Origin: Nitrospirillum viridazoti CBAmc
GTDB lineage: Bacteria; Pseudomonadota; Alphaproteobacteria; Azospirillales; Azospirillaceae
Reading direction: 5' to 3'
Length of the DNA: 64,000 nt
Assembly: GCF_000730165.1 (NCBI RefSeq)
Contig: NZ_CP022110.1
Span: 2,627,501 to 2,691,500 of the forward strand
The notes under the pieces are model-generated. The model saw only the letters and a program-made list of their open reading frames with translations, was not told the origin of the DNA and made no database searches. Below, piece after piece: positions 1 through 64,000 of the stretch (positions are counted from its first letter, which is position 1; the number at the start of each line of letters is the position of its first letter). A program made the position numbers and the translations under genes.

Positions 1-573
1 AGCATCCGCCGCGCCATCCTGCGCACCCCCATCGACGGTGCCCGCGTCACCTCCGGCTATGGGATGCGCATGCACCCGGTGCTGGGCTACAGCAAGATGC
101 ACAAGGGCAAGGACTTCGGCGCCCCCGTGGGCACCCCCATCTACGCCGCCGGCGACGGCGTGGTGGAGCAGGCGGGGCCCTTCAGCAGCTATGGCAACTA
201 CGTCAAGCTGCGCCATGGCAACCAGATGGAAACCGCCTACGGCCACATGAGCCGCATCGCCAAGAACTTGCGCGCCGGCATGCGCGTGGCCCAGGGCGAC
301 GTCATCGGCTATGTCGGCGCCACCGGTCGCGCCACCGGCCCGCACCTACACTTCGAAGTGCTGCGCGGCAACCAGCAGATCAATCCCGACAGCAAGGAGG
401 CCAAGATCGAAGCCGGCCGCAAGCTGGACGGGAAGGACCTGAAGCAGTTCCAGGCCATCGTCGCCGAGGACCAGGACGCCTTCCGCGATCTGCAGGGCGG
501 CAGCGGCAGTACCCTGGTCGCCGCCAAGCCCGGCACCGGTCATGTGGTCCAGGCCGCCGTGAAGCGGCACTGA
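1..573 (+). CDS. M23 family metallopeptidase, C-terminal part (5' end outside window)
   Basis: The reading frame is open from the first base, so only the last 190 residues are visible. They form a LytM/peptidase M23 domain, a zinc endopeptidase that cuts peptide crosslinks in peptidoglycan in the periplasm. Visible signatures are SGYGMRMHP near the start, the zinc motif HKGKDFG (residues about 34-40) and the second metal motif HLHFEV (about 115-120). All expected zinc ligands of the family (H, D and the H of HxH) are present, so this copy should be catalytic rather than a degenerate EnvC/NlpD-type activator. A Gly/Ala-rich tail of about 60 residues follows the domain. An internal ATG at 64 is not the true start because the conserved domain already begins upstream of it. 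A strong hairpin follows the stop codon. Confidence 0.9.
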   Translation, partial: SIRRAILRTPIDGARVTSGYGMRMHPVLGYSKMHKGKDFGAPVGTPIYAAGDGVVEQAGPFSSYGNYVKLRHGNQMETAYGHMSRIAKNLRAGMRVAQGDVIGYVGATGRATGPHLHFEVLRGNQQINPDSKEAKIEAGRKLDGKDLKQFQAIVAEDQDAFRDLQGGSGSTLVAAKPGTGHVVQAAVKRH

Positions 574-600
574 GCATAGACGTCCCGACCCACAAAGTTC

Positions 601-628
601 AGGGCCGGTCCCCCTGGGGACCGGCCCT
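601..628. terminator. Strong hairpin between the M23 gene and clpB
   Basis: A 12-bp perfect stem (601-612 with 617-628, AGGGCCGGTCCC) with a 4-nt loop sits 27 bases after the M23 stop and 29 bases beyond the clpB stop on the other strand. It is therefore placed to end both convergent transcripts. No clear T tract follows on the plus strand. Confidence 0.6.
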
Positions 629-657
629 TCGCCTGTCAGCGCTCAGAACAATGCCCT

Positions 658-3300
<2,643 letters not shown>

Positions 3301-3393
3301 CGCAAAAAGCTCCTAGTGTCAGCCAGAGCGTCCGCCAGGCAGCCCGTTCCAGCCATGATCCACGACAATTGTGCGATCCGAAGGATGCACCAG

Positions 3394-3424
3394 CGATATG
3401 GGGCCTGAGCCCGCCAGCCGCAAG
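3394..3424 (-). promoter_or_regulatory. Candidate RpoH (sigma-32) promoter of clpB
   Basis: Read on the minus strand, CTTG (3424-3421) starts a -35-like CTTGCG, followed by a -10-like CCCCATAT ending in CATATCG (3400-3394). CCCCATNT is the classical sigma-32 -10 core. The ATG of clpB lies about 95 bases downstream. The htpG upstream region has the same elements at the same spacing, which supports the call. No transcript data are available. Confidence 0.65.
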
Positions 3425-3534
3425 CCCGGTCACACGCCCGTTCCTACATCTACCCCGCCCTACATCTAATTGTCGTCAACCTGTCCCCGACCGTTCGTTG
3501 ACAAGCGGCGGGGGCGATCCCTTAGACTGGCCCC

Positions 3535-4302
3535 ATGATGACGACCGTTTCCATCCTGCATTATTTCCCCGTCAAGGGGTTGTCCGCCCAGACCCTGGAG
3601 GCGGTGACGCTGACCCCTGGCCAAGGCATGCCGCAGGACCGGCGCTTCGCCATCACCCACGGCGCCACCACCTTCGACGTGGTCAGCCCCGCCTGGCGGC
3701 CCAAGAGCAACTTCCTGGCCCTGATGCGGGATGAGCGGCTGGCCACGCTGGACGCGCGTTATGACGCCGCCAGCTGCACGCTGGTGCTGCTGCGCAACGG
3801 CAGGCAGGTGGCCAAGGGGCGCATCGACACCCCCACCGGCCGCCTGCTGATTGAGCAATTCCTGGCCGCCTACATGAAGGACGCGGCCGTGCCGCCGCCC
3901 TACAAGGTGATCGAGGCGCCAGGCCACATGTTCAGCGACATCGAAGAAAAGGCGGTATCGCTGATCAACTTGGCCAGTTGCAAAGATCTGGAGCGGGTGA
4001 CCCAGGCGCCGGTGGATCCGCGCCGCTTCCGCGGCAACCTGCTGCTCTCGGATCTCGCCCCCTGGGCGGAGGCGCAATGGGTGGGCAAGCGCCTGCGCGT
4101 GGGCGAAACCCTGTTGGAGGTGTTCAAGAACATTCGCCGCTGCGCCGCCACCGAGGTCAACCCGGTGACGGGCGAGCGCGACATGCCCGTGCTGAAATCG
4201 CTGATGAACGGCTACGGCCACGTCAATTGCGGCGTCTACGCCCGCGTCATCGAGGGCGGGACGATCCGGCCGGGCGACACCGTCACGGTGATCGAGGCTT
4301 AG
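3535..4302 (+). CDS. MOSC domain protein (YcbX/mARC-like)
   Basis: A 255-residue protein with an N-terminal beta-barrel domain (starts ILHYFPVKGLSAQ) followed by a C-terminal MOSC domain. MOSC proteins of the YcbX/mARC type bind the molybdenum cofactor and reduce N-hydroxylated substrates. The cysteine in RRCAATEVNP (about residue 202) is at the position expected for the Mo-coordinating cysteine. There is no ferredoxin domain at the C-terminus, unlike E. coli YcbX, so electrons must come from a separate partner. Two ATGs occur in tandem (3535, 3538); no good ribosome binding site is seen before either. The last four bases overlap the stop of the convergent GST gene. Exact substrate is unknown. 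Confidence 0.85.
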   Translation: MMTTVSILHYFPVKGLSAQTLEAVTLTPGQGMPQDRRFAITHGATTFDVVSPAWRPKSNFLALMRDERLATLDARYDAASCTLVLLRNGRQVAKGRIDTPTGRLLIEQFLAAYMKDAAVPPPYKVIEAPGHMFSDIEEKAVSLINLASCKDLERVTQAPVDPRRFRGNLLLSDLAPWAEAQWVGKRLRVGETLLEVFKNIRRCAATEVNPVTGERDMPVLKSLMNGYGHVNCGVYARVIEGGTIRPGDTVTVIEA

Positions 4303-4937
4303 CGCGGCGCCCCGGGCTGGCGCAGCGGCGCCGCCCTGGCGAACGCGTCGATCTCCATGCAGGCGTTGAAAATCCGGTCGATGGTCGGATAGTCGGCCGG
4401 GAGGATCTGGAAGCCCTGGGCACCGGTCACGTGGCTCATGAGGCACAGGTCCGCGATCGTGGGGCTGTCGCCATGGCAGAAGCGGCCGACGGCGGGATCA
4501 CCGGCCAGGCGGGCTTCCCCTTGCGCCAGCCCTTCGCGAAACCAGTGGCGCACCCAATCGGTGTGCCCCACACCGAAGGCGGCGGCCAGATGGCGCCGCA
4601 CCCGCGGGACGATCAAGGGGTGATGGTCGGCCGCGAAGCTGAGCGCCAGCGCCCGGACCCGGGCCCTGTCACGCGCACCGGCGGGCAGTAGCGGCGGTTC
4701 GGGATACAGCTCCTCCAGATATTCCAGGATGGCCAGCGATTGGGTCAGCGGCGGCCCGCCATCCACGAACAGCGCAGGCACGGCCGCCGCCGGATTGACG
4801 GCCAGGAAGGCCGGCGCGTTCTGCTCCCCGGCATCGAGATCGATCATCGTCTCCTCGACCGCCAGGCCCTTGAGATTCAGCGCCGCACGCACACGGAAGG
4901 CGGCGGCCGAGCGCCAGAAGCCGTACATCTTGAACAT
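4299..4937 (-). CDS. Glutathione S-transferase, zeta class / maleylacetoacetate isomerase-like
   Basis: A 212-residue two-domain GST: thioredoxin fold with the cis-proline motif AVPALF and the SLAILEYLEE glutathione-binding segment, then an all-helical domain with SPTIADLCL (N-capping box). Overall pattern fits zeta-class enzymes that isomerise maleylacetoacetate in tyrosine breakdown. The zeta active-site motif is normally SSCxxRVR; here the sequence is SAAAFRVR, so one serine and the cysteine are replaced by alanines. Activity on the classical substrate is therefore doubtful. The ATG at 4937 has AAAGGAA upstream. The gene is divergent from a LysR regulator 209 bases away whose paired operator-like sites lie between them, so it is the probable regulatory target. 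Confidence 0.8.
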   Translation of the reverse strand: MFKMYGFWRSAAAFRVRAALNLKGLAVEETMIDLDAGEQNAPAFLAVNPAAAVPALFVDGGPPLTQSLAILEYLEELYPEPPLLPAGARDRARVRALALSFAADHHPLIVPRVRRHLAAAFGVGHTDWVRHWFREGLAQGEARLAGDPAVGRFCHGDSPTIADLCLMSHVTGAQGFQILPADYPTIDRIFNACMEIDAFARAAPLRQPGAPR

Positions 4938-5033
4938 GGGGCATGGTTCCTTTCAGGTCAGCGGCTCAGGTCAGCGGCGGGCACCATAGGCTTTCGCCGG
5001 CGCCAAGCCGGCTTGGCCTTTGGCAAGGCGCGC

Positions 5034-5047
5034 TTGCGCTGGTGCAA
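5034..5047. promoter_or_regulatory. Operator-like dyad 1 between GST and LysR genes
   Basis: TTGCGC-TG-GTGCAA is an imperfect palindrome. Its reverse complement matches the site at 5087-5100 at every position except the central two bases. The two centres are 53 bp apart, about five helical turns, as expected for a LysR tetramer binding one face of DNA. Confidence 0.5.
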
Positions 5048-5086
5048 ATCCATCAGCGTTGTCAGGGCCGCCTCAGGCACCCTATT

Positions 5087-5100
5087 TTGCACTGGCGCAA
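5087..5100. promoter_or_regulatory. Operator-like dyad 2 between GST and LysR genes
   Basis: TTGCAC-TG-GCGCAA, the mirrored partner of the dyad at 5034-5047. It ends 46 bases before the LysR start codon, so it could serve autoregulation as well as control of the divergent GST gene. Confidence 0.5.
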
Positions 5101-5146
5101 AGATCGGGCGAATTTGGGCGTGAAGCCTTGCACAGGAACAAGCCAC

Positions 5147-6034
5147 ATGGACTGGAACAGCTTCCGGTTGATCCTGGCGATCAGCCGGACGGGATCGCTG
5201 AAGGGCGCTGCCAAGACGCTGGGGCACGACCATTCGACCATCTTCCGCTGGCTGAACACCCTTGAGGCGACGTTCCAGGTCCAGTTGTTCGAGCGCAGCG
5301 CCGGCACCTACCGCCCGACGGACGCGGGGGAGCGCATGCTGCTGGCGGCTGAACGCATGGAAGAGGAAGCCCTGGCGCTGGACCGGGACATCACCGGGCG
5401 GGACGCCCGCCTGTCCGGGAACCTCAGGATCACCTGCTCGGAAAGCCTGGCCTACCGGCTGCTGAACGACCTGCTGGTCGAGTTCCGCGCCCGACACGAC
5501 GGGATTTCGATCGAACTGCTAGTCGACAACCGGCAACTGGACCTGCTGCGCCGGGAAGCGGACATCGCCATCCGCGCCACCCGGCCGGCCGAAGGCGATC
5601 TGTTCGGCCGGCGCCTCGCGGACACCGCCTGGGCCTTGTACGCCAGTCCGGCCTATCTGGCCGGCAAGCCCACCCCCGTGGCGCCGGGCTTCGCGGGGCA
5701 CAGCTTCATCGGCTGGGACACGGCCGCCACCGCCGCCGCCGCGACCTGGCTGACCGACATGGTGCCGGGGGCCGCCATCGTCTATCGCTCCAGCAGCCTC
5801 ATCAACCAAATGATGGCGGTGAAGGCCGGGATCGGGCTGGCCCTTCTGCCCTGCTACCTGGGGGACCCGGAAGCGGACCTGGTACGCGTTGCGGGTCCCG
5901 AGGGCGCGCTGACGCGCGAGCTGTGGCTGATCACGCATCGGGATCTGCGCAATACGGCGCGCGTCCGCGCCTTCTTCGACGTCGTCGGCCGGGGTCTGGT
6001 CGCCCGCCGCGACCTGCTGGAGGGCAAGGGTTAG
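5147..6034 (+). CDS. LysR family transcriptional regulator
   Basis: A 295-residue LysR-type regulator. The N-terminal winged helix-turn-helix starts MDWNSFRLILAISRTGSLKG and includes AKTLGHDHSTIFRWLNTLE (about 23-41); a two-lobed effector domain follows (about 85-290). The open frame extends upstream to 4943, but the conserved N-terminus begins at the ATG at 5147, preceded by an ACAGGAAC ribosome binding site, and this gives the normal family length. It is divergent from the GST gene, the usual arrangement of a LysR regulator with its target. The effector is unknown. Its stop overlaps the stop of the convergent YjbR gene by four bases. Confidence 0.92.
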   Translation: MDWNSFRLILAISRTGSLKGAAKTLGHDHSTIFRWLNTLEATFQVQLFERSAGTYRPTDAGERMLLAAERMEEEALALDRDITGRDARLSGNLRITCSESLAYRLLNDLLVEFRARHDGISIELLVDNRQLDLLRREADIAIRATRPAEGDLFGRRLADTAWALYASPAYLAGKPTPVAPGFAGHSFIGWDTAATAAAATWLTDMVPGAAIVYRSSSLINQMMAVKAGIGLALLPCYLGDPEADLVRVAGPEGALTRELWLITHRDLRNTARVRAFFDVVGRGLVARRDLLEGKG

Positions 6035-6414
6035 ACCGGAGCGCGATCATCAAGCCGCGCCGCCAGCTTCTTGGGCGCCACGGCCTGGTAGCTTTCCTTG
6101 ATCCAGGCCTGCAGCAGGTCCAGCGGCACGTCATCGCCCGCGCCGAATGTGGCGGTGATCCAACCCGCACGCCCCAGGCCATATCCCGTGGGCGCACAGT
6201 TGGCCATATCCAGCGCGAAGGGGCCGGAGCGGGGCAGCTTCACCGTCACGTGGCAGCCGGCCGCCCCGTCCCGGCCCAGGAAGACGAAGATCTTCTGCCG
6301 CACCTTCACCACCGTCTCCCCCCAAGGGTGATCCTCCCACGCCTCGGGATACGTCAGGGCATGGGCCAGCAGATCGGCCAAGGGGGAGTCCGGGAGCGAA
6401 GAGGCGCCGGTCAC
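6031..6414 (-). CDS. MmcQ/YjbR family DNA-binding protein
   Basis: A 127-residue protein of the MmcQ/YjbR (CyaY-like fold) family, recognisable from HPWGETVVKVRQKIFVFLG near the N-terminus and the tryptophan-rich GWITATFG segment with a final basic helix. Members are small cytoplasmic proteins thought to bind DNA; the biological role is not established. The start is taken as GTG at 6414, which overlaps the TGA of the upstream M48 protease gene as GTGA. The frame upstream of this codon lies inside the protease gene and encodes no recognisable sequence. The four-base overlap predicts translational coupling with the protease. Confidence 0.8.
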   Translation of the reverse strand: MTGASSLPDSPLADLLAHALTYPEAWEDHPWGETVVKVRQKIFVFLGRDGAAGCHVTVKLPRSGPFALDMANCAPTGYGLGRAGWITATFGAGDDVPLDLLQAWIKESYQAVAPKKLAARLDDRAPV

Positions 6415-7715
6415 GGCTTGGGCTCCGCCGGGGCCTGATCGGGCGCGGTGGGCTCGGCCGCCGCCGGCAGGTTCTCCGCCTTCCAGCGCATGGCGCGCAG
6501 GATGCGGTTGTAGCCCGAGGGATGGTCGTAGAACACGATCTCCTCCCATGCGCCCGGCTGCAGCTTGCGGTATTCGGCCAGCTTCAGCGCCACGGTGGCG
6601 AAGCCGTCCGGCTCACGCGACAGGTTCAGGCCGAAGGCGTCGGCCTCCGCTTCCTGCGTGCGGATGATGGTGTTGAGCACGGGCGTCAGCACGAAGAAGT
6701 ATGCGGTGAACAGGATGACGACCAAGGGCAGGCCCGCCACGTCGCCCAGGCCGGTGATGCCCCAGCGCCCGCCGCGCGTCAGCCGGCCGAAGACACGGTC
6801 CACGACCAGATAGCCGAAGCAGACCAGGAGGGAGAGGTAAAGCAGAAGGACAAAGACGTGATTCAGGACGTAATGCCCCATCTCATGCCCCATCACCGCC
6901 TTGATCTCCGCCAGGGTGCAGCGCTGCAGCAGCGTGTCGGTCAGGGAGATGCGGGTGGTGCCGAACAGGCCGCTGACATTGGCGCTGATCTTGTTGGACT
7001 GGCGAGAGGCGTTGAACTCATAGACGTCGGTGGCGGGCACTTCATTGGACCGCGCCATGGACAGCAGGGCCTCGCGCACCGGGCCCGGCTTCATCGGTTC
7101 GTATTTGTTGAACAGCGGCGCCACGAAGACCGGGGTCACCACGATCATGAGAACCAGCACCACCACGCCGAAGACGCTGGCCCATATCCACCAGCTGCGC
7201 CCCAGGCGGCGGACGATGGCGTAGAGCACCCAGACGACCAGGGCGCCTATCAGGCTGGAAATGGCCAGCTGGATCATCTGGTCGCCGAACCAGTCGCCAA
7301 AGGTCTGGTTCATCAGTCCGTACTGCCGCTCACGGTACCAGTCCGCATACGCGACGTAGGGCAGGCTGAGGACATAGTCGATGACGGTGTAGGCGATGAA
7401 GAACACCGGCGTGGCGAAGCGGCCCAGGCCGGCCAGCCGATCCCGCAGGCGCCGCGCCAAGCCGCCGGCCAGGAATATGGCCGCCACGGCCAACGACACC
7501 AGGAAGCGCCACAGCTGCAGCCAATAGCCGCCCTCGAAATAGGTGTTCGACTTGGCCCGCGCGTCGGCGGGCACCGTGTCCAGATAGGCCTGCGTCGCCG
7601 CCACCGGGTCGAACGCCGCGGCGTGCGTCGCCACCGGGACCAAGCAGGCCCCCAGCGCCGCGCCCAAAATCCCCACGGCTACCGCCGCCCCCGTTCCTTG
7701 TCCCCAAACCTTCAT
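6411..7715 (-). CDS. M48 family membrane metalloprotease (Ste24/CAAX protease-like)
   Basis: A 434-residue integral membrane zinc protease. It starts with a signal-like segment (MKVWGQGTGAAVAVGILGAALGAC...), then has several membrane helices (about 60-80, 90-110, 155-200 and 290-340). The catalytic zinc site is HEMGH in VMGHEMGHYVLNH (about residues 281-285) and the third ligand is the E of EAEADAFG (about 360). Layout matches Ste24-type CAAX proteases rather than HtpX, which is shorter. Bacterial members probably take part in membrane or envelope protein quality control. An upstream GTG in the same frame (7757) would add 14 residues; the ATG at 7715 gives a clean signal segment. A Pro/Ala-rich cytoplasmic tail ends the protein and its stop overlaps the YjbR start. 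Confidence 0.9.
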   Translation of the reverse strand: MKVWGQGTGAAVAVGILGAALGACLVPVATHAAAFDPVAATQAYLDTVPADARAKSNTYFEGGYWLQLWRFLVSLAVAAIFLAGGLARRLRDRLAGLGRFATPVFFIAYTVIDYVLSLPYVAYADWYRERQYGLMNQTFGDWFGDQMIQLAISSLIGALVVWVLYAIVRRLGRSWWIWASVFGVVVLVLMIVVTPVFVAPLFNKYEPMKPGPVREALLSMARSNEVPATDVYEFNASRQSNKISANVSGLFGTTRISLTDTLLQRCTLAEIKAVMGHEMGHYVLNHVFVLLLYLSLLVCFGYLVVDRVFGRLTRGGRWGITGLGDVAGLPLVVILFTAYFFVLTPVLNTIIRTQEAEADAFGLNLSREPDGFATVALKLAEYRKLQPGAWEEIVFYDHPSGYNRILRAMRWKAENLPAAAEPTAPDQAPAEPKP

Positions 7716-7817
7716 AACCGGCCCCAATCCTTGCGCGCCGCGCCCCCTGGGCGGCACTTATTGACCGACAGCGTAGAAGGCGGAAGCCGGTATGGATAGA
7801 ACCAGTTCGCCTAAATC

Positions 7818-8171
7818 TTACAGGGCCTTGGGCAGGCGCGACTCCGGCGTGGGCGGCGCCAGGTCCTCATACAGCGCCTGGGCCTCCGGTGCCGGGCCGC
7901 GTCGGGTGCCCAGCGCCAGCACCTTGATGACGCGGATATGGTTGCCGAGGGGAAAGGTCAACACGTCGCCCGGCCGCACGGTGTGGTGCGCCTTGGTGAT
8001 GGGGGTACCACCGCAGCGGATGGCGCCGGAACCACACAGCTTGGCGGCCAGGCTGCGCGACTTCAGGAAGCGGGCGTACCACAGCCATTTGTCCAGCCGC
8101 AGCCGGCCTTCGGCCAGGTCGGCGGCATCCTCGTCATCCGGGCCGGCGCCCCTCCCGTTTCCCTTAGCCAT
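7818..8171 (-). CDS. hslR: S4-domain RNA-binding protein, HslR/Hsp15-like
   Basis: A 117-residue protein with an S4 RNA-binding domain: LRLDKWLWYARFLKSRSLA (about 23-41) is the typical Hsp15 signature, followed by GAIRCGG and VRPGDVLTF. In E. coli Hsp15 binds stalled 50S subunits that carry a nascent chain and frees them for reuse. The short acidic N-terminus and Pro-rich C-terminus are variable regions. It lies 39 bases downstream of the SUV3-type helicase gene on the same strand, a pairing seen in many alphaproteobacteria, which suggests a joint RNA or ribosome-related role. Confidence 0.88.
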   Translation of the reverse strand: MAKGNGRGAGPDDEDAADLAEGRLRLDKWLWYARFLKSRSLAAKLCGSGAIRCGGTPITKAHHTVRPGDVLTFPLGNHIRVIKVLALGTRRGPAPEAQALYEDLAPPTPESRLPKAL

Positions 8172-8210
8172 GTCGCGCCGCCGCCTTTGCCATCACCGCC
8201 ACGCCCCCCA

Positions 8211-10847
8211 TCAGGGCACCTCCACCAAGGTCCGCAGAATGCTGAAAGGATGGTCACCAGGCGGCACCGGCTGGGGTGTGGGCGCCGCCTTCCTACCGGG
8301 CTTGACCGCTGCGGAGGGCGCCGCAGGAGTCACCCCGAGAGCCGCAGCGGGCGCCGGGCTGGGCTTGGGCCGCCGTCGCAGCCAGGGCGCCGGCTCCCCC
8401 TCCGCCTTGGGTTGCCCCAGACGGTAGCCCAGCGCGGACATCAGGGACGGCACCTCCGCCCGGGGCACGCCCAGGCTCAGCACCAGATCGTCCACGGCGA
8501 CCAGCGGCCCGGCCTTGGCCCGGCCGGCCAGCGATTTCTCCAGCCGGTCCACCATGTCGATGCGCATGGCGCGAGATCCTAGGGGGACGTAGCCGATGGC
8601 GGCCAGGAAATGCGGCGGCAGGTCGCCGACGACCAGGGTCACGCGCCCGGGTGGCGGCACGGCCACGGGCGTGCCGTGCGCCACCGACCACAGCAGCCCG
8701 CGCAAGGCCACCGCCGCGGGCCGCGTCAGCGCCGTCAGGAACACCTGGCTGAAGCCCAGGCGCAAGCCCAGGGCCGCCAGGCGCCGCCGGTCCTCCTTCG
8801 TCAGGGTGGCGATCAGCGGTTCCAGCGCCGCGCGCGGCAGGCCGCCCAGCGCCTCCGCCACCTGGAAGGCGATGCCCCGGCCGGCGCCGGAAAGCTCCCC
8901 ACCCCGCGCCGCGGCGGCCAGCGCGGTGAGAGGCGCCAGCACCCGGGCCACGTGTGCCTCCACCCAGCGGGTCAGGCGGGCCCGCACCGGTTCGCGCTGG
9001 CCGGTCTGCAGGAAATCGTCGCCCACCAGGCGCACCAGGGGAGCCAGCGGCGTGGGCCCCGGCGCCAGCACACCGATGACGGCGCCATCCCAGCTGAGCT
9101 CGCCACCGCCGTCCAGAGTGATGGCGGCGTCGGGTGCCGCCTCCAGCGCGCGCACCCGCTGATTGATGACGTCGCCCAGGGCGCGGCGGGCGGCGGTGGT
9201 GATGGCCTTGGCGTCGGCCGCCGGCACGTCGGCATCCAATTGGAAGGCCACGCCGTGCAGCCGGCCCACCGGGTGGCCCTCCACCAGCACGCGGCCGTCG
9301 CGGTCCACCGCCCCCATCAGGTCGCGCCCGTCGGCCAGGCGCTTCACCAGGCCAGCCGAGCGCTTGTCGACAAAGCGCTGGGTCAGGCGCTCATGCAGGG
9401 CGTCGGACAGCCGGTCCTCGATGGCGCGGGTGCGCTCCTGCCAATGGACGGCATCGTCCAGCCAGCCGGGGCGGTGGGAGATGTAGGTCCAGGTGCGTAT
9501 ATGGGCGATGCGCGACACCAGGGTGTCGATGTCGCCCTCCCCCCGGTCCAGGCGGGCCACCTGGGCCGCCACCCAATCCAGCGGCAGCGTGCCGGCCGGC
9601 CCGTCGCGCAGATACTTGAAGATCTGGGACAGGAGGCGGGTGTGGGCGTCGGACAGCACCTTGCGGAAGTCCGGAATCTGGCAGACCTCCCACAGCAGGC
9701 GCACAGCCAGGGGGTTGTTGGCCAGGCGCATGAGGTCGGCGTCCTGCGCCAGCGCCTGCAAGGCCAGATGGTCGTCCGCCTCCCGCGCGCGGATCAGCAC
9801 GGGCGACGGCGGCCGTTCCTCCAGCGCGCGCAGCAGGGCCTGGGGGCTGCGGAAGTCCAGGTCGACGTTGCGCCACATCAGGATCTTCAACGTCTCGAAC
9901 TTATGGTTCTCCACCGCGTCGATCAGCTCGGGATCCAGCGGCGGCGCCTCATCCGTCGTGCCGAAAGTGCCGTCGGTCAGGTGCCGGCCGGCGCGGCCGG
10001 CGATCTGCGCCACCTCCGGCGCGCGCAGGCGGCGCGGCTGCTGGCCGTCGAACTTGGACAGGCGGGCGAAGGCCACATGGTCGACATCCATGTTCAGGCC
10101 CATGCCGATGGCGTCGGTCGCCACCAGGTAATCCACCGCCCCTTCCTGATAGAGCTGCACCTGGGCGTTGCGGGTACGGGGACTGAGGGCGCCCAGCACC
10201 ACGGCCGTGCCGCCGCGCGTGCGGCGCAGCAGCTCCGCCAGGCCGTAGACGTCGGCGGCGGAGAAGGCCACCACGGCAGCCCGGGGCGGCAGCTTGGTCA
10301 GCTTCTTGTGCCCGCTGTAGGTCAGGCTGGAGAAGCGGGGCCGCGACACGAACTCCGCCTTGGGGATCAGCTTCTGCAGCAGCGGCTTGATGGTGTCGGA
10401 GCCGAGGAACATCGTCTCCTCCGTCCCGCGCGCGTGCAGCAGGCGGTCGGTGAAGATGTGTCCACGCTCGGGATCGGCGGCCAGCTGGATCTCGTCCACC
10501 GCCAGGAACTGGGCCACATGGTCCAGCGGCATGGATTCGACGGTGCAGATCCAATAGCGGGCGCCGGGGGGGATGATCTTTTCTTCCCCCGTCACCAGGG
10601 CCACCTGGCCCGCCCCCTTGGCCCTGACCACCTTGTCGTAGTTCTCCCGCGCCAGCAGGCGCAGCGGGAAGCCCATCATGCCGCTGGCGTGGGCCAACAT
10701 GCGTTCCATGGCCAGGTAGGTCTTGCCGGTGTTGGTCGGCCCCAGCACCGCCACCACCCGCCCGCCCGGCAAGGCGCCCACGCCGTCGGCGGCCCGCCGC
10801 TGAGCGGGCAGGGCGGAGGCTGGAGAGGGGCGGGGACGGTCGCTCAT
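8211..10847 (-). CDS. SUV3-type superfamily 2 RNA helicase
   Basis: An 878-residue helicase resembling mitochondrial SUV3. Visible motifs are Walker A GPTNTGKT (about 33-40), the motif II variant DEIQ in FLAVDEIQLAADPERGH, and motif VI QIAGRAGRH (about 295-303). After the helicase core come an SUV3 C-terminal domain and a long alphaproteobacterial extension (about 450-878) ending in a Pro/Ala/Lys-rich tail. In mitochondria SUV3 feeds RNA to a degradosome; the bacterial role is less well defined. The frame is open to an ATG at 10910, but MSDRPRP at 10847 leaves a typical distance to the core, so that start is preferred with moderate certainty. It is cotranscribed with hslR. Confidence 0.88.
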   Translation of the reverse strand: MSDRPRPSPASALPAQRRAADGVGALPGGRVVAVLGPTNTGKTYLAMERMLAHASGMMGFPLRLLARENYDKVVRAKGAGQVALVTGEEKIIPPGARYWICTVESMPLDHVAQFLAVDEIQLAADPERGHIFTDRLLHARGTEETMFLGSDTIKPLLQKLIPKAEFVSRPRFSSLTYSGHKKLTKLPPRAAVVAFSAADVYGLAELLRRTRGGTAVVLGALSPRTRNAQVQLYQEGAVDYLVATDAIGMGLNMDVDHVAFARLSKFDGQQPRRLRAPEVAQIAGRAGRHLTDGTFGTTDEAPPLDPELIDAVENHKFETLKILMWRNVDLDFRSPQALLRALEERPPSPVLIRAREADDHLALQALAQDADLMRLANNPLAVRLLWEVCQIPDFRKVLSDAHTRLLSQIFKYLRDGPAGTLPLDWVAAQVARLDRGEGDIDTLVSRIAHIRTWTYISHRPGWLDDAVHWQERTRAIEDRLSDALHERLTQRFVDKRSAGLVKRLADGRDLMGAVDRDGRVLVEGHPVGRLHGVAFQLDADVPAADAKAITTAARRALGDVINQRVRALEAAPDAAITLDGGGELSWDGAVIGVLAPGPTPLAPLVRLVGDDFLQTGQREPVRARLTRWVEAHVARVLAPLTALAAAARGGELSGAGRGIAFQVAEALGGLPRAALEPLIATLTKEDRRRLAALGLRLGFSQVFLTALTRPAAVALRGLLWSVAHGTPVAVPPPGRVTLVVGDLPPHFLAAIGYVPLGSRAMRIDMVDRLEKSLAGRAKAGPLVAVDDLVLSLGVPRAEVPSLMSALGYRLGQPKAEGEPAPWLRRRPKPSPAPAAALGVTPAAPSAAVKPGRKAAPTPQPVPPGDHPFSILRTLVEVP

Positions 10848-10939
10848 GACACTCAGTGTTGGGGCGGCGGCCCCCAAAAACAAGACGGCGTGTTTGAGGG
10901 CCACTCGCATGAACCGCGCCCGAGGACGGCGGTTCCGAG

Positions 10940-10980
10940 GTGGACCCCGTCAGTGGACCCCCCGTTAGTGGACCCCCGTC
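10940..10980. repeat. Three tandem copies of a 13-15 bp unit
   Basis: GTGGACCCCGTCA (10940-10952), GTGGACCCCCCGTTA (10953-10967) and GTGGACCCCCGTC (10968-10980) follow each other directly. They lie in the 292-bp space between the divergent helicase gene and the gene for a secreted protein. This could be a regulator-binding array or simple slippage. Confidence 0.7.
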
Positions 10981-11139
10981 TGGCCGCGGCCAAGTGGCCC
11001 TGGAAAAACCCCGCCCCCAATGCGGACATAATGCGGGGCCATCCTTATATAGGGTACCGGCCCGACAGGCACGCCGCTTGATTCCGGTCAATACTCCCGT
11101 ATCACCTAGGCGCAACACCGTTCCCCTGAAGGCCCGTCC

Positions 11140-12528
11140 ATGCCCGTCCGCCCCCGTCTCGCCGCTTTGTCGCTGATCCCCCTGCTGCTGGGCACCTCCG
11201 CCCTGGCCGCACCCGTGACGCAGGAAGGTGCCGACAAGCTGGCCCGGCTGGCCGAACAGCAGCTGACCAAGCCCGCCAACCCGCACAAGGACGGCAGCCT
11301 GCGCCTGACCCTGAACGGCCACGCCAGCGCCACGCGCGAGGGGGATCATTACCGCCTGAGCCTGCCCGGCGCCCAGCTGCACCTGGGCGACGACAGCGTG
11401 CTGGACCTCGGCACCCTGGTGCTGGCGGTCACCCCCACGGCCGACGGCCACTGGGACGCCACCGGCGCCCTGCCCAGCCCCATGGGCGTGTTCGACGGCC
11501 AGGGCATGCGCATCGGCGAGGTGCGCCTGGGCAGCCAGAGCCTGCATGCCCGCTGGACCCCCGATTTCCAGACGGTCGACCTGCTGGACGCCAAGGCGGG
11601 CGACATCCGTTTCATCCCCCGCCCCGGCCACGGCGCCGTATCCATGGACGCCCTGGCTGTGCGCTTCATGCCGGAGGACGAGGCGCGCGGGCGGTGGAGC
11701 GGCCCGCTGCGGATGGAAGTGAACAAACTGGACACCAGGACGCCGGAAGGTGCGGAGGAAACCCGGCTGCTGCGCGGCCTGCTGGCCATCGACGTCACGG
11801 ACTTCAACATGGCCCAGGGCGCCCTGCTGCGTGTGGGCGGCGGCACGGATCCCGGCCCCGCTGGCGCCGTGCTGTCGCGCATGAAGGGCACCCTCAGCCT
11901 GGACGGCTATGCCAGCCACGACGACGAGGGCCATCCCTATTCCCTGAAGACCCTGAACGCCACCGTCACCGCCGACAACATGGACGGCGACCATGGCGTG
12001 CTGTCGCTGGACTACAGCCACCGTGGCCTGGTCAAGCCGGCCGTCAACGGCCAGGCCGACCCCATCCCGGAAAAGGGCGACCTGCACCTGAAGATCACCG
12101 ACCTGCCGGCCCGCACCCTGGCGGAGGCTGACTGGAATACCCTGCCGCCCGACGCCAAGCACCGCAACCGCGCCATCAAGGACCGCACCCTGACCGCCCT
12201 GGGCCAGGCCGGCAGCCATCTGACCATCGACAAGCTGGACTTCCAGGCGCCCGACGCGGCCCTGGTGGGCAACGCGGCCCTGGTGTTCGACGCCGCCAAC
12301 CCGCGCGGCCTGACCGGCACCCTGTCGCTGCTGATGCGCGGCCTGGACCACCTGCCGGCCAACGGCGTGGGCAACGGCGCCATGCTGGGCTTTTTCGCCC
12401 TGCAGTCCATGGGCGCACCCGAAAGCCAGAGCCGCCGCTTCAGCCTGGATTTCCGCCCCGACGGCCATGTGAAGCTGAACGGCAGCGACGTCACCCTGCT
12501 GATGACCGGACTGGCCAAGCTTCCCTGA
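11140..12528 (+). CDS. Secreted protein of unknown function (462 aa)
   Basis: The N-terminus MPVRPRLAALSLIPLLLGTSALAA is a clear Sec signal peptide with a likely cut after Ala-24, so the protein is exported. The mature part is Asp/Gly/Leu-rich with alternating short hydrophobic strands (for example DSVLDLGTLVLAV and GTLSLLMRGLDHL), suggesting an all-beta, repeat-like fold comparable to DUF2125, DUF945 or AsmA-type periplasmic proteins. I cannot assign a family with confidence, and no catalytic motif is visible. There is only one cysteine-poor chain and no membrane helix after the signal. The ATG has a weak TGAAGGC site upstream. Neighbours (helicase, pcm) give no functional hint. A hairpin separates it from the convergent pcm. 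Confidence 0.8.
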   Translation: MPVRPRLAALSLIPLLLGTSALAAPVTQEGADKLARLAEQQLTKPANPHKDGSLRLTLNGHASATREGDHYRLSLPGAQLHLGDDSVLDLGTLVLAVTPTADGHWDATGALPSPMGVFDGQGMRIGEVRLGSQSLHARWTPDFQTVDLLDAKAGDIRFIPRPGHGAVSMDALAVRFMPEDEARGRWSGPLRMEVNKLDTRTPEGAEETRLLRGLLAIDVTDFNMAQGALLRVGGGTDPGPAGAVLSRMKGTLSLDGYASHDDEGHPYSLKTLNATVTADNMDGDHGVLSLDYSHRGLVKPAVNGQADPIPEKGDLHLKITDLPARTLAEADWNTLPPDAKHRNRAIKDRTLTALGQAGSHLTIDKLDFQAPDAALVGNAALVFDAANPRGLTGTLSLLMRGLDHLPANGVGNGAMLGFFALQSMGAPESQSRRFSLDFRPDGHVKLNGSDVTLLMTGLAKLP

Positions 12529-12548
12529 AAACCGCCCCAGGTTGCGGG

Positions 12549-12565
12549 GCACATCCAAGATGTGC
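12549..12565. terminator. Hairpin between two convergent genes
   Basis: GCACATC-CAA-GATGTGC forms a perfect 7-bp stem with a 3-nt loop between the stop codons of the secreted protein gene and pcm. A second stem (GCCCC 12534-12538 with GGGGC 12546-12550) overlaps it. No T tract is seen. Confidence 0.4.
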
Positions 12566-12602
12566 CTGGCTTCGGCGGCCTGCGCCGCCTGCGCGTCGCG
12601 CC

Positions 12603-13307
12603 CTAACCCTCAACCATGGGAACGAAGGCGACCGCCAGCAGTGGCTGTTCTCGCACCCGGCCGTCCCGTCCCTTTTCCACCAGGCACAGCTGCTGCGCCC
12701 TTCCTGCCGGCCCCACCGGCAGCAGCAGGCGCCCGCCCGGCCGCAGTTGCTCCACCAGGGCCGGGGGCACGGCAGGCGCGGCGCAGGCGGCCAGGATGGC
12801 GTCGAAGGGGGCCGCGTCCGGCCAGCCGCCATGGCCGTCGCCGATGCGCAAGGTGACGTTCCTGATCCCCAGGGCCGCCAGCCGCCGCTCCGCCGCCTGC
12901 GCCAGATCGGCGATGACCTCCAGCCCGAAGACCGTGGCGCCCAGGTGGGCCAGCAGCGCGGTCTGGTAGCCGGAGCCTACGCCGACCTCCAGCACCCGGT
13001 CGCCCGGGTGGACGTCCAGCAGTTCCGTCATCAGCGCCACCAGGGAGGGCTGGGACAGGGTCTGGCCCGCCGCCAGGGGCAGCACTTGGTCCTGATAAGC
13101 GTAAGGGGCCTGGTCCGCCGGGGTGAACAGTTCACGCGGCGTGGCCATCAGGGCGGCGGCCACGCGCGGGCTCAAGGCCGGCAGGCCCAGGGGCCGGTCC
13201 GCCCGCATGCGCCGGGCGATGGTTGCCACCAGGGCCTCGCGCTCATCCCGGCGGGCCGCCAGGTCCACCGCCGCGCCGCCGTCGCCAGACTTTCCGAACC
13301 ATGCCAT
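12603..13307 (-). CDS. pcm: Protein-L-isoaspartate O-methyltransferase
   Basis: A 234-residue class I SAM-dependent methyltransferase that methylates isoaspartyl residues of aged proteins and so starts their repair. Signatures are AYQDQVLPLAAGQTLSQPSLVALM (substrate-binding segment typical of PCMT) and motif I VLEVGVGSGYQTALLA, followed by GDGHGGWPDAAPFDAILAACAAP (post-I and motif II). Length is slightly above the usual 210 residues because of a charged N-terminal extension. A GTG at 13325 would add six residues; the ATG at 13307 with a GGGGGCAGGG stretch upstream is preferred. It shares its upstream space with the divergent htpG gene. Confidence 0.93.
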   Translation of the reverse strand: MAWFGKSGDGGAAVDLAARRDEREALVATIARRMRADRPLGLPALSPRVAAALMATPRELFTPADQAPYAYQDQVLPLAAGQTLSQPSLVALMTELLDVHPGDRVLEVGVGSGYQTALLAHLGATVFGLEVIADLAQAAERRLAALGIRNVTLRIGDGHGGWPDAAPFDAILAACAAPAVPPALVEQLRPGGRLLLPVGPAGRAQQLCLVEKGRDGRVREQPLLAVAFVPMVEG

Positions 13308-13376
13308 CACCCTGCCCCCGTACACGCTGGCCTCGTAGCGGTCATGCCGGAATCAGGCCCTGCCCCAACGGAGGGG

Positions 13377-13407
13377 CTTGCGTCCGTCGCGCCCGCCCCT
13401 CATATCG
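13377..13407 (+). promoter_or_regulatory. Candidate RpoH (sigma-32) promoter of htpG
   Basis: CTTGCG (from 13377), 18 bases, then CATATCG (13401-13407), with CCTCATAT as the -10 core. Spacing and both conserved blocks are the same as in front of clpB. The predicted leader to the htpG ATG is about 95 bases. Confidence 0.65.
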
Positions 13408-13510
13408 GGGCGCGACGGCCGGCCCATCCATGGGCGGCGCGTCGGAGCCAGGTTCACCACGTCGGCGGCGCCACGACAGGGCCGCCCAGAAAGAAGGACG
13501 GAACACGCCC

Positions 13511-15415
13511 ATGAGTGAGGAAAAACTCAGCTTCCAGGCCGAAGTTTCCCGGCTGCTGGACATCGTCGCGCATTCGCTCTATTCGGAAAAGGAGGTCTTC
13601 CTGCGGGAGCTGATCTCCAACGCCTCGGACGCCTGCGACAAGCTGCGCTACGCCTCCCTGACCCAGCCGGAACTGACGGCCGGGGACGCCAACTTCCGCA
13701 TCACCCTGACGCCGGACACGGCCGCCCGCACCCTGACCATCGCCGACAACGGCATCGGCATGAACCGGGACGACCTGGTGGAAAACCTGGGCACCATCGC
13801 CCGCTCCGGCACCGCCAACTTCATGGCCGCCCTGTCCCAGAAGGCCGAGGCCAAGAAGGACGGCGAAAAGGACGTGTCGCTGATCGGCCAGTTCGGCGTG
13901 GGCTTCTATTCCGCCTTCATGGTGGCGGGCGAGGTCGAGGTCTACTCGCGCAAGGCCGGTGAAAGCCAGGGCTGGCGCTGGACCTCGGACGGCAAGGGCT
14001 CGTTCACCGTGGGCGAGAGCGACGACGCCCCGGCGCGCGGCAGCCGCATCGTGCTGCACCTGCGCGACGGCGAGGACGACTACCTGCAGACCTACCGCCT
14101 GCAGAGCATCGTCAAGAAGTACAGCGACCACATCAGCATCCCCGTGCTGGTGGGCGACGACGAGAAGCCGGCCAACGCCGCCTCCGCCCTGTGGACCCGG
14201 CCCAAGAGCGAGATCACGGCCGAGCAGTACAAGGAATTCTACCATCACGTCGGCCACGCCTTCGACGATCCCTGGCTGACCCTGCATTGGCGGGCGGAAG
14301 GCGTGCTGGAATACACCAACCTGCTGTTCATCCCCGAGGCCAAGCCCTTCGACCTGTTCGAGCCGGAGCGCAAGCACCGGGTGAAGCTGTACGTCCGCCG
14401 CGTCTTCATCACCGAGGGTCCGGAAGGCCTGATCCCGGCCTATCTGCGCTTCCTGCGCGGCGTGGTGGACAGCGAGGACCTGCCGCTGAACGTCAGCCGC
14501 GAGATGCTGCAGCACAACCCCATGCTGGCCAAGATGCGCACCGGCATCGCCAAGCGCGTGCTGGGTGACCTGGCCCGCAAGGCCGACGACGCCGACTCCA
14601 AGGCGGACTATGCGCGTTTCTGGGAGAACTTCGGCGCCGTGCTCAAGGAAGGCCTGTATGAGGAGCGGGAGCAGCGCGACACCCTGCTGAAGCTGCTGCG
14701 CGCATACAGTACCCATGGGGGCACCCACGGCGATGAGCTGGTCAGCCTGGAAGACTATGTCGGCCGCATGAAGCCGGGCCAGGACGCCATCTACTACATC
14801 ACCGGCGAGGACAAGGCGGCGCTGGCTCGCAGCCCGCACCTGGAAGGCTTCCGCGCCAAGGGTGTGGAAGTGCTGTTCCTGACCGACGCGGTGGACGAGT
14901 TCTGGCTGCAGTCCGTCACCCAGTACAAGGACCACGCCTTCAAGTCCGTCACCCGCGGCGGCGCCGACCTGGCCAACGTCACGGCCGAGGACAAGAACGA
15001 CGAGACGCCGAAGGCGCCGGAGGACAGCGTGGCCGATCTGGTGGCGCTGGCCAAGCTGACCCTGGGCGACGCGGTCAAGGACGTGCGCACCTCCGAACGC
15101 CTGCGCGAAAGCGCCGTCTGCCTGGTGGCGGACGAGGGCGACATGGACATCCACCTGGAGCGCATGCTGAAGGCCCACCGGCGCCTGGATGAGACATCCA
15201 AGCGCATCCTGGAAGTCAACCCCACCCACCCTTTGATCCGCCGCCTGGCGGACCTGGCCAAGGCCAATGGCGCCGGCGGCGCCCAGGGTGAAGCCCTGGC
15301 GGATGCGGCCTGGCTGCTGCTGGACCAGGCGCGAATCCTGGAGGGCGAGCCGCTGCCGGATCCGGTGGCTTTCGGCCGCCGCCTGGCGACGTTCGTGGAG
15401 AAGGGGCTGGCCTAA
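13511..15415 (+). CDS. htpG: Molecular chaperone HtpG (Hsp90)
   Basis: A 634-residue bacterial Hsp90, a cytoplasmic ATP-dependent chaperone dimer. GHKL ATPase motifs are present in order: RELISNASDACDKLR (about 30-44, catalytic Glu and Asn), DNGIGM (about 80-85) and GQFGVGFYSAF (about 122-132). The middle domain (about 230-500, with the WTRPKSEIT start and RVFITEGPEGLIPAYLRFLRGVVDSEDLPLNVSRE-type client loop region) and the C-terminal dimer domain follow. The frame is open back to 13223, but MSEEKLSF at 13511 matches the family N-terminus and has an AAGGAC site. A sigma-32-like promoter precedes it and a terminator hairpin with a T run follows. Confidence 0.97.
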   Translation: MSEEKLSFQAEVSRLLDIVAHSLYSEKEVFLRELISNASDACDKLRYASLTQPELTAGDANFRITLTPDTAARTLTIADNGIGMNRDDLVENLGTIARSGTANFMAALSQKAEAKKDGEKDVSLIGQFGVGFYSAFMVAGEVEVYSRKAGESQGWRWTSDGKGSFTVGESDDAPARGSRIVLHLRDGEDDYLQTYRLQSIVKKYSDHISIPVLVGDDEKPANAASALWTRPKSEITAEQYKEFYHHVGHAFDDPWLTLHWRAEGVLEYTNLLFIPEAKPFDLFEPERKHRVKLYVRRVFITEGPEGLIPAYLRFLRGVVDSEDLPLNVSREMLQHNPMLAKMRTGIAKRVLGDLARKADDADSKADYARFWENFGAVLKEGLYEEREQRDTLLKLLRAYSTHGGTHGDELVSLEDYVGRMKPGQDAIYYITGEDKAALARSPHLEGFRAKGVEVLFLTDAVDEFWLQSVTQYKDHAFKSVTRGGADLANVTAEDKNDETPKAPEDSVADLVALAKLTLGDAVKDVRTSERLRESAVCLVADEGDMDIHLERMLKAHRRLDETSKRILEVNPTHPLIRRLADLAKANGAGGAQGEALADAAWLLLDQARILEGEPLPDPVAFGRRLATFVEKGLA

Positions 15416-15448
15416 AGGGTCAATCGCCTCATTTATTTACACCCTGTT

Positions 15449-15489
15449 CATGCCCCGCCCGAGAAACCGGTGTGGGGCATGGCGTTTTT
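15449..15489 (+). terminator. Rho-independent terminator of htpG
   Basis: CATGCCCC (15449-15456) pairs with GGGGCATG (15474-15481) around a 17-nt loop and is followed by a TTTTT run. It lies 34 bases after the htpG stop. Confidence 0.7.
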
Positions 15490-15662
15490 GCAACGGCCGG
15501 TGGGTGTCAAGGGCGCCCCGCGCCGCATGGAACGGTTTCGCCCTTTTCTTGCCGCTAACTGCTGGCATAGTCCGCAACCGATCGAACGATGCGGCTGTTA
15601 TCGTTGTCAGGTCGAGATGCGGCTGCATAGGGGGGCACCCTTGCCGTCGTTGATATGGGTTT

Positions 15663-15682
15663 CCCCCGGGACGTCCCGGGGG
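15663..15682. repeat. Perfect 20-bp GC palindrome
   Basis: CCCCCGGGAC is followed immediately by its exact reverse complement GTCCCGGGGG. It is 87 bases before the preferred start of the L,D-transpeptidase gene. As RNA it could form a leader hairpin; as DNA it could be a protein site. Confidence 0.6.
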
Positions 15683-15768
15683 TCCAAGGGCGTGAGCCAG
15701 GCGGGGTTTGCATGGGGTTGTCGATGGGGGCTGTCGCCCCGAATGATCGGAATGGGGCGCGGACCGGG

Positions 15769-17730
15769 ATGCGGCGCCGCAACGCCTCCACCGCCGCGCT
15801 ACTGGCCACCGTACTGTTCCTGCTTCCTTTGGGCGTCCAGGGAGGCGCCCAGGCGCGCGACCTCGCGGACCTCATGAAGGACCGCTTCCCGGTAGCGCAG
15901 GGTGAGGCGACGCCGGACGACAGCGACCAGACCGTGCTGGCGCGGTTCTACCGGGGCCGGGGACTGAAGCCCCTGTGGGTGGAGCACGGCGAGGCCAACG
16001 CCGCCGCCCGCACCGTCCTGACCGTCCTGGGCCATGCCGACGAGGATGGGTTGAACCCCAACGACTATGCCCCCGCCAGCCTGACGGCGCAGCAGGCCCA
16101 TCTGGACAGTCCCGAGGCGCAGGCCGCGTTCGAAACCAACCTGACCCTGGGCCTGGTGCATTATGCCAGCGACGTGTCGGTGGGCCGCATCATCCCCACC
16201 CTGGCCGACCCGGAACTGGTCATCGACCGGCCGCCCTTCGACCGGGCGCAGTTCCTGGGTGGCGTCGCCTCCGCCACGGATCTGGGCGCCCTGCTGACCG
16301 GCCTCGCGCCGCACCGCCCGGAATACGCCGCGCTGAAGGCCGCGCTGGCCCACTATCGCCAGATGAAGGCCGCCGGCGGCTGGCCCACCATCCCGCCGGC
16401 GCCCAAGGCGCCCCCGGCCCCGCCACCGCCGGCCGATCCCGCCAACCCCACGGCGCCCGCGCCCAAGCCGGAAAAGACCAGCGATGCGCTGAAGCCCGGC
16501 ATGATCGACCCGCGCGTGCCGGCCCTGCGCGCCCGCCTGGTGGCCACGGGTGAGGCCAAACCCCTGCCCGTTCCGCTGCCCAAGGGCACCAATCCGGAGC
16601 TGTACGACGACGCCCTGGCCACGGCCGTGAAGGAATTCCAGCGCCGCCAGGGGCAGGAGCCGGACGGCGCCATCGGCAAGCGCACCCTGGTGGAACTGAA
16701 CGCCACGGTGGATCAGCGCATCAACCAGATCATCGTCAACATGGAACGCTGGCGGTGGGAGCGGGAGCCGGCGGACCAGCCCTACCTGGTGGTCAACCTG
16801 GCCGACTACACCCTGTCGCTGATGCGCGGCATGGACGTGCAGCTGACCATGCGCGTGGTGGTGGGCGCGCCCTTCACCCGCACGCCCGTGTTCATCGGCA
16901 ACATGAGCTATATGGAGTTGAACCCCTACTGGTACGTGCCGACCAAGATCGCCAAGGAAGAGATTCTGCCCAAGCAGAAGAAGGACCACAGCTACGTCGT
17001 CAAGAACCACTACACGCTGCTGTCGGACTGGACGTCCAACGCCGTGCCGGTGGACCCCAGCAGCATCAACTGGGCGACCGTGACGGAGCGCAACTTCCAT
17101 TGGCGGGTGCGGCAGGACGCGGGCAACGACAATTCGCTGGGCCGCATCAAGTTCATGTTCCCCAACAAGTTCGACATCTACCTGCACGACACGCCGTCCA
17201 AGCGGCTGTTCGAGCGGGCGGTGCGGTCCTTCAGCCACGGCTGCATCCGGGTGCAGGACCCGCCCAATCTGGCGCTGGCCATCCTGGCCCTGACCGACAC
17301 CCCCGGCTGGCCGGAGGAGAAGCTGCGGGCCGAGATCGGCGGCGACAGCCTGAAGCACCAGACGATTCGCCTGAAGAATCCCCTGCCGGTGCACATCACC
17401 TACATCACCACGGTGACCGACCCGGACGGCGGCATCGACTTCCGCACCGACGTCTATGGTCGCGACGCCCGCGTGCTGGCCGCCCTGAATGGTCCCCGGC
17501 CGCGCAAACCGGTGGTGCCCGCCGCGGTGCCGGCGGCCGCCCCCACGCCTGGGAGCGCGCCCAACGCCGCGCCGAACACGGTGCCGGCCGCGTCGGGCGA
17601 CGCGCCGAAAGCGGCTGAGACTCCAAAGCCTTCGGTCCAAGGCGCACGCACGGGCGCTACACCGGCACCGGTCAAGGCGCCGGCGCCAGCCGCCACCCCC
17701 GTGCCGGCGAATGCCAACCCGGCGCGCTGA
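15769..17730 (+). CDS. L,D-transpeptidase, YcbB (LdtD)-like, secreted
   Basis: A 653-residue periplasmic enzyme that forms 3-3 crosslinks in peptidoglycan. Order: signal peptide (MRRRNASTAALLATVLFLLPLGVQGGAQA), scaffold domain of the YcbB type (about 35-200), a Pro/Ala linker (about 205-240), a peptidoglycan-binding repeat (AVKEFQRRQGQEPDGAIGKRT), then the YkuD catalytic domain with the active-site motif SHGCIRV (about 488-494; catalytic Cys). A Pro/Ala-rich tail of about 80 residues ends the protein. Earlier in-frame starts at 15655 and 15712 exist; 15769 gives a standard signal peptide. A DUF882 protein gene follows 203 bases downstream, a pairing common in alphaproteobacteria. Confidence 0.9.
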   Translation: MRRRNASTAALLATVLFLLPLGVQGGAQARDLADLMKDRFPVAQGEATPDDSDQTVLARFYRGRGLKPLWVEHGEANAAARTVLTVLGHADEDGLNPNDYAPASLTAQQAHLDSPEAQAAFETNLTLGLVHYASDVSVGRIIPTLADPELVIDRPPFDRAQFLGGVASATDLGALLTGLAPHRPEYAALKAALAHYRQMKAAGGWPTIPPAPKAPPAPPPPADPANPTAPAPKPEKTSDALKPGMIDPRVPALRARLVATGEAKPLPVPLPKGTNPELYDDALATAVKEFQRRQGQEPDGAIGKRTLVELNATVDQRINQIIVNMERWRWEREPADQPYLVVNLADYTLSLMRGMDVQLTMRVVVGAPFTRTPVFIGNMSYMELNPYWYVPTKIAKEEILPKQKKDHSYVVKNHYTLLSDWTSNAVPVDPSSINWATVTERNFHWRVRQDAGNDNSLGRIKFMFPNKFDIYLHDTPSKRLFERAVRSFSHGCIRVQDPPNLALAILALTDTPGWPEEKLRAEIGGDSLKHQTIRLKNPLPVHITYITTVTDPDGGIDFRTDVYGRDARVLAALNGPRPRKPVVPAAVPAAAPTPGSAPNAAPNTVPAASGDAPKAAETPKPSVQGARTGATPAPVKAPAPAATPVPANANPAR

Positions 17731-17933
17731 CGGATGGAGGCCGCTTGCCCAATTGTGACCGTTTCGGAAGCGGTTGCAAAGGCGGACGCCCAGGCCGCCG
17801 CACGGTAGCGGTCATACGTTCATCAAATTTTTGCCTCATTTGGGGCTTGCTTATTCACACCCCGTTGTCACAGACTGCAGCCCTGCCCTGCTGGTGACGC
17901 GGGGCTATGGCAAGACAGATGGGGACATCCGGA

Positions 17934-18683
17934 ATGGACGAACGGCACGCCGCGGCGCGTTTGCTTACTATTGCCTGCGACGCCCCCAGTGCCTCTGACG
18001 CGTCCCTGGTTGCCTCTTCCGCCCCAGCCCCCACCCGGCGTGGCCTGCTGGCGGGCTTCGCCAAGCTAGCCACCGGCGCTGCCCTGGTGGGTGGTGTCGC
18101 CAGCCCCCTGCCGGCGCTGGCCAAGGCCGCCACCAAGCACCACGGCGGTGCCAGCCACGGCCACAGCGCCGCCCACGGCAATCTGATGCATGGCGACTGG
18201 TCCAACGCCCGCGCCGCCACCCGCCCCCTGTCGGACAACCGCCGCGTTCTGGCCTTCAACCATCTGCACACCGGCGAGAAGCTGAAGGTCACCTACTGGG
18301 CTGACGGCAAGTACCTGCCGACCGCCCTGCACGACGTGAATTCCATCCTGCGCGACTGGCGGACCAACCAGACCATCGCCATGGACCCCAAGCTGCTGGA
18401 CCTGATGTTCCAGATGCAGCACCGCCTGCACACCAACGAGACCATCCAGGTCATCTGCGGCTATCGTTGCCCCAAGACCAACGCCATGCTGGCGGCCAAC
18501 TCCGAAGGGGTGGCCAGCCACAGCATGCACATGGAAGGCAAGGCCATCGACCTGGACCTGGCCAGCAAGCCCCTGGCCCGCATCCGCCAGGTGGCGGTGG
18601 AGCTGAAGCAGGGCGGCGTCGGCTATTATCCCAAGTCCAACTTCGTCCACGTCGATACCGGCCGCGTCCGTCAGTGGGCGTAA
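17934..18683 (+). CDS. Tat-exported DUF882 (YcbK-like) peptidase-fold protein
   Basis: A 249-residue protein with a twin-arginine signal: TRRGLLAGFAKLATGAALVGG, ending near PLPALAKA. The C-terminal half is a DUF882/peptidase M15-like domain with the metal-binding pattern SHSMHMEGKAIDLDL (about 189-203) and a distal VHVDTGRVRQW with the final histidine ligand. This is the fold of LAS-type D-Ala-D-Ala metallopeptidases, so a zinc hydrolase role in peptidoglycan turnover is likely, though substrate is unproven. The family is regularly encoded next to YcbB-type L,D-transpeptidases, as here. Start ATG at 17934 is chosen for the GGGGAC stretch upstream; an ATG at 17907 would add nine residues. Confidence 0.87.
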   Translation: MDERHAAARLLTIACDAPSASDASLVASSAPAPTRRGLLAGFAKLATGAALVGGVASPLPALAKAATKHHGGASHGHSAAHGNLMHGDWSNARAATRPLSDNRRVLAFNHLHTGEKLKVTYWADGKYLPTALHDVNSILRDWRTNQTIAMDPKLLDLMFQMQHRLHTNETIQVICGYRCPKTNAMLAANSEGVASHSMHMEGKAIDLDLASKPLARIRQVAVELKQGGVGYYPKSNFVHVDTGRVRQWA

Positions 18684-18796
18684 GGGCGGGGGCGTGAAGC
18701 CCTCCCCTCCCCCAATGGGTCTAAGGACGGGCTTGTTCCCGCGTTCAACCGCGTGAGACAACGCCCTCTCAAGGATTTCTGAGGGGGACTAAAGAC

Positions 18797-19237
18797 ATGC
18801 GGGCACGCCCGGCGGCATTATTGGCCGCTCTATTCATCGCCATCGCGTCCACAGCCGTCGCGCAAACGACATCCGCCCCCTTCACCGGCCGCGACCTCAG
18901 TGGCACCTACGCCTGCACCGGCGTGGATGGGCACGAGGGCGCCTACACCTCCACCGTGACGCTGGAGATGGACAGGGCACAATCCCACGGGAAACGGGCC
19001 GGCTATCATTTCAGGATGGAGGTGCCCAACTATGGCACCTATCGCGGTGTCGCCACCGCCGACGGTGACGCCCTGGCCATCACCTTCGCGCACGAGGACC
19101 CGGCCACCCAGGACTATGGCACCGGCATCGCCAAAGTGAGCCGGACCAAGGATGGCAAGGTGCGCTTCGACAAGTTCTATTACGAAGACGCCTACAAGGG
19201 CGGGAACACTGGCACGGAAAGCTGCGTGCGCAATTGA
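18797..19237 (+). CDS. Small secreted protein of unknown function (146 aa)
   Basis: MRARPAALLAALFIAIASTAVAQ is a signal peptide with a likely cut after AVAQ or AVA. The mature 120 residues begin with FTGRDLSGTYACTGVDGHEGAYTSTVTLEM, which resembles small periplasmic beta-barrel proteins that start with a GTYxCxG segment. Two cysteines (one near the N-terminus, one three residues from the end) could form a disulfide linking the two ends. I cannot assign a function. The ribosome binding site TGAGGGGGA is strong. A very stable terminator hairpin follows 19 bases after the stop. Confidence 0.8.
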   Translation: MRARPAALLAALFIAIASTAVAQTTSAPFTGRDLSGTYACTGVDGHEGAYTSTVTLEMDRAQSHGKRAGYHFRMEVPNYGTYRGVATADGDALAITFAHEDPATQDYGTGIAKVSRTKDGKVRFDKFYYEDAYKGGNTGTESCVRN

Positions 19238-19256
19238 GGCGTCCCCGATAAGCGAA

Positions 19257-19286
19257 CAGGCCCCGGATCGGTCGATCCGGGGCCTG
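19257..19286. terminator. Bidirectional terminator hairpin
   Basis: A perfect 14-bp stem CAGGCCCCGGATCG (19257-19270) with 19273-19286 and a 2-4 nt loop. It lies between the small secreted protein gene and the convergent dctA. GTTTC follows on the plus strand; there is no long T run. Confidence 0.65.
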
Positions 19287-19352
19287 TCGCGTTTCATGGC
19301 ATGCTGTCTTGCTATCGGCCTGGTTGAAGTCGGGCCGGCCGAATTCCAAGGC

Positions 19353-20627
19353 TCAGGCGGCGCTGGGTCCGTTCGCCAGTTCCCGGTGCAGGACCTCGGT
19401 ATCCAGCTCCTTTTCCCACTTGCTGACGGCGATGGTGGCCACGCCATTGCCCACCAGGTTGGTCAGGGCGCGGCATTCGCTCATGAAGCGGTCGATGCCG
19501 ATGAGCAGGGTCAGCGAGGCGATGGGAATGTCCGGCACCACGGCCAGCGTGGCCGCCAGGGTGATGAAGCCGGCGCCGGTGACGCCGCTGGCGCCCTTGG
19601 ACGTCAGCATGGCCACCAGCAGGATGGTGACCAGATGCCCGAAGGTCAGGTGGGTGTTGGTCGCCTGGGCCAGGAACAGCGTAGCCAGGGTCATGTAGAT
19701 GTTGGTGCCGTCCAGGTTGAAGCTGTAGCCCGACGGGATCACCAGGCCCACCACGGGGCGGGCGCAGCCCAGGCGTTCCATCTTCTCCATCATCTGGGGC
19801 AGCACCGTCTCGGATGAGGAGGTGCCCAGGACGATCAGCAGCTCGGCCTTGATGTAGTTGATGAAGCGCAGGATGGAGAAGCCGCAGATCCAACCGACGA
19901 CGCCCAGCACCACCAGCACGAACAGCAGGCTGGTCAGGTAGAAGCTGCCGATCAGCATGCCCAGGTTGATCAGGGCGGCGATGCCGTACTTGCCGATGGT
20001 GAAAGCCATGGCGCCGAAGGCACCGATGGGGGCCAGGCGCACCACCATGTGGATGATGCGGAAGAAGATCTTCGACATGCGCTCGATGACCACCGTGGCC
20101 GGCTTGCCGTAGTCGCCCAGGTGGGCGATGGCGAACCCGGTCAGGATGGCGATCAGCAGGACCTGCAGCAGGTCGCCGCCGCCCAGCGCACCCAGATAGG
20201 TGTCGGGGATGATACCCAGGATGTGGTCGGCCACGGTGTCCTTGGCGGCCTTGTCGACATAGGTCGACACCGCCTTGGCGTCCAGGGTGTGGGGGTCGAC
20301 GTTCATGCCGGTGCCCGGCCGCACCACCTCGCCCACCAGCAGGCCGATGACCAGCGCGAAGGTGGAGATGACCTCGAAATAGATCAGGGCCTTGCCGCCC
20401 ACGCGGCCGACCTTCTTCATGTCGGTCATGGCGGAGATGCCGCTGACCACGGTGCAGAAGATGACCGGCGCGATCATCATCTTGACCAGCTTGATGAACC
20501 CGTCGCCCAGCGGCTTCAGCGAGGCGCCGAAGCTGGGCCAGATGCTGCCGACGATGATGCCCAGGATGATGGCGATGATGACTTGGAAGTAGAGGACCGA
20601 GTACCAGGGCTTTTTCACATGTTCCAT
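19353..20627 (-). CDS. dctA: C4-dicarboxylate:cation symporter DctA
   Basis: A 424-residue dicarboxylate/amino acid:cation symporter (DAACS) that imports succinate, fumarate and malate across the inner membrane. It begins [20 protein letters not shown], and shows the family signatures: [21 protein letters not shown] (TM2), [17 protein letters not shown] (serine-rich re-entrant loop HP1), [19 protein letters not shown] (TM7 cation site) and [15 protein letters not shown] (HP2). The frame is open to 20729, but the ATG at 20627 has an ideal AAGGGAGA site and the family N-terminus. No dctBD two-component genes adjoin it; the sensor kinases further on do not resemble DctB closely. Confidence 0.95.
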
Positions 20628-20889
20628 GGGCACATCTCCCTTAGCCTCTTGTGACGAGGCGTGTTGCCGGGCCCCCATTCCCGATGCCCCAGGGACCCGC
20701 GGCCACAGCACGGCCGTTAGGTGCGACAAGAAAGCAATTGCCAGGTGAGATCAAGGCTTAAGGCGGGGTTTCGTCCGCCGCTCCTCATGAAATTTTTTGA
20801 CCGATGCGGCCGCGACAACAGCCGGTCGCGGCAATCGCTTCCCCTTGGCCTTCCCCCGGTGTCTTTCGCTTGCCCAATAAAAAGTCGTT

Positions 20890-21408
20890 TTAAAAGACGG
20901 TCAGTTGCGGCGGCGCCGTCTTCAGCAGGTTCTCCAGCCGCTCCACCACCTCTTCCATGTTCACGCGCACGCGGTCCAGTTCGTCCGCCGTCTTGTCGTC
21001 GATGCCGGCCTCGAACAGCATCATGTCGTAGTCGGCCAGCACCTTGGTGAAGGCCTCGCGCTCATGCTGCAGGATCTCATAGGCGCCCAGCGCGTGGACC
21101 AGCAGCTGCGGCGGATTGCGGAAGAAGGCCAGGCTGACGCGGGTGAAGGCGGCGATGGACCGCAGGCGCATACGGATGAGCCAGGACTTCAGTTCACGCG
21201 GCGCGTCGTTGGGACGGCTCTCGGCCTTGTCGCCGATGGTGAAGATCATGGCCTGGATCTCGTGATAGACGGCGCGCGCCTTCTTGTAGTCCGGGAAGGA
21301 CTGGGCGGGGCGGCCGGACATCTGCTCGAAAGAGGTCACCGTGGACGACAGCGATCCCGCCAGCTCACGCAGCAGGGCGCCGTGGTTGACCTCCTTCTTC
21401 ATGCGCAT
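20890..21408 (-). CDS. Conserved hypothetical protein (172 aa) behind a sensor kinase gene
   Basis: A predicted cytoplasmic, mostly helical protein. It starts MRMKKEVNHGALLRELAGSLSSTVTSFEQMSGRPAQSFPDYKKARAV and ends with a heptad-like segment rich in Glu and Leu (DELDRVRVNMEEVVERLENLL). No signal, membrane helix or catalytic motif is visible, and I do not recognise the family. The ATG at 21408 is chosen because AGGGAC lies ten bases upstream; the longer frame to 21531 runs into the kinase gene. It lies 37 bases downstream of the 7TMR-DISM kinase gene on the same strand, so both are probably in one transcript and it may take part in that signalling route. Confidence 0.7.
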   Translation of the reverse strand: MRMKKEVNHGALLRELAGSLSSTVTSFEQMSGRPAQSFPDYKKARAVYHEIQAMIFTIGDKAESRPNDAPRELKSWLIRMRLRSIAAFTRVSLAFFRNPPQLLVHALGAYEILQHEREAFTKVLADYDMMLFEAGIDDKTADELDRVRVNMEEVVERLENLLKTAPPQLTVF

Positions 21409-21445
21409 GGGGGCGATGTCCCTGTAACGGATCAGACGCCCCAGC

Positions 21446-23677
21446 TTAGCGCGCCAACCCCGTCGCCACCAGGGTATCCGGTGTATGGGGTCGGCCCGCG
21501 GCGTCCGCCGCCCTCTCATCCCCGCGGGCATTCCCGCGGGCGGTCAGGTCGTCGATCTCCAGATCGCGGCCCCGCAGATCGGGCAGGATCAGGGTGAAGC
21601 GGGTGCCGGCACCGGCCTCGCTGGCCGCCGTGACCGTGCCCTTCAGGCGGTGGGTCACCAGGTTGTAGACGATGTTGAGGCCCAGGCCCGTGCCGCCCGC
21701 CCCGCGCCGCGTGGTGAAGAAGGGGTCGAAGATGCGCGGCAGGATGGCCGCCGGGATGCCCCGGCCGTCGTCCTGGTACACCACCTCCGCCCCGCCGGCG
21801 TGTCCGTCCCGCTCGTGCCCGTCCCCCTGGGCCCCCGGGCCCTCCCCCGGTGGCAGGCGGCGGGCGGTGATGGTGATGCGGCCGCGCACGCCCGGCTCAT
21901 AGGCATGAAGGATGGAGTTGGAGACGAAGTTGGTCAGCACCTGGGCCAGCAGGCCTGGATAGGTCTCCAGTTCCACCGGGCCATGGCAGATGACCTCCGC
22001 CGTGTGCCCGCTGCGGCGCAGGTTGGGGCCCAGGCTGGACACCACCTCCTCCATGTAGGCACACAGCTCCACCCGCCGCCGCTCCTCTGAGCTCTGGTCG
22101 GCAGATACCTGCTTGAAGCTCTGGATCAGGCTGGCGGCGCGGCCGATGTTGGACAGCATGAGGCGGGAGGATTCCGCCAGGTCGCCCATGAAATCGGTCA
22201 GGTCGCTGCGGCGCAGGCGGCCGTCGCGCACCAGGTGATCGATGGCAGTGACCCGCTCGGAAACATGGGAGGCGGTGGTCAGGGTCACGCCGATGGGGGT
22301 GTTGATCTCATGCGCCACGCCGGCCACCAGCTGGCCCAACGAGGCCAGCTTTTCCGCCTGCACCAGCGCATCCTGCGACCGCTTCAGCTTTTCCAGGCTG
22401 TCGCTCAGTTCCGCCGTGCGGGTGCGCACGCGGTCCTCCAGCTCGTCATTGGCGCGGCGCAGGGCGGCCTCGCTGGCCTCCAGCGCCCGCTCGCGCTCCT
22501 CCCGCTCCTTGCCGATGCGGTAGGCGACGCCGAAGGTCAGCAGCACCAGGCCGATGGCGTTGGGGGCGTAAAGCGCCGCCTCGGTCCAGATGGCGGCCGG
22601 CAGGACGCCGCTGGCGCGTAGCGACCAAACGACCGCCACACCCACGATGGGCAGGAAGCCCAGCAGGAAGAAGCGGGCGTTGACGGAACGCCGCAGGTCG
22701 CGCACCGCCGCCGTCAGCGTCAGGGCCGAGCCCAGCAGCGCCAGCGCCTGCGCGATGCCGGAGCCCCGCGCTGGATCCAGGTAATGCAGGGGCGTGTCCA
22801 AAACCAACAGGCCGGTGGACAGCAGCAGCAGCCGGGCGATCCAGGGTTGCCGCCGCCTCAGGTTCAGAAACTGCACGGCGAAGATCTGGCCCACGGCCAC
22901 GGGCAGGGTGCCAACCACCTCGCGATAATAATGGCTGGCCAGATCGGCCGGCAGGTGCTCCCAGGGATAGCCCAGCTGGCCGTAGATGTAGGCCAGGGTG
23001 ATCAGGGCGTAGAACAGCAGGGTCACCCCCACCTCCACCCCCGCCATCACCACCAGGGCGAACTGATAGGCGGCGGCGATGATGAGGACGCCGAAGGTCA
23101 GGCCGTGCAGCAGGATGTCGCGGCGGTCCACCTGGGCTTGGGCGTCGCTGCTGCGCAGGTAGAGCGCGAAGGAGGCGAAGTAGTGCTCCACCCGCATGTA
23201 CAGCACCGTGCGCCCCGGCAGCAGAGCCAGGGCGAAGACGGGGTAGCGGTGGGGAATGTCAGTGCCCCGCGCCGCCGCCCCCTCGGCCACGTGCCGCTGC
23301 GCGGCCGGGAGCAGCCCATCGCCAGAGAACACGTAGAGATCCAGGCTGCGGTAATAGGGATAAGCGAAGACCAGCAGCCGGTCGATCGTGCCATCGGTCG
23401 GGTTGTCCAGAGTGATGCGCGCCCAATAGGCGGAATGGGTGCGGGCGAAACCGGGCGTATCGCGGGTGGCCGGGGTGAAGCGGGTGGCCGCTGGGCCCGA
23501 CGTGACGTCGGCCAGGGTCAGGTCCCGCCCCTTGTCCTCCAGCAACTCCAGATGGCCGCCAAGGGACAGGTCCGGGCCGTTCACCGTCACCGTGTCCGCG
23601 CGGGCCGCCGCAGGCGCCAGCGACGCGAGCGCAAGGAACAGCAGGACGGCCAGCACCGCCCGCAGGCGGCAGCCCAT
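21446..23677 (-). CDS. 7TMR-DISM sensor histidine kinase
   Basis: A 743-residue membrane sensor kinase. It has a signal peptide (LRAVLAVLLFLALASLAPAAARA), a periplasmic 7TMR-DISM type 2 domain (about 30-180; THSAYWARITLDNP is typical), a seven-helix membrane block (about 190-400), a coiled coil (about 405-460), a HisKA-like segment with the phospho-acceptor H in VAGVAHEINTPIG, and a HATPase_c domain (N box LTNFVSNSILHAYE, G1 DDGRGIP, G2 GTGLGLNIV). DISM domains sense small ligands, possibly carbohydrates or nucleotides; the ligand is unknown. Upstream in-frame ATGs at 23713 and 23716 are possible. No response regulator is adjacent. It diverges from a second sensor kinase. Confidence 0.88.
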   Translation of the reverse strand: MGCRLRAVLAVLLFLALASLAPAAARADTVTVNGPDLSLGGHLELLEDKGRDLTLADVTSGPAATRFTPATRDTPGFARTHSAYWARITLDNPTDGTIDRLLVFAYPYYRSLDLYVFSGDGLLPAAQRHVAEGAAARGTDIPHRYPVFALALLPGRTVLYMRVEHYFASFALYLRSSDAQAQVDRRDILLHGLTFGVLIIAAAYQFALVVMAGVEVGVTLLFYALITLAYIYGQLGYPWEHLPADLASHYYREVVGTLPVAVGQIFAVQFLNLRRRQPWIARLLLLSTGLLVLDTPLHYLDPARGSGIAQALALLGSALTLTAAVRDLRRSVNARFFLLGFLPIVGVAVVWSLRASGVLPAAIWTEAALYAPNAIGLVLLTFGVAYRIGKEREERERALEASEAALRRANDELEDRVRTRTAELSDSLEKLKRSQDALVQAEKLASLGQLVAGVAHEINTPIGVTLTTASHVSERVTAIDHLVRDGRLRRSDLTDFMGDLAESSRLMLSNIGRAASLIQSFKQVSADQSSEERRRVELCAYMEEVVSSLGPNLRRSGHTAEVICHGPVELETYPGLLAQVLTNFVSNSILHAYEPGVRGRITITARRLPPGEGPGAQGDGHERDGHAGGAEVVYQDDGRGIPAAILPRIFDPFFTTRRGAGGTGLGLNIVYNLVTHRLKGTVTAASEAGAGTRFTLILPDLRGRDLEIDDLTARGNARGDERAADAAGRPHTPDTLVATGLAR

Positions 23678-24021
23678 CCCCTCGTATCCCGCGCCCTGTC
23701 CCCGCACACCCATCATCCGTCCGCTAAACCCGTGGCTGGCGCAACCATGCCCTATCCAAGCTGGAAAGGCACGCCTTGCGTGTCCTGATGACGCCGGGCA
23801 CGCGCGAACCGTCAACCGGCCCCACCCTGTCACGTGCGAACCGCCCCGTTCCGGTCCCGGCCCGTTCCGTTTCTGGCGCGCAGCCGGCCATCAATTGCCA
23901 GGCCCGCGCCCCCATGATAAGCGTCGCGGAAGGATGGGCCCGCCCTCTTCCGGGCAATGCCGGGGGCGGGCGGGGCCATCTGGCGGGACGAACAAGGTGG
24001 CGGGACGCCCTTGGGCACGAC
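23678..24021. other. Intergenic space between two divergent sensor kinase genes
   Basis: A 344-bp stretch without a convincing gene. Either kinase could start somewhat inside it. No clear promoter, operator or hairpin pattern was recognised. Confidence 0.5.
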
Positions 24022-25998
24022 ATGGCGGGACGGCGGGTCATGAGACGGCTGGCGGATTGGATGAAATCCATCGGGCCGGGCCGCCTGATCAACATCTCGC
24101 TGGCCGCCGGCATCGTGCTGTCCCTGGTGTTCGTTCATGCCGAGTTCACCCGGGGCCTGAATTCCCGCCGTGCCGAAATCCGCCAGGCCATGGATACCCA
24201 GGCCATCGCCCTGGACGGGACGCTGGCCGCCATTTCGGGCCGGGTGGAGCGCCTGCGGGAGTGGACCCGGCACGCGCTGCTGGCCCCGCCAGCCGACACC
24301 CCCCAATTGAACGCCTTCCTGGACGGGGTGGCCCAAGCCGGCGCGGATGAGGTGCCGATGCTGGACCGCGTCGGCCCGGCCGACACCAATCCGTTGGACG
24401 GACCCGTGCCCGCCGCCCTGCTGGCCCTGCCCGACCGCGCCTTGGCGCGGCATGAGGGATTGTCGCGTCCCGACCGCACCCATTGGCGGGCCGAGGCGGC
24501 AACCGCCGTGGCCCTGGCCCAGCAGCTGGCACTGGACGTGCGCACCCAGCCCGGCCTTGGGCGCGGCTATTTCATCGCCACCTCCGGCCTGGTGGCGGTG
24601 GCGCCCTGGCGGTCCGCCGATAATGCCCAGGGGCTGATGGCGGGCATCTTCGAGCGCAACGCCTATCGCCTGTCCACCCTGGCCGCCAATCCCACCGGCC
24701 GCGCGCTGTGGACAGAGACGCCCGCCCCGCCGCCTCAGGGCGCCGCGCAGGATGAGGCGCCAGCCCAGCCGCTGCCCACCGTCGCCGCTCCCATCGATGA
24801 CCAGGGCCGTTTCCTGGGTGTGGTGGCCTTCGACCTGGATCCCGCCCTGCTGGCCCTGCCCACGGCCGATGCCGGCGGCGGTGGCGCCGTGCTGCTGCTG
24901 GGATGGGACGACCGCCTGCTGTCGGCCGCCGGCACCCCGCCCGCCGACCTGTTCCAGCAGGGCCGGCCCACCCCCGTCGGTCTGGCGGCGGTGATGGGCA
25001 AGACAGCCGCCACGGCCGAGCACGCGGGCTATCTCATCACCACCCGCCCCCTTACCAACGCCCCCTGGCGCCTGGTGCACGTGGCGCCGCGCGCCGCCCT
25101 CACCTGGTCGCTGGTCATGCACACCGCCGGGTCCATGGCGGGATTTTCCAGCGTACTGCTGGCGGTGGTGCTGCTGTTCAACATGGTGGTGCGGCGCATG
25201 GTGCGCTCTCAGGAACGCTCCGCCGCGGCGGAGCGGGAGGCGCGGGCGGCCACGGAACAGGCCCTGGCCGAACTGCGCGCCGCCCATGATGAGCTGGACT
25301 TCCTGAACCGGGAGAAGACGCGCTTCTTCTCGCTGATCTCCCACGACCTGCGCGGGCCCTTCAACGTGCTGCTGGGCATGACCAAGGAGCTGGCGGACTA
25401 CGGCACTCGCATGGCGCCGGCCGACGTGGCCGACTTCGCCGCGTCGGTGCACCAGAGCGCGGTCACCGCCCACACCCTGCTGGACAACCTGTTGAACTGG
25501 TCGCGGGTGCAGATGTCGGGCACGCCCTTCAGCCCGTCGGTCATGCCGCTGGGCGAGGTGGTGGCGGCCGCCATCCATGACCTGGGCCCCACGGCCGATG
25601 CCAAGGGCATCCGCATCCTGGACGCCTCGGGCGACCGCCACATCCTGGCCGACCGCACCATGGTGCTGGCCATCCTGCGCAACCTGCTGGCCAACGCCAT
25701 CAAGTTCAGCCACCCCAACCAGGGCGTCCAGGTGACCTCGCGGGCGCTGGGCGACCGGCTGGAGATCGCGGTGGCCGACCGGGGCATCGGCATGGATCCC
25801 GAACAGCTGGACCAGCTGTACCGCCGCGAGGCGCAGGACAGCCGCCCCGGCACGTTGGGTGAGGTCGGCACCGGCCTGGGCCTGACCCTGGTGCGCGACC
25901 TAGTGGCCCGCCACGGCGGGGTCCTGGCCCTCGACAGCCAGCCGGGCGTGGGCACCACCGTCAGCTTCACGGTGCCGCTGGCTGCCGCCCCACGTTAA
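24022..25998 (+). CDS. Cache-domain sensor histidine kinase
   Basis: A 658-residue sensor kinase. TM1 (LINISLAAGIVLSLVFVHAEF), a periplasmic double-Cache-like domain (about 45-355, including GRGYFIATSGLVAVAPWR and VVAFDLDPALLALP), TM2 (about 370-395), a short coiled coil, HisKA with phospho-acceptor H in FFSLISHDLRGPFNV, then HATPase_c (N box LRNLLANAIKFSH, G1 VADRGIGMD, G2 GTGLGLTLV). This is a complete catalytic kinase core with no receiver domain. The frame is open to 23776; starts at 24022, 24040 or 24061 all leave TM1 intact and ribosome binding sites do not decide. The ligand and cognate regulator are unknown. A structured repeat begins 11 bases after its stop. Confidence 0.88.
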   Translation: MAGRRVMRRLADWMKSIGPGRLINISLAAGIVLSLVFVHAEFTRGLNSRRAEIRQAMDTQAIALDGTLAAISGRVERLREWTRHALLAPPADTPQLNAFLDGVAQAGADEVPMLDRVGPADTNPLDGPVPAALLALPDRALARHEGLSRPDRTHWRAEAATAVALAQQLALDVRTQPGLGRGYFIATSGLVAVAPWRSADNAQGLMAGIFERNAYRLSTLAANPTGRALWTETPAPPPQGAAQDEAPAQPLPTVAAPIDDQGRFLGVVAFDLDPALLALPTADAGGGGAVLLLGWDDRLLSAAGTPPADLFQQGRPTPVGLAAVMGKTAATAEHAGYLITTRPLTNAPWRLVHVAPRAALTWSLVMHTAGSMAGFSSVLLAVVLLFNMVVRRMVRSQERSAAAEREARAATEQALAELRAAHDELDFLNREKTRFFSLISHDLRGPFNVLLGMTKELADYGTRMAPADVADFAASVHQSAVTAHTLLDNLLNWSRVQMSGTPFSPSVMPLGEVVAAAIHDLGPTADAKGIRILDASGDRHILADRTMVLAILRNLLANAIKFSHPNQGVQVTSRALGDRLEIAVADRGIGMDPEQLDQLYRREAQDSRPGTLGEVGTGLGLTLVRDLVARHGGVLALDSQPGVGTTVSFTVPLAAAPR

Positions 25999-26008
25999 AC
26001 TGGCACGC

Positions 26009-26136
26009 CCTCAATCGCCGGGCGCCGGCATCCGCCGGCTTGGCTGTCCTCGTTTTGCCGTCCACTGCGTTCCCCGCAAAACTCCGGCGGACGCAGTCGC
26101 GTCCTACAGCGGCAGGAGGGGAATCCTCATGCCGCT
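26009..26136 (+). repeat. Structured intergenic repeat, copy A (four hairpins)
   Basis: A 128-bp element also found at 61248-61371 (+) and 40059-40181 (-). Hairpin I: GCCGGC (26024-26029), loop ATCC, GCCGGC. Hairpin II: GTTTTGC (26052-26058) with GCAAAAC (26076-26082). Hairpin III: GGACGC (26089-26094), loop AGTC, GCGTCC. Hairpin IV: AGCGGCA (26108-26114) with TGCCGCT (26130-26136), extended inward by five more pairs. The three copies differ in the arms by paired changes. It begins 11 bases after the kinase stop and lies before the convergent arsC-like gene. Confidence 0.85.
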
Positions 26137-26190
26137 GCTATGGGGCCATACCGCCCCGCTTCCGCCCCAATTTCCTGGCAGATGGGAAAA

Positions 26191-26538
26191 TCAGAGCACC
26201 TCGGCCAGTCTTTCCGCCGGGCGGCACAGCACGGCGCCCTTGGGGCTGCGCGCGATGGGGCGCTCGATCAGGATGGGGTGTTCCACCATGAGGTCCAGCA
26301 GGGCCTCGTCGCCATAACCGCCGGCGGGCTCGTTCGCCAGCAAATCGTCGTTGCCGCGGCGGCGCAGGATGTCGGCCGGGCGGGCCTTCAGGGCGGCCAG
26401 CATGTCGACCAAGGCGGCGCGGTCGGGCGGGGTCTTCAGGTATTCCACCACCTGGACCTCATGTCCGCCGGCCTGCAGGTCGGCCAGCACCCGGCGCGAG
26501 GTGGAGCATTTGGGGTTGTGCCAGAGAGTCACGATCAT
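26191..26538 (-). CDS. ArsC family (glutaredoxin-dependent arsenate reductase-like) protein
   Basis: A 115-residue ArsC/Spx-fold protein. The N-terminus MIVTLWHNPKCSTSRRVLADL carries the active-site cysteine at position 11, followed by the conserved arginine three residues later. LIERPIARSPKGAVLCRP in the C-terminal part matches the ArsC phosphate-binding Arg pattern. Members reduce arsenate using glutathione/glutaredoxin, but many chromosomal copies without an ars operon (YffB-like) have no proven arsenate role. No arsenite pump or ArsR gene is adjacent here. The ATG at 26538 gives the family length; the frame upstream is unrelated. A glutaredoxin gene is about 9 kb away. Confidence 0.85.
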   Translation of the reverse strand: MIVTLWHNPKCSTSRRVLADLQAGGHEVQVVEYLKTPPDRAALVDMLAALKARPADILRRRGNDDLLANEPAGGYGDEALLDLMVEHPILIERPIARSPKGAVLCRPAERLAEVL

Positions 26539-26723
26539 GGGCGATGGTTCCAGGATGGGTTGACGGAAAGCGGGCACCATAGCCGCGCGCCCGGCAAGAG
26601 GCCATCCGCCGGAAGGGCAAGGCCGGCGCCCCAAGGCAGGGCAAGTGTAACGTTACGTTTTCAGCCTTCCACCCCGGCCCCGGCCTGGACTATGACTGCG
26701 ATCTTGGCTGAGTGAGGTGAACG

Positions 26724-29700
26724 ATGTGCGGCATCGCCGGTTTCCTGGGTAATCGCAACTGGACCCGCACGGCGGACCTATCCTGGCTGGAGGCCGTTGC
26801 CGACCGGCTGGCCCAGGCGAGCCACCCCGCCGCCATCGACGCCGCCCTGGACGGGCTGGTGGCGCATTTCACCGACCTGATGGCCTTCCCCACCCATATG
26901 GCCGCCGTGGCCGATCCGGCCGCCGCCGCCCTGCTGACGGCGGTGGCCGATCGCATCGACGCGTTGGAGACGATGCTCCGGTCCGGCGAGGCCGCCCGCG
27001 ACGTGGCGGTGGAGCGCACAGCCGAACGGCTGCGCGATTATGCCTGGCAGCTGCGGACCGAGGTGCTGGGCAACATCGGCCGCACTCTGGCCCTGCTGCC
27101 GGACGGTGCCGCCGCCACCCGGCCGCAGCATGCTGTGGCCTGGGCCGCGGAACAGGTGCTGGAGAATCTGGATCGGCTGGAGGTGCGCGGGCGCGACAGC
27201 GCCGGCATCGCCCTGCAGATCACCATCGACCATCGCTACACCCTGGACGACCTGCCGGCGGCCCTGCGCGCCGGTGCCGCCGAGCGGCTGGCCGTGGGCG
27301 ACCGGCACGAGGGCCTGGCGCTGCACGCCCTGCCCGACGGCCGCACCACCGTGCGCTTCACCTACAAGGTGGCCACCCTGATCGGCCGCCTGGGCGACAA
27401 CGGCGCCTTTCTGCGCGCCCGCATGCGCGCCGACGCCGTGCTGTGGGCGGTGGCTGGCCACGCCGACGGCTTCAGCGCCATCGCCCACACCCGCTGGGCC
27501 TCCCACGGCGCCATCAGCCTGCCCAATTGCCATCCGCTGAACGCCCGCCTGCTGAACGAGACGGGCGCCGGCAAGGCCGCCACGGCGCTGGACGCCGATG
27601 CCGACGCCATGGTGGCCCTGAACGGCGACATCGACAATTACCGGGCCCTGACCGAGAGCGCCATCGAGGGTACCGGCCACGCCCTGCCCACCGACACCAC
27701 CACCGACACCAAGGTCATCCCGGTGCTGTTCCGCCTGGAAGGCGAAACCGGCAATGGGGGCGGCAACGCCGACCGCTTCCTGGCCACCATCCGGCGCCTG
27801 GACGGGTCCATGGCCATCATCCTGCAGCACCCGGCCGATCCGGAGCGCCTGCAGCTGGGCCAGAAGGGCAGTGGGCAGAGCCTGTTTGTGGCCGAGGTGA
27901 ACGACGGCCTGATCGTCGCGTCGGAGAACTACGGCCTGGCGCCGCGCGCCCGCCGGTCCATTCCGCTGGCGCAGGTGGAGCGCGGCGGCCTGGCCGTGGT
28001 CCTGTCGACGGCGGCGGGTGAGCCGGCGCTGTCGGCCCGCACGGTCGACGACGGCGCCCCGGCCAGCCTGAAGGCCGACGTCATCGAGATCTTCTCCCGC
28101 GATATCTTCCGCGGCCGCCACGACCACTTCTTCGAGAAGGAGGTGCATGAGGCCCCGGCCAGCGTGCGCAAGACCCTGGCCGGCCGTTATCGCCGCCAGG
28201 ACCGCCGCGTCAGCTTCGACCTGGGGCCGGCGGGCGGCACCGACACGGGGCCGTGGGCCGGCTTGCGCGCCCGCCTGGCCGATCCGGCCAAGCCGCCCAT
28301 CCGCCGCATTCTGGTGACGGGCCAGGGTACCGCCGCCATCGCCGCCATGGGCATCGAGCACCTGATCCGCCTGGCGCTGGACAAGGCACCGGTGACGGTG
28401 ACCAGCGCCAAGGCCTCGGAACTGTCCACCAACCTGGACGGCAAGAGCCTGGATGACGCCCTGGTCATCGCCATCAGCCAGAGCGGCACCACCACCGACA
28501 CCAACCGCACGGTGGACCTCGCCCGCGCCGCCGGCGCCTGGATCCACGCCATCGTCAACCGCCGCAACAGCCCCCTGGTGCGCAAGTCGGACAGCCACCT
28601 GTTCACCAGCGACGGCCGCGACATCGAGATGGCCGTGGCCTCCACCAAGGCCTTCTACAGCCAGGTGGCGGCGGGCAAGCTGACCGCCCTGTGCCTGGCC
28701 GACGCGCTGGGCACCCTGCCGGCCCAGCAGATCCATGACGAGACGGTGGCGCTGGAGGCCCTGCCCCAGCGCATCCAGGAGGTGCTGGACGACGAGGGCG
28801 CCATCGCCGCCTGCGCCCGGGCCTATGCCCCGCGCAACCGCTACTGGGCGGTGGTGGGCAACGGCGCCAACAAGGTCGCGGCCGAAGAGATCCGCATCAA
28901 GCTGTCGGAGCTTTGCTACAAGTCCATCCCGGTCGACTACACCGAGGACAAGAAGCACATCGACCTGTCGACCGAGCCGCTGACCCTGGTGGTGGCCAAC
29001 GACCTGGCCCCCCTGCTGGCCCAGGACACCGCCAAGGAAGTGGCCATCTTCAAGGCCCACAACGGCAAGCCCATCGTCTTCGCCGCCAAGGGCGAGACCT
29101 GCTTCGCCCCCTACGCCGAGGCGGTGGTGCATCTACCGTCGGCCGGCGCCGGCCTGGACTTCATCATGGCCACGGTGGCCGGCCACCTGTGGGGTTTCCA
29201 CGCCGCCCTGGCCATCGACGCCGAATCCCGCCCCTTCCGCGAGGTGTCGGCGGTGCTGGACCAGGCGCTGGCCGATCCGGAGCGGCCGGTCACGCCGGTG
29301 GCCACCAGCCTGGCCGCCATCATCGACCGCATCGCCGACGGGCAGTTGGACGCCGCATTGCCCGCCAGCTATGCCGCCCGCCTGGCCAAGCTGACCTCGG
29401 CCCTGCCCATGCTGGACACGCCGGGCGGCAAGCCGGAGCGGACGGCCGTCATCACGCGGGGCCAGGATCTGCTGCGCCTGGTGTTCGAGGAGACGTCGCG
29501 CCCCATCGACACCATTCGCCACCAGGCCAAGACCGTGACCGTGGGCATCTCCCGCCCCGGCCGTGAGATCAGCCCTCTGCTGCTGTCGGCCCTCGCCGAC
29601 CTGGGCGCCGCCCCCGCCGACCTGGCGGAGCCGGAGCGCCAGCTGCTGATCGCCCTGTCCACCCTGGTGATCGGGGTGGAGGGCGGCGTGCGCTATCACC

Positions 29701-30191
29701 CGGCCGGTGGCCCTGGAAGTGAGGGCGCGGATGGCACGCCGCTGCTGCAGGCGGTGGAGCGCAGCGGGCGGGCCAAGGGCGTCGCCTCGCGCCACGACCA
29801 GCCGGCGCCGGCCACGGGCGGCAAGCGCCGCGCCCTGCGCCTGGGCCGGGGCATGCTGTCGGGCGGGGCCAGCGGCGCCCAGACCCTGGCGCTGCTGCCT
29901 CTGATGCGCGAGCCCAACTGGACGCCGAACGGCTTGGTGCTGCTGCACCTGGCGCTGGTCAGCCAGGCCTCGCTGCAGCAGAAGATTGCAATATTGAAGG
30001 ATTTGCGCCTGTACGAAGACCTGTTCGATGCCTACCATGAGGCCGGACAGGCGGATGCGGCCGGCGACGGGGCGGGCCCAGCGGGCGGTCCAGGGGACGG
30101 TAGGGACGGAGGCTTCGCCGCCTTCCTGGAAAAGCTGGCCCCCCGCGACCTCATCCTTTCCACGCCCGCGGATCTGATCCGCCGGGCCTGA
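26724..30191 (+). CDS. Oversized GlmS-like glutamine amidotransferase / double SIS domain protein (1155 aa)
   Basis: It starts MCGIAGFLGN with Cys-2 as the expected class II glutamine amidotransferase nucleophile. About 130 extra, mostly helical residues then separate this from RGRDSAG (155-161), a motif that follows within about 30 residues in GlmS. HTRWASHG (255-262), NGDIDNY (300-306) and TTDTKVI complete the glutaminase site. A first SIS domain (about 520-690) has SQSGTTTDT and VASTKAF; a second (about 705-850) has VVGNGANKVAAEEIRIKLSEL and KKHIDLS in place of the usual KHGPLA. Some 300 further residues follow with no recognised domain. GlmS is about 610 residues, so this is nearly twice as long. 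It may make an amino sugar other than glucosamine-6-phosphate. The GAGGTGA site supports the start. An SDR gene follows after 23 bases. Confidence 0.85.
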   Translation: MCGIAGFLGNRNWTRTADLSWLEAVADRLAQASHPAAIDAALDGLVAHFTDLMAFPTHMAAVADPAAAALLTAVADRIDALETMLRSGEAARDVAVERTAERLRDYAWQLRTEVLGNIGRTLALLPDGAAATRPQHAVAWAAEQVLENLDRLEVRGRDSAGIALQITIDHRYTLDDLPAALRAGAAERLAVGDRHEGLALHALPDGRTTVRFTYKVATLIGRLGDNGAFLRARMRADAVLWAVAGHADGFSAIAHTRWASHGAISLPNCHPLNARLLNETGAGKAATALDADADAMVALNGDIDNYRALTESAIEGTGHALPTDTTTDTKVIPVLFRLEGETGNGGGNADRFLATIRRLDGSMAIILQHPADPERLQLGQKGSGQSLFVAEVNDGLIVASENYGLAPRARRSIPLAQVERGGLAVVLSTAAGEPALSARTVDDGAPASLKADVIEIFSRDIFRGRHDHFFEKEVHEAPASVRKTLAGRYRRQDRRVSFDLGPAGGTDTGPWAGLRARLADPAKPPIRRILVTGQGTAAIAAMGIEHLIRLALDKAPVTVTSAKASELSTNLDGKSLDDALVIAISQSGTTTDTNRTVDLARAAGAWIHAIVNRRNSPLVRKSDSHLFTSDGRDIEMAVASTKAFYSQVAAGKLTALCLADALGTLPAQQIHDETVALEALPQRIQEVLDDEGAIAACARAYAPRNRYWAVVGNGANKVAAEEIRIKLSELCYKSIPVDYTEDKKHIDLSTEPLTLVVANDLAPLLAQDTAKEVAIFKAHNGKPIVFAAKGETCFAPYAEAVVHLPSAGAGLDFIMATVAGHLWGFHAALAIDAESRPFREVSAVLDQALADPERPVTPVATSLAAIIDRIADGQLDAALPASYAARLAKLTSALPMLDTPGGKPERTAVITRGQDLLRLVFEETSRPIDTIRHQAKTVTVGISRPGREISPLLLSALADLGAAPADLAEPERQLLIALSTLVIGVEGGVRYHPAGGPGSEGADGTPLLQAVERSGRAKGVASRHDQPAPATGGKRRALRLGRGMLSGGASGAQTLALLPLMREPNWTPNGLVLLHLALVSQASLQQKIAILKDLRLYEDLFDAYHEAGQADAAGDGAGPAGGPGDGRDGGFAAFLEKLAPRDLILSTPADLIRRA

Positions 30192-30214
30192 ACTCGGGGT
30201 TTTGGGGAACGGCG

Positions 30215-30913
30215 ATGCAACGGGCGGGGCGTTTGGCGAACCGGACGGCGGTGGTGACGGGGGCGGCGTCCGGCCTGGGCCGGGCCGTCGCGGTCGCCCT
30301 GGCGCAGGAGGGGGCCAACGTCATCCTCCACCACCTCTTGCCCGATGAACAGGCGGCGGCCACGGAGACCGCCCGCCAGGTGCAGGCCCTGGGCCGCACC
30401 GGCATCGTCGTGCAGGCCGACATCACCCAACCGGCCGGCGCCTATACGGTGGCGGAGGCGGCCATCGCCGCCTTCGACCATGTCGACATCCTGATCAACA
30501 ACGCCGGCTTCCGCCTGAAGCAGCCCTTCGACGGCATGACGCTGGAGCTGTTCGAGGCCACCATGGCCGCCAACATGGGCGGCACCTTCCTGATGGTGCG
30601 CCATCTGCTGCCTCTGATGCGGGCGCGCAGTTATGGCCGCATCGTCACCACGGTGGATAGCACCGCCATGGAAGGGGCGCGCGGGATGACCGCCTACGGC
30701 GCCGCAGCCTCCGCCCTGCTGGGCTTCACCCGCAGCCTGGTGCATGAGTTCGGCGACAACGACATCACCGCCAACTGCGTGTGCCCGGGCCACCTGCCGC
30801 CCGACGCGGATGGCGAGGAAGAGGATTGGGCCGGCATCACCCCCGCCTATGTCTTCCTGGCCAGCGACGACGCCTATGCCATGATCGGGCAGACGCTGCG
30901 GCCCAGCCCCTGA
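30215..30913 (+). CDS. Short-chain dehydrogenase/reductase lacking the catalytic lysine
   Basis: A 232-residue SDR with an intact Rossmann cofactor site: TGAASGLGR (about 16-24) and NNAG in ILINNAGF (about 93-96). The usual catalytic motif YxxxK is YGAAA here (Tyr-161, Ala-165), read directly from TAC GGC GCC GCA GCC, so the lysine that lowers the tyrosine pKa is missing. A serine-containing strand (TTVDSTAMEG) is at the expected position. The C-terminus is short and acidic (PPDADGEEEDW). It could be a binding or regulatory SDR, or an enzyme with altered chemistry. It follows the GlmS-like gene by 23 bases with a GGGGAACGG site, so the two are likely one operon. Confidence 0.85.
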   Translation: MQRAGRLANRTAVVTGAASGLGRAVAVALAQEGANVILHHLLPDEQAAATETARQVQALGRTGIVVQADITQPAGAYTVAEAAIAAFDHVDILINNAGFRLKQPFDGMTLELFEATMAANMGGTFLMVRHLLPLMRARSYGRIVTTVDSTAMEGARGMTAYGAAASALLGFTRSLVHEFGDNDITANCVCPGHLPPDADGEEEDWAGITPAYVFLASDDAYAMIGQTLRPSP

Positions 30914-30917
30914 GGCG

Positions 30918-31790
30918 CTAGGCCGCCTTGCGGCCCGCTGTGAACACGGTGTCGCCCGGCTGGATCTGGTCGGCCGGCAGATCCGGCAAAGCGGCCAGCT
31001 TGGCATAGAGCGGGGCGAAATCCTGCGCCGTGGCCTGGAACAGCTGTTCGAAGCTGTCCAAGACGAAGTAGGTTTCCTGGTAGTCGTCGATGCGATAGCC
31101 GGTGCGCATCACCCGTTCCAGATTGAAACCCACGCGGTTGGGCTCAGGGCTTTCGATGCAGTACTGCGTCTCGCCCCGCGAGGACAGCATGCCGGCACCG
31201 TAGGCGCGCAGGCCCTGGGGCGTGTTGATCAGGCCGAATTCCACCATGTACCAGTAGAGACGGGCCAGGCGCTCCAGCCCGCCGTGGGCTTCGGCCTCGG
31301 CGCCCTTCCTGCCATAGGCCTGCAGATAGTCGGCGAAGACCGGATGCATCAGCAGGGGCACATGGCCGAAGAAGTCGTGGAACACGTCCGGTTCCACCAA
31401 ATAATCCATCTCATCCGCCCGGCGGATCCAGTTGGTTACCGGAAATCGCTTTTCGGCCAGATGGTTGAAGAAGACGTCGTTGGGCAACAGGCCGGGCACG
31501 GCCACCAGGGTCCAGCCCGTGGCCTTGTGCAGCACCTCGCTGGCGCGATCGAAATGGGGCACCCCGTCACGGGCATCCAGCCGCGCCAGGCTTTCCATGA
31601 ACTCCGGCGCGGCGTAGCGGGGCAGCAAGGCCGACTGACGCTCATACAGCGTGCGCCAGCGGGCGTGCTCCTCCGCCGTGATCTTCTCCCAGCCCTGGGG
31701 CACGGTGTAGTCGGCCGCCATGGCGCTGTAGTCGCCGCGCAGGGGGGTATCGGACTTGCCCGTGGTGTTGACCGGCGCGCTGCTGCTCAT
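30918..31790 (-). CDS. phhA: Phenylalanine 4-monooxygenase
   Basis: A 290-residue monomeric-type aromatic amino acid hydroxylase that converts phenylalanine to tyrosine using tetrahydrobiopterin, O2 and iron. The iron site is visible: both histidines in PDVFHDFFGHVPLL (about 137 and 142) and the glutamate in YWYMVEFGL (about 183). There is no N-terminal ACT regulatory domain, as in other bacterial enzymes. Start ATG has AGGGAGATGGAG upstream. An Lrp regulator gene lies directly upstream on the same strand and hppD beyond it, so it belongs to a phenylalanine/tyrosine breakdown cluster. No pterin carbinolamine dehydratase (phhB) is seen beside it. Confidence 0.96.
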   Translation of the reverse strand: MSSSAPVNTTGKSDTPLRGDYSAMAADYTVPQGWEKITAEEHARWRTLYERQSALLPRYAAPEFMESLARLDARDGVPHFDRASEVLHKATGWTLVAVPGLLPNDVFFNHLAEKRFPVTNWIRRADEMDYLVEPDVFHDFFGHVPLLMHPVFADYLQAYGRKGAEAEAHGGLERLARLYWYMVEFGLINTPQGLRAYGAGMLSSRGETQYCIESPEPNRVGFNLERVMRTGYRIDDYQETYFVLDSFEQLFQATAQDFAPLYAKLAALPDLPADQIQPGDTVFTAGRKAA

Positions 31791-31938
31791 GGCTCCATCT
31801 CCCTGGCTGGGTTTCTGGGAACCATTTTATCGCTGGATCAGCACCATTTTCTTGCGATCATGCCCCAACCTTCCCCATCTAAAACCACTTCCTGCCGTTT
31901 GAATGGACAGTTTAGCAATCTTGTGCCGGGAAGAAATT

Positions 31939-32430
31939 TCAGTCCCGCGCCAGTTCGGCCACCGACGGCAGGGGCACGGCGGTGGAGTGCTTGACCACGT
32001 CCAGCACGAAGCTGGAGCGCACGTCCTTCACCCCGGGGATCTGCAGCAGCTTTTTCATCGAGACCTCGGCGAAGGCCTCCAGGTTGCTGACCACCACCTG
32101 CACCAGATAGTCCATGGTGCCGGTCATGACGAAGCAGGACACCACCTCGGGGATTTGGCTGACCAGGCGGCGGAACACGGCGTCGCCCTCCGCGTTCTGG
32201 TCGATCTTGACCTCGACGAAGGCGACGACCCCCAGGCCTAGCAGGCGCCGGTCCAGCAGGGCGGCATAGCCCTGGATGTAGCCCTGGTCCTCCAGGTCCT
32301 TCACCCGGCGCAGGCAGGGCGAGGGCGAGAGGCCCACGGCCTCCGCCAGATCGACATTGGATAGGCGGCCGTTGCGCTGCAACGTATCCAGGATGCGCAG
32401 ATCTGCCGCGTCCAGACTGGATTTACCCAT
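31939..32430 (-). CDS. Lrp/AsnC family transcriptional regulator
   Basis: A 163-residue Lrp/AsnC regulator: helix-turn-helix domain at 1-60 (LDAADLRILDTLQRNGRLSNVDLAEAVGLSPSPCLRRVKDLE) and a RAM/AsnC effector domain at about 70-150 (VVSCFVMTGTMDYLVQVV). Members usually sense amino acids. It sits between phhA (same strand, 148 bases downstream) and divergent hppD, which points to a phenylalanine/tyrosine-responsive regulator of both, although the effector is inferred from position only. A 20-bp dyad lies in the 138-bp lrp/hppD intergenic region and is a candidate operator and autoregulatory site. Confidence 0.94.
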   Translation of the reverse strand: MGKSSLDAADLRILDTLQRNGRLSNVDLAEAVGLSPSPCLRRVKDLEDQGYIQGYAALLDRRLLGLGVVAFVEVKIDQNAEGDAVFRRLVSQIPEVVSCFVMTGTMDYLVQVVVSNLEAFAEVSMKKLLQIPGVKDVRSSFVLDVVKHSTAVPLPSVAELARD

Positions 32431-32453
32431 AGTGATGCCGCCTTAAGTGTTTC

Positions 32454-32473
32454 TTGAGCACAACGTTGCTCAA
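32454..32473. promoter_or_regulatory. Candidate Lrp operator between lrp and hppD
   Basis: TTGAGCA-CAACGT-TGCTCAA is a perfect inverted repeat with 7-bp arms. It starts 24 bases before the lrp start codon (on its strand) and is 96 bases upstream of hppD. A further half-site-like TTGAACAAA follows. Confidence 0.55.
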
Positions 32474-32568
32474 TCTTGAACAAATGCGGCAGACTTCGCA
32501 AGGAAATGCCCAGCCGCCGGGCGTATCATCAGGGGGATTGTTGCTTCTAACAGGGAGAGCGACCCGCC

Positions 32569-33708
<1,140 letters not shown>

Positions 33709-33730
33709 GGTCTGTTCCGGTAACAAAACG

Positions 33731-33765
33731 AAAGGCGGCATCCGCGATGGGTGCCGCCTTTTTTG
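33731..33765 (+). terminator. Rho-independent terminator of hppD
   Basis: AAAGGCGGCA (33731-33740) pairs with TGCCGCCTTT (33752-33761) and a TTTTTT run is included. It is 22 bases after the stop codon. Confidence 0.9.
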
Positions 33766-33798
33766 TTGGACCCTATCCCCGCCTCAGCTCTGGTGACG

Positions 33799-33826
33799 TT
33801 GACAACGCCCCCGTCTAAGCTAACGT
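33799..33826 (+). promoter_or_regulatory. Candidate sigma-70 promoter of the mazEF-type pair
   Basis: TTGACA (33799-33804), 16 bases, TAACGT (33821-33826), 36 bases before the antitoxin ATG. CGTATCGACATTGTCTCGACG just after it is dyad-like and could be the autoregulatory operator. Confidence 0.55.
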
Positions 33827-33861
33827 ATCGACATTGTCTCGACGTCACGAAAGGGCCGGAC

Positions 33862-34104
33862 ATGCGCGTGACCATAAGGAAATGGGGAAACAGCGCCTCC
33901 GTCCGCATTCCCGTGGCAGTCATGGAAGCGGTTGGGCTGGAGGTCGACGCCACAGTCGATATTCGGGAAGAGGGCAACCGCATCGTGATCGAGCCGGTGC
34001 GCAAGGACGACTACGATCTGGCGGATTTGATTGCCGGCATAACTCCGGAAAATCGCCATGTCGAAGTCGACTACGGACCATCGGTCGGCAAGGAAATCCC
34101 GTAA
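33862..34104 (+). CDS. mazE: Antitoxin, MazE/AbrB-fold
   Basis: An 80-residue protein with the SpoVT/AbrB swapped-hairpin DNA-binding fold: MRVTIRKWGNSASVRIPVAVMEAVGLEVDATVDI (1-34) is the typical MazE signature. The C-terminal half (about 45-80) is acidic and probably unfolded until bound to the toxin. It neutralises the downstream ribonuclease and represses its own promoter. The ATG at 33862 is preceded by GAAAGG. The longer frame back to 33751 overlaps the hppD terminator and is rejected. The stop overlaps the toxin start as TAATG. The pair lies between hppD and the nitrilase gene with its own promoter. Confidence 0.9.
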   Translation: MRVTIRKWGNSASVRIPVAVMEAVGLEVDATVDIREEGNRIVIEPVRKDDYDLADLIAGITPENRHVEVDYGPSVGKEIP

Positions 34105-34436
34105 TGGGCTACATCCCGGATGCCGGGGATGTCGTGTGGCTGCAATTCAACCCGCAAGCGGGACACGAGCAGGCCGGACACCGGCCGGCCGTGGTCCTAA
34201 GCCCAGCAGCCTACAATCGACGCGCCGGCTTGCTGCTGTGTTGTCCGATGACGACACAGATCAAGGGTTATCCCTTCGAAGTGCTGATCGGGCCAGACAA
34301 GAAGCAGGCGGTCTTGGCCGACCAGGTGAAAAGCCTGGACTGGCAGGCCCGACAGGCTGAGTTCAAAGGCAAGATCGACGACGCGGAGCTAGCAGAGGTT
34401 CGCCGCAAGGCCTCGGCCCTCATCGGCAAGCCGTGA
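34104..34436 (+). CDS. mazF: Toxin, MazF family endoribonuclease
   Basis: A 110-residue PemK/MazF protein, a sequence-specific mRNA interferase. MGYIPDAGDVVWLQFNPQAGHEQAGHRPAVVLSP carries the conserved GD...WL and the GHEQ-x-x-RPAVVLS segment with the catalytic Arg; CPMTTQIKGYPFEV holds the conserved Thr/Ser. Length is the family norm and nothing is disrupted, so the toxin appears intact. Its ATG overlaps the antitoxin stop by one base, giving strict translational coupling. The window shows no other toxin-antitoxin genes. Confidence 0.92.
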   Translation: MGYIPDAGDVVWLQFNPQAGHEQAGHRPAVVLSPAAYNRRAGLLLCCPMTTQIKGYPFEVLIGPDKKQAVLADQVKSLDWQARQAEFKGKIDDAELAEVRRKASALIGKP

Positions 34437-34442
34437 ATTTCT

Positions 34443-35285
34443 TCACGGCCCCTCGAACGCTCGGTCGTGCAGCAGGCTGGGCACCATGGACCGCGCCTCA
34501 TCCACCTTGGACAGGTCCAAATCGGCCACCAGCACGCCCGGCGTCTCGCCGCCGGCGTCGGCCACGACCTCGCCCCAGGGGCTGATGATCAGGGCGTGGC
34601 CGTAGGTCTGGCGGCCGCCGTCGTGGGTGCCCACCTGGGCGGGGGCCAGGACCCAGCAGCCCGTCTCGATGGCACGGGCGCGCAGCAGCACATGCCAATG
34701 GGCGCGCCCGGTGGGCACGGTGAAGGCGGACGGCACGGTGATGATACGGGCGCCGGCCTTGCCCAGGGCGCGGAACAGCTGGGGGAAGCGTACGTCGTAG
34801 CAGACGGTGAGGCCCAGCCCGCCCCAGGGGGTGTCGACCACGCGCGCGACGTCGCCGGGGCGGAAGGTGGCGCTTTCGCGATAACGCTCACCATTCGCCA
34901 GTTCCACATCGAACATGTGCAGCTTGTCGTAACGGGCCAGTACCTGGCCCGCCGGATCGATGACGAAGCAGCGGTTGGCCGCGCGGCCATCCTCGGTCAG
35001 GCAGGCCAGGGTGCCGGTCATGAGCCACAGCCCGGTTTCGGCCGCCAAGTCGCGGAAGCGGGCCAGCGCCGGGTGCGCCTCTTCCTCATAGGCGCCGGCC
35101 AGCACCCGCTCGCGGCCCTGGACCATGCGGGCCACATTCTCCGGCAGGGTGGCGAACACCGCCCCCTGGTCCTTGGCCTGGCGCAGCAGCCGGTCCGCCG
35201 CGTCCATGTTGGCCGCGATCTCCGGTCCGGCGGTCATCTGCAGGACCGCCGCGCGCAGGACACCCGAGAAAGGGGCGGCCGTCAT
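34443..35285 (-). CDS. Carbon-nitrogen hydrolase (nitrilase superfamily, Nit1/omega-amidase-like)
   Basis: A 280-residue cytoplasmic amidase of the nitrilase superfamily. The Glu-Lys-Cys triad is visible: Glu in ATLPENVARM (about 49), Lys in YDKLHMFDV (about 118) and Cys in LTVCYDVRFP (about 160). The pattern LHMFDV and AFTVPTGRAHWHVLLRARAIE matches Nit1-like enzymes, which act on deaminated glutathione or on omega-amides such as 2-oxoglutaramate. It follows grxC by two bases on the same strand, so the two are cotranscribed; this nitrilase-glutaredoxin pairing is common in Rhodospirillales and supports a role in glutathione repair. Confidence 0.9.
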   Translation of the reverse strand: MTAAPFSGVLRAAVLQMTAGPEIAANMDAADRLLRQAKDQGAVFATLPENVARMVQGRERVLAGAYEEEAHPALARFRDLAAETGLWLMTGTLACLTEDGRAANRCFVIDPAGQVLARYDKLHMFDVELANGERYRESATFRPGDVARVVDTPWGGLGLTVCYDVRFPQLFRALGKAGARIITVPSAFTVPTGRAHWHVLLRARAIETGCWVLAPAQVGTHDGGRQTYGHALIISPWGEVVADAGGETPGVLVADLDLSKVDEARSMVPSLLHDRAFEGP

Positions 35286-35287
35286 GC

Positions 35288-35569
35288 TCAGGCTGTGCCG
35301 GAGGCCAGTTGGTCCAGGCCCAGCTTGGCGTTCAACTTGCCGGCGCGGTCCAGGGCGTGGATGTCGTCGCTGCCGCCCAGGCCCTCCCCATCCACGAAAA
35401 TCTGGGGCACCGTGGTGCGGCCGTCGGCCCGCTGAATCATCTCGGGCTTGCGCGACGGGTTGGCGATGACGTCGATCTCCTCATACTGCACGCCCTTGCT
35501 GTCCAGCAGGCGCTTGGCGCGGTGGCAATAGGGGCAGTAGGGGCTGGTGTAGATTTCAACGCGGGGCAT
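35288..35569 (-). CDS. grxC: Glutaredoxin 3
   Basis: A 93-residue dithiol glutaredoxin starting MPRVEIYTSPYCPYCHRAKRLL with the CPYC active site (residues 12-15). It also has the TVPQIFVDGEGLGGSDD segment (cis-proline and glutathione-binding GG) expected of GrxC. It reduces disulfides and glutathione adducts in the cytoplasm. An excellent AGGAGT site supports the ATG at 35569; the extra frame to 35632 is not conserved in character. It is the first gene of a pair with the nitrilase and lies downstream of comF. Confidence 0.95.
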   Translation of the reverse strand: MPRVEIYTSPYCPYCHRAKRLLDSKGVQYEEIDVIANPSRKPEMIQRADGRTTVPQIFVDGEGLGGSDDIHALDRAGKLNAKLGLDQLASGTA

Positions 35570-35670
35570 GGGCCCAAACTCCTGAGGAAATGATTTACCT
35601 GAAATATTGGCGCATCGGCGGCGCAGCGCCAAGGGTGGGTGCGCAACCCAGCCCTGAATTTAGAGTGTTT

Positions 35671-36429
35671 CTAAATATCCTCCGCCTTCAGCACCCGGGC
35701 CAGGGCCAGCACCTCCACCCCCGCGGCACCCGCCCGCAACAGCACGCGGGCGCACTCCGCCACCGTGGCGCCGGTGGTGTAGACGTCGTCCACCAGTACC
35801 ACGCGCAGCCCCTTGACCGACCGGCCGGGGCGAAGGGCGAAGGCGCCGGCCACGTTGCGCGCCCGTCCCTCCCGCGACAGGCTGCCCTGGCTGGGGGTGC
35901 GGCGGCGGCGGACCAGCAGGTCGGGCGCCGCTTTCACCCCGCTGAGTGTCCCCAGCCGCGCGGCCAGCAGGGCGGCCTGGTTGTAGCGCCGGGCGAACAG
36001 GCGCCAGCGGTGCAGCGGCACCGGCGCCACGAGATCGGCCCCGGCCAGCAACTCCCCGCCGGCGCGCGCCATCCAGCCGGCGAACAGGGGGACGGCCTCC
36101 GTCCGGTCGCCATGCTTGAAGCCCAGGATCAGGGGGCGGCTGGCATCGTCGTACAGCACGGCGGCGCGCAGCCGGCCGAAGGACAAGGGCGCGGCGACAC
36201 AGATGGCACACAGGGCGTCGGCGCCCATGTCGTGAGGAAAGGGCCGGCCGCAGGCGGCGCATTGCGGCGCCGTGATGAAGCCGACACCCCGCCAGCAGGT
36301 GCCGCACAGCGTGCCGGCGGCGGCCACCGCCTCGCCACAGCCCAGGCAGCGCGGCGGCAGCACCAGGTCGAGCAGGCGTACGCCGGTGTCGCGCACCCTG
36401 GCCCCCATCACCCGCCCCCAATCGCCCAT
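35671..36429 (-). CDS. comF: ComF family phosphoribosyltransferase-like protein
   Basis: A 252-residue ComF/GntX protein. The N-terminal part has a double zinc ribbon with CLGCGEAV, LCGTCW, CAACGRPF and CAIC pairs (about 28-80). The C-terminal phosphoribosyltransferase domain ends with the PRPP loop VVLVDDVYTTGATVAECARVL (about 205-225). ComF proteins are needed for DNA uptake in naturally competent bacteria; the biochemical role is unclear, and in non-competent species the gene may serve DNA or carbon-source use. ATG at 36429 has GGAGG ten bases upstream, better than the GTG at 36453. It is divergent from the methyltransferase gene 101 bases away. Confidence 0.9.
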   Translation of the reverse strand: MGDWGRVMGARVRDTGVRLLDLVLPPRCLGCGEAVAAAGTLCGTCWRGVGFITAPQCAACGRPFPHDMGADALCAICVAAPLSFGRLRAAVLYDDASRPLILGFKHGDRTEAVPLFAGWMARAGGELLAGADLVAPVPLHRWRLFARRYNQAALLAARLGTLSGVKAAPDLLVRRRRTPSQGSLSREGRARNVAGAFALRPGRSVKGLRVVLVDDVYTTGATVAECARVLLRAGAAGVEVLALARVLKAEDI

Positions 36430-36530
36430 GCGCGCATATCCTCCGAGAAGCACGCGCCATGATAGCGCAAAGCCGCGCGCACCCCGTAAATTCCTGTTGC
36501 TCCGGCCAAGGAAGGGCCTATACCGGCCCC

Positions 36531-37448
36531 ATGAGCGACGCCGACAGCATGACCGTCTTCAACCGCCGCCGCGTGCGAGCCCATCGCGACCGGGCCGCCG
36601 CCGGATGGGACGGCTTCAATTTCCTGAAGGCCGAGGTGGTCGGCCGCCTGGTGGAACGCCTGGCCGACATCAAGCGCGAATTCCGCGTGGCCCTGGACCT
36701 GGGCTGCCATGGCGGGGAGGTGGCGCAGGCCCTGGCGGCCGTGCCCAGCATCGCCCAGGTGGTGGCGACGGACCTGTCCCCCCGCTTCGCGGTCGAGGCG
36801 GCGAAGCGCATGCCCGGCCTGCCCACGGCGGCTGCGGATGAGGAGTTCCTGCCCTTCGCCGAGGGCAGCTTCGACCTGGTGATCAGCGCCCTCAGCCTGC
36901 ATTGGGTCAACGACCTGCCGGGCGCCCTGATCCAGGTGCGCCGCGCGTTGAAGCCCGACGGCCTGTTCCTGGGCGCCATCCTGGGCGGCGAGACGCTGTT
37001 CGAGCTGCGCCGCAGCCTGATGGAGGCCGAGATGGACCTGATGGGCGGCCTGTCGCCGCGCATCAGCCCCATGGCCGAGGTGCGCGACGCCGGCGGCCTG
37101 CTGCAGCGCGCCGGCTTCGCCCTGCCGGTGGTGGACAGCGACATGCTGACCGTCAGCTACCCCCACGCGTTCCGCCTGATCCAGGACCTGCGCGGCATGG
37201 GCGAGACCAACGCCGTGCTGGACAGCCGCAAGGGCGTCAGCCCCAGCGACCTGTTCACCCGGGCCGCCGAACGCTACCAGGACCTGTACCCCGATGGCGA
37301 GGGCGGCATCGAGGCCAGCTTCCAGGTGCTGTACCTGGCCGGCTGGGCCCCCGACGAAAGCCAGCAGAAGCCCCTGCGCCGCGGGAGCGCCAAGCTGCGC
37401 CTGGCGGACGCCTTGGGCACGGAAGAGATCAACCCGCTGAAGAACTGA
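36531..37448 (+). CDS. NDUFAF5-like class I SAM-dependent methyltransferase
   Basis: A 305-residue protein beginning MSDADSMTVFNRRRVRAHRDRAAAGWDGFNFLKAEV, a signature of bacterial relatives of NDUFAF5, which hydroxylates an arginine of a complex I subunit during assembly in mitochondria. The SAM-binding motif I is ALDLGCHGGEV (about 54-64), with SFDLVISALSLHWVNDLPG as motif II-III. Bacterial members are often annotated as BioC-like, but no biotin genes are near. The ATG at 36531 is chosen because upstream residues are not family-like. In alphaproteobacteria it commonly neighbours comF, as here. Confidence 0.85.
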   Translation: MSDADSMTVFNRRRVRAHRDRAAAGWDGFNFLKAEVVGRLVERLADIKREFRVALDLGCHGGEVAQALAAVPSIAQVVATDLSPRFAVEAAKRMPGLPTAAADEEFLPFAEGSFDLVISALSLHWVNDLPGALIQVRRALKPDGLFLGAILGGETLFELRRSLMEAEMDLMGGLSPRISPMAEVRDAGGLLQRAGFALPVVDSDMLTVSYPHAFRLIQDLRGMGETNAVLDSRKGVSPSDLFTRAAERYQDLYPDGEGGIEASFQVLYLAGWAPDESQQKPLRRGSAKLRLADALGTEEINPLKN

Positions 37449-37516
37449 TCGAGATCCCGCAAGGGCGGGGCCGCGCGCCGGCCGTCGGCGCGCGGCTTGC
37501 CGTTCCATGACCGGCC

Positions 37517-39436
37517 TTATGCCGCCGAGACCTCACCGTGCGGCGCGGCGCAGAAGACCTGGGCGCCGTTGACCCAGGTTTCACTCACTTTGATATCCCC
37601 GATATGGGTCGGCTCGCACGTGCAGGGGTCGCTGTCCAGGATCACCAGGTCGGCCAGCTTCCCCGCCTGCAACGTACCGACATACTGATCGGCATGGCAT
37701 TGCCAGGCGGCGTCAATGGTCTGGGCCTTCAGCGCCGATACCACGCTGATGCGTTCATCGGCGCTCAGCACCCCGTGGTCGGGGTCCAGGTCCATGATGC
37801 GGGTGACCGCGGTCTGGACCCGGCGCAGCGGCTCCAGCGGGCTGACGGTGTAGTCGCTGTGCAGGGAGAAGCGCAGGCCCGCCTTTTCCACGGACGCGCA
37901 GCGGTCCAGAAGCTTGGCGCGGTCGCCCAGCAGCTTTTTCAGCACATATCCCCACTCCGCCACGTGCTGGATGAGGAAGGACGGCACCACGCCCAGGCGC
38001 ACCATCAGATCGATCTGTTCGTCATGCAAGATGGAGCAATGCTCAACTCGGTTGCGCAGGGCGCCGTTGTCGGGGTGCTGCTCGTTCGATGCCTGATAGG
38101 CCGCCAGGATGTTGTCGATCGCCGCGTCGCCGTTGGCATGGGTGATGACCTGCCAGCCGAGACCGTTGGCGATGCCGACCAGAGTGGACAAGGCGCTGAC
38201 GGGCAGGTTCTGGTTGCCCTTCACGTCAACGCCCAGATAGTCGCGCTCCGTCTGTATACGAGCCCACGGGGTGTAAGGCTCGCGTTGCAAACCGGTCACG
38301 CCCTGGTTGGATCCGTCGGCGAACAGCTTGATGGCCTGCTGCAGGAACATGGGATCGCTCAGGTTGGGCTGGTCCCACTGCACCTTATGCGCGCCCGTCT
38401 GGCCCAACTGGTACTGATTGACATACTGGGCGCTGGCGAAGCGGGGGCGCGCCGTGAAGATCGACACCGTCTCGATGGCCGCCTTCTCCAGCGCGGCGCT
38501 GCCCAACGCGATGCCCAGCGCCGCCTCGTTCACCATGGTGTTGCCGCTGGCCACGGCGGTGTAGAGGATCTCCGCCAGATTCAGGCCCAGCGTTTTCGCG
38601 TCCTCGGGAAAGCCCTGGTGGTTGGCGGAGAGTGCCGCCAGGACGTATTTCTGAGCGGGGTATTCGATGAAGATGCCGGAGGTGCGGCCAGTATCCTTCT
38701 CGTCCTCGAAGAAGGTGGCGATCTTGCCGCCGTCCGGCTGCGGCGGGTCGTATTCAGGCACGCCGGCCATCTTCAGGACCCGGCGGCTAGCGTAGGTGGT
38801 GTGGCCCGAACCCGACGCGATGTAAACCGGGTTCTGCTGGTCCGGATCCTTGGTTCCGAACAGATCGTCCAAGACATCGACGGTGATGTTCTGCCAGCCG
38901 TCAGACAGCCGCGAGGAATCGAAACCGGTCGCGACGATCCAGTCGTTCACCGACGGGGCCGATTGAATGGCCTGGCGCAGCTTGGCCTTGACGCTGTCGA
39001 AGGTGTAGGCCTCCCCCGCCACCGGCCCCAAGCCTAAGCCGGGGGCCAGCAGAGCGCTGGCCACGACATGCATGTGGGGATCGACGAAGCCCGGCATCAG
39101 GGTCCGGCCGGCCAAGTCAATCTCCCGCGCACCGGGGGCCAGGTCCCGCATCGCCTGCAAGGTACCCACACCCAAAATGTCTGTGCCCCGGATCACCAGC
39201 GCCTCGACCAAGGGCAGGTCATCACGCATGGTACGGATGATGCCGTTGTAAAACAGCCGGGCCGGCGCGCCGGGAGGTTCAGGCAGCGGAGCCGACTGCA
39301 GCACGGGATAGTCCGGCCGGATCCTCTCCAGGGTGTCCTTCAGTTCCTTGATCAGGTCATCCGCTTCCTTACCGGCCAGGGAGGCGAACGCGACCTGGGC
39401 GACATCGAAGCGGGAACACGCGCAATTGGGCAACAT
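37517..39436 (-). CDS. Amidohydrolase family 3 (YtcJ-like)
   Basis: A 639-residue metal-dependent hydrolase of the amidohydrolase superfamily. The first metal motif is MPGFVDPHMHV (about residues 114-124); other ligands are likely the His in VITHANGDAAID (about 420) and VEHCSILHD (about 450), and the Asp in LHSDYTVSP (about 510). The C-terminal beta-sandwich ends LADLVILDSDP, as in YtcJ. A 60-residue N-terminal part before the first beta-sandwich is unusual. No signal peptide is seen. Substrate unknown. The ATG has AAAGAGGT upstream. The A/T-rich region before it and its position inside an otherwise conserved cluster suggest a later insertion. Confidence 0.85.
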   Translation of the reverse strand: MLPNCACSRFDVAQVAFASLAGKEADDLIKELKDTLERIRPDYPVLQSAPLPEPPGAPARLFYNGIIRTMRDDLPLVEALVIRGTDILGVGTLQAMRDLAPGAREIDLAGRTLMPGFVDPHMHVVASALLAPGLGLGPVAGEAYTFDSVKAKLRQAIQSAPSVNDWIVATGFDSSRLSDGWQNITVDVLDDLFGTKDPDQQNPVYIASGSGHTTYASRRVLKMAGVPEYDPPQPDGGKIATFFEDEKDTGRTSGIFIEYPAQKYVLAALSANHQGFPEDAKTLGLNLAEILYTAVASGNTMVNEAALGIALGSAALEKAAIETVSIFTARPRFASAQYVNQYQLGQTGAHKVQWDQPNLSDPMFLQQAIKLFADGSNQGVTGLQREPYTPWARIQTERDYLGVDVKGNQNLPVSALSTLVGIANGLGWQVITHANGDAAIDNILAAYQASNEQHPDNGALRNRVEHCSILHDEQIDLMVRLGVVPSFLIQHVAEWGYVLKKLLGDRAKLLDRCASVEKAGLRFSLHSDYTVSPLEPLRRVQTAVTRIMDLDPDHGVLSADERISVVSALKAQTIDAAWQCHADQYVGTLQAGKLADLVILDSDPCTCEPTHIGDIKVSETWVNGAQVFCAAPHGEVSAA

Positions 39437-39576
39437 CCTAAACCTCTTTGGGATTGTGGCGGATGAGTTGCCCGTATGGGTAACACCAAAGGACAGATTT
39501 TAGTTCTTAAAGTTTTATCTGATTCAATCACATATCTTATGGGTTGTGATTTCGCCCAGGCGATTGGACAGCGCCC

Positions 39577-40029
39577 CTACAGCAGGTCGCGCAGCATGGC
39601 CACCAGCGGCACATCGGCCGGGGGCATGGGATAGTCGTTCAGCTGATCCACCCGCGCCCAGGCCAGGGACTGGCCCTCCAGGGGCTGGGGCGTGCCCTGC
39701 CAGACGCGGCAGACGTAGAGCGGCATCAGCAGGTGGAAGGTCTCATACCGGTGGCTTGCGAAGGTGAAGGGCGCCAGGCAGCTGGTGCGCGTGTCGATGC
39801 CCAGCTCCTCCCGCAGTTCCCGCACCAGGGCCACCTCCGGCGTCTCGCCGGGATCGACCTTGCCGCCGGGAAACTCCCACAATCCTGCCAGGGACTTGCC
39901 CGGCGGGCGCTGCGCCAGCAGCACCCGCCCGTCGGCATCGATCAGGGCCACGGCGGCGACCAACACGGTGCGTACCGGCTCCGTCGGCTCCGGCCGCCCA
40001 TCCCAGCACGGGGTCATCTCATCCGCCAC
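39577..40029 (-). CDS. mutT: NUDIX hydrolase, MutT-like (8-oxo-dGTP diphosphatase)
   Basis: A 150-residue MutT-type NUDIX hydrolase that removes oxidised guanine nucleotides. The complete Nudix box GKVDPGETPEVALVRELREELGI is visible (about 55-77), preceded by LLAQRPPGKSLAGLWEFPGG, the hallmark of MutT. The start is set at GTG 40029, because AGAAGGAAG lies just upstream; ATG 40017 or the longer frame to 40065 are alternatives. It lies downstream of argJ, an order typical of alphaproteobacteria, but a structured repeat (copy C) fills the 158-bp gap between them. Confidence 0.92.
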   Translation of the reverse strand: MADEMTPCWDGRPEPTEPVRTVLVAAVALIDADGRVLLAQRPPGKSLAGLWEFPGGKVDPGETPEVALVRELREELGIDTRTSCLAPFTFASHRYETFHLLMPLYVCRVWQGTPQPLEGQSLAWARVDQLNDYPMPPADVPLVAMLRDLL

Positions 40030-40058
40030 GGCACTTCCTTCTCTCAACGGCAAAACCG

Positions 40059-40181
40059 GCGGCATGACGTCTCATGCCGCAATAGGACGCGACCGCGTCC
40101 GCCGGAGATTTTCGGGGAACGCAGTGGACTGAAAATCGAGGACAAGGCAAGCGGGCGGATGCCCGCGCCCGCCGCCTGAGG
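40059..40181 (-). repeat. Structured intergenic repeat, copy C (four hairpins)
   Basis: Same family as copies at 26009-26136 and 61248-61371, read on the minus strand. Hairpin I: GCGGGC-ATCC-GCCCGC (40166-40151). Hairpin II: GATTTTC (40137-40131) with GAAAATC (40113-40107). Hairpin III: GGACGC-GGTC-GCGTCC (40100-40085). Hairpin IV: GCGGCATGA-GACG-TCATGCCGC (40080-40059), a perfect 9-bp stem. It begins six bases after the argJ stop and ends 29 bases before the mutT start, in the direction of transcription. Confidence 0.85.
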
Positions 40182-40187
40182 GAACAC

Positions 40188-41420
40188 TTAACTCCGGTAG
40201 CTCCCATTGATATCGATGTAGCCGTGGGTCAGGTCGCAGGTCCACACGGTGGCCTTGCCCCGGCCCAGGCCCAAATCGACCTGGATGTCGATCTCCTGTC
40301 CCTTCATGTGGGCGGCCACCGGCGCCTCGTCATAGCCCGGGACCTCCATCCCGTTGGCGCAGATCTGCACGCCGCCGATGCTGATCACCAGCTTGTCGCG
40401 GTCGGCCTTCTCACCGGCGCGGCCCACGGCGGCGACGATGCGGCCCCAGTTGGCGTCCTCACCCGCCACGGCGGTCTTGACCAGGGGGGAGTTGGCGACG
40501 GTCAGGGCGATACGCTTGGCCGCCTGGCTGCTGGCCGCACCGGTCACGGTCAGGGTCACGAACTTGGTGGCACCCTCGCCATCGCGCACGATCTGCTGGG
40601 CCAGGTCCAGGCAGACGGCGTCCAGCGCCTTGGCGAAAGGCCGCAGGCGCGGATCGGTCGCGTCGGTGATGGGGGCGTTACCGGCCCGGCCGGTAGCCAC
40701 CAGGATCACCGTGTCGCTGGTGGAGGTGTCGCCGTCCACCGTCACGCAGTTGAAGCTGCGGTCGGTGGCGCGCGACAGCAGCTTCTGCAGCACCGGGGCG
40801 GCGATGGCGGCATCGGTGAACAGGAAGCCCAGCATGGTCGCCATGTCAGGGGCGATCATGCCGCTGCCCTTGGCGAAGCCGTTCAGGGTCACGGTCTTGC
40901 CGTCGATGATGCAGGTGGCCACCGCCCCCTTGGGGAAGGTGTCGGTGGTCATGATGGCGCGGGCGGCGGCATCCCAGTTGCCGGCGTCCAGCTTGGCCCA
41001 GGCGGCGCCCAGGTGCTGGGCGATCATGTCGGCCGGCAGGGGCTGGCCGATGACGCCGGTGGAGGCGACGAAGACCTCCTCCGGCTTGCAGCCCACCAGT
41101 TGAGCGGCGGTGGCCACCGTCTCGGACACCAGCGATTCGCCGGCGGCACCGGTGAAGGCGTTGGAGTTGCCGGAGTTCACCACCAGGGCGCGGGCGCTAC
41201 CGCCGGTCAGGCCCTTGCGGCACCAATGCACGGGCGCGCTGGCGGTCAGCGAGCGGGTCAGCACGCCGGCGACGGTGGTGCCGGGGGCCAGCTCGGCCAC
41301 CATCAGGTCATCCCGGCCCTTGTAGCGGATGCCGCAGTTGTATGCCGCCAGGCGGACGCCGGCCACGGGGGACAGGGTGGGGAAAGCGTCGGGCGCCAGG
41401 GGGGAGACCTTGAGGGCCAT
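40188..41420 (-). CDS. argJ: Bifunctional glutamate N-acetyltransferase / amino-acid acetyltransferase ArgJ
   Basis: A 410-residue ArgJ of the Ntn-like OAT family, which recycles the acetyl group from N-acetylornithine to glutamate in arginine synthesis. The precursor cleaves itself before the threonine in KGSGMIAPDMATMLGFLFTD (about residue 190); this T becomes the nucleophile of the beta chain. VVNSGNSNAFTG (about 100-111) lies in the alpha chain. The start ATG 41420 has GGAGCGAT upstream; the long frame beyond is not family-like. It is followed by mutT and preceded by ppiC and secA (divergent), the usual alphaproteobacterial neighbourhood. Confidence 0.96.
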   Translation of the reverse strand: MALKVSPLAPDAFPTLSPVAGVRLAAYNCGIRYKGRDDLMVAELAPGTTVAGVLTRSLTASAPVHWCRKGLTGGSARALVVNSGNSNAFTGAAGESLVSETVATAAQLVGCKPEEVFVASTGVIGQPLPADMIAQHLGAAWAKLDAGNWDAAARAIMTTDTFPKGAVATCIIDGKTVTLNGFAKGSGMIAPDMATMLGFLFTDAAIAAPVLQKLLSRATDRSFNCVTVDGDTSTSDTVILVATGRAGNAPITDATDPRLRPFAKALDAVCLDLAQQIVRDGEGATKFVTLTVTGAASSQAAKRIALTVANSPLVKTAVAGEDANWGRIVAAVGRAGEKADRDKLVISIGGVQICANGMEVPGYDEAPVAAHMKGQEIDIQVDLGLGRGKATVWTCDLTHGYIDINGSYRS

Positions 41421-41653
41421 GGGGATCGCTCCGTTGAAGGCGAACGGTTCGGATGAGGGGCCGCCCGGAGGAACCGGGCAAACGGCGCAGAAAATAGGCC
41501 GAAATCCGTGACGAATAAAATCGAAAACGGGCGTTCGGCGCTTGAGCAAACCGCGGACAGCAAAAGGGCGCAAGACCGCCACCGGCGATGCTTGCGCCCT
41601 TCGCTAGCGTAACGGCGCGGGAAGGAACTCATCCCCGCGCCTTCCCACCCGCC

Positions 41654-42601
41654 TTACTGCTTGGCGGGGGCGGCCGGCTTGGCGGCGGCCGGCGGCGGGG
41701 TCAGCGAGATGGCCTGCTTGCCGGTGATGTCGAAGGCCTCGACCTTGGCACCCTTGCGCAGTTCATCCACCACCTGGGCGGCCAGATCCTGGGCTTCGGC
41801 TTGGGCGACCTGGCCCTTCACCTGCTCGAACGGCGGGGCCTGGCGCTTGCGGCGGTCCTCAACCTTGATCACGTGCCAACCGAAGTCGGTCTTCACCGGG
41901 GTCTTGCTGACCTCGCCCGGCTTCATGGCGAAGGCGGCGTCGGCGAAGGGAGCGACCATGTCACCCTTCGTGAAGTAGCCCAGGTCGCCAGCTGAAGCGG
42001 CGGAGTTCTTGTCGATCTGCTGCTCGGACGCCAGCTTGGCGAAATCGGCGCCGCCCTGGATCTGCTTGATCAGCGCGTCGGCCTCTTCCTTGGTCTTCAC
42101 CAGGATGTGCCGGGCGCGGACCTCGTCCTCGGCCGGCATGGCCTTCACCATCTCGTCATACTTCTTCTTCAGCAGCGCCTCGTTCATGCGGGAGTCGACC
42201 TGCTTGCGGATGTAGGCCTGCTGCACGAAGCGCTCTTCAGCGTGCTTCAGCTCGGTCTTCACTTCCTTGCTGTCCTGCAGCTTGTCCTTGTAGCCGGCAT
42301 CCGTCAGCAGACGGGCGGTCACCAGGTTCTCCAGAACGCGCGGGTAGGCTTCGTTCAGGTGAATCTGCTGCTGGGTCTGGGCCGGCAGCTGGCTGTATTC
42401 GGCCAGCACTTCCGACCGGTGGATTTCCTTGCCGTTCACACGGGCCACCACCGGATCGTCCGCGGCCTGGGCCGGCGAGCCGGCGGCCGGCGCCGCGGCG
42501 GGGGCGGCAGCCTTGGCCGGGGTGTCAGCGGCCAGGGCGGTGCCGGCCAGGGACCCGAAAGCCGCGGTCAGCAGCGCGGCACGCAACATCTTCACATACA
42601 T
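41654..42601 (-). CDS. Parvulin-type peptidyl-prolyl isomerase, exported
   Basis: A 315-residue periplasmic foldase. A signal peptide (MYVKMLRAALLTAAFGSLAGTALAA) is followed by an Ala/Pro linker, an N-terminal SurA-like chaperone segment (about 50-160) and a rotamase domain (about 160-255) with VRARHILVKTKEEADAL, DLGYFTKGDMVAPFADAAF and TDFGWHVIKVEDRR. Prolyl isomerisation and folding of exported proteins is the likely role; its place next to secA fits. The C-terminus is Pro/Ala/Lys-rich. Start ATG at 42601 is chosen for the AGGAAT site; ATG 42589 is possible. Confidence 0.93.
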   Translation of the reverse strand: MYVKMLRAALLTAAFGSLAGTALAADTPAKAAAPAAAPAAGSPAQAADDPVVARVNGKEIHRSEVLAEYSQLPAQTQQQIHLNEAYPRVLENLVTARLLTDAGYKDKLQDSKEVKTELKHAEERFVQQAYIRKQVDSRMNEALLKKKYDEMVKAMPAEDEVRARHILVKTKEEADALIKQIQGGADFAKLASEQQIDKNSAASAGDLGYFTKGDMVAPFADAAFAMKPGEVSKTPVKTDFGWHVIKVEDRRKRQAPPFEQVKGQVAQAEAQDLAAQVVDELRKGAKVEAFDITGKQAISLTPPPAAAKPAAPAKQ

Positions 42602-43099
42602 GGAGCTGAATTCCTCGAGGACTGGGGCTGCATCAAAAAACGGCGCGATGCTAGGGACCAGGGACGGCCACGCCGTAGCACTGCCGGGCCCTTCTTCGGC
42701 TGTCGCGCCATAAAACACGGGGCGCGCCCCTCTCGCAAGGTGGGACAGCGCCGGATACCCACCCCGTACGTGTCCTGATGCCGCACCCCGGCCCCCAAGC
42801 GGCGAGCCTCACGCCATGCCCGGGGACGGTCGCTGGATACCGCATCCGCCGGGGCATCAAAGCGGTTGGAAAGCAGGCGGATCATGCTATGGTCCAGCCC
42901 CGCGCGTGTGGGGGATTTGACACGGCAGGTGGGACCGGTATCGCGGTACCGGAAACGGCGGGGCTTCATTGACCGCCGGGCCCTGCCACCTTATCTCACA
43001 AGGCGCATGGGGGGCCTTATCCAAAAGGGCCCCATGTCCCGCGCGGCCGGGCTGGATGATCCGGCCGGTTTCCCCGTGTTCGTTCTCTTCGAGGTTTTC
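42602..43099. other. Divergent upstream region and long leader of secA
   Basis: No separate gene is supported. The secA frame is open without stop from 42866, but the conserved protein starts at 43100. The region has a TTGACA (42917-42922) with a weak TATCGC 16 bases later, an inverted repeat CCGGTA/TACCGG (42935-42952) and two hairpins near 42989-43036. Confidence 0.55.
42989..43036 (+). promoter_or_regulatory. Paired hairpins in the secA leader
   Basis: Two adjacent stems share a CCTTATC...AAGG pattern: CCTT 42989-42992 with AAGG 43000-43003, then CATGGGG 43006-43012 with CCCCATG 43030-43036 enclosing CCTT 43015-43018 and AAGG 43025-43028. The second is stable and ends 63 bases before the secA ATG. 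Confidence 0.4.
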
Positions 43100-45856
<2,757 letters not shown>

Positions 45857-45907
45857 GGGGCCGGTCCTGACGACCCGCTTACGCGTGAAGGAAGGGAGCC
45901 ACGGGCC

Positions 45908-46168
45908 ATGCCGGATGCCGAGGACATGACGCCGGAGGATGACAGCCACCGCCCGGCGCCGCCTGTCAACGAGGACATCGTGGAGCGGCTGCGCCGCCGC
46001 GCCGAACGGGCCCGTGACCGCTATCCCGACCATGCCGGGGATCCCGGCACCCTGGTCGGCGGCCTGATCGAGGATTACGAGGCTGCCGCGCAGGAGATCG
46101 AGCGCTTGCGCGCCGCCTTGAAGGACATCGCCCGGCGGTCGCTTGCCGCCATGCGGCCGGAATTATGA
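45908..46168 (+). CDS. Small charged coiled-coil protein (86 aa)
   Basis: An unrecognised protein. The first 20 residues are acidic/Pro-rich, the rest is strongly helical: VERLRRRAERARDRYPDH and a heptad-like C-terminus IEDYEAAAQEIERLRAALKDIARRSLA. No signal or membrane segment. The AAGGAAGGGAG site upstream is strong, supporting that it is real. It lies 51 bases after secA and its stop overlaps the start of the next gene as ATGA, so it forms a coupled pair with the DUF3828-like protein and may be in the secA transcript. Confidence 0.7.
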   Translation: MPDAEDMTPEDDSHRPAPPVNEDIVERLRRRAERARDRYPDHAGDPGTLVGGLIEDYEAAAQEIERLRAALKDIARRSLAAMRPEL

Positions 46169-46716
46169 GGCTAGCGGCGCTTCTGCTGGCCGCGAGCCTG
46201 GCGGCCCTTCCGCCGGCGGCGTGGGCCGGCGGCGCCGAACCGCCGCAATCGACGCCCCAGGCCATCGTCCCTCAGGCCATCGTCGAGGCCCTGTACCGGC
46301 CGTACCTGGCCGATCCTCACGCCGAGAAGGACACGACTATCGATTCGGTCGCCCAGGTCCGGCGCCGCGCCACCCCGGCGCTGGCGCGCCTGCTGGACGC
46401 CAACCGGGCTTGCGAAAAGCGCACCCAGGGGATTTGCGCCCTGGACTTCGACATCATCATCGACGGCCAGGACTGGGACCTGTCGGGCTTCGGCCTGCAG
46501 GCGGACGCGTCGGGCGACACGGCCGCGGTGACGGCGCGCTTCAGCAACCTCGGGCCCCGCGTCCTGGCCTACCATTTCGTGCGGACCGGCGGACGCTGGC
46601 TGATCGACGACCTGGTCATCCTGAAGGACGATGCCGGGGCCGCCGACCATCCCTGGTCGCTGAAGGACACGCTGGCCGCTGAGTACGGCCCGACGGCGCG
46701 GAAAAAACACCGCTGA
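46165..46716 (+). CDS. Secreted DUF3828-like protein (183 aa)
   Basis: A signal peptide (MRLAALLLAASLAALPPAAWA) then a mature domain of about 160 residues. IVEALYRPYLAD near the start and FVRTGGRWLIDDLVI near the end fit the DUF3828 pattern (helices followed by a curved beta-sheet, NTF2-like). One pair of cysteines (ANRACEKRTQGICALDFD) is spaced nine apart and probably forms a disulfide. Function is unknown. Its ATG overlaps the stop of the small coiled-coil gene by four bases. It is convergent with greB. Confidence 0.75.
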   Translation: MRLAALLLAASLAALPPAAWAGGAEPPQSTPQAIVPQAIVEALYRPYLADPHAEKDTTIDSVAQVRRRATPALARLLDANRACEKRTQGICALDFDIIIDGQDWDLSGFGLQADASGDTAAVTARFSNLGPRVLAYHFVRTGGRWLIDDLVILKDDAGAADHPWSLKDTLAAEYGPTARKKHR

Positions 46717-46761
46717 GGGCCATCGCTTCCCAGCCGCCACCTTTGCCGCCATCCCGGCCGT

Positions 46762-47298
46762 TCAGTCGGGGTAGCGGATCTCCAGGATCTCCACCCCTTC
46801 CGGCCCCTTGGGCGTGCGCACGGTGACGACGTCGCCCACGCGCGCCTTCATCAACGCGCGCGCCACCGGCGACACCCAGCTGATGCGGTGGCGGTCCATG
46901 TCCACCTCGTCCCGGCCGACGATGGTGACGGTCATACGACCGTCGTCCTCATCGGCGTAGGTGACGGTGGCACCGAAGAAGACCTGGGACCGGTTCTTCT
47001 GCAGTTGCGGGTCGACCACCTCGGCGCTTTCGATGCGCTTGGTCAGGAAGCGGATGCGCCGGTCGATCTCACGCAGGCGCTTCTTTCCGTAGAGATAGTC
47101 GCCATTCTCCGACCGGTCGCCGTTGCCGGCGGCCCAGGACACCACCTCCACCACCTTGGGACGCTCCACCCGCAGCAGCTGATGGCGTTCGTCGCGCATG
47201 CGGTTGAAGCCTTCCGGCGTCATATAGTTCTTGGCGCCCGCCGGCAGGGGCGGCAGGTCGTCCTCGTCATCGTCGTCGGGATCGGGCGTGGTGTTCAT
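46762..47298 (-). CDS. greB: Transcription elongation factor GreB
   Basis: A 178-residue Gre factor that rescues backtracked RNA polymerase by stimulating transcript cleavage. The N-terminal coiled coil has GNGDRSENGDYLYGKKRLREIDRRIRFLTKRI, whose basic patch and YLYGKKRLREID are typical of GreB rather than GreA; the tip acidic residues (D and E of DRSENGD) are present. The C-terminal FKBP-like domain follows (about 105-178). A highly acidic extension (DPDDDDEDDLPPLP) of about 20 residues precedes the coiled coil. It is followed by a methyl-accepting chemotaxis gene on the same strand with a 143-bp gap. Confidence 0.93.
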   Translation of the reverse strand: MNTTPDPDDDDEDDLPPLPAGAKNYMTPEGFNRMRDERHQLLRVERPKVVEVVSWAAGNGDRSENGDYLYGKKRLREIDRRIRFLTKRIESAEVVDPQLQKNRSQVFFGATVTYADEDDGRMTVTIVGRDEVDMDRHRISWVSPVARALMKARVGDVVTVRTPKGPEGVEILEIRYPD

Positions 47299-47441
47299 GA
47301 GGTCACTTCGCTAACTTGCCCCCGCCCTCTAGCGCACCCGGAGCGCAGCGACAAGACCGCGCCCCCGTTTGCGTGAAAATTGCGGTCAACGCAGGTCTTC
47401 GGGGAACGTCGCCTGGAAGCGCGAGGCAAACGCACGGCTCC

Positions 47442-49514
47442 TCACATCTCCCGCAGCGCCTTCATAAAGCCCTCCACCGCCTGGTTCAGTCGGCCGGCCT
47501 CGCGGGTCAGGCTGCCGGCGGTGTCCAGCACCTCGCCCGCCGTGCTGCCCGCCACACCGGTGGCATCGGTCAGGGAGGACAGGGTGCGGCTGACGTGGTC
47601 GGTGCCGTCGGCGGCCTCGGCCACGTTGCGGGCGATCTCGCGGGTGGCCGCACCTTGCTCCTCCACCGCGGCGGCGATGGCGGCGGCGACCTCGTTCACC
47701 TCGTGGATGGTGGCGCCGATACGTTCCATGGCGGCGACGCTGAGGTCCGTCCGCTGGCCGATGTCCTGGACGTAGCGGGTGATCTCCTCCGTGGCCTTGG
47801 CCGTCTGGCCGGCCAGGGTCTTGACCTCGGAGGCCACCACGGCGAAGCCCTTGCCGGCCTCGCCCGCCCGCGCCGCCTCGATGGTGGCGTTCAGTGCCAG
47901 CAGGTTGGTCTGGCCGGCAATGTCGCTGATCATCTGCACCACGGCACCGATGCGGTCCGAGGCCTCGGCCAGGCCGCCGATGGTCTGGCCCGTGGTGGTC
48001 GCCTCCGCCACGGCGCGGGCGGCGATGACCTTGGAACGTTCGACCTGCCGGCCGACCTCATCCACCGAGGCCGCCAGCTCCTGCGCGGCGGCGGCCACCG
48101 TCTGCACGTTGCTGGAGGTCTGGCTGGCGGCGGCCTGCACGTCCTGGGCCTGCGTGCAGGCGCTGCCGGTGTTGTCGGTCAGGGTGCGGGCGTCGCCCTC
48201 CAGCGTGTGGGCGGCGCTGGTGACGGCGGCGGCCACCCCATGCACGTCGGTCTCGAACGCGGCGGCCAGGCGGGCCTGACGCGTCACCACCGACCAGGTC
48301 ATCATGGGCCCGACATAGCGGCCGTCGGTGTCGCGCACGGCGGCCACGCGCAGCTCCAGCTCCTCGTTATCGCCCCCCGGTGCATTCCCGCCAACGTTTT
48401 CAAGGGTCAGGCGGCCCTGCCAGGGCAGCAGGGCCGGGTTCCTCACGACCTCCAGCAACGGGGCGGGGTCGGCATGGAACAGGCCGATCCCGGCGCCCAC
48501 CGGCGTGCCGCCGGCCAGCGGGCGCGGCAGGGGGGCGGCGAGCATCTTGAGCGTGCCCAGGCTGGCGGCGTTGGCATAGGTGATGCGGAAATCCTGGTCG
48601 GCGTCGGCCAGCAGGACGTTCAGCGGCATGTCGTCCACCATCTGCTTCAGGCGGAAGACGTCGGCCACCACGCCCCGCAGGGCGCCGGCGGCGCGCAGCA
48701 TGCGCCCGATCTCATCCCGGCGCTGGCTGGGGCGGATCTCCACCGTGGTGTCGTTGGCCGCCAGGCGTTCCAGCAGGCGGGCCACCAGCAGGGCGGGACG
48801 GCCCACCCAACGGCTGGCCAGCCACCAGGCTACCAGGCCCAGCACCACGGCCAGGGTGACGCTGGTCACCAGGATGCTGGTCTTCAGATGCTCCACCGCC
48901 TCGGCGAAGATGCGCTTCTGGATGCCGGTATACAGAACGCCCACGATATGGCCGCCAGCGTCCTTGATGGGGTCGTACGCGGTATAGAAGGGCACACCCA
49001 GGATGTCGGCCTCGCCGCGATAGGCTTCGCCCCGGCCGACGACGGCGTCGTAGACGGCGTTGCGGGCCAGCGCGGTGCCGACGGCACGGCTGCCATCCTG
49101 CTTCATGACGTTGGTGGCGATGCGCACCATCTCGCCATCCTTGGCGGCGAAGATGGTGGCGGTGCCGCCCACCAGGCGCTTCACCGTATCGACGGCGGCA
49201 ACGTTGTTCTCCAGCGCGGTGTCGCCAGCGTACAAGTGCCCGTCCTTGAGGCTGTAATCCTTGCCGTAACCTTCCAGCACGTGCCAGGCCACCTGCATGT
49301 TAGCGTCCTGCCGGTCCTTGGCCAATTCCATGGTGAAGCCCGCCAGCAACACGTGGCTGATGCCCAGGCTGACCACCGTCAGCAGGGTCACGGCCCCGAC
49401 GATCAGCAGGGCGATGCGTGCCGCCACCGACACGGCGAAACCCTTGCGGACCTTGGCAGAAATGGAGGGGGTACCGGCGGCCGATGGGGCCGTCGAGGAC
49501 TGGGCTTGGAACAT
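47442..49514 (-). CDS. Methyl-accepting chemotaxis protein with Cache, HAMP and PAS-like domains
   Basis: A 690-residue chemoreceptor. TM1 (about 30-60), a periplasmic single Cache domain (about 65-190, with GTATIFAAKDGEMVRIATNV and VLYTGIQK typical of Cache_3), TM2 (about 205-225), HAMP (about 225-280), a PAS-like segment (about 285-400; MVDDMPLNVLLADADQDFRITYANAASL) and the signalling hairpin with the conserved tip DIAGQTNLLALNATIEAARAGEAGKGFAVVASEVKTLA (about 570-607). No C-terminal CheR pentapeptide is seen. The start ATG at 49514 is preferred over an in-frame TTG at 49529. No other chemotaxis genes adjoin it, although motA is 13 kb away. Confidence 0.93.
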   Translation of the reverse strand: MFQAQSSTAPSAAGTPSISAKVRKGFAVSVAARIALLIVGAVTLLTVVSLGISHVLLAGFTMELAKDRQDANMQVAWHVLEGYGKDYSLKDGHLYAGDTALENNVAAVDTVKRLVGGTATIFAAKDGEMVRIATNVMKQDGSRAVGTALARNAVYDAVVGRGEAYRGEADILGVPFYTAYDPIKDAGGHIVGVLYTGIQKRIFAEAVEHLKTSILVTSVTLAVVLGLVAWWLASRWVGRPALLVARLLERLAANDTTVEIRPSQRRDEIGRMLRAAGALRGVVADVFRLKQMVDDMPLNVLLADADQDFRITYANAASLGTLKMLAAPLPRPLAGGTPVGAGIGLFHADPAPLLEVVRNPALLPWQGRLTLENVGGNAPGGDNEELELRVAAVRDTDGRYVGPMMTWSVVTRQARLAAAFETDVHGVAAAVTSAAHTLEGDARTLTDNTGSACTQAQDVQAAASQTSSNVQTVAAAAQELAASVDEVGRQVERSKVIAARAVAEATTTGQTIGGLAEASDRIGAVVQMISDIAGQTNLLALNATIEAARAGEAGKGFAVVASEVKTLAGQTAKATEEITRYVQDIGQRTDLSVAAMERIGATIHEVNEVAAAIAAAVEEQGAATREIARNVAEAADGTDHVSRTLSSLTDATGVAGSTAGEVLDTAGSLTREAGRLNQAVEGFMKALREM

Positions 49515-50279
49515 GGCAACACTTCCCAAATGCAGCGCCCACGAGGGCGCCGAAGGGCGCGCACGGGCGAGAACAACAGCGAAATTTGAAATGCCGGCTA
49601 GGGCGACCCCGATCGGCCCGCGAACCGCGGAGCTGTCTTTCGGAAGGCGAGTTTCAATATAGACCGCTGGAGATTTAGTCCAGGGATAAGCCCATGCGAA
49701 TTTTGAAGACTAGACCATCAGGATGAATGGCACGCCGATCCGTTAACTTTTGAAATTTCTTTTAACCGCCTTTCGCCTTCATCACTGCCTGTCAATCTCT
49801 TTGTGGTTTTGCTATCCATTCATCAGGACACTCCAGCACTGTCAGTTAAGTAATACTTGGATAATCAGCAGAATATCGGTTATCCAACCTAACTAATTGG
49901 GTGCCGAAGTCGACGGTCGGGGAAGATGAGGTTGACACGTCATCCAACGGCCGCCGCTAAAACCTGTTCGAAGAGCACCGGGCCGGCGCCAAGAAGCCGT
50001 ATCAGCCGGCGACGGCTTCCAGTCAGGCCTGCGTTCTTCTGTCGCATTCCCGCGCGAATTGCCGGAACGACGCTGCGATTTCAGCGTGGGGACAGCGCTT
50101 ACCTTGATCGCAATCGGATATAGTATCCCGGAGATATCCATTCCGCCGCCTTTGGCGAGGACGCACATATTTGTCGGGAAGTCCGCAATTGAACTGCGGG
50201 GTGGACGCAGGCACACTCGGCGCCAAAGCGTAAAGCGCCCCGCAGTGGCGTCGCGCAATACAAGCGTAGGAGCGGCTGT
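49515..50279. other. Gene-free stretch, partly A/T-rich
   Basis: The longest gene-free region (765 bp). About 49680-49910 is visibly richer in A/T than the rest of the window. It holds an inverted repeat TTGGATAA/TTATCCAA (49857-49887). The only frame of note (49893-50258, minus) has no start context, family or ribosome binding site, so it is not called. It contains the promoters of the chemoreceptor and aminopeptidase genes and may include decayed DNA. Confidence 0.6.
49857..49887. repeat. 8-bp inverted repeat, 15-bp spacer
   Basis: TTGGATAA (49857-49864) and TTATCCAA (49880-49887). It lies 343 bases upstream of the chemoreceptor start in its A/T-rich upstream region. It could be an operator or a weak hairpin. 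Confidence 0.45.
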
Positions 50280-53051
50280 ATGCCCCTGGCCTCGACTAAT
50301 TTCAAAGGCGTGATCAAAACTGTTCTGGTGACGACTGCGACCCTATGCCTCATCCCCACGGTTAGTCTAGCGGCCAATGGTAGACTGCCGGGCAACATTT
50401 CACCCCTGCATTATGACCTGACGGTCATCCCCAATATCGAGGCCTCGACCTTCGCCGGTGAGGTGCACGTCGACATCGACGTGGCCACGGCCACCCCCAC
50501 GGTGGTGCTGAACGCGGAAAGCCTGACCCTGGACCGCGTGACCATCGACGGCAACCCCGCCACCGGCGTCACCTTGGACAAGGGCAGCCAGACGGCCACC
50601 CTGACGACAGCATCCCCCCTGCCGCCCGGCCATCACACGGTGGACATCGCCTATCGCGGCCAGATCGAGAAATCGGCGCGCGGCCTGTTCCAGCTGGACT
50701 ACACCGCCACGGACGCGCCAGGAAACGGCAAAGGGGGTACCAGCGTGCCGGCCCACATGCTGTCCACCCAGTTCGAGGCCGGCGACGCCCGCCGCTTCCT
50801 GCCCTGTTGGGATGAGCCCTCGGCCAAGGCCACCTTCACCCTCTCGGTCATGGCGCCCCAGGGCCAGATGGCCGTGTCCAACATGCCGGTGAAGACGGAC
50901 GAGGCCATGGCCGACGGCCGCCATCTGGTCCACTTCCAGCCCACGCCGCGCATGTCCAGCTATCTGCTGTTCGTGGCCGTGGGCGACCTGGAGCGCGCCA
51001 CCGCCAAGGCCGGCGACGTTGAGATCGGCGTGGTCGTGCGGCGCGGGTCGGTGGACAAGGCGCGCTTCGCCCTGGAGACGGCCGCCGCCATCCTGGCCCG
51101 CTACAACGACTATTTCGGCACGCCCTATCCCCTGCCCAAGCTGGACTTCATCGCCACGCCCGGCGCCGGCGGCTTCGGCGCCATGGAGAACTGGGGCGCC
51201 ATCATGTCGTTCGAGAAGGACATGCTGCTGGACCCGGCCCTGGCCACCGAAGCGGCGCGCCAGAGGGTGTTCCAGGTGGTGGCGCACGAGATGGCGCACC
51301 AGTGGTTCGGCGACCTGGTCACCATGGCCTGGTGGGACGACCTGTGGCTGAACGAGGGCTTCGCCTCATGGATGGAGGCCAAGGCCATGGACGCCCTGCA
51401 TCCCGACTGGTCGCCCTGGCTGGTGGCCATGCCGGCGATGGAACGGGCCAAGCGCCTGGACGCCCGCGCCGCCACCCACCCGGTGGTGCAGCCCATCAAT
51501 TCCGTGGCCGAGGCGGACGAGGCCTTCGACGACATCACCTACGACAAGGGCCAGGCCGTCATCCGCATGGTGGAGGCGACGGTGGGCGAAACGGTGTTCC
51601 GCGACGGCGTGCGCCGCTACATGAAGCGCCACGCCTACGGCAACGCCACCACCCGCGACCTGTTCAAGGCGGTGGAGGAGGCGGGCGCCAAGGACGCGCT
51701 ACGCATCGCCACCGATTTCATCACCAAGCCCGGCATCCCCCTGGTATCGGTCAGCGCCACCTGCAGCGCCGGCGACAGCCCCAGGCCGCATAAGGGCAAG
51801 AAAGGCGCCAAGGAGGCCCCTGCCATGGCCGGCGGCGGCACGCAGGTCAGCCTGCGCCAGGCGCGCTTCGCCACCGAGCCGGTGACCATTCCCGACCAGT
51901 ACCATCTGAGCGACCGGCTGTGGGCCATCCCCGTTCCTCTCGCCACGGTGGGTGGGGCCACGGTGGGCGCCACGGGCGGGGCCGCCAGTGCGCCGTCGCA
52001 CGCGCTGCTGACGGCCCTGACGGGCAAGGCCACCGCGCCCGGCTGCGGCCCCCTGCTGGCCAATGCCGGCCAGACCGGCTATTTCCGCACCGCCTATACC
52101 GAGCCGGCGTTCAAGGCCCTGGTCGATCATGTCGACCGGCTGGCCCCCATCGACCAGCTGGGCCTGATGTATGACAGCGCCGCCCTGGGCGAGGCGGGGC
52201 AGATGGCCATGAGCGACAGCCTGTCCCTGATCCGCGCCCTGCGCCCGGACGCCGACCCATCGGTGTGGGAACAGGCGGCCGATTATCTGCGCGACGTGGA
52301 CGGCTATTACGCCGGCAAGCCCGGCCAGGCCGCCTTCCGCGCCTTCGCCCGCGGCGTGCTGGCACCGGTGCTGTCCGCCATCGGCTGGGACCCGCAGCCG
52401 GGACAGGGCGACAAGGTGGGCCTGACCCGCGCCGCCCTGATCCGCGCGCTCAGCAGTTTCGATGCCCCCGATACGCTGACGGAGGCGGAACGGCGTCTGG
52501 CGGCCGACGGCACCGACCCCACGGCCCTGCCCCCCGGCATCCGCCTGGCCGTCATCACCGCCGTGGCCCAGCACGCCGATGCCGCCACCTTCGACCGGCT
52601 GCACGCCCTGGCGTCCAGCACCACTGACGCGCTGGCCCGCCGCCAGCTGTATGGGGCGCTGGGGGCGGTGCGCGACCCCGCCCTGGCGCAGAAGGTGCTG
52701 GACCTCAGCCTGACGCCGGAGGTGGGCACCACCATCGCGCCGCAGTTGATCCTGGCCGTGGCCGATGCGAACCCCGACCTGGCCTGGCGCTTCGTCACGG
52801 CCCACGTCGACGCGGTGGAGGCCACGCTGGACCAGATGCAGCGCTATGAGTTCTTCGCCGGCGTGGCGCGCCGCTCGTCCGATCCGGCGCGCATCGGCGA
52901 GCTGAACGCCTATGCCGAGGCGCACGTGCCGGCCACCGCCCGCCAGGGTGTCGCCAAGGCCGCGGGCGAGATCGCCTACCGGGCCAAGGTGGCGCAGGAG
53001 CGGCTGCCCCAGGTGGACAGCTGGCTGGCCGCCCTGCCGGCCACGCACTGA
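50280..53051 (+). CDS. M1 family zinc aminopeptidase, exported
   Basis: A 923-residue aminopeptidase with a signal peptide (NFKGVIKTVLVTTATLCLIPTVSLAA). The exopeptidase motif GAMENWG (about 300-306) binds the free N-terminus; the zinc site is HEMAHQWFGD...WLNEGFASW (about 338-366), the HExxH-x18-E pattern complete. An ERAP1-like C-terminal domain (about 570-920) follows. Organisation is like eukaryotic M1 enzymes rather than E. coli PepN, and export to the periplasm or outside suggests peptide scavenging. The ATG at 50280 has GTAGGAGC upstream. A GC hairpin follows. No neighbours of related function are seen. Confidence 0.94.
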   Translation: MPLASTNFKGVIKTVLVTTATLCLIPTVSLAANGRLPGNISPLHYDLTVIPNIEASTFAGEVHVDIDVATATPTVVLNAESLTLDRVTIDGNPATGVTLDKGSQTATLTTASPLPPGHHTVDIAYRGQIEKSARGLFQLDYTATDAPGNGKGGTSVPAHMLSTQFEAGDARRFLPCWDEPSAKATFTLSVMAPQGQMAVSNMPVKTDEAMADGRHLVHFQPTPRMSSYLLFVAVGDLERATAKAGDVEIGVVVRRGSVDKARFALETAAAILARYNDYFGTPYPLPKLDFIATPGAGGFGAMENWGAIMSFEKDMLLDPALATEAARQRVFQVVAHEMAHQWFGDLVTMAWWDDLWLNEGFASWMEAKAMDALHPDWSPWLVAMPAMERAKRLDARAATHPVVQPINSVAEADEAFDDITYDKGQAVIRMVEATVGETVFRDGVRRYMKRHAYGNATTRDLFKAVEEAGAKDALRIATDFITKPGIPLVSVSATCSAGDSPRPHKGKKGAKEAPAMAGGGTQVSLRQARFATEPVTIPDQYHLSDRLWAIPVPLATVGGATVGATGGAASAPSHALLTALTGKATAPGCGPLLANAGQTGYFRTAYTEPAFKALVDHVDRLAPIDQLGLMYDSAALGEAGQMAMSDSLSLIRALRPDADPSVWEQAADYLRDVDGYYAGKPGQAAFRAFARGVLAPVLSAIGWDPQPGQGDKVGLTRAALIRALSSFDAPDTLTEAERRLAADGTDPTALPPGIRLAVITAVAQHADAATFDRLHALASSTTDALARRQLYGALGAVRDPALAQKVLDLSLTPEVGTTIAPQLILAVADANPDLAWRFVTAHVDAVEATLDQMQRYEFFAGVARRSSDPARIGELNAYAEAHVPATARQGVAKAAGEIAYRAKVAQERLPQVDSWLAALPATH

Positions 53052-53059
53052 CTGAGAAC

Positions 53060-53083
53060 GGCCCCCGTCCTGCGGCGGGGGCC
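53060..53083 (+). terminator. Hairpin after the M1 aminopeptidase gene
   Basis: GGCCCCCG (53060-53067) pairs with CGGGGGCC (53076-53083), 8-nt loop, no T run, eight bases after the stop codon. Confidence 0.5.
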
Positions 53084-53160
53084 GGCACCCTGACCGAACG
53101 CGCTCATGGCGTGGGACGGCGCCCGGGCGTAAGCTTCCCCTCACAGGACAGGAGCGCTGC

Positions 53161-53484
53161 ATGCTGGTGGTGACGACGGAGGCCGTGCCCGGACACCGGG
53201 TCACGGCCGTGAAGGGCCAAGTGTTCGGTGTGGTGGTGCGCAGCCGGGGCCTGGCCGGCAACTTCATGGCCGGCTTGCGCACCCTGGTAGGCGGTGAAAT
53301 CCACGAATACACCCAGATGCTGGAGGAAGGCCGCCGCCAGGCCATCGACCGCATGGTGGCCAACGCCGGCGCCATGGGGGCCAATGCCGTCGTCATGATG
53401 CGCTTCGACAGTTCGGAGATCGGCGAGACCATGAGCGAGATCGTCGCCTATGGCACCGCCGTCGTGCTGGAGCCCGCCGCCTGA
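53161..53484 (+). CDS. YbjQ/UPF0145 family protein
   Basis: A 107-residue member of the YbjQ family (small homopentameric cytoplasmic proteins related to heavy-metal-binding domain families). Signatures: LVVTTEAVPGHRVTAVKGQVFGVVVRSRG at the N-terminus, EYTQMLEEGRRQAIDRMVANAGAMGANAVVMMRFDSSEIG and the final YGTAVVLEP. Role is not established. The site GGACAGGAG before the ATG is strong. A gene for a two-helix membrane protein follows 174 bases downstream on the same strand and may be functionally linked, but spacing argues for a separate promoter. Confidence 0.92.
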   Translation: MLVVTTEAVPGHRVTAVKGQVFGVVVRSRGLAGNFMAGLRTLVGGEIHEYTQMLEEGRRQAIDRMVANAGAMGANAVVMMRFDSSEIGETMSEIVAYGTAVVLEPAA

Positions 53485-53658
53485 GTTACGAGCCGCCTGA
53501 GTTTTACGAAAGGAAAGCCCGCTTCAAGGAAAGCCTGAGAACCGCCATCAAGCAGAGGGGCCCGACGCCCCGGACGCCCGCCACGGACCGCCGGCCCCGC
53601 CGCCGATCCGGGCACGCCCGACGCCAGGGCCCCCGAACAGGGGAAGGAGACGTCCATC

Positions 53659-54024
53659 ATGTCCGTGCTGCATGTCCATTTCGGTTCCGGGCCCACCCGG
53701 CGCGCCCGTTCCAGCCTCATCCGCCAACCCGCCTGCACATGGCTGCTGATCGGCAGCGCCCTGGCCTTCGCCGCCACCCTGGCCGTCTGGTTCATGGACA
53801 TGGTGACCGTCTTTCCCATCGGCGTGCTGGTCGGCACCAGCGTCCTGTGCCTGGCCGCCTGTATCGAGCGCGTGACCTACAAGCCGCTGACGGACCTGCC
53901 CGGCCCCGGCTGGCAGGACACGGGCGAGCGCTTCACCGACCCCGGCACCGGCGCCCCCGTCGCCGTCTACTACAACGCGGCCCGCCTGGAACGCCGCTAC
54001 GTCCGCCTGGACCAGGAGCCGTGA
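53659..54024 (+). CDS. Two-helix membrane protein of unknown function (121 aa)
   Basis: A basic N-terminus of about 25 residues is followed by two close membrane helices (about 28-46 WLLIGSALAFAATLAVWF and 50-68 VFPIGVLVGTSVLCLAACI) and a hydrophilic tail (about 50 residues) rich in Asp/Gly/Arg, predicted to be cytoplasmic along with the N-terminus. No family is recognised. GGAAGGAGA gives a strong ribosome binding site, which supports expression. It ends 98 bases before the tRNA-Arg gene, and the tRNA has its own promoter. Confidence 0.7.
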   Translation: MSVLHVHFGSGPTRRARSSLIRQPACTWLLIGSALAFAATLAVWFMDMVTVFPIGVLVGTSVLCLAACIERVTYKPLTDLPGPGWQDTGERFTDPGTGAPVAVYYNAARLERRYVRLDQEP

Positions 54025-54052
54025 GCGCCCCACCCGGCACGCACCATAGCGT

Positions 54053-54081
54053 TTGCATTGCCCGGAACTTGCCTGTATGGT
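54053..54081 (+). promoter_or_regulatory. Candidate sigma-70 promoter of tRNA-Arg
   Basis: TTGCAT (54053-54058), 17 bases, TATGGT (54076-54081). The mature tRNA starts 41 bases later. Confidence 0.5.
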
Positions 54082-54121
54082 GCGCGCCGCGCCGCCGGAA
54101 ACCCGGCGTGTCGCCCGGCAT

Positions 54122-54198
<77 letters not shown>

Positions 54199-54231
54199 CC
54201 TTCCCCGCGTTTGAAGTCCGCTGGCGCCGCC

Positions 54232-56433
54232 TCAGACGCCCTGTCCCGATTGCGCCAGCGCGTCGCACGCGCGGGCGATTGGTGTCTGCCAATCGCCGGG
54301 GGTCGTCTGGCGGAACTGGCGCAGGGTGGGATACCAGGGCGAGTCGTCGCGGCCCAGCAGCCAGCGCCAGTCGGTGTCGAAACGGTTCAGCAGCCAGACG
54401 GGCCGGCCCAGGGCCCCCGCCAGATGCGCCACGGCCGTGTCCACGCTGATGACCAGATCCAGCTGCGAGATGAGCGCGGCGGTGTCGGCGAAATCCGCCA
54501 CCCCGCTCATCAGGTCCGTCAGGGGAAGGCCCGCAGGCGCCGCCCCCTCCTTCTGCAGGCTGAACAGGCACACGCCCGACACATCCGCCAGGGGGGCCAG
54601 CAGCGTGGGATCGATGGAACGGCGCCGGTCCGGCACACTGGTCCTGGGGTTGCCCGCCCAGACCAGGCCGACCTTGAGGCCTGAACCACCGGCGGCGACC
54701 GCGTCGCGCCAGCGGGACAGGTCGGCCGCCAGGTAAGGCGTGACTGCCGGCACCGTGTCCAAGGTGGTGCGGAAGGCCAGCGGCAGGCTCATCAACGGAC
54801 AGTGCAGGTCGAAGGGCGGCAACGGGTCGCCTGCCGCCACCAGGCTGATGCGCCCCTCCGCCACACCGGGCAGGCTGCGCAGCAGGCGCAACAGCGGCCG
54901 CTGCACCTCCAGGACCACGGCGTAGCCGCGTTCGGCCGCCAGCGGGGCGTAGCGGCAGAACTGCAGGGTGTCCCCCAGTCCCTGCTCGGCATGGAGCAGC
55001 AGGGTCGGCGGGCGGCCCTGCGCCCTCTGCCCCCGCCACAGCGGTTGGGCGTAAGGGCGGCGGGCGGCCTTCATCAGGTCCGTATCCCACCGCCGCTCAT
55101 ACTCCACCCATCCCGCGGCGAAATCCCCCAGCAGCAGTCGGGTGAGGGAACGGTTCCATAGGATTTCCGGGGTGACGTCGGTCAAGGCCGCCGCCCTGTC
55201 GAAATGGGCCAGCGCCTCCGCCGGGCGGCCCAGGTATGACAGCATCAGTGCCGCGTTACCGTGGGCCGTCGCCAGGGTTGGCGCCCGCCGCGCCGCCTCC
55301 AGTGCCCGCGTCAGCGCTCCGGCGAAATCGCCTGCCGCCGCGAGGGCGTTGCCCATGGCCATGTGCGCCTTGGCATCGTCGGGGCGCAGGCGCAAGGCCT
55401 GTTCGGCATGGGCCAGCGCCCCAGCCGCGTCATCCTGGCCCGCCAGCGCCGCCGCCAGGTTGCACGCTGCGTCGGCCAGGTCGGGCCGCAGGGCCAGGGC
55501 CTGGCGGTACAGGGCCACGGCCTCATCCCGCCGGCGCAAGGCCGCCAGCACCAGGCCCAGATTGTTCAGCACATCGGCCCGGCCCGGCGCCAGGGCGCGG
55601 GCCTGGTTCAACCCCTCTTCCGCCGCGGCCACGCGGCCCTGGCCGTGCAGGGCCACCCCCAGGTTCATCAGGGCGTCGACATGGTCCGGCGCCCGGGCCA
55701 GCACCTGGCGGTACAGGGATTCCGCCGCTGCCGCCCGGCCATCGGCCAGCAGCAGGTTGGCCAGGTTGAGGGTGGCGTCACGGTGGGCGGGGCTGAGGGC
55801 CAAGGCCTGGCGATAGGCGTCCTCCGCCTCGGCGCCCCGGCCCAGGGCGCGCAGCGCGTTGGCGCGGTTGTAGATCGGGTCCGCCCGGCCCGGCGCGAGC
55901 ATGATGGCTTGGTCGAAACAGGCCAGCGCCGCCTCCGGCTGGTCCAGGCGCAGCAGCGCGCCGCCCAGGTTGTTGTGGATGTTGGCGTCCCTGGCGTTCA
56001 GGGCCAAGGCCTGGTGGTATTCCGTCACCGCCTCGGCCATCCGGTCCTGGTCCTGCAGCACGTTGGCCAGGCCCAGATGGCCGCCCACGCTGCCGGCGTC
56101 CAGGCTCAGGGCCCGTCGGAAGCAGGTCGCCGCCCCCTCCAGCTGGCGCTGGTCATGCAGAACGTTACCCAGCAGGACATAGAAGGCGGGGACGTCCGCC
56201 TTAGCGCCGATGGCCTGGCGTGCCAGGTCAGCGGCGGTGTCCGGGTGCCCGGTTTGATAGGCCAGCGTACCCAGCAGATACAGGGTATCGGGCTGTCGCG
56301 GCACGGCCGCCAATATCCGGCGGTACAGCGCCTCCGCCTCCGCCAGGCGGCCGGCGGCGTGGTGGCCGGTGGCCTGGTCGAAGATCTGGGCCAGCGCGGC
56401 CGCCTCATCCTGCCCCTGCTGTTCCCCACTCAC
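54232..56433 (-). CDS. TPR repeat protein with glycosyltransferase-family-9-like C-terminus
   Basis: A 733-residue protein. About ten 34-residue tetratricopeptide repeats fill residues 10-390 (repeated patterns like LYRRILAAVPRQPDTLYLLGTLAY and ANALRALGRGAEAEDAYRQALAL). The C-terminal 330 residues contain LLHAEQGLGDTLQFCRYAPL, VGLVWAGNP and LISVDTAVAHLAGALGRPVWLL with WLLGRDDSPWYPTLRQFRQ, as in many proteobacterial TPR proteins related to heptosyltransferases (GT9) or O-GlcNAc-transferase-like enzymes. Substrate unknown; protein or surface glycan modification is plausible. GTG at 56433 is chosen because AGGAGGG lies 11 bases upstream; the frame to 56538 gives a less likely N-terminus. Divergent from polA. 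Confidence 0.82.
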   Translation of the reverse strand: MSGEQQGQDEAAALAQIFDQATGHHAAGRLAEAEALYRRILAAVPRQPDTLYLLGTLAYQTGHPDTAADLARQAIGAKADVPAFYVLLGNVLHDQRQLEGAATCFRRALSLDAGSVGGHLGLANVLQDQDRMAEAVTEYHQALALNARDANIHNNLGGALLRLDQPEAALACFDQAIMLAPGRADPIYNRANALRALGRGAEAEDAYRQALALSPAHRDATLNLANLLLADGRAAAAESLYRQVLARAPDHVDALMNLGVALHGQGRVAAAEEGLNQARALAPGRADVLNNLGLVLAALRRRDEAVALYRQALALRPDLADAACNLAAALAGQDDAAGALAHAEQALRLRPDDAKAHMAMGNALAAAGDFAGALTRALEAARRAPTLATAHGNAALMLSYLGRPAEALAHFDRAAALTDVTPEILWNRSLTRLLLGDFAAGWVEYERRWDTDLMKAARRPYAQPLWRGQRAQGRPPTLLLHAEQGLGDTLQFCRYAPLAAERGYAVVLEVQRPLLRLLRSLPGVAEGRISLVAAGDPLPPFDLHCPLMSLPLAFRTTLDTVPAVTPYLAADLSRWRDAVAAGGSGLKVGLVWAGNPRTSVPDRRRSIDPTLLAPLADVSGVCLFSLQKEGAAPAGLPLTDLMSGVADFADTAALISQLDLVISVDTAVAHLAGALGRPVWLLNRFDTDWRWLLGRDDSPWYPTLRQFRQTTPGDWQTPIARACDALAQSGQGV

Positions 56434-56590
56434 GGCCAGCCCGTCCCTCCTGATCGCGGCGCCTACCTTGGCCGCAATCCCCGCCGCTGTCGAGGCGGGA
56501 GCCGCCGCCCCTCGACAGCCCCGCCCCAAATCGGCCATGGTGCGGTCCCGGGATGCCCGCGTTCACGCGCCCGTCCCACCCCCGCCCGTT

Positions 56591-59500
56591 ATGCTGAAGA
56601 TGCCCGCCATGGCCGACACCCCCGACGCGCCCGCCGCCGCCGCAACCGACTCCATCCCTGTTCCGCCGGACGCGCCCACGCCCGTGACCGGCGTCCCGGC
56701 CGTGTCGGGCACGGTGCAGGAGACGCTGTATCTGGTGGACGGCTCGGGCTTCATCTTCCGTGCCTATCACGCCCTGCCGCCGCTGAACCGGCCGGACGGC
56801 ACGCCGGTGAACGCGGTGCTGGGCTTCACCAACATGCTGATGAAGCTGCTGGCCGACGTGAAGGTGCACTCCGTCGCCGTCATCTTCGATAGCAAGCGGG
56901 AGAATTTCCGCAACGCCATCTATCCGGACTACAAGGCCCACCGGCCGCCGCCCCCGGAAGATTTGATCCCGCAGTTCGACCTGATCCGCCAGGCGGTGGA
57001 CGCCTTCAACCTGCCTTGCCTGCATCTCGAAGGGTATGAGGCCGACGACCTGATCGCCACATACGCCCGCCTGGCGCGGGAGGCGGGGCGCGATTGCATC
57101 ATCGTCTCGTCCGACAAGGATCTGATGCAGCTGATCACCGACGGCGTCGGCCTGCTGGACCCGATGAAGAACAAGAGCATCGGCCGGGACGAAGTGCTGG
57201 AGAAGTTCGGCGTGGCGCCGGAACTGGTGGTGGACGTGCAGTCCCTGGCCGGCGACAGCGTGGACAACGTGCCGGGCGTGCCGGGCATCGGCGTCAAGAC
57301 CGCCGCCCAGCTGATCACGGAGTATGGCGGGCTGGACGCCCTGTTGGAGCGCGCGCACGAGATCAAGCAGCCCAAGCGGCGCGAGGCCCTGACCGTGCAT
57401 GCGGAGATGGCCCGCATCTCCCGCCAGCTGGTGAAGCTGGAGGCCCATGTGCCGGTGCCCGAGCCGCTGGAGAACCTGACGGCGCGCAAGCCGGACCATG
57501 ACAAGCTGATCGGCTGGCTGCGCGAGCAGGGCTTCCGCTCCGCCATCCAGAAGGTCGAGAACGACATCCTGAAGGCCAATGGCGGCAATGGTGGGGGCAA
57601 TGGCGGCGCCGGCGCCCCGGCCCTGGCGCTGGAGGTCACGGCCGGCGGCAGCGGGGCGGAGCAGCGCACCGACGCCGTGCGCGCCGCCTATAACAGCCGC
57701 TTCTACAACACCGAGGCCACCCCCATCGGGGAGCCCAAGATCCCCGCCCCCACGGAGATCGCGTACGAGCTGGTGCAGGACGCCGCCGTGCTGAAGCGCT
57801 GGATCGATGAGGCGACCCTGGCCGGCACGGTGGCCATCGATACCGAGACCGACGGCCTGTACCCCGACCGGGCCAAGCTGGTCGGCTTCTCCCTGTCGTA
57901 CACGCCGGGCCGCGCCTGTTACGTGCCCCTGGCCCACGTCAATCCGGACGCCCCCAACCCACAGGCCGGCGGCTTCGATTTCGGCGAGGCCCCGCCCCCG
58001 CCGCCGCAGATCCCGCTGGAGGAGGCCCGCGCCCTGCTGGCGCCGCTGCTGGCCGACCCGTCGGTGCTGAAGGTGGGCCATAACCTGAAGTTCGACATCC
58101 GGGTGCTGGCCCGCCACGGCTTCGCCCCCGGCCCGGCCGCCATCGCGCCCGTGGACGACACCATGCTGCTGTCCTACGCCCTGGGCGCCGGCGCCCACGG
58201 CCATGGCATGGATGAGCTGGCGCAGCGCCACCTGGGCCATACCTGCATCACCTTCGACGAGGTGACGGGCACCGGCAAGAACCGCATCACCTTCGACCGC
58301 GTGCCCCTGGACCGCGCCTGCGCCTATGCGGCGGAGGACGCGGACATCACCCTGCGCCTGCACCAGGTGCTGAAGGCCGACGTGCTGCGCCGCCACCTGG
58401 TGACGGTGTACGAGACGCTGGACCGCCCGCTGACGCCGGTGGTGGCGACCATGGAGGAGGCCGGCATCCTGGTGGACCGCGCCATGCTGGCCGAGCTGTC
58501 GCGCGATTTCGCCGGCCGTCTGGCGGCACTGGAACAGGAAATCCACACCCTGGTGGGCCACCCCTTCAACGTCGCCAGCCCCAAGCAGCTGGGCGAGGTG
58601 CTGTTCGACGAGATGGGCCTGCCCGGCGGCAAGAAGGGCAAGACCGGCGCCTATTCCACCGACAGCAGCGTGCTGGAACCCCTGGCCGAACAGGGGGTGG
58701 AGGTGGCGCAGAAGGTGCTGGACCACCGCCAGCTGGCCAAGCTGAAATCCACCTACACCGACGCCCTGCAGGAGGAGATCAACGCCGGCACGGGCCGCGT
58801 GCACACCTGCTTCGCCCTGGCCGCCACCGCCACCGGGCGCCTCAGCTCCACCGACCCCAACCTGCAGAACATCCCCATCCGCACGGAGGAAGGACGCAAG
58901 ATCCGCCGCGCCTTCGTGGCGCCGGAGGGCCATGTCCTGCTGTCCGTGGACTACAGCCAGATCGAGCTGCGGCTGGTGGCGGAGATCGCCGGCGTGCCGG
59001 CCCTGAAGCAGGCCTTCACCGAGGGCATCGACATTCACGCCATGACGGCGTCCCAGGTGTTCGGCGTGCCGCTGGACCAGATGACCAGTGAGATTCGCCG
59101 CAAGGCCAAGGCCATCAACTTCGGCATCATCTACGGCATCTCCGGCTTCGGCCTGGGCCGCCAGCTGGGCATCGGCGCGGGTGAGGCCGGGGCCTTCATC
59201 AAGCAGTACTTCGAACGCTTCCCGGAGCTGGCGGGCTATTTCGAGAAGACCAAGGCCGAGGCCAAGGAAAAGGGCTACGTCACCACCCTGTTCGGCCGTC
59301 AGTGCTGGATCCAGGGCATCAAGGAAAGCAACGCCGCCCGCCGCGCCTTCGCCGAGCGTCAGGCCATCAACGCCCCCATCCAGGGCACCGCCGCCGACAT
59401 CATCCGCCGCGCCATGGCCCGCGTTCCCGCCGCCATGGCCAACGCCGGGCTGACCGGCCGCATGCTGCTGCAGGTGCATGACGAACTGTTGTTCGAGGTG

Positions 59501-59623
59501 CCGGTGGCAGAGGTGGACGCCACCATCCCCGTGGTGCGCCAGGTGATGGAGGGCGCCGCCAGCCTGTCCGTGCCCCTGGTGGCCGAGGCCGGCACGGGGC
59601 GGAGCTGGGGCGAGGCGCATTGA
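56591..59623 (+). CDS. polA: DNA polymerase I
   Basis: A 1010-residue DNA polymerase I for Okazaki fragment processing and repair. A Pro/Ala-rich extension of about 40 residues precedes the 5'-3' nuclease domain (TLYLVDGSGFIFRAYHALPP; EADDLIATYA; SSDKDLMQLI). The 3'-5' proofreading domain keeps its acidic residues (AIDTETDGL, NLKFDIRV, AAEDADITL), so it is likely active. The polymerase domain has motif A VDYSQIELR, motif B RRKAKAINFGIIYG and motif C LLQVHDELLFEV. A Gly/Asn-rich linker (NGGNGGGNGG) separates nuclease and proofreading parts. ATGs at 56591, 56600 and 56609 are possible; the conserved region begins about 45 residues later. Confidence 0.96.
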   Translation: MLKMPAMADTPDAPAAAATDSIPVPPDAPTPVTGVPAVSGTVQETLYLVDGSGFIFRAYHALPPLNRPDGTPVNAVLGFTNMLMKLLADVKVHSVAVIFDSKRENFRNAIYPDYKAHRPPPPEDLIPQFDLIRQAVDAFNLPCLHLEGYEADDLIATYARLAREAGRDCIIVSSDKDLMQLITDGVGLLDPMKNKSIGRDEVLEKFGVAPELVVDVQSLAGDSVDNVPGVPGIGVKTAAQLITEYGGLDALLERAHEIKQPKRREALTVHAEMARISRQLVKLEAHVPVPEPLENLTARKPDHDKLIGWLREQGFRSAIQKVENDILKANGGNGGGNGGAGAPALALEVTAGGSGAEQRTDAVRAAYNSRFYNTEATPIGEPKIPAPTEIAYELVQDAAVLKRWIDEATLAGTVAIDTETDGLYPDRAKLVGFSLSYTPGRACYVPLAHVNPDAPNPQAGGFDFGEAPPPPPQIPLEEARALLAPLLADPSVLKVGHNLKFDIRVLARHGFAPGPAAIAPVDDTMLLSYALGAGAHGHGMDELAQRHLGHTCITFDEVTGTGKNRITFDRVPLDRACAYAAEDADITLRLHQVLKADVLRRHLVTVYETLDRPLTPVVATMEEAGILVDRAMLAELSRDFAGRLAALEQEIHTLVGHPFNVASPKQLGEVLFDEMGLPGGKKGKTGAYSTDSSVLEPLAEQGVEVAQKVLDHRQLAKLKSTYTDALQEEINAGTGRVHTCFALAATATGRLSSTDPNLQNIPIRTEEGRKIRRAFVAPEGHVLLSVDYSQIELRLVAEIAGVPALKQAFTEGIDIHAMTASQVFGVPLDQMTSEIRRKAKAINFGIIYGISGFGLGRQLGIGAGEAGAFIKQYFERFPELAGYFEKTKAEAKEKGYVTTLFGRQCWIQGIKESNAARRAFAERQAINAPIQGTAADIIRRAMARVPAAMANAGLTGRMLLQVHDELLFEVPVAEVDATIPVVRQVMEGAASLSVPLVAEAGTGRSWGEAH

Positions 59624-59675
59624 TTCGTGTGACTCAGGCGCCGGCGCCAGCCTTCGCTGTCTCGACTTTCCTCGC

Positions 59676-60260
59676 CTAGCCCCACGCCACCAGCAAATCC
59701 CGCACTACGGCGGCGGGGTCGCTTGCGCGCATGACGGTGCCCATGACGGCCAAGCCAGCGGCACCGGCGGCGCGGGCCTGCGCCGCGTTGGCGGGGGTGA
59801 TGCCGCCCAGGGCCAAAGCGCCGGGCAGGCGGGACAGGGCCTGGGGGCCCAGTGCAGGGCCGTAGCCGGGCTTGGACGCCGTCTCGAAAATGGGGCTGAG
59901 GGTGGCGTAGTCGGCGCCGCCCCGTCCCTCGTCCGGATGGTGGCGGGACAGGCCCACCAGGGCCTGGGGGCCCAGGCGGGCGCGGGCCGCCGCCACATCG
60001 CCGCCCGCCCCCAGATGCACGCCGTCGCACAGCACCGCCGCCGCCAGGTCGGCATGCACCGTCAGCAGGGCGCCATGATGGCGGGCCATGGGGCGTAGTT
60101 CACGCACCAGATCCAGCCGGTCGCAGGGGGCCAGATCCTTCTCCCGCACGCTGACCCAGCGGCAGCCGGCGGCGAACACCCGGTCCAGCAACCGGGGCAG
60201 CGGCATGGATGCCTGCCGCCGGTCGGTGATGACCAGCAGGGGAGGATTGGGCAATCCCAC
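59676..60260 (-). CDS. thiE: Thiamine-phosphate synthase
   Basis: A 194-residue TIM-barrel enzyme that joins HMP pyrophosphate and thiazole phosphate to give thiamine monophosphate. Seen are LLVITDRR, WVSVREKDL (Mg/phosphate site), LLTVHADLAAAVLCDGVHLG and ALGGITPANAA...GLAVMGTVM (thiazole phosphate site). Slightly shorter than the usual 210. Start is GTG at 60260, two bases after the thiG stop, so translation is probably coupled. It is the last gene of the thiO-thiS-thiG-thiE operon controlled by the TPP riboswitch about 2.4 kb upstream. Confidence 0.94.
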   Translation of the reverse strand: MGLPNPPLLVITDRRQASMPLPRLLDRVFAAGCRWVSVREKDLAPCDRLDLVRELRPMARHHGALLTVHADLAAAVLCDGVHLGAGGDVAAARARLGPQALVGLSRHHPDEGRGGADYATLSPIFETASKPGYGPALGPQALSRLPGALALGGITPANAAQARAAGAAGLAVMGTVMRASDPAAVVRDLLVAWG

Positions 60261-60262
60261 CC

Positions 60263-61232
<970 letters not shown>

Positions 61233-61247
61233 GTGCGTTTCCTTGTC

Positions 61248-61371
61248 CCTCAATCGCCGGGCGCCCCGTCCGGGGCTTGGCTTCCTCGCTTTCCAGTCCG
61301 CTGCGCTTCCCGTAAAGCTCCGGCGGACGTGGTCACGTCCTATAGCGGCTGAATCAAAGTCTCATGCCGTT
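61248..61371 (+). repeat. Structured intergenic repeat, copy B (four hairpins)
   Basis: Same family as 26009-26136 and 40059-40181. Hairpin I: GCCCC-GTCC-GGGGC (61263-61276). Hairpin II: GCTTT (61288-61292) with AAAGC (61314-61318). Hairpin III: GGACGT-GGTC-ACGTCC (61325-61340). Hairpin IV: AGCGGC-TGA (61344-61352) with TCA-T-GCCGTT (61362-61371, one bulge). It lies inside the thi operon in the opposite orientation; its hairpin IV includes the last codons and stop of thiO. Confidence 0.85.
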
Positions 61372-62559
61372 GGCACTCCGCCCCTGGAACCGCCCGATGC
61401 CGAAGGGCGCCAGCAGGGGGTCCACCCGGCCTGTCAGGATGTGATCGGCGACCAGGTCGGCCGTGCCGGGGGTCAGCAGGATGCCGTTGCGGTGGTGGCC
61501 GGTGGCCATGACCAAGCCGGCGACATCGGGCACCGGCCCCAGGATGGGGGCGTCGTCGCGGCTGCCCGGGCGGTGGCCCACCCACATCTCCTCGATCGGC
61601 AGTTCCTCCACCCCGGGCAGGGCCCGCCACGCGGCCTCCAGCAGGGCCAGCACGCCGCCGGCCGTCAGATGGTCGTCCCAGCCCTTGTCCTCGGTGGTGG
61701 CGCCCACGATCAGGCGACCGTCCAGGCGGGGCACCAGATAGCATTTGGGCGGCCACACCACATGGCGCAACAGCGGCTGGGCCGGGTCCATGCGCAGGGC
61801 CAGCATCTGGCCCTTCACCGGCCGCACCGGCGGCACCGCGCCCTCGGGCAGACCCGCCAGCTGGCGCGACCAGGCGCCGGCGGCCAGCACCACCACATCG
61901 GCGGGCTTTAGCGCGCCGTCCACCACCACGCCGTCGGCGCGGCCCGCTGTCAGCGACAGGGCCTCCACGGCGGCGCCCTCGTGCAGGCGGGCGCCGGCCT
62001 TCAAGGCGGCGGCCTTCAGCGCCAGCGCCAGCTTGCGGTTGTCCACCTGGCCGTCATCGGCGCCCAGCACACCGGCGGCGACGCGGGGGTTCAGCCACGG
62101 CTCCCGCTCCTTCACCTGGGCGCCGTTCAGCCAGGCGACGTTGAGGCCCAGGCCGCGCTGGAACTCGAAGCCGCTGCGCAGCACCTCCACATCGTCGCGG
62201 GTCAGGGCCACCTGCACCGTCCCGTCCGTGCGCAGATCGACGGGCAGGCCGCTGTAAGCCTCCAGCTCGGCGGCGAAGGCGGGCCAGCGCCGCTGGCTGT
62301 CCAGGGTCAGGGGCAGCAGCGCCTGCTCCCCCGGTTCCGCCTCCACGGCGGCCGCCAGCATGCCGGCGGCGGCATGGGTGGCGCCCCGGCCGGCGGTTCC
62401 CCGGTCATAGATGTCGACCGTGCAGCCGGCGGCGGCCAGGCGCCAGGCGATGGACAGGCCGATGCAGCCGGCGCCGATGACGATCACCCGGGGGGCGACG
62501 GACGGCTTGGCGGCAGATGGATGGGTAGAAGGATGGCCCGAAGGCGGATGATAGGTCAC
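61354..62559 (-). CDS. thiO: Glycine oxidase ThiO
   Basis: A 401-residue FAD-dependent oxidase that turns glycine into dehydroglycine (iminoglycine) for thiazole synthesis. The dinucleotide-binding motif is VIVIGAGCIGLSIAWRLAAAG (about 24-44). GLPVDLRTDGTVQVAL, VRPVKGQMLAL and GLVMATGHHRNGILLTPGTAD are conserved DAO/ThiO segments. The start is set at GTG 62559, 11 bases after the AGGGAGA ribosome binding site at the 3' end of the TPP riboswitch; the ATG at 62586 lies inside the aptamer and is not used. First gene of the thi operon. Confidence 0.93.
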   Translation of the reverse strand: MTYHPPSGHPSTHPSAAKPSVAPRVIVIGAGCIGLSIAWRLAAAGCTVDIYDRGTAGRGATHAAAGMLAAAVEAEPGEQALLPLTLDSQRRWPAFAAELEAYSGLPVDLRTDGTVQVALTRDDVEVLRSGFEFQRGLGLNVAWLNGAQVKEREPWLNPRVAAGVLGADDGQVDNRKLALALKAAALKAGARLHEGAAVEALSLTAGRADGVVVDGALKPADVVVLAAGAWSRQLAGLPEGAVPPVRPVKGQMLALRMDPAQPLLRHVVWPPKCYLVPRLDGRLIVGATTEDKGWDDHLTAGGVLALLEAAWRALPGVEELPIEEMWVGHRPGSRDDAPILGPVPDVAGLVMATGHHRNGILLTPGTADLVADHILTGRVDPLLAPFGIGRFQGRSANGMRL

Positions 62560-62570
62560 GGTCTCGCGAT

Positions 62571-62656
62571 CTCCCTTCGCCGGCATGATCCGGAGCAGGT
62601 TCCATGGGTCTGATCTCAGCCGCGGGCCTGATGGTCAGGCGGGCGGCACCCCAGTC
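62571..62656 (-). promoter_or_regulatory. TPP riboswitch (THI element) of the thi operon
   Basis: Read on the minus strand the conserved blocks are in order: GGGGTGCC, GGCTGAGATC, GACCC, GAACCTG, TCCGGAT, ATGCCGGCGAAGGGAGA. These are the P1-P5 core elements of the TPP aptamer. The variable P3 arm is GCCCGCCTGACCATCAGG-like. The thiO ribosome binding site (AGGGAG) overlaps the 3' end of the aptamer, so TPP binding should block translation initiation. Confidence 0.93.
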
Positions 62657-62851
62657 GATGGCAGGAACGATGGCGGACGGGGCGTCCGAATTCAAGGGTC
62701 TTGGCGTCATGCCTGGGTGACGGGGCCGCGTTCGACATCACCCGTTCGCGCGCGCCGATGTGCCGTCCGCCCTAACCCATCAGGGATTTGACAAGTAGGC
62801 CGATTGTCTGGACTCTGCGAACCTTAGGGGTCCAGCTACCAAGGTCTGCTC

Positions 62852-63712
62852 ATGTTTGCCGCCATCGGCCTGCTCGGCGTGTTCATCTGCGTGTTCGGGT
62901 CGTTCATGATCTTCGGCGGCAAGATCGGCATCATCCTTGAGGCCCTGCCCGGCGAGTTCATGACCATCGGCGGCGCCGCCATCTGCGGCTTCATGGTGGC
63001 GAACAGCACCCACACCATCAAGCAGGCGCTGGGTGCGGTGAAGCGCATCTTCCCCGGCGCGAAGTTCCACAAAAAGGAATATATGGAGCTGCTGTCGCTG
63101 CTCTATCAAATCCTGAAGACGATGAAGACCAAGGGCGTGCTGGCCATCGAGCAGCACATCGAAAAGCCCCTGGAAAGCAACATCTTCAACGCCTACCCCT
63201 CGATCATGAAGGACCCGTTCACGGTCAAGTTCATCGCGGACTACCTGCGCATGTTCTCCATCGGCGTGGACAACCCGCATGAGCTGGAGGCGCTGATGGA
63301 GCAGGAGATCGACAAGGCCAAGCACGAGGACCTGCACTCCAGCCACGCCTTCCAGACCATGGCCGACGCCATGCCCGCCCTGGGCATCGTGGCCGCCGTG
63401 CTGGGCGTCATCAAGACCATGGCGTCCATCACCGAGCCACCCGAGGTGCTGGGCAAGCTGATCGGCGGCGCCCTGGTCGGCACCTTCATGGGTATCTTCC
63501 TGTCCTACTGCATCATCGCCCCCATCGCCTCGCGGCTGAAGGGCGTGGCGGAGGAGGAGAACCAGTTCTACCACGTCATCCGGGCGGCCATCACATCCCA
63601 CCTCGCGGGCTACGCGCCTCAGGTGTCCATCGAGGCGGCGCGAAAAAAGGTGCCGACGGAATACATGCCCGACTTCAACGAGTTGGAAGAGGCGCTGTCG
63701 GCTATTAGTTAG
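62852..63712 (+). CDS. motA: Flagellar motor stator protein MotA
   Basis: A 286-residue stator subunit that with MotB forms the proton channel driving flagellar rotation. Four membrane helices are visible (about 1-22, 32-52, 170-190, 200-222). MFAAIGLLGVFICVFGSFMIFGGKIGIILEALPGEFMTIGGAAICGF is the alphaproteobacterial MotA N-terminus; AMPALGIVAAVLGVIKTM and GGALVGTFMGIFLSYCIIAPIASRL are the two conserved helices, and the cytoplasmic loop carries charged residues for FliG contact (about 80-150). AAGGTC lies upstream of the ATG. A hairpin follows the stop and no motB is visible within the 288 bases left in the window. Confidence 0.96.
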   Translation: MFAAIGLLGVFICVFGSFMIFGGKIGIILEALPGEFMTIGGAAICGFMVANSTHTIKQALGAVKRIFPGAKFHKKEYMELLSLLYQILKTMKTKGVLAIEQHIEKPLESNIFNAYPSIMKDPFTVKFIADYLRMFSIGVDNPHELEALMEQEIDKAKHEDLHSSHAFQTMADAMPALGIVAAVLGVIKTMASITEPPEVLGKLIGGALVGTFMGIFLSYCIIAPIASRLKGVAEEENQFYHVIRAAITSHLAGYAPQVSIEAARKKVPTEYMPDFNELEEALSAIS

Positions 63713-63746
63713 CGCGCCTCGGTTGGTTCGCCCTCAGGCGCAGGGC

Positions 63747-63762
63747 GGCCCCGGTCGGGGCC
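63747..63762 (+). terminator. Hairpin after motA
   Basis: GGCCCC (63747-63752), loop GGTC, GGGGCC (63757-63762), 34 bases after the motA stop. No T run. The remaining sequence to 64000 shows no supported gene; small frames there are shadows. Confidence 0.45.
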
Positions 63763-64000
63763 TATGGGGCGGGCGCGCATTCCCTCAAAACCAATCCCAA
63801 AGTTTAGGACAGGGCGGCCGCACGCGTGCCAGACGCCGGCGGACGGGCCGCAACCCAGCCATGCCGCACCGCAACGCCGATTCGATCTTAATGCGATTGA
63901 CCTGGGGCGCTGGAGAGGCCAACTACGGTGCCATGCGAATAGAGCGTCATCCCATCGGCCCGGCATGCATCACGACAGCCGCCCACGCCTGACGCTTTGC

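Follow-up and report, generated by a model that had tools for sequence, protein, structure and literature searches.

In a 64-kb window of the Nitrospirillum viridazoti CBAmc genome (G000:C1:2627501-2691500, the whole stretch of DNA analysed, from a genome of 7.38 Mb in four contigs), three structured repeats lie between or at the ends of genes, raising the question of what they are and how they came to be there. An initial annotation, made from the letters of the window alone, described three full-length copies with compensatory changes in four hairpins, and suggested that they might be an RNA motif, a transposable structured repeat mobilised in trans or a nucleoid or transcription end element. 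The three copies (the 26009, 40181 and 61248 sites) align end to end at the places it gave (Table 1), and a pattern for the conserved core matches the window exactly three times, at these copies, where no match is expected.

Table 1. Coordinates of the repeat features in the window.
Feature	Position	Strand	Remarks
Copy 1 core	26008..26106	+	CCCTCA, hairpins I-III, to CCTA; 120.3 bits, top own-genome covariance model match
Copy 1 hairpin I	26024-26039	+	
Copy 1 hairpin II	26052-26082	+	
Copy 1 hairpin III	26089-26104	+	
Copy 1 terminal arm B (initially "hairpin IV")	26107..26136	+	folds as 8+4 bp hairpin
Copy 2 core	40083..40182	-	starts 5 nt past stop codon of ArgJ-family gene 40188-41420
Copy 2 terminal arm B	40055..40082	-	
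Copy 3 core	61247..61342	+	absent from orthologous site of congener G002
Copy 3 degenerate terminal arm B	61343..61378	+	contains stop codon of FAD-dependent oxidoreductase gene 61354-62487 (-)

The core consists of CCTCARNCGCCGGG, hairpin I (loop RTCC), TTGGCT..CCTC, hairpin II, CTCCGGC, hairpin III (loop RGTC) and CCTA, in that order, with stem variants and loops as originally described; the loop of hairpin II carries an extra apical mini-stem of two base pairs, and some copies have a shorter alternative hairpin II cassette. The linker CTCCGGCGGACG, likewise reported as conserved, is present in all three window copies, and in the wider family it varies after CTCCGGCGG. Pairing holds in 96.3% of the pair cells of a 32-copy alignment, where two-sided changes number 122 (39.0 in shuffles), and it falls to 31-55% in slid controls. 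An alignment of 112 distinct copies, which was itself fitted to the covariance model, gives 96.9% paired cells and 436 two-sided changes against 123.5 in shuffles, hence the compensatory changes first noticed in three copies are real.

Strong pairing around conserved loops might indicate a structured RNA, such as a 3' UTR stabiliser or a regulatory or sRNA-like motif, which has spread by duplication and whose stems are under selection as RNA. Conservation across the class around CCTCA..CGCCGGGCG, ATCC and CTTGGCT points the same way, these motifs having also served as the search pattern. However, selection on a plus-strand RNA would favour G-U pairs, and the non-Watson-Crick cells among the 2582 in the 112 copies comprise 13 G-U, 52 A-C and 28 others. 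The excess of A-C mismatches over G-U pairs, being equivalent to G-U on the minus strand, would suit an RNA read from that strand, but 21 of the 52 come from one single pair, and G-U of either strand accounts for just 65 of the 2582 cells. The scarcity of plus-strand G-U thus argues against a simple plus-strand RNA motif, and weakens this part of the original interpretation. When each copy is folded individually, copies 1 and 2 outperform shuffled sequences and copy 3 hardly does so (DNA z scores of -5.4 for copy 1, -3.3 and -3.1 for the strands of copy 2 and -1.4 for copy 3; RNA z scores of -3.4, -2.4 and -2.0 for copies 1, 2 and 3, with copy 1 at -3.8 on its minus strand). The centroid folds of copies 1 and 2 as single-stranded DNA contain hairpins I-IV, whereas in their minimum-energy plus-strand RNA folds hairpins II and III are paired otherwise, which also speaks against an RNA element.

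The family extends far beyond the window. The covariance model search proposed in the initial annotation, using a model built from 32 copies, identified at least 150 copies in the own genome, where blastn with copy 1 gave 44 matches and the 5' motif alone 87, against 0 for the reversed control. Eighteen of 40 genomes searched with this model had matches: the own genome, six congeners with at least 101 copies each, and 11 others that are more distant and score lower. The exact hairpin I pattern occurs in at least 116 stretches of named genomes; among the 80 stretch titles listed, two say only Proteobacteria and the rest are alphaproteobacteria, the carriers including Nitrospirillum, Niveispirillum, Azospirillum, the Roseomonas group, Magnetospirillum, Telmatospirillum, Erythrobacter and other Sphingomonadales. 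No match to the repeat was found in plasmid and phage collections. Rfam, at both gathering and relaxed thresholds, gave no usable match over the window copies (the best sub-threshold match, at copy 1, scored 14 bits) and none in 19 loci, and an open-access literature search of titles and abstract openings revealed no paper describing the repeat. In the searches made, the family is therefore neither confined to three copies nor matched by a catalogued one, and the impression of a real, structured intergenic family is borne out; it is also widely dispersed.

Among the 150 own-genome matches listed, the density per Mb is 37 on contig C1, 12 on C2, 7 on C3 and 6 on C4. The listed matches on C1 are several-fold denser near both ends of the contig than in its middle, and a strand bias is not evident in their raw counts (58 plus, 52 minus). 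At one locus on this contig (L030, about 200.9-201.5 kb), four or more minus-strand cores follow one another in tandem, ~119 nt apart, and face a plus-strand copy; they represent a subfamily with a shorter hairpin I.

The level of variation between related genomes was also studied. Judged by eye in seven congeneric genomes, the 26009 site holds a full copy in G000, remnants in G001, G002 and perhaps G003, and no copy in G004 and G006; in G005 the copy is inverted and has both arms. At 24 orthologous sites compared with G002 (25 rows, two of which are one site, in a four-way grouping made by the analyst), 9 cores are at least 90% identical, 8 are diverged copies, 1 is inverted and 6 are missing or truncated; the flanks are mostly 89-98% identical, the lowest being 83%. 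The G002 copy at the 40181 site differs by five compensated and two broken pairs, and at one of 52 unpaired positions. In the G002 ortholog of the copy at G000:C1:2750626 (loci L305-L324), hairpin III has grown into a short-period tandem array.

The copies from other genera reveal a longer unit. Here palindromic arms flank the core, arm A before and arm B after it, with TACC and GGTA as the outer ends of the unit; when intact, the unit is ~145-165 bp long (144-165 in the strict set) and comprises TACC, hairpin A, a T-rich linker, CCTCA, hairpins I, II and III, hairpin B and GGTA, with TNA on either side. Hairpin IV, which the initial annotation had placed in all copies, corresponds to arm B: it is present at the 26009 and 40181 sites, but it is degenerate at 61248, lies outside the conserved core and, by a simple motif test, follows 41 of 127 own-genome cores. 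Arm A is absent from the three window copies and completes the element elsewhere; the own genome has 16 matches to it at up to two mismatches, and most copies there lack it.

Both the ends of this unit and its flanks resemble those of a transposon. In a strictly filtered set of 13 full-length units drawn from several genera, for which the TACC/GGTA ends also served as a filter, ten have equal flanking 3-mers, each of them TNA (permuted mean 3.6, maximum 8 in 1000 permutations); Azospirillum sp. RU38E contributes three of these 13, two with an exact duplication, and they are counted again in the set from that genome. RU38E contains 107 arm A sites, against 0 in the control, of which 72 were read, 52 having a recognisable end and 20 having none. 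Units of 156-161 bp make up 47 of these 52, and 36 are flanked by an exact 3-bp duplication, in every case TNA (16 TTA, 12 TAA, 4 TCA and 4 TGA; permuted mean 12.3, maximum 23 in 2000 permutations), with no duplications of 4 bp and no exact duplication at the remaining 16 ends. A terminal inverted repeat, TACCAANCNNCC..TGACC, is found at both ends of the RU38E units (133 matches, against 2 in the control); outside RU38E the inverted ends are short, namely TACC/GGTA. Elements that are short, dispersed and present in many copies, with terminal inverted repeats and a target site duplication, have the characteristics of MITEs. The window repeats are most likely to be the cores, mostly missing one or both ends, of such an alphaproteobacterial non-autonomous transposable element (MITE), ~145-165 bp in length. 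Mobilisation in trans is accordingly the favoured of the original suggestions, in view of the TNA duplications, the presence/absence polymorphism and the inverted copy at orthologous sites; a structured RNA would leave the arms A and B and their target duplications unexplained.

High copy number, intergenic location and hairpins are shared with REP/BIME-type palindromic repeats moved by a RAYT (Y1) transposase, and in many own-genus copies hairpin III, when read backwards from arm B, takes the form of GTAG followed by a palindrome. However, the G of this GTAG is part of arm B and disappears with it, such that GTAG is found at the end of the palindrome only when arm B follows, and it is absent from the other-genus copies inspected. 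Furthermore, Y1_Tnp (PF01797) has no match in the own genome (completeness 100%) or in RU38E, whereas the control genomes do match, and to our knowledge a 3-bp target duplication is not expected of Y1 transposases. With PF01797 absent from both genomes searched, an origin by RAYT activity was rejected as very improbable. REP sequences of the GTAG and CGTC types are described as single palindromes of 20-40 bp with a terminal tag and complementary stem variants, the carriers of the CGTC type being mostly alphaproteobacterial (PMC3733652); the repeat studied here differs in having a core of ~100 bp within a longer unit, other ends and no RAYT in the two genomes searched. On inspection of the core and RU38E alignments, the CGTC tag and stem starting with A-T that define the latter type in section 6 of that paper were not seen, and this assignment too was set aside.

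The repeats are strongly associated with the ends of genes. With a window-trained codon model used to call genes, 127 of the at least 150 own-genome copies could be placed (23 of the 150 listed have flanks that are too short), and none of these is wholly inside a called gene: 52 are between convergent genes, 53 are antisense and 21 sense in tandem pairs, and 1 is between divergent genes, compared with 12 divergent among 48 gene pairs of the window. The median distance from the stop codon of a sense upstream gene to the core is 5 nt in sense tandem pairs and 6.5 nt in convergent ones. A separate tally of base composition upstream of the cores leaves out the 16 of 127 lacking an exact CCTCA. In other genera, RU38E included, 0 of 83 cores are wholly inside a called gene and 6 of 79 classified are in divergent pairs, a count that excludes 41 cores whose flanks are short and 10 loci assigned to Nitrospirillum (by sequence for those beyond L208). 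The median distance from stop codon to core is here 34 nt, which would fit arms A still being present.

Within the window, copy 1 is located between a histidine kinase gene and an ArsC-family gene, which are convergent. Since the degenerate arm B of copy 3 contains the stop codon of the FAD-dependent oxidoreductase gene (61354-61356, minus strand), the end of that protein is probably encoded by the element. This gene adjoins one of the ThiS family, and a TPP riboswitch (62554-62663, minus strand, 60.2 bits) lies upstream of the genes flanking copy 3, one of them ThiS-family.

Such a distribution could also arise if the repeats were native bidirectional transcription terminators, homogenised by gene conversion rather than mobile. 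The 52 copies between convergent genes would suit this explanation, as would some copies in other genera that follow, by eye, terminator-like T runs or tRNA genes. Nevertheless, no intrinsic terminator was detected at the two copies scanned, and gene conversion between terminators accounts neither for the target duplications nor for the presence/absence polymorphism, which makes this origin very unlikely; of the proposed role as a transcription end element, it is the location at 3' ends that holds. The position directly past stop codons could also be regarded as that of an RNA element, and in tandem pairs the transcribed strand is mainly the minus one (53 against 21), on which the A-C mismatches read as G-U. 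Weighed against the rarity of G-U pairs, the discordant RNA folds and the flanking arms, the structured RNA explanation is unlikely, if less so than the other two alternatives. What was originally observed in the window is thus confirmed, and its interpretation partly supported.

The preference for gene ends is most precise in RU38E. For 36 clean insertions the site before insertion was reconstructed, and in 20 the TNA proved to be the exact stop codon of a called gene, compared with 61 of 808 other non-coding TNA (p = 1 × 10-12) or, as a stricter background, 61 of 321 TNA within 150 nt 3' of a stop codon (p = 6 × 10-6); 16 of the 36 are outside called stop codons, and none is inside a called gene. 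This excess was seen in one genome, with genes from a home-made caller, and part of it can be the product of later selection against insertions elsewhere. As TAA and TGA and their complements TTA and TCA are all TNA, insertion in a stop codon restores it and leaves the protein unchanged.

Stems that change in step are usually read as the result of slow selection on an RNA, and the young family in RU38E provides a natural experiment on this. In a set of 47 copies (five of the 52 fell outside 150-165 nt or were duplicates), the mean minor fraction is 0.009 in the stems of arm A and 0.011 in TTGGCT, and 0.31 in stem I. Two-sided changes number 80 in stem I, against 13 others, 4 against 5 in stem III and 26 against 8 in arm B, hairpin II and the four inner pairs of arm B being left out of these counts on account of alignment gaps; the counted pairs include 11 G-U and 14 A-C. 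For rare states the two-sided and other changes are 0 and 12 in arm A and 9 and 8 in arm B (p = 0.003). Hence paired change occurs in I and B and not in A, even though A is also a palindrome. Linkage tables between hairpins, which are sparse (49 of 52 copies parsed), show alleles combined in many ways. Either the inner hairpins and arm B are kept paired by selection, or alleles are exchanged or copied from arm to arm. It is doubtful that the covariation represents slow compensatory selection on one RNA, because the hairpin alleles of this young family already differ in pairs when the adjacent sequence is nearly identical; template switching or exchange between copies may contribute to the pairwise change of alleles as well as selection.

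Near-identical cores with similar arms were also observed at L134, L149, L154, L158, L165, L172, L174, L206 and L208, and at L214, L220, L221 and L243. The loci from L134 to L208 are titled as one Rhodospirillales metagenome bin, C5coas_bin-2163, in which the many near-identical cores suggest another recent burst.

As summarised in PMC10969869, PMC6382973 and PMC2229807, the bacterial MITEs RUP, Correia/NEMIS, ERIC, MITEAba12 and QMITE2 resemble the present repeat in their size (~100-180 bp), multiple intergenic copies, terminal inverted ends, short target duplications and stable hairpins, and QMITE2 is mainly found in 3' untranslated regions, comparable to the location at gene 3' ends seen here. 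In these accounts MITEAba12 duplicates 9 bp and has no recognised target sequence, as opposed to the 3-bp TNA of this family, which is further distinguished by five separate hairpins, paired stem variation with constant loops, and TNA duplications at stop codons in RU38E. The nearest described alphaproteobacterial repeats are the CIR elements of Caulobacter and Brucella (Chen and Shapiro 2003, as reported in PMC2229807), which are likewise intergenic, ~110 bp long and composed of two stem-loop arms and a linker with TA at both termini; compared by this description, they differ from the present unit in that it has a three-hairpin core between the arms. In other genera, arm A is enriched in the CIR hallmark GANTC (20 of 57, against a shuffled mean of 7.9 and a maximum of 15), a count that near-identical copies from one bin may swell, and this makes a distant link to CIR possible. 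GANTC shows no enrichment in arm B, whether in the own genus (5 of 41, against a shuffled mean of 5.5) or in other genera (10 of 56, against 8.6), nor in the RU38E arms (2 of 104) or the own-genome cores. In these cores GANTC, the methylation site of CcrM, is found in 1 of 127 where 26.6 would be expected from mononucleotide shuffles, a shortage that may reflect either avoidance or merely a fixed sequence.

TNA target duplications are also made by IS5-family insertion sequences of the IS1031 group, a likeness that did not extend, in the loci examined, to a transposase gene between matching ends. The own genome has four matches to PF13340, and none of the three loci examined has TACC/GGTA ends with a TNA duplication; the same is true of all six PF01609 (DDE_Tnp_1) loci in RU38E. 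An inverted pair of arms 3.6 kb apart, considered as a candidate autonomous element, turned out to be two ordinary elements, and no autonomous partner with the same ends was found in limited searches of the own genome and RU38E loci.

The family is thus a gene-less element of Alphaproteobacteria, a row of hairpins found at the ends of genes, that is probably mobile. A transposase acting in trans would insert the unit at a TNA near the end of a gene, duplicating the 3 bp and, in a stop codon, restoring it; the terminal arms would then decay, and the core would persist in the 3' end of one or two transcripts. As most own-genome copies have no arm A, we infer their insertion by the TNA route. Retention of the core as a two-way 3' end for adjacent transcripts would be compatible with its location, and may benefit the host.

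Three points are new here: the target duplication of TNA, the clustering of insertions in stop codons seen in one genome, and the fast paired change of hairpins in a young family. A bolder and more tentative proposal, for which the odds seem somewhat unfavourable, is that the family is a class-wide transposable element targeting the stop codon itself: insertion at TNA in gene ends would restore the stop codon and bring in a hairpin 3' end that works in both directions, and the hairpins would diversify by exchange of whole pairs, keeping their structure as the sequence drifts freely. If so, more than 100 gene 3' ends per genome would be supplied by a mobile element, and landing in stop codons, by avoiding damage, would represent a simple and testable route by which transposons may become abundant in compact genomes.
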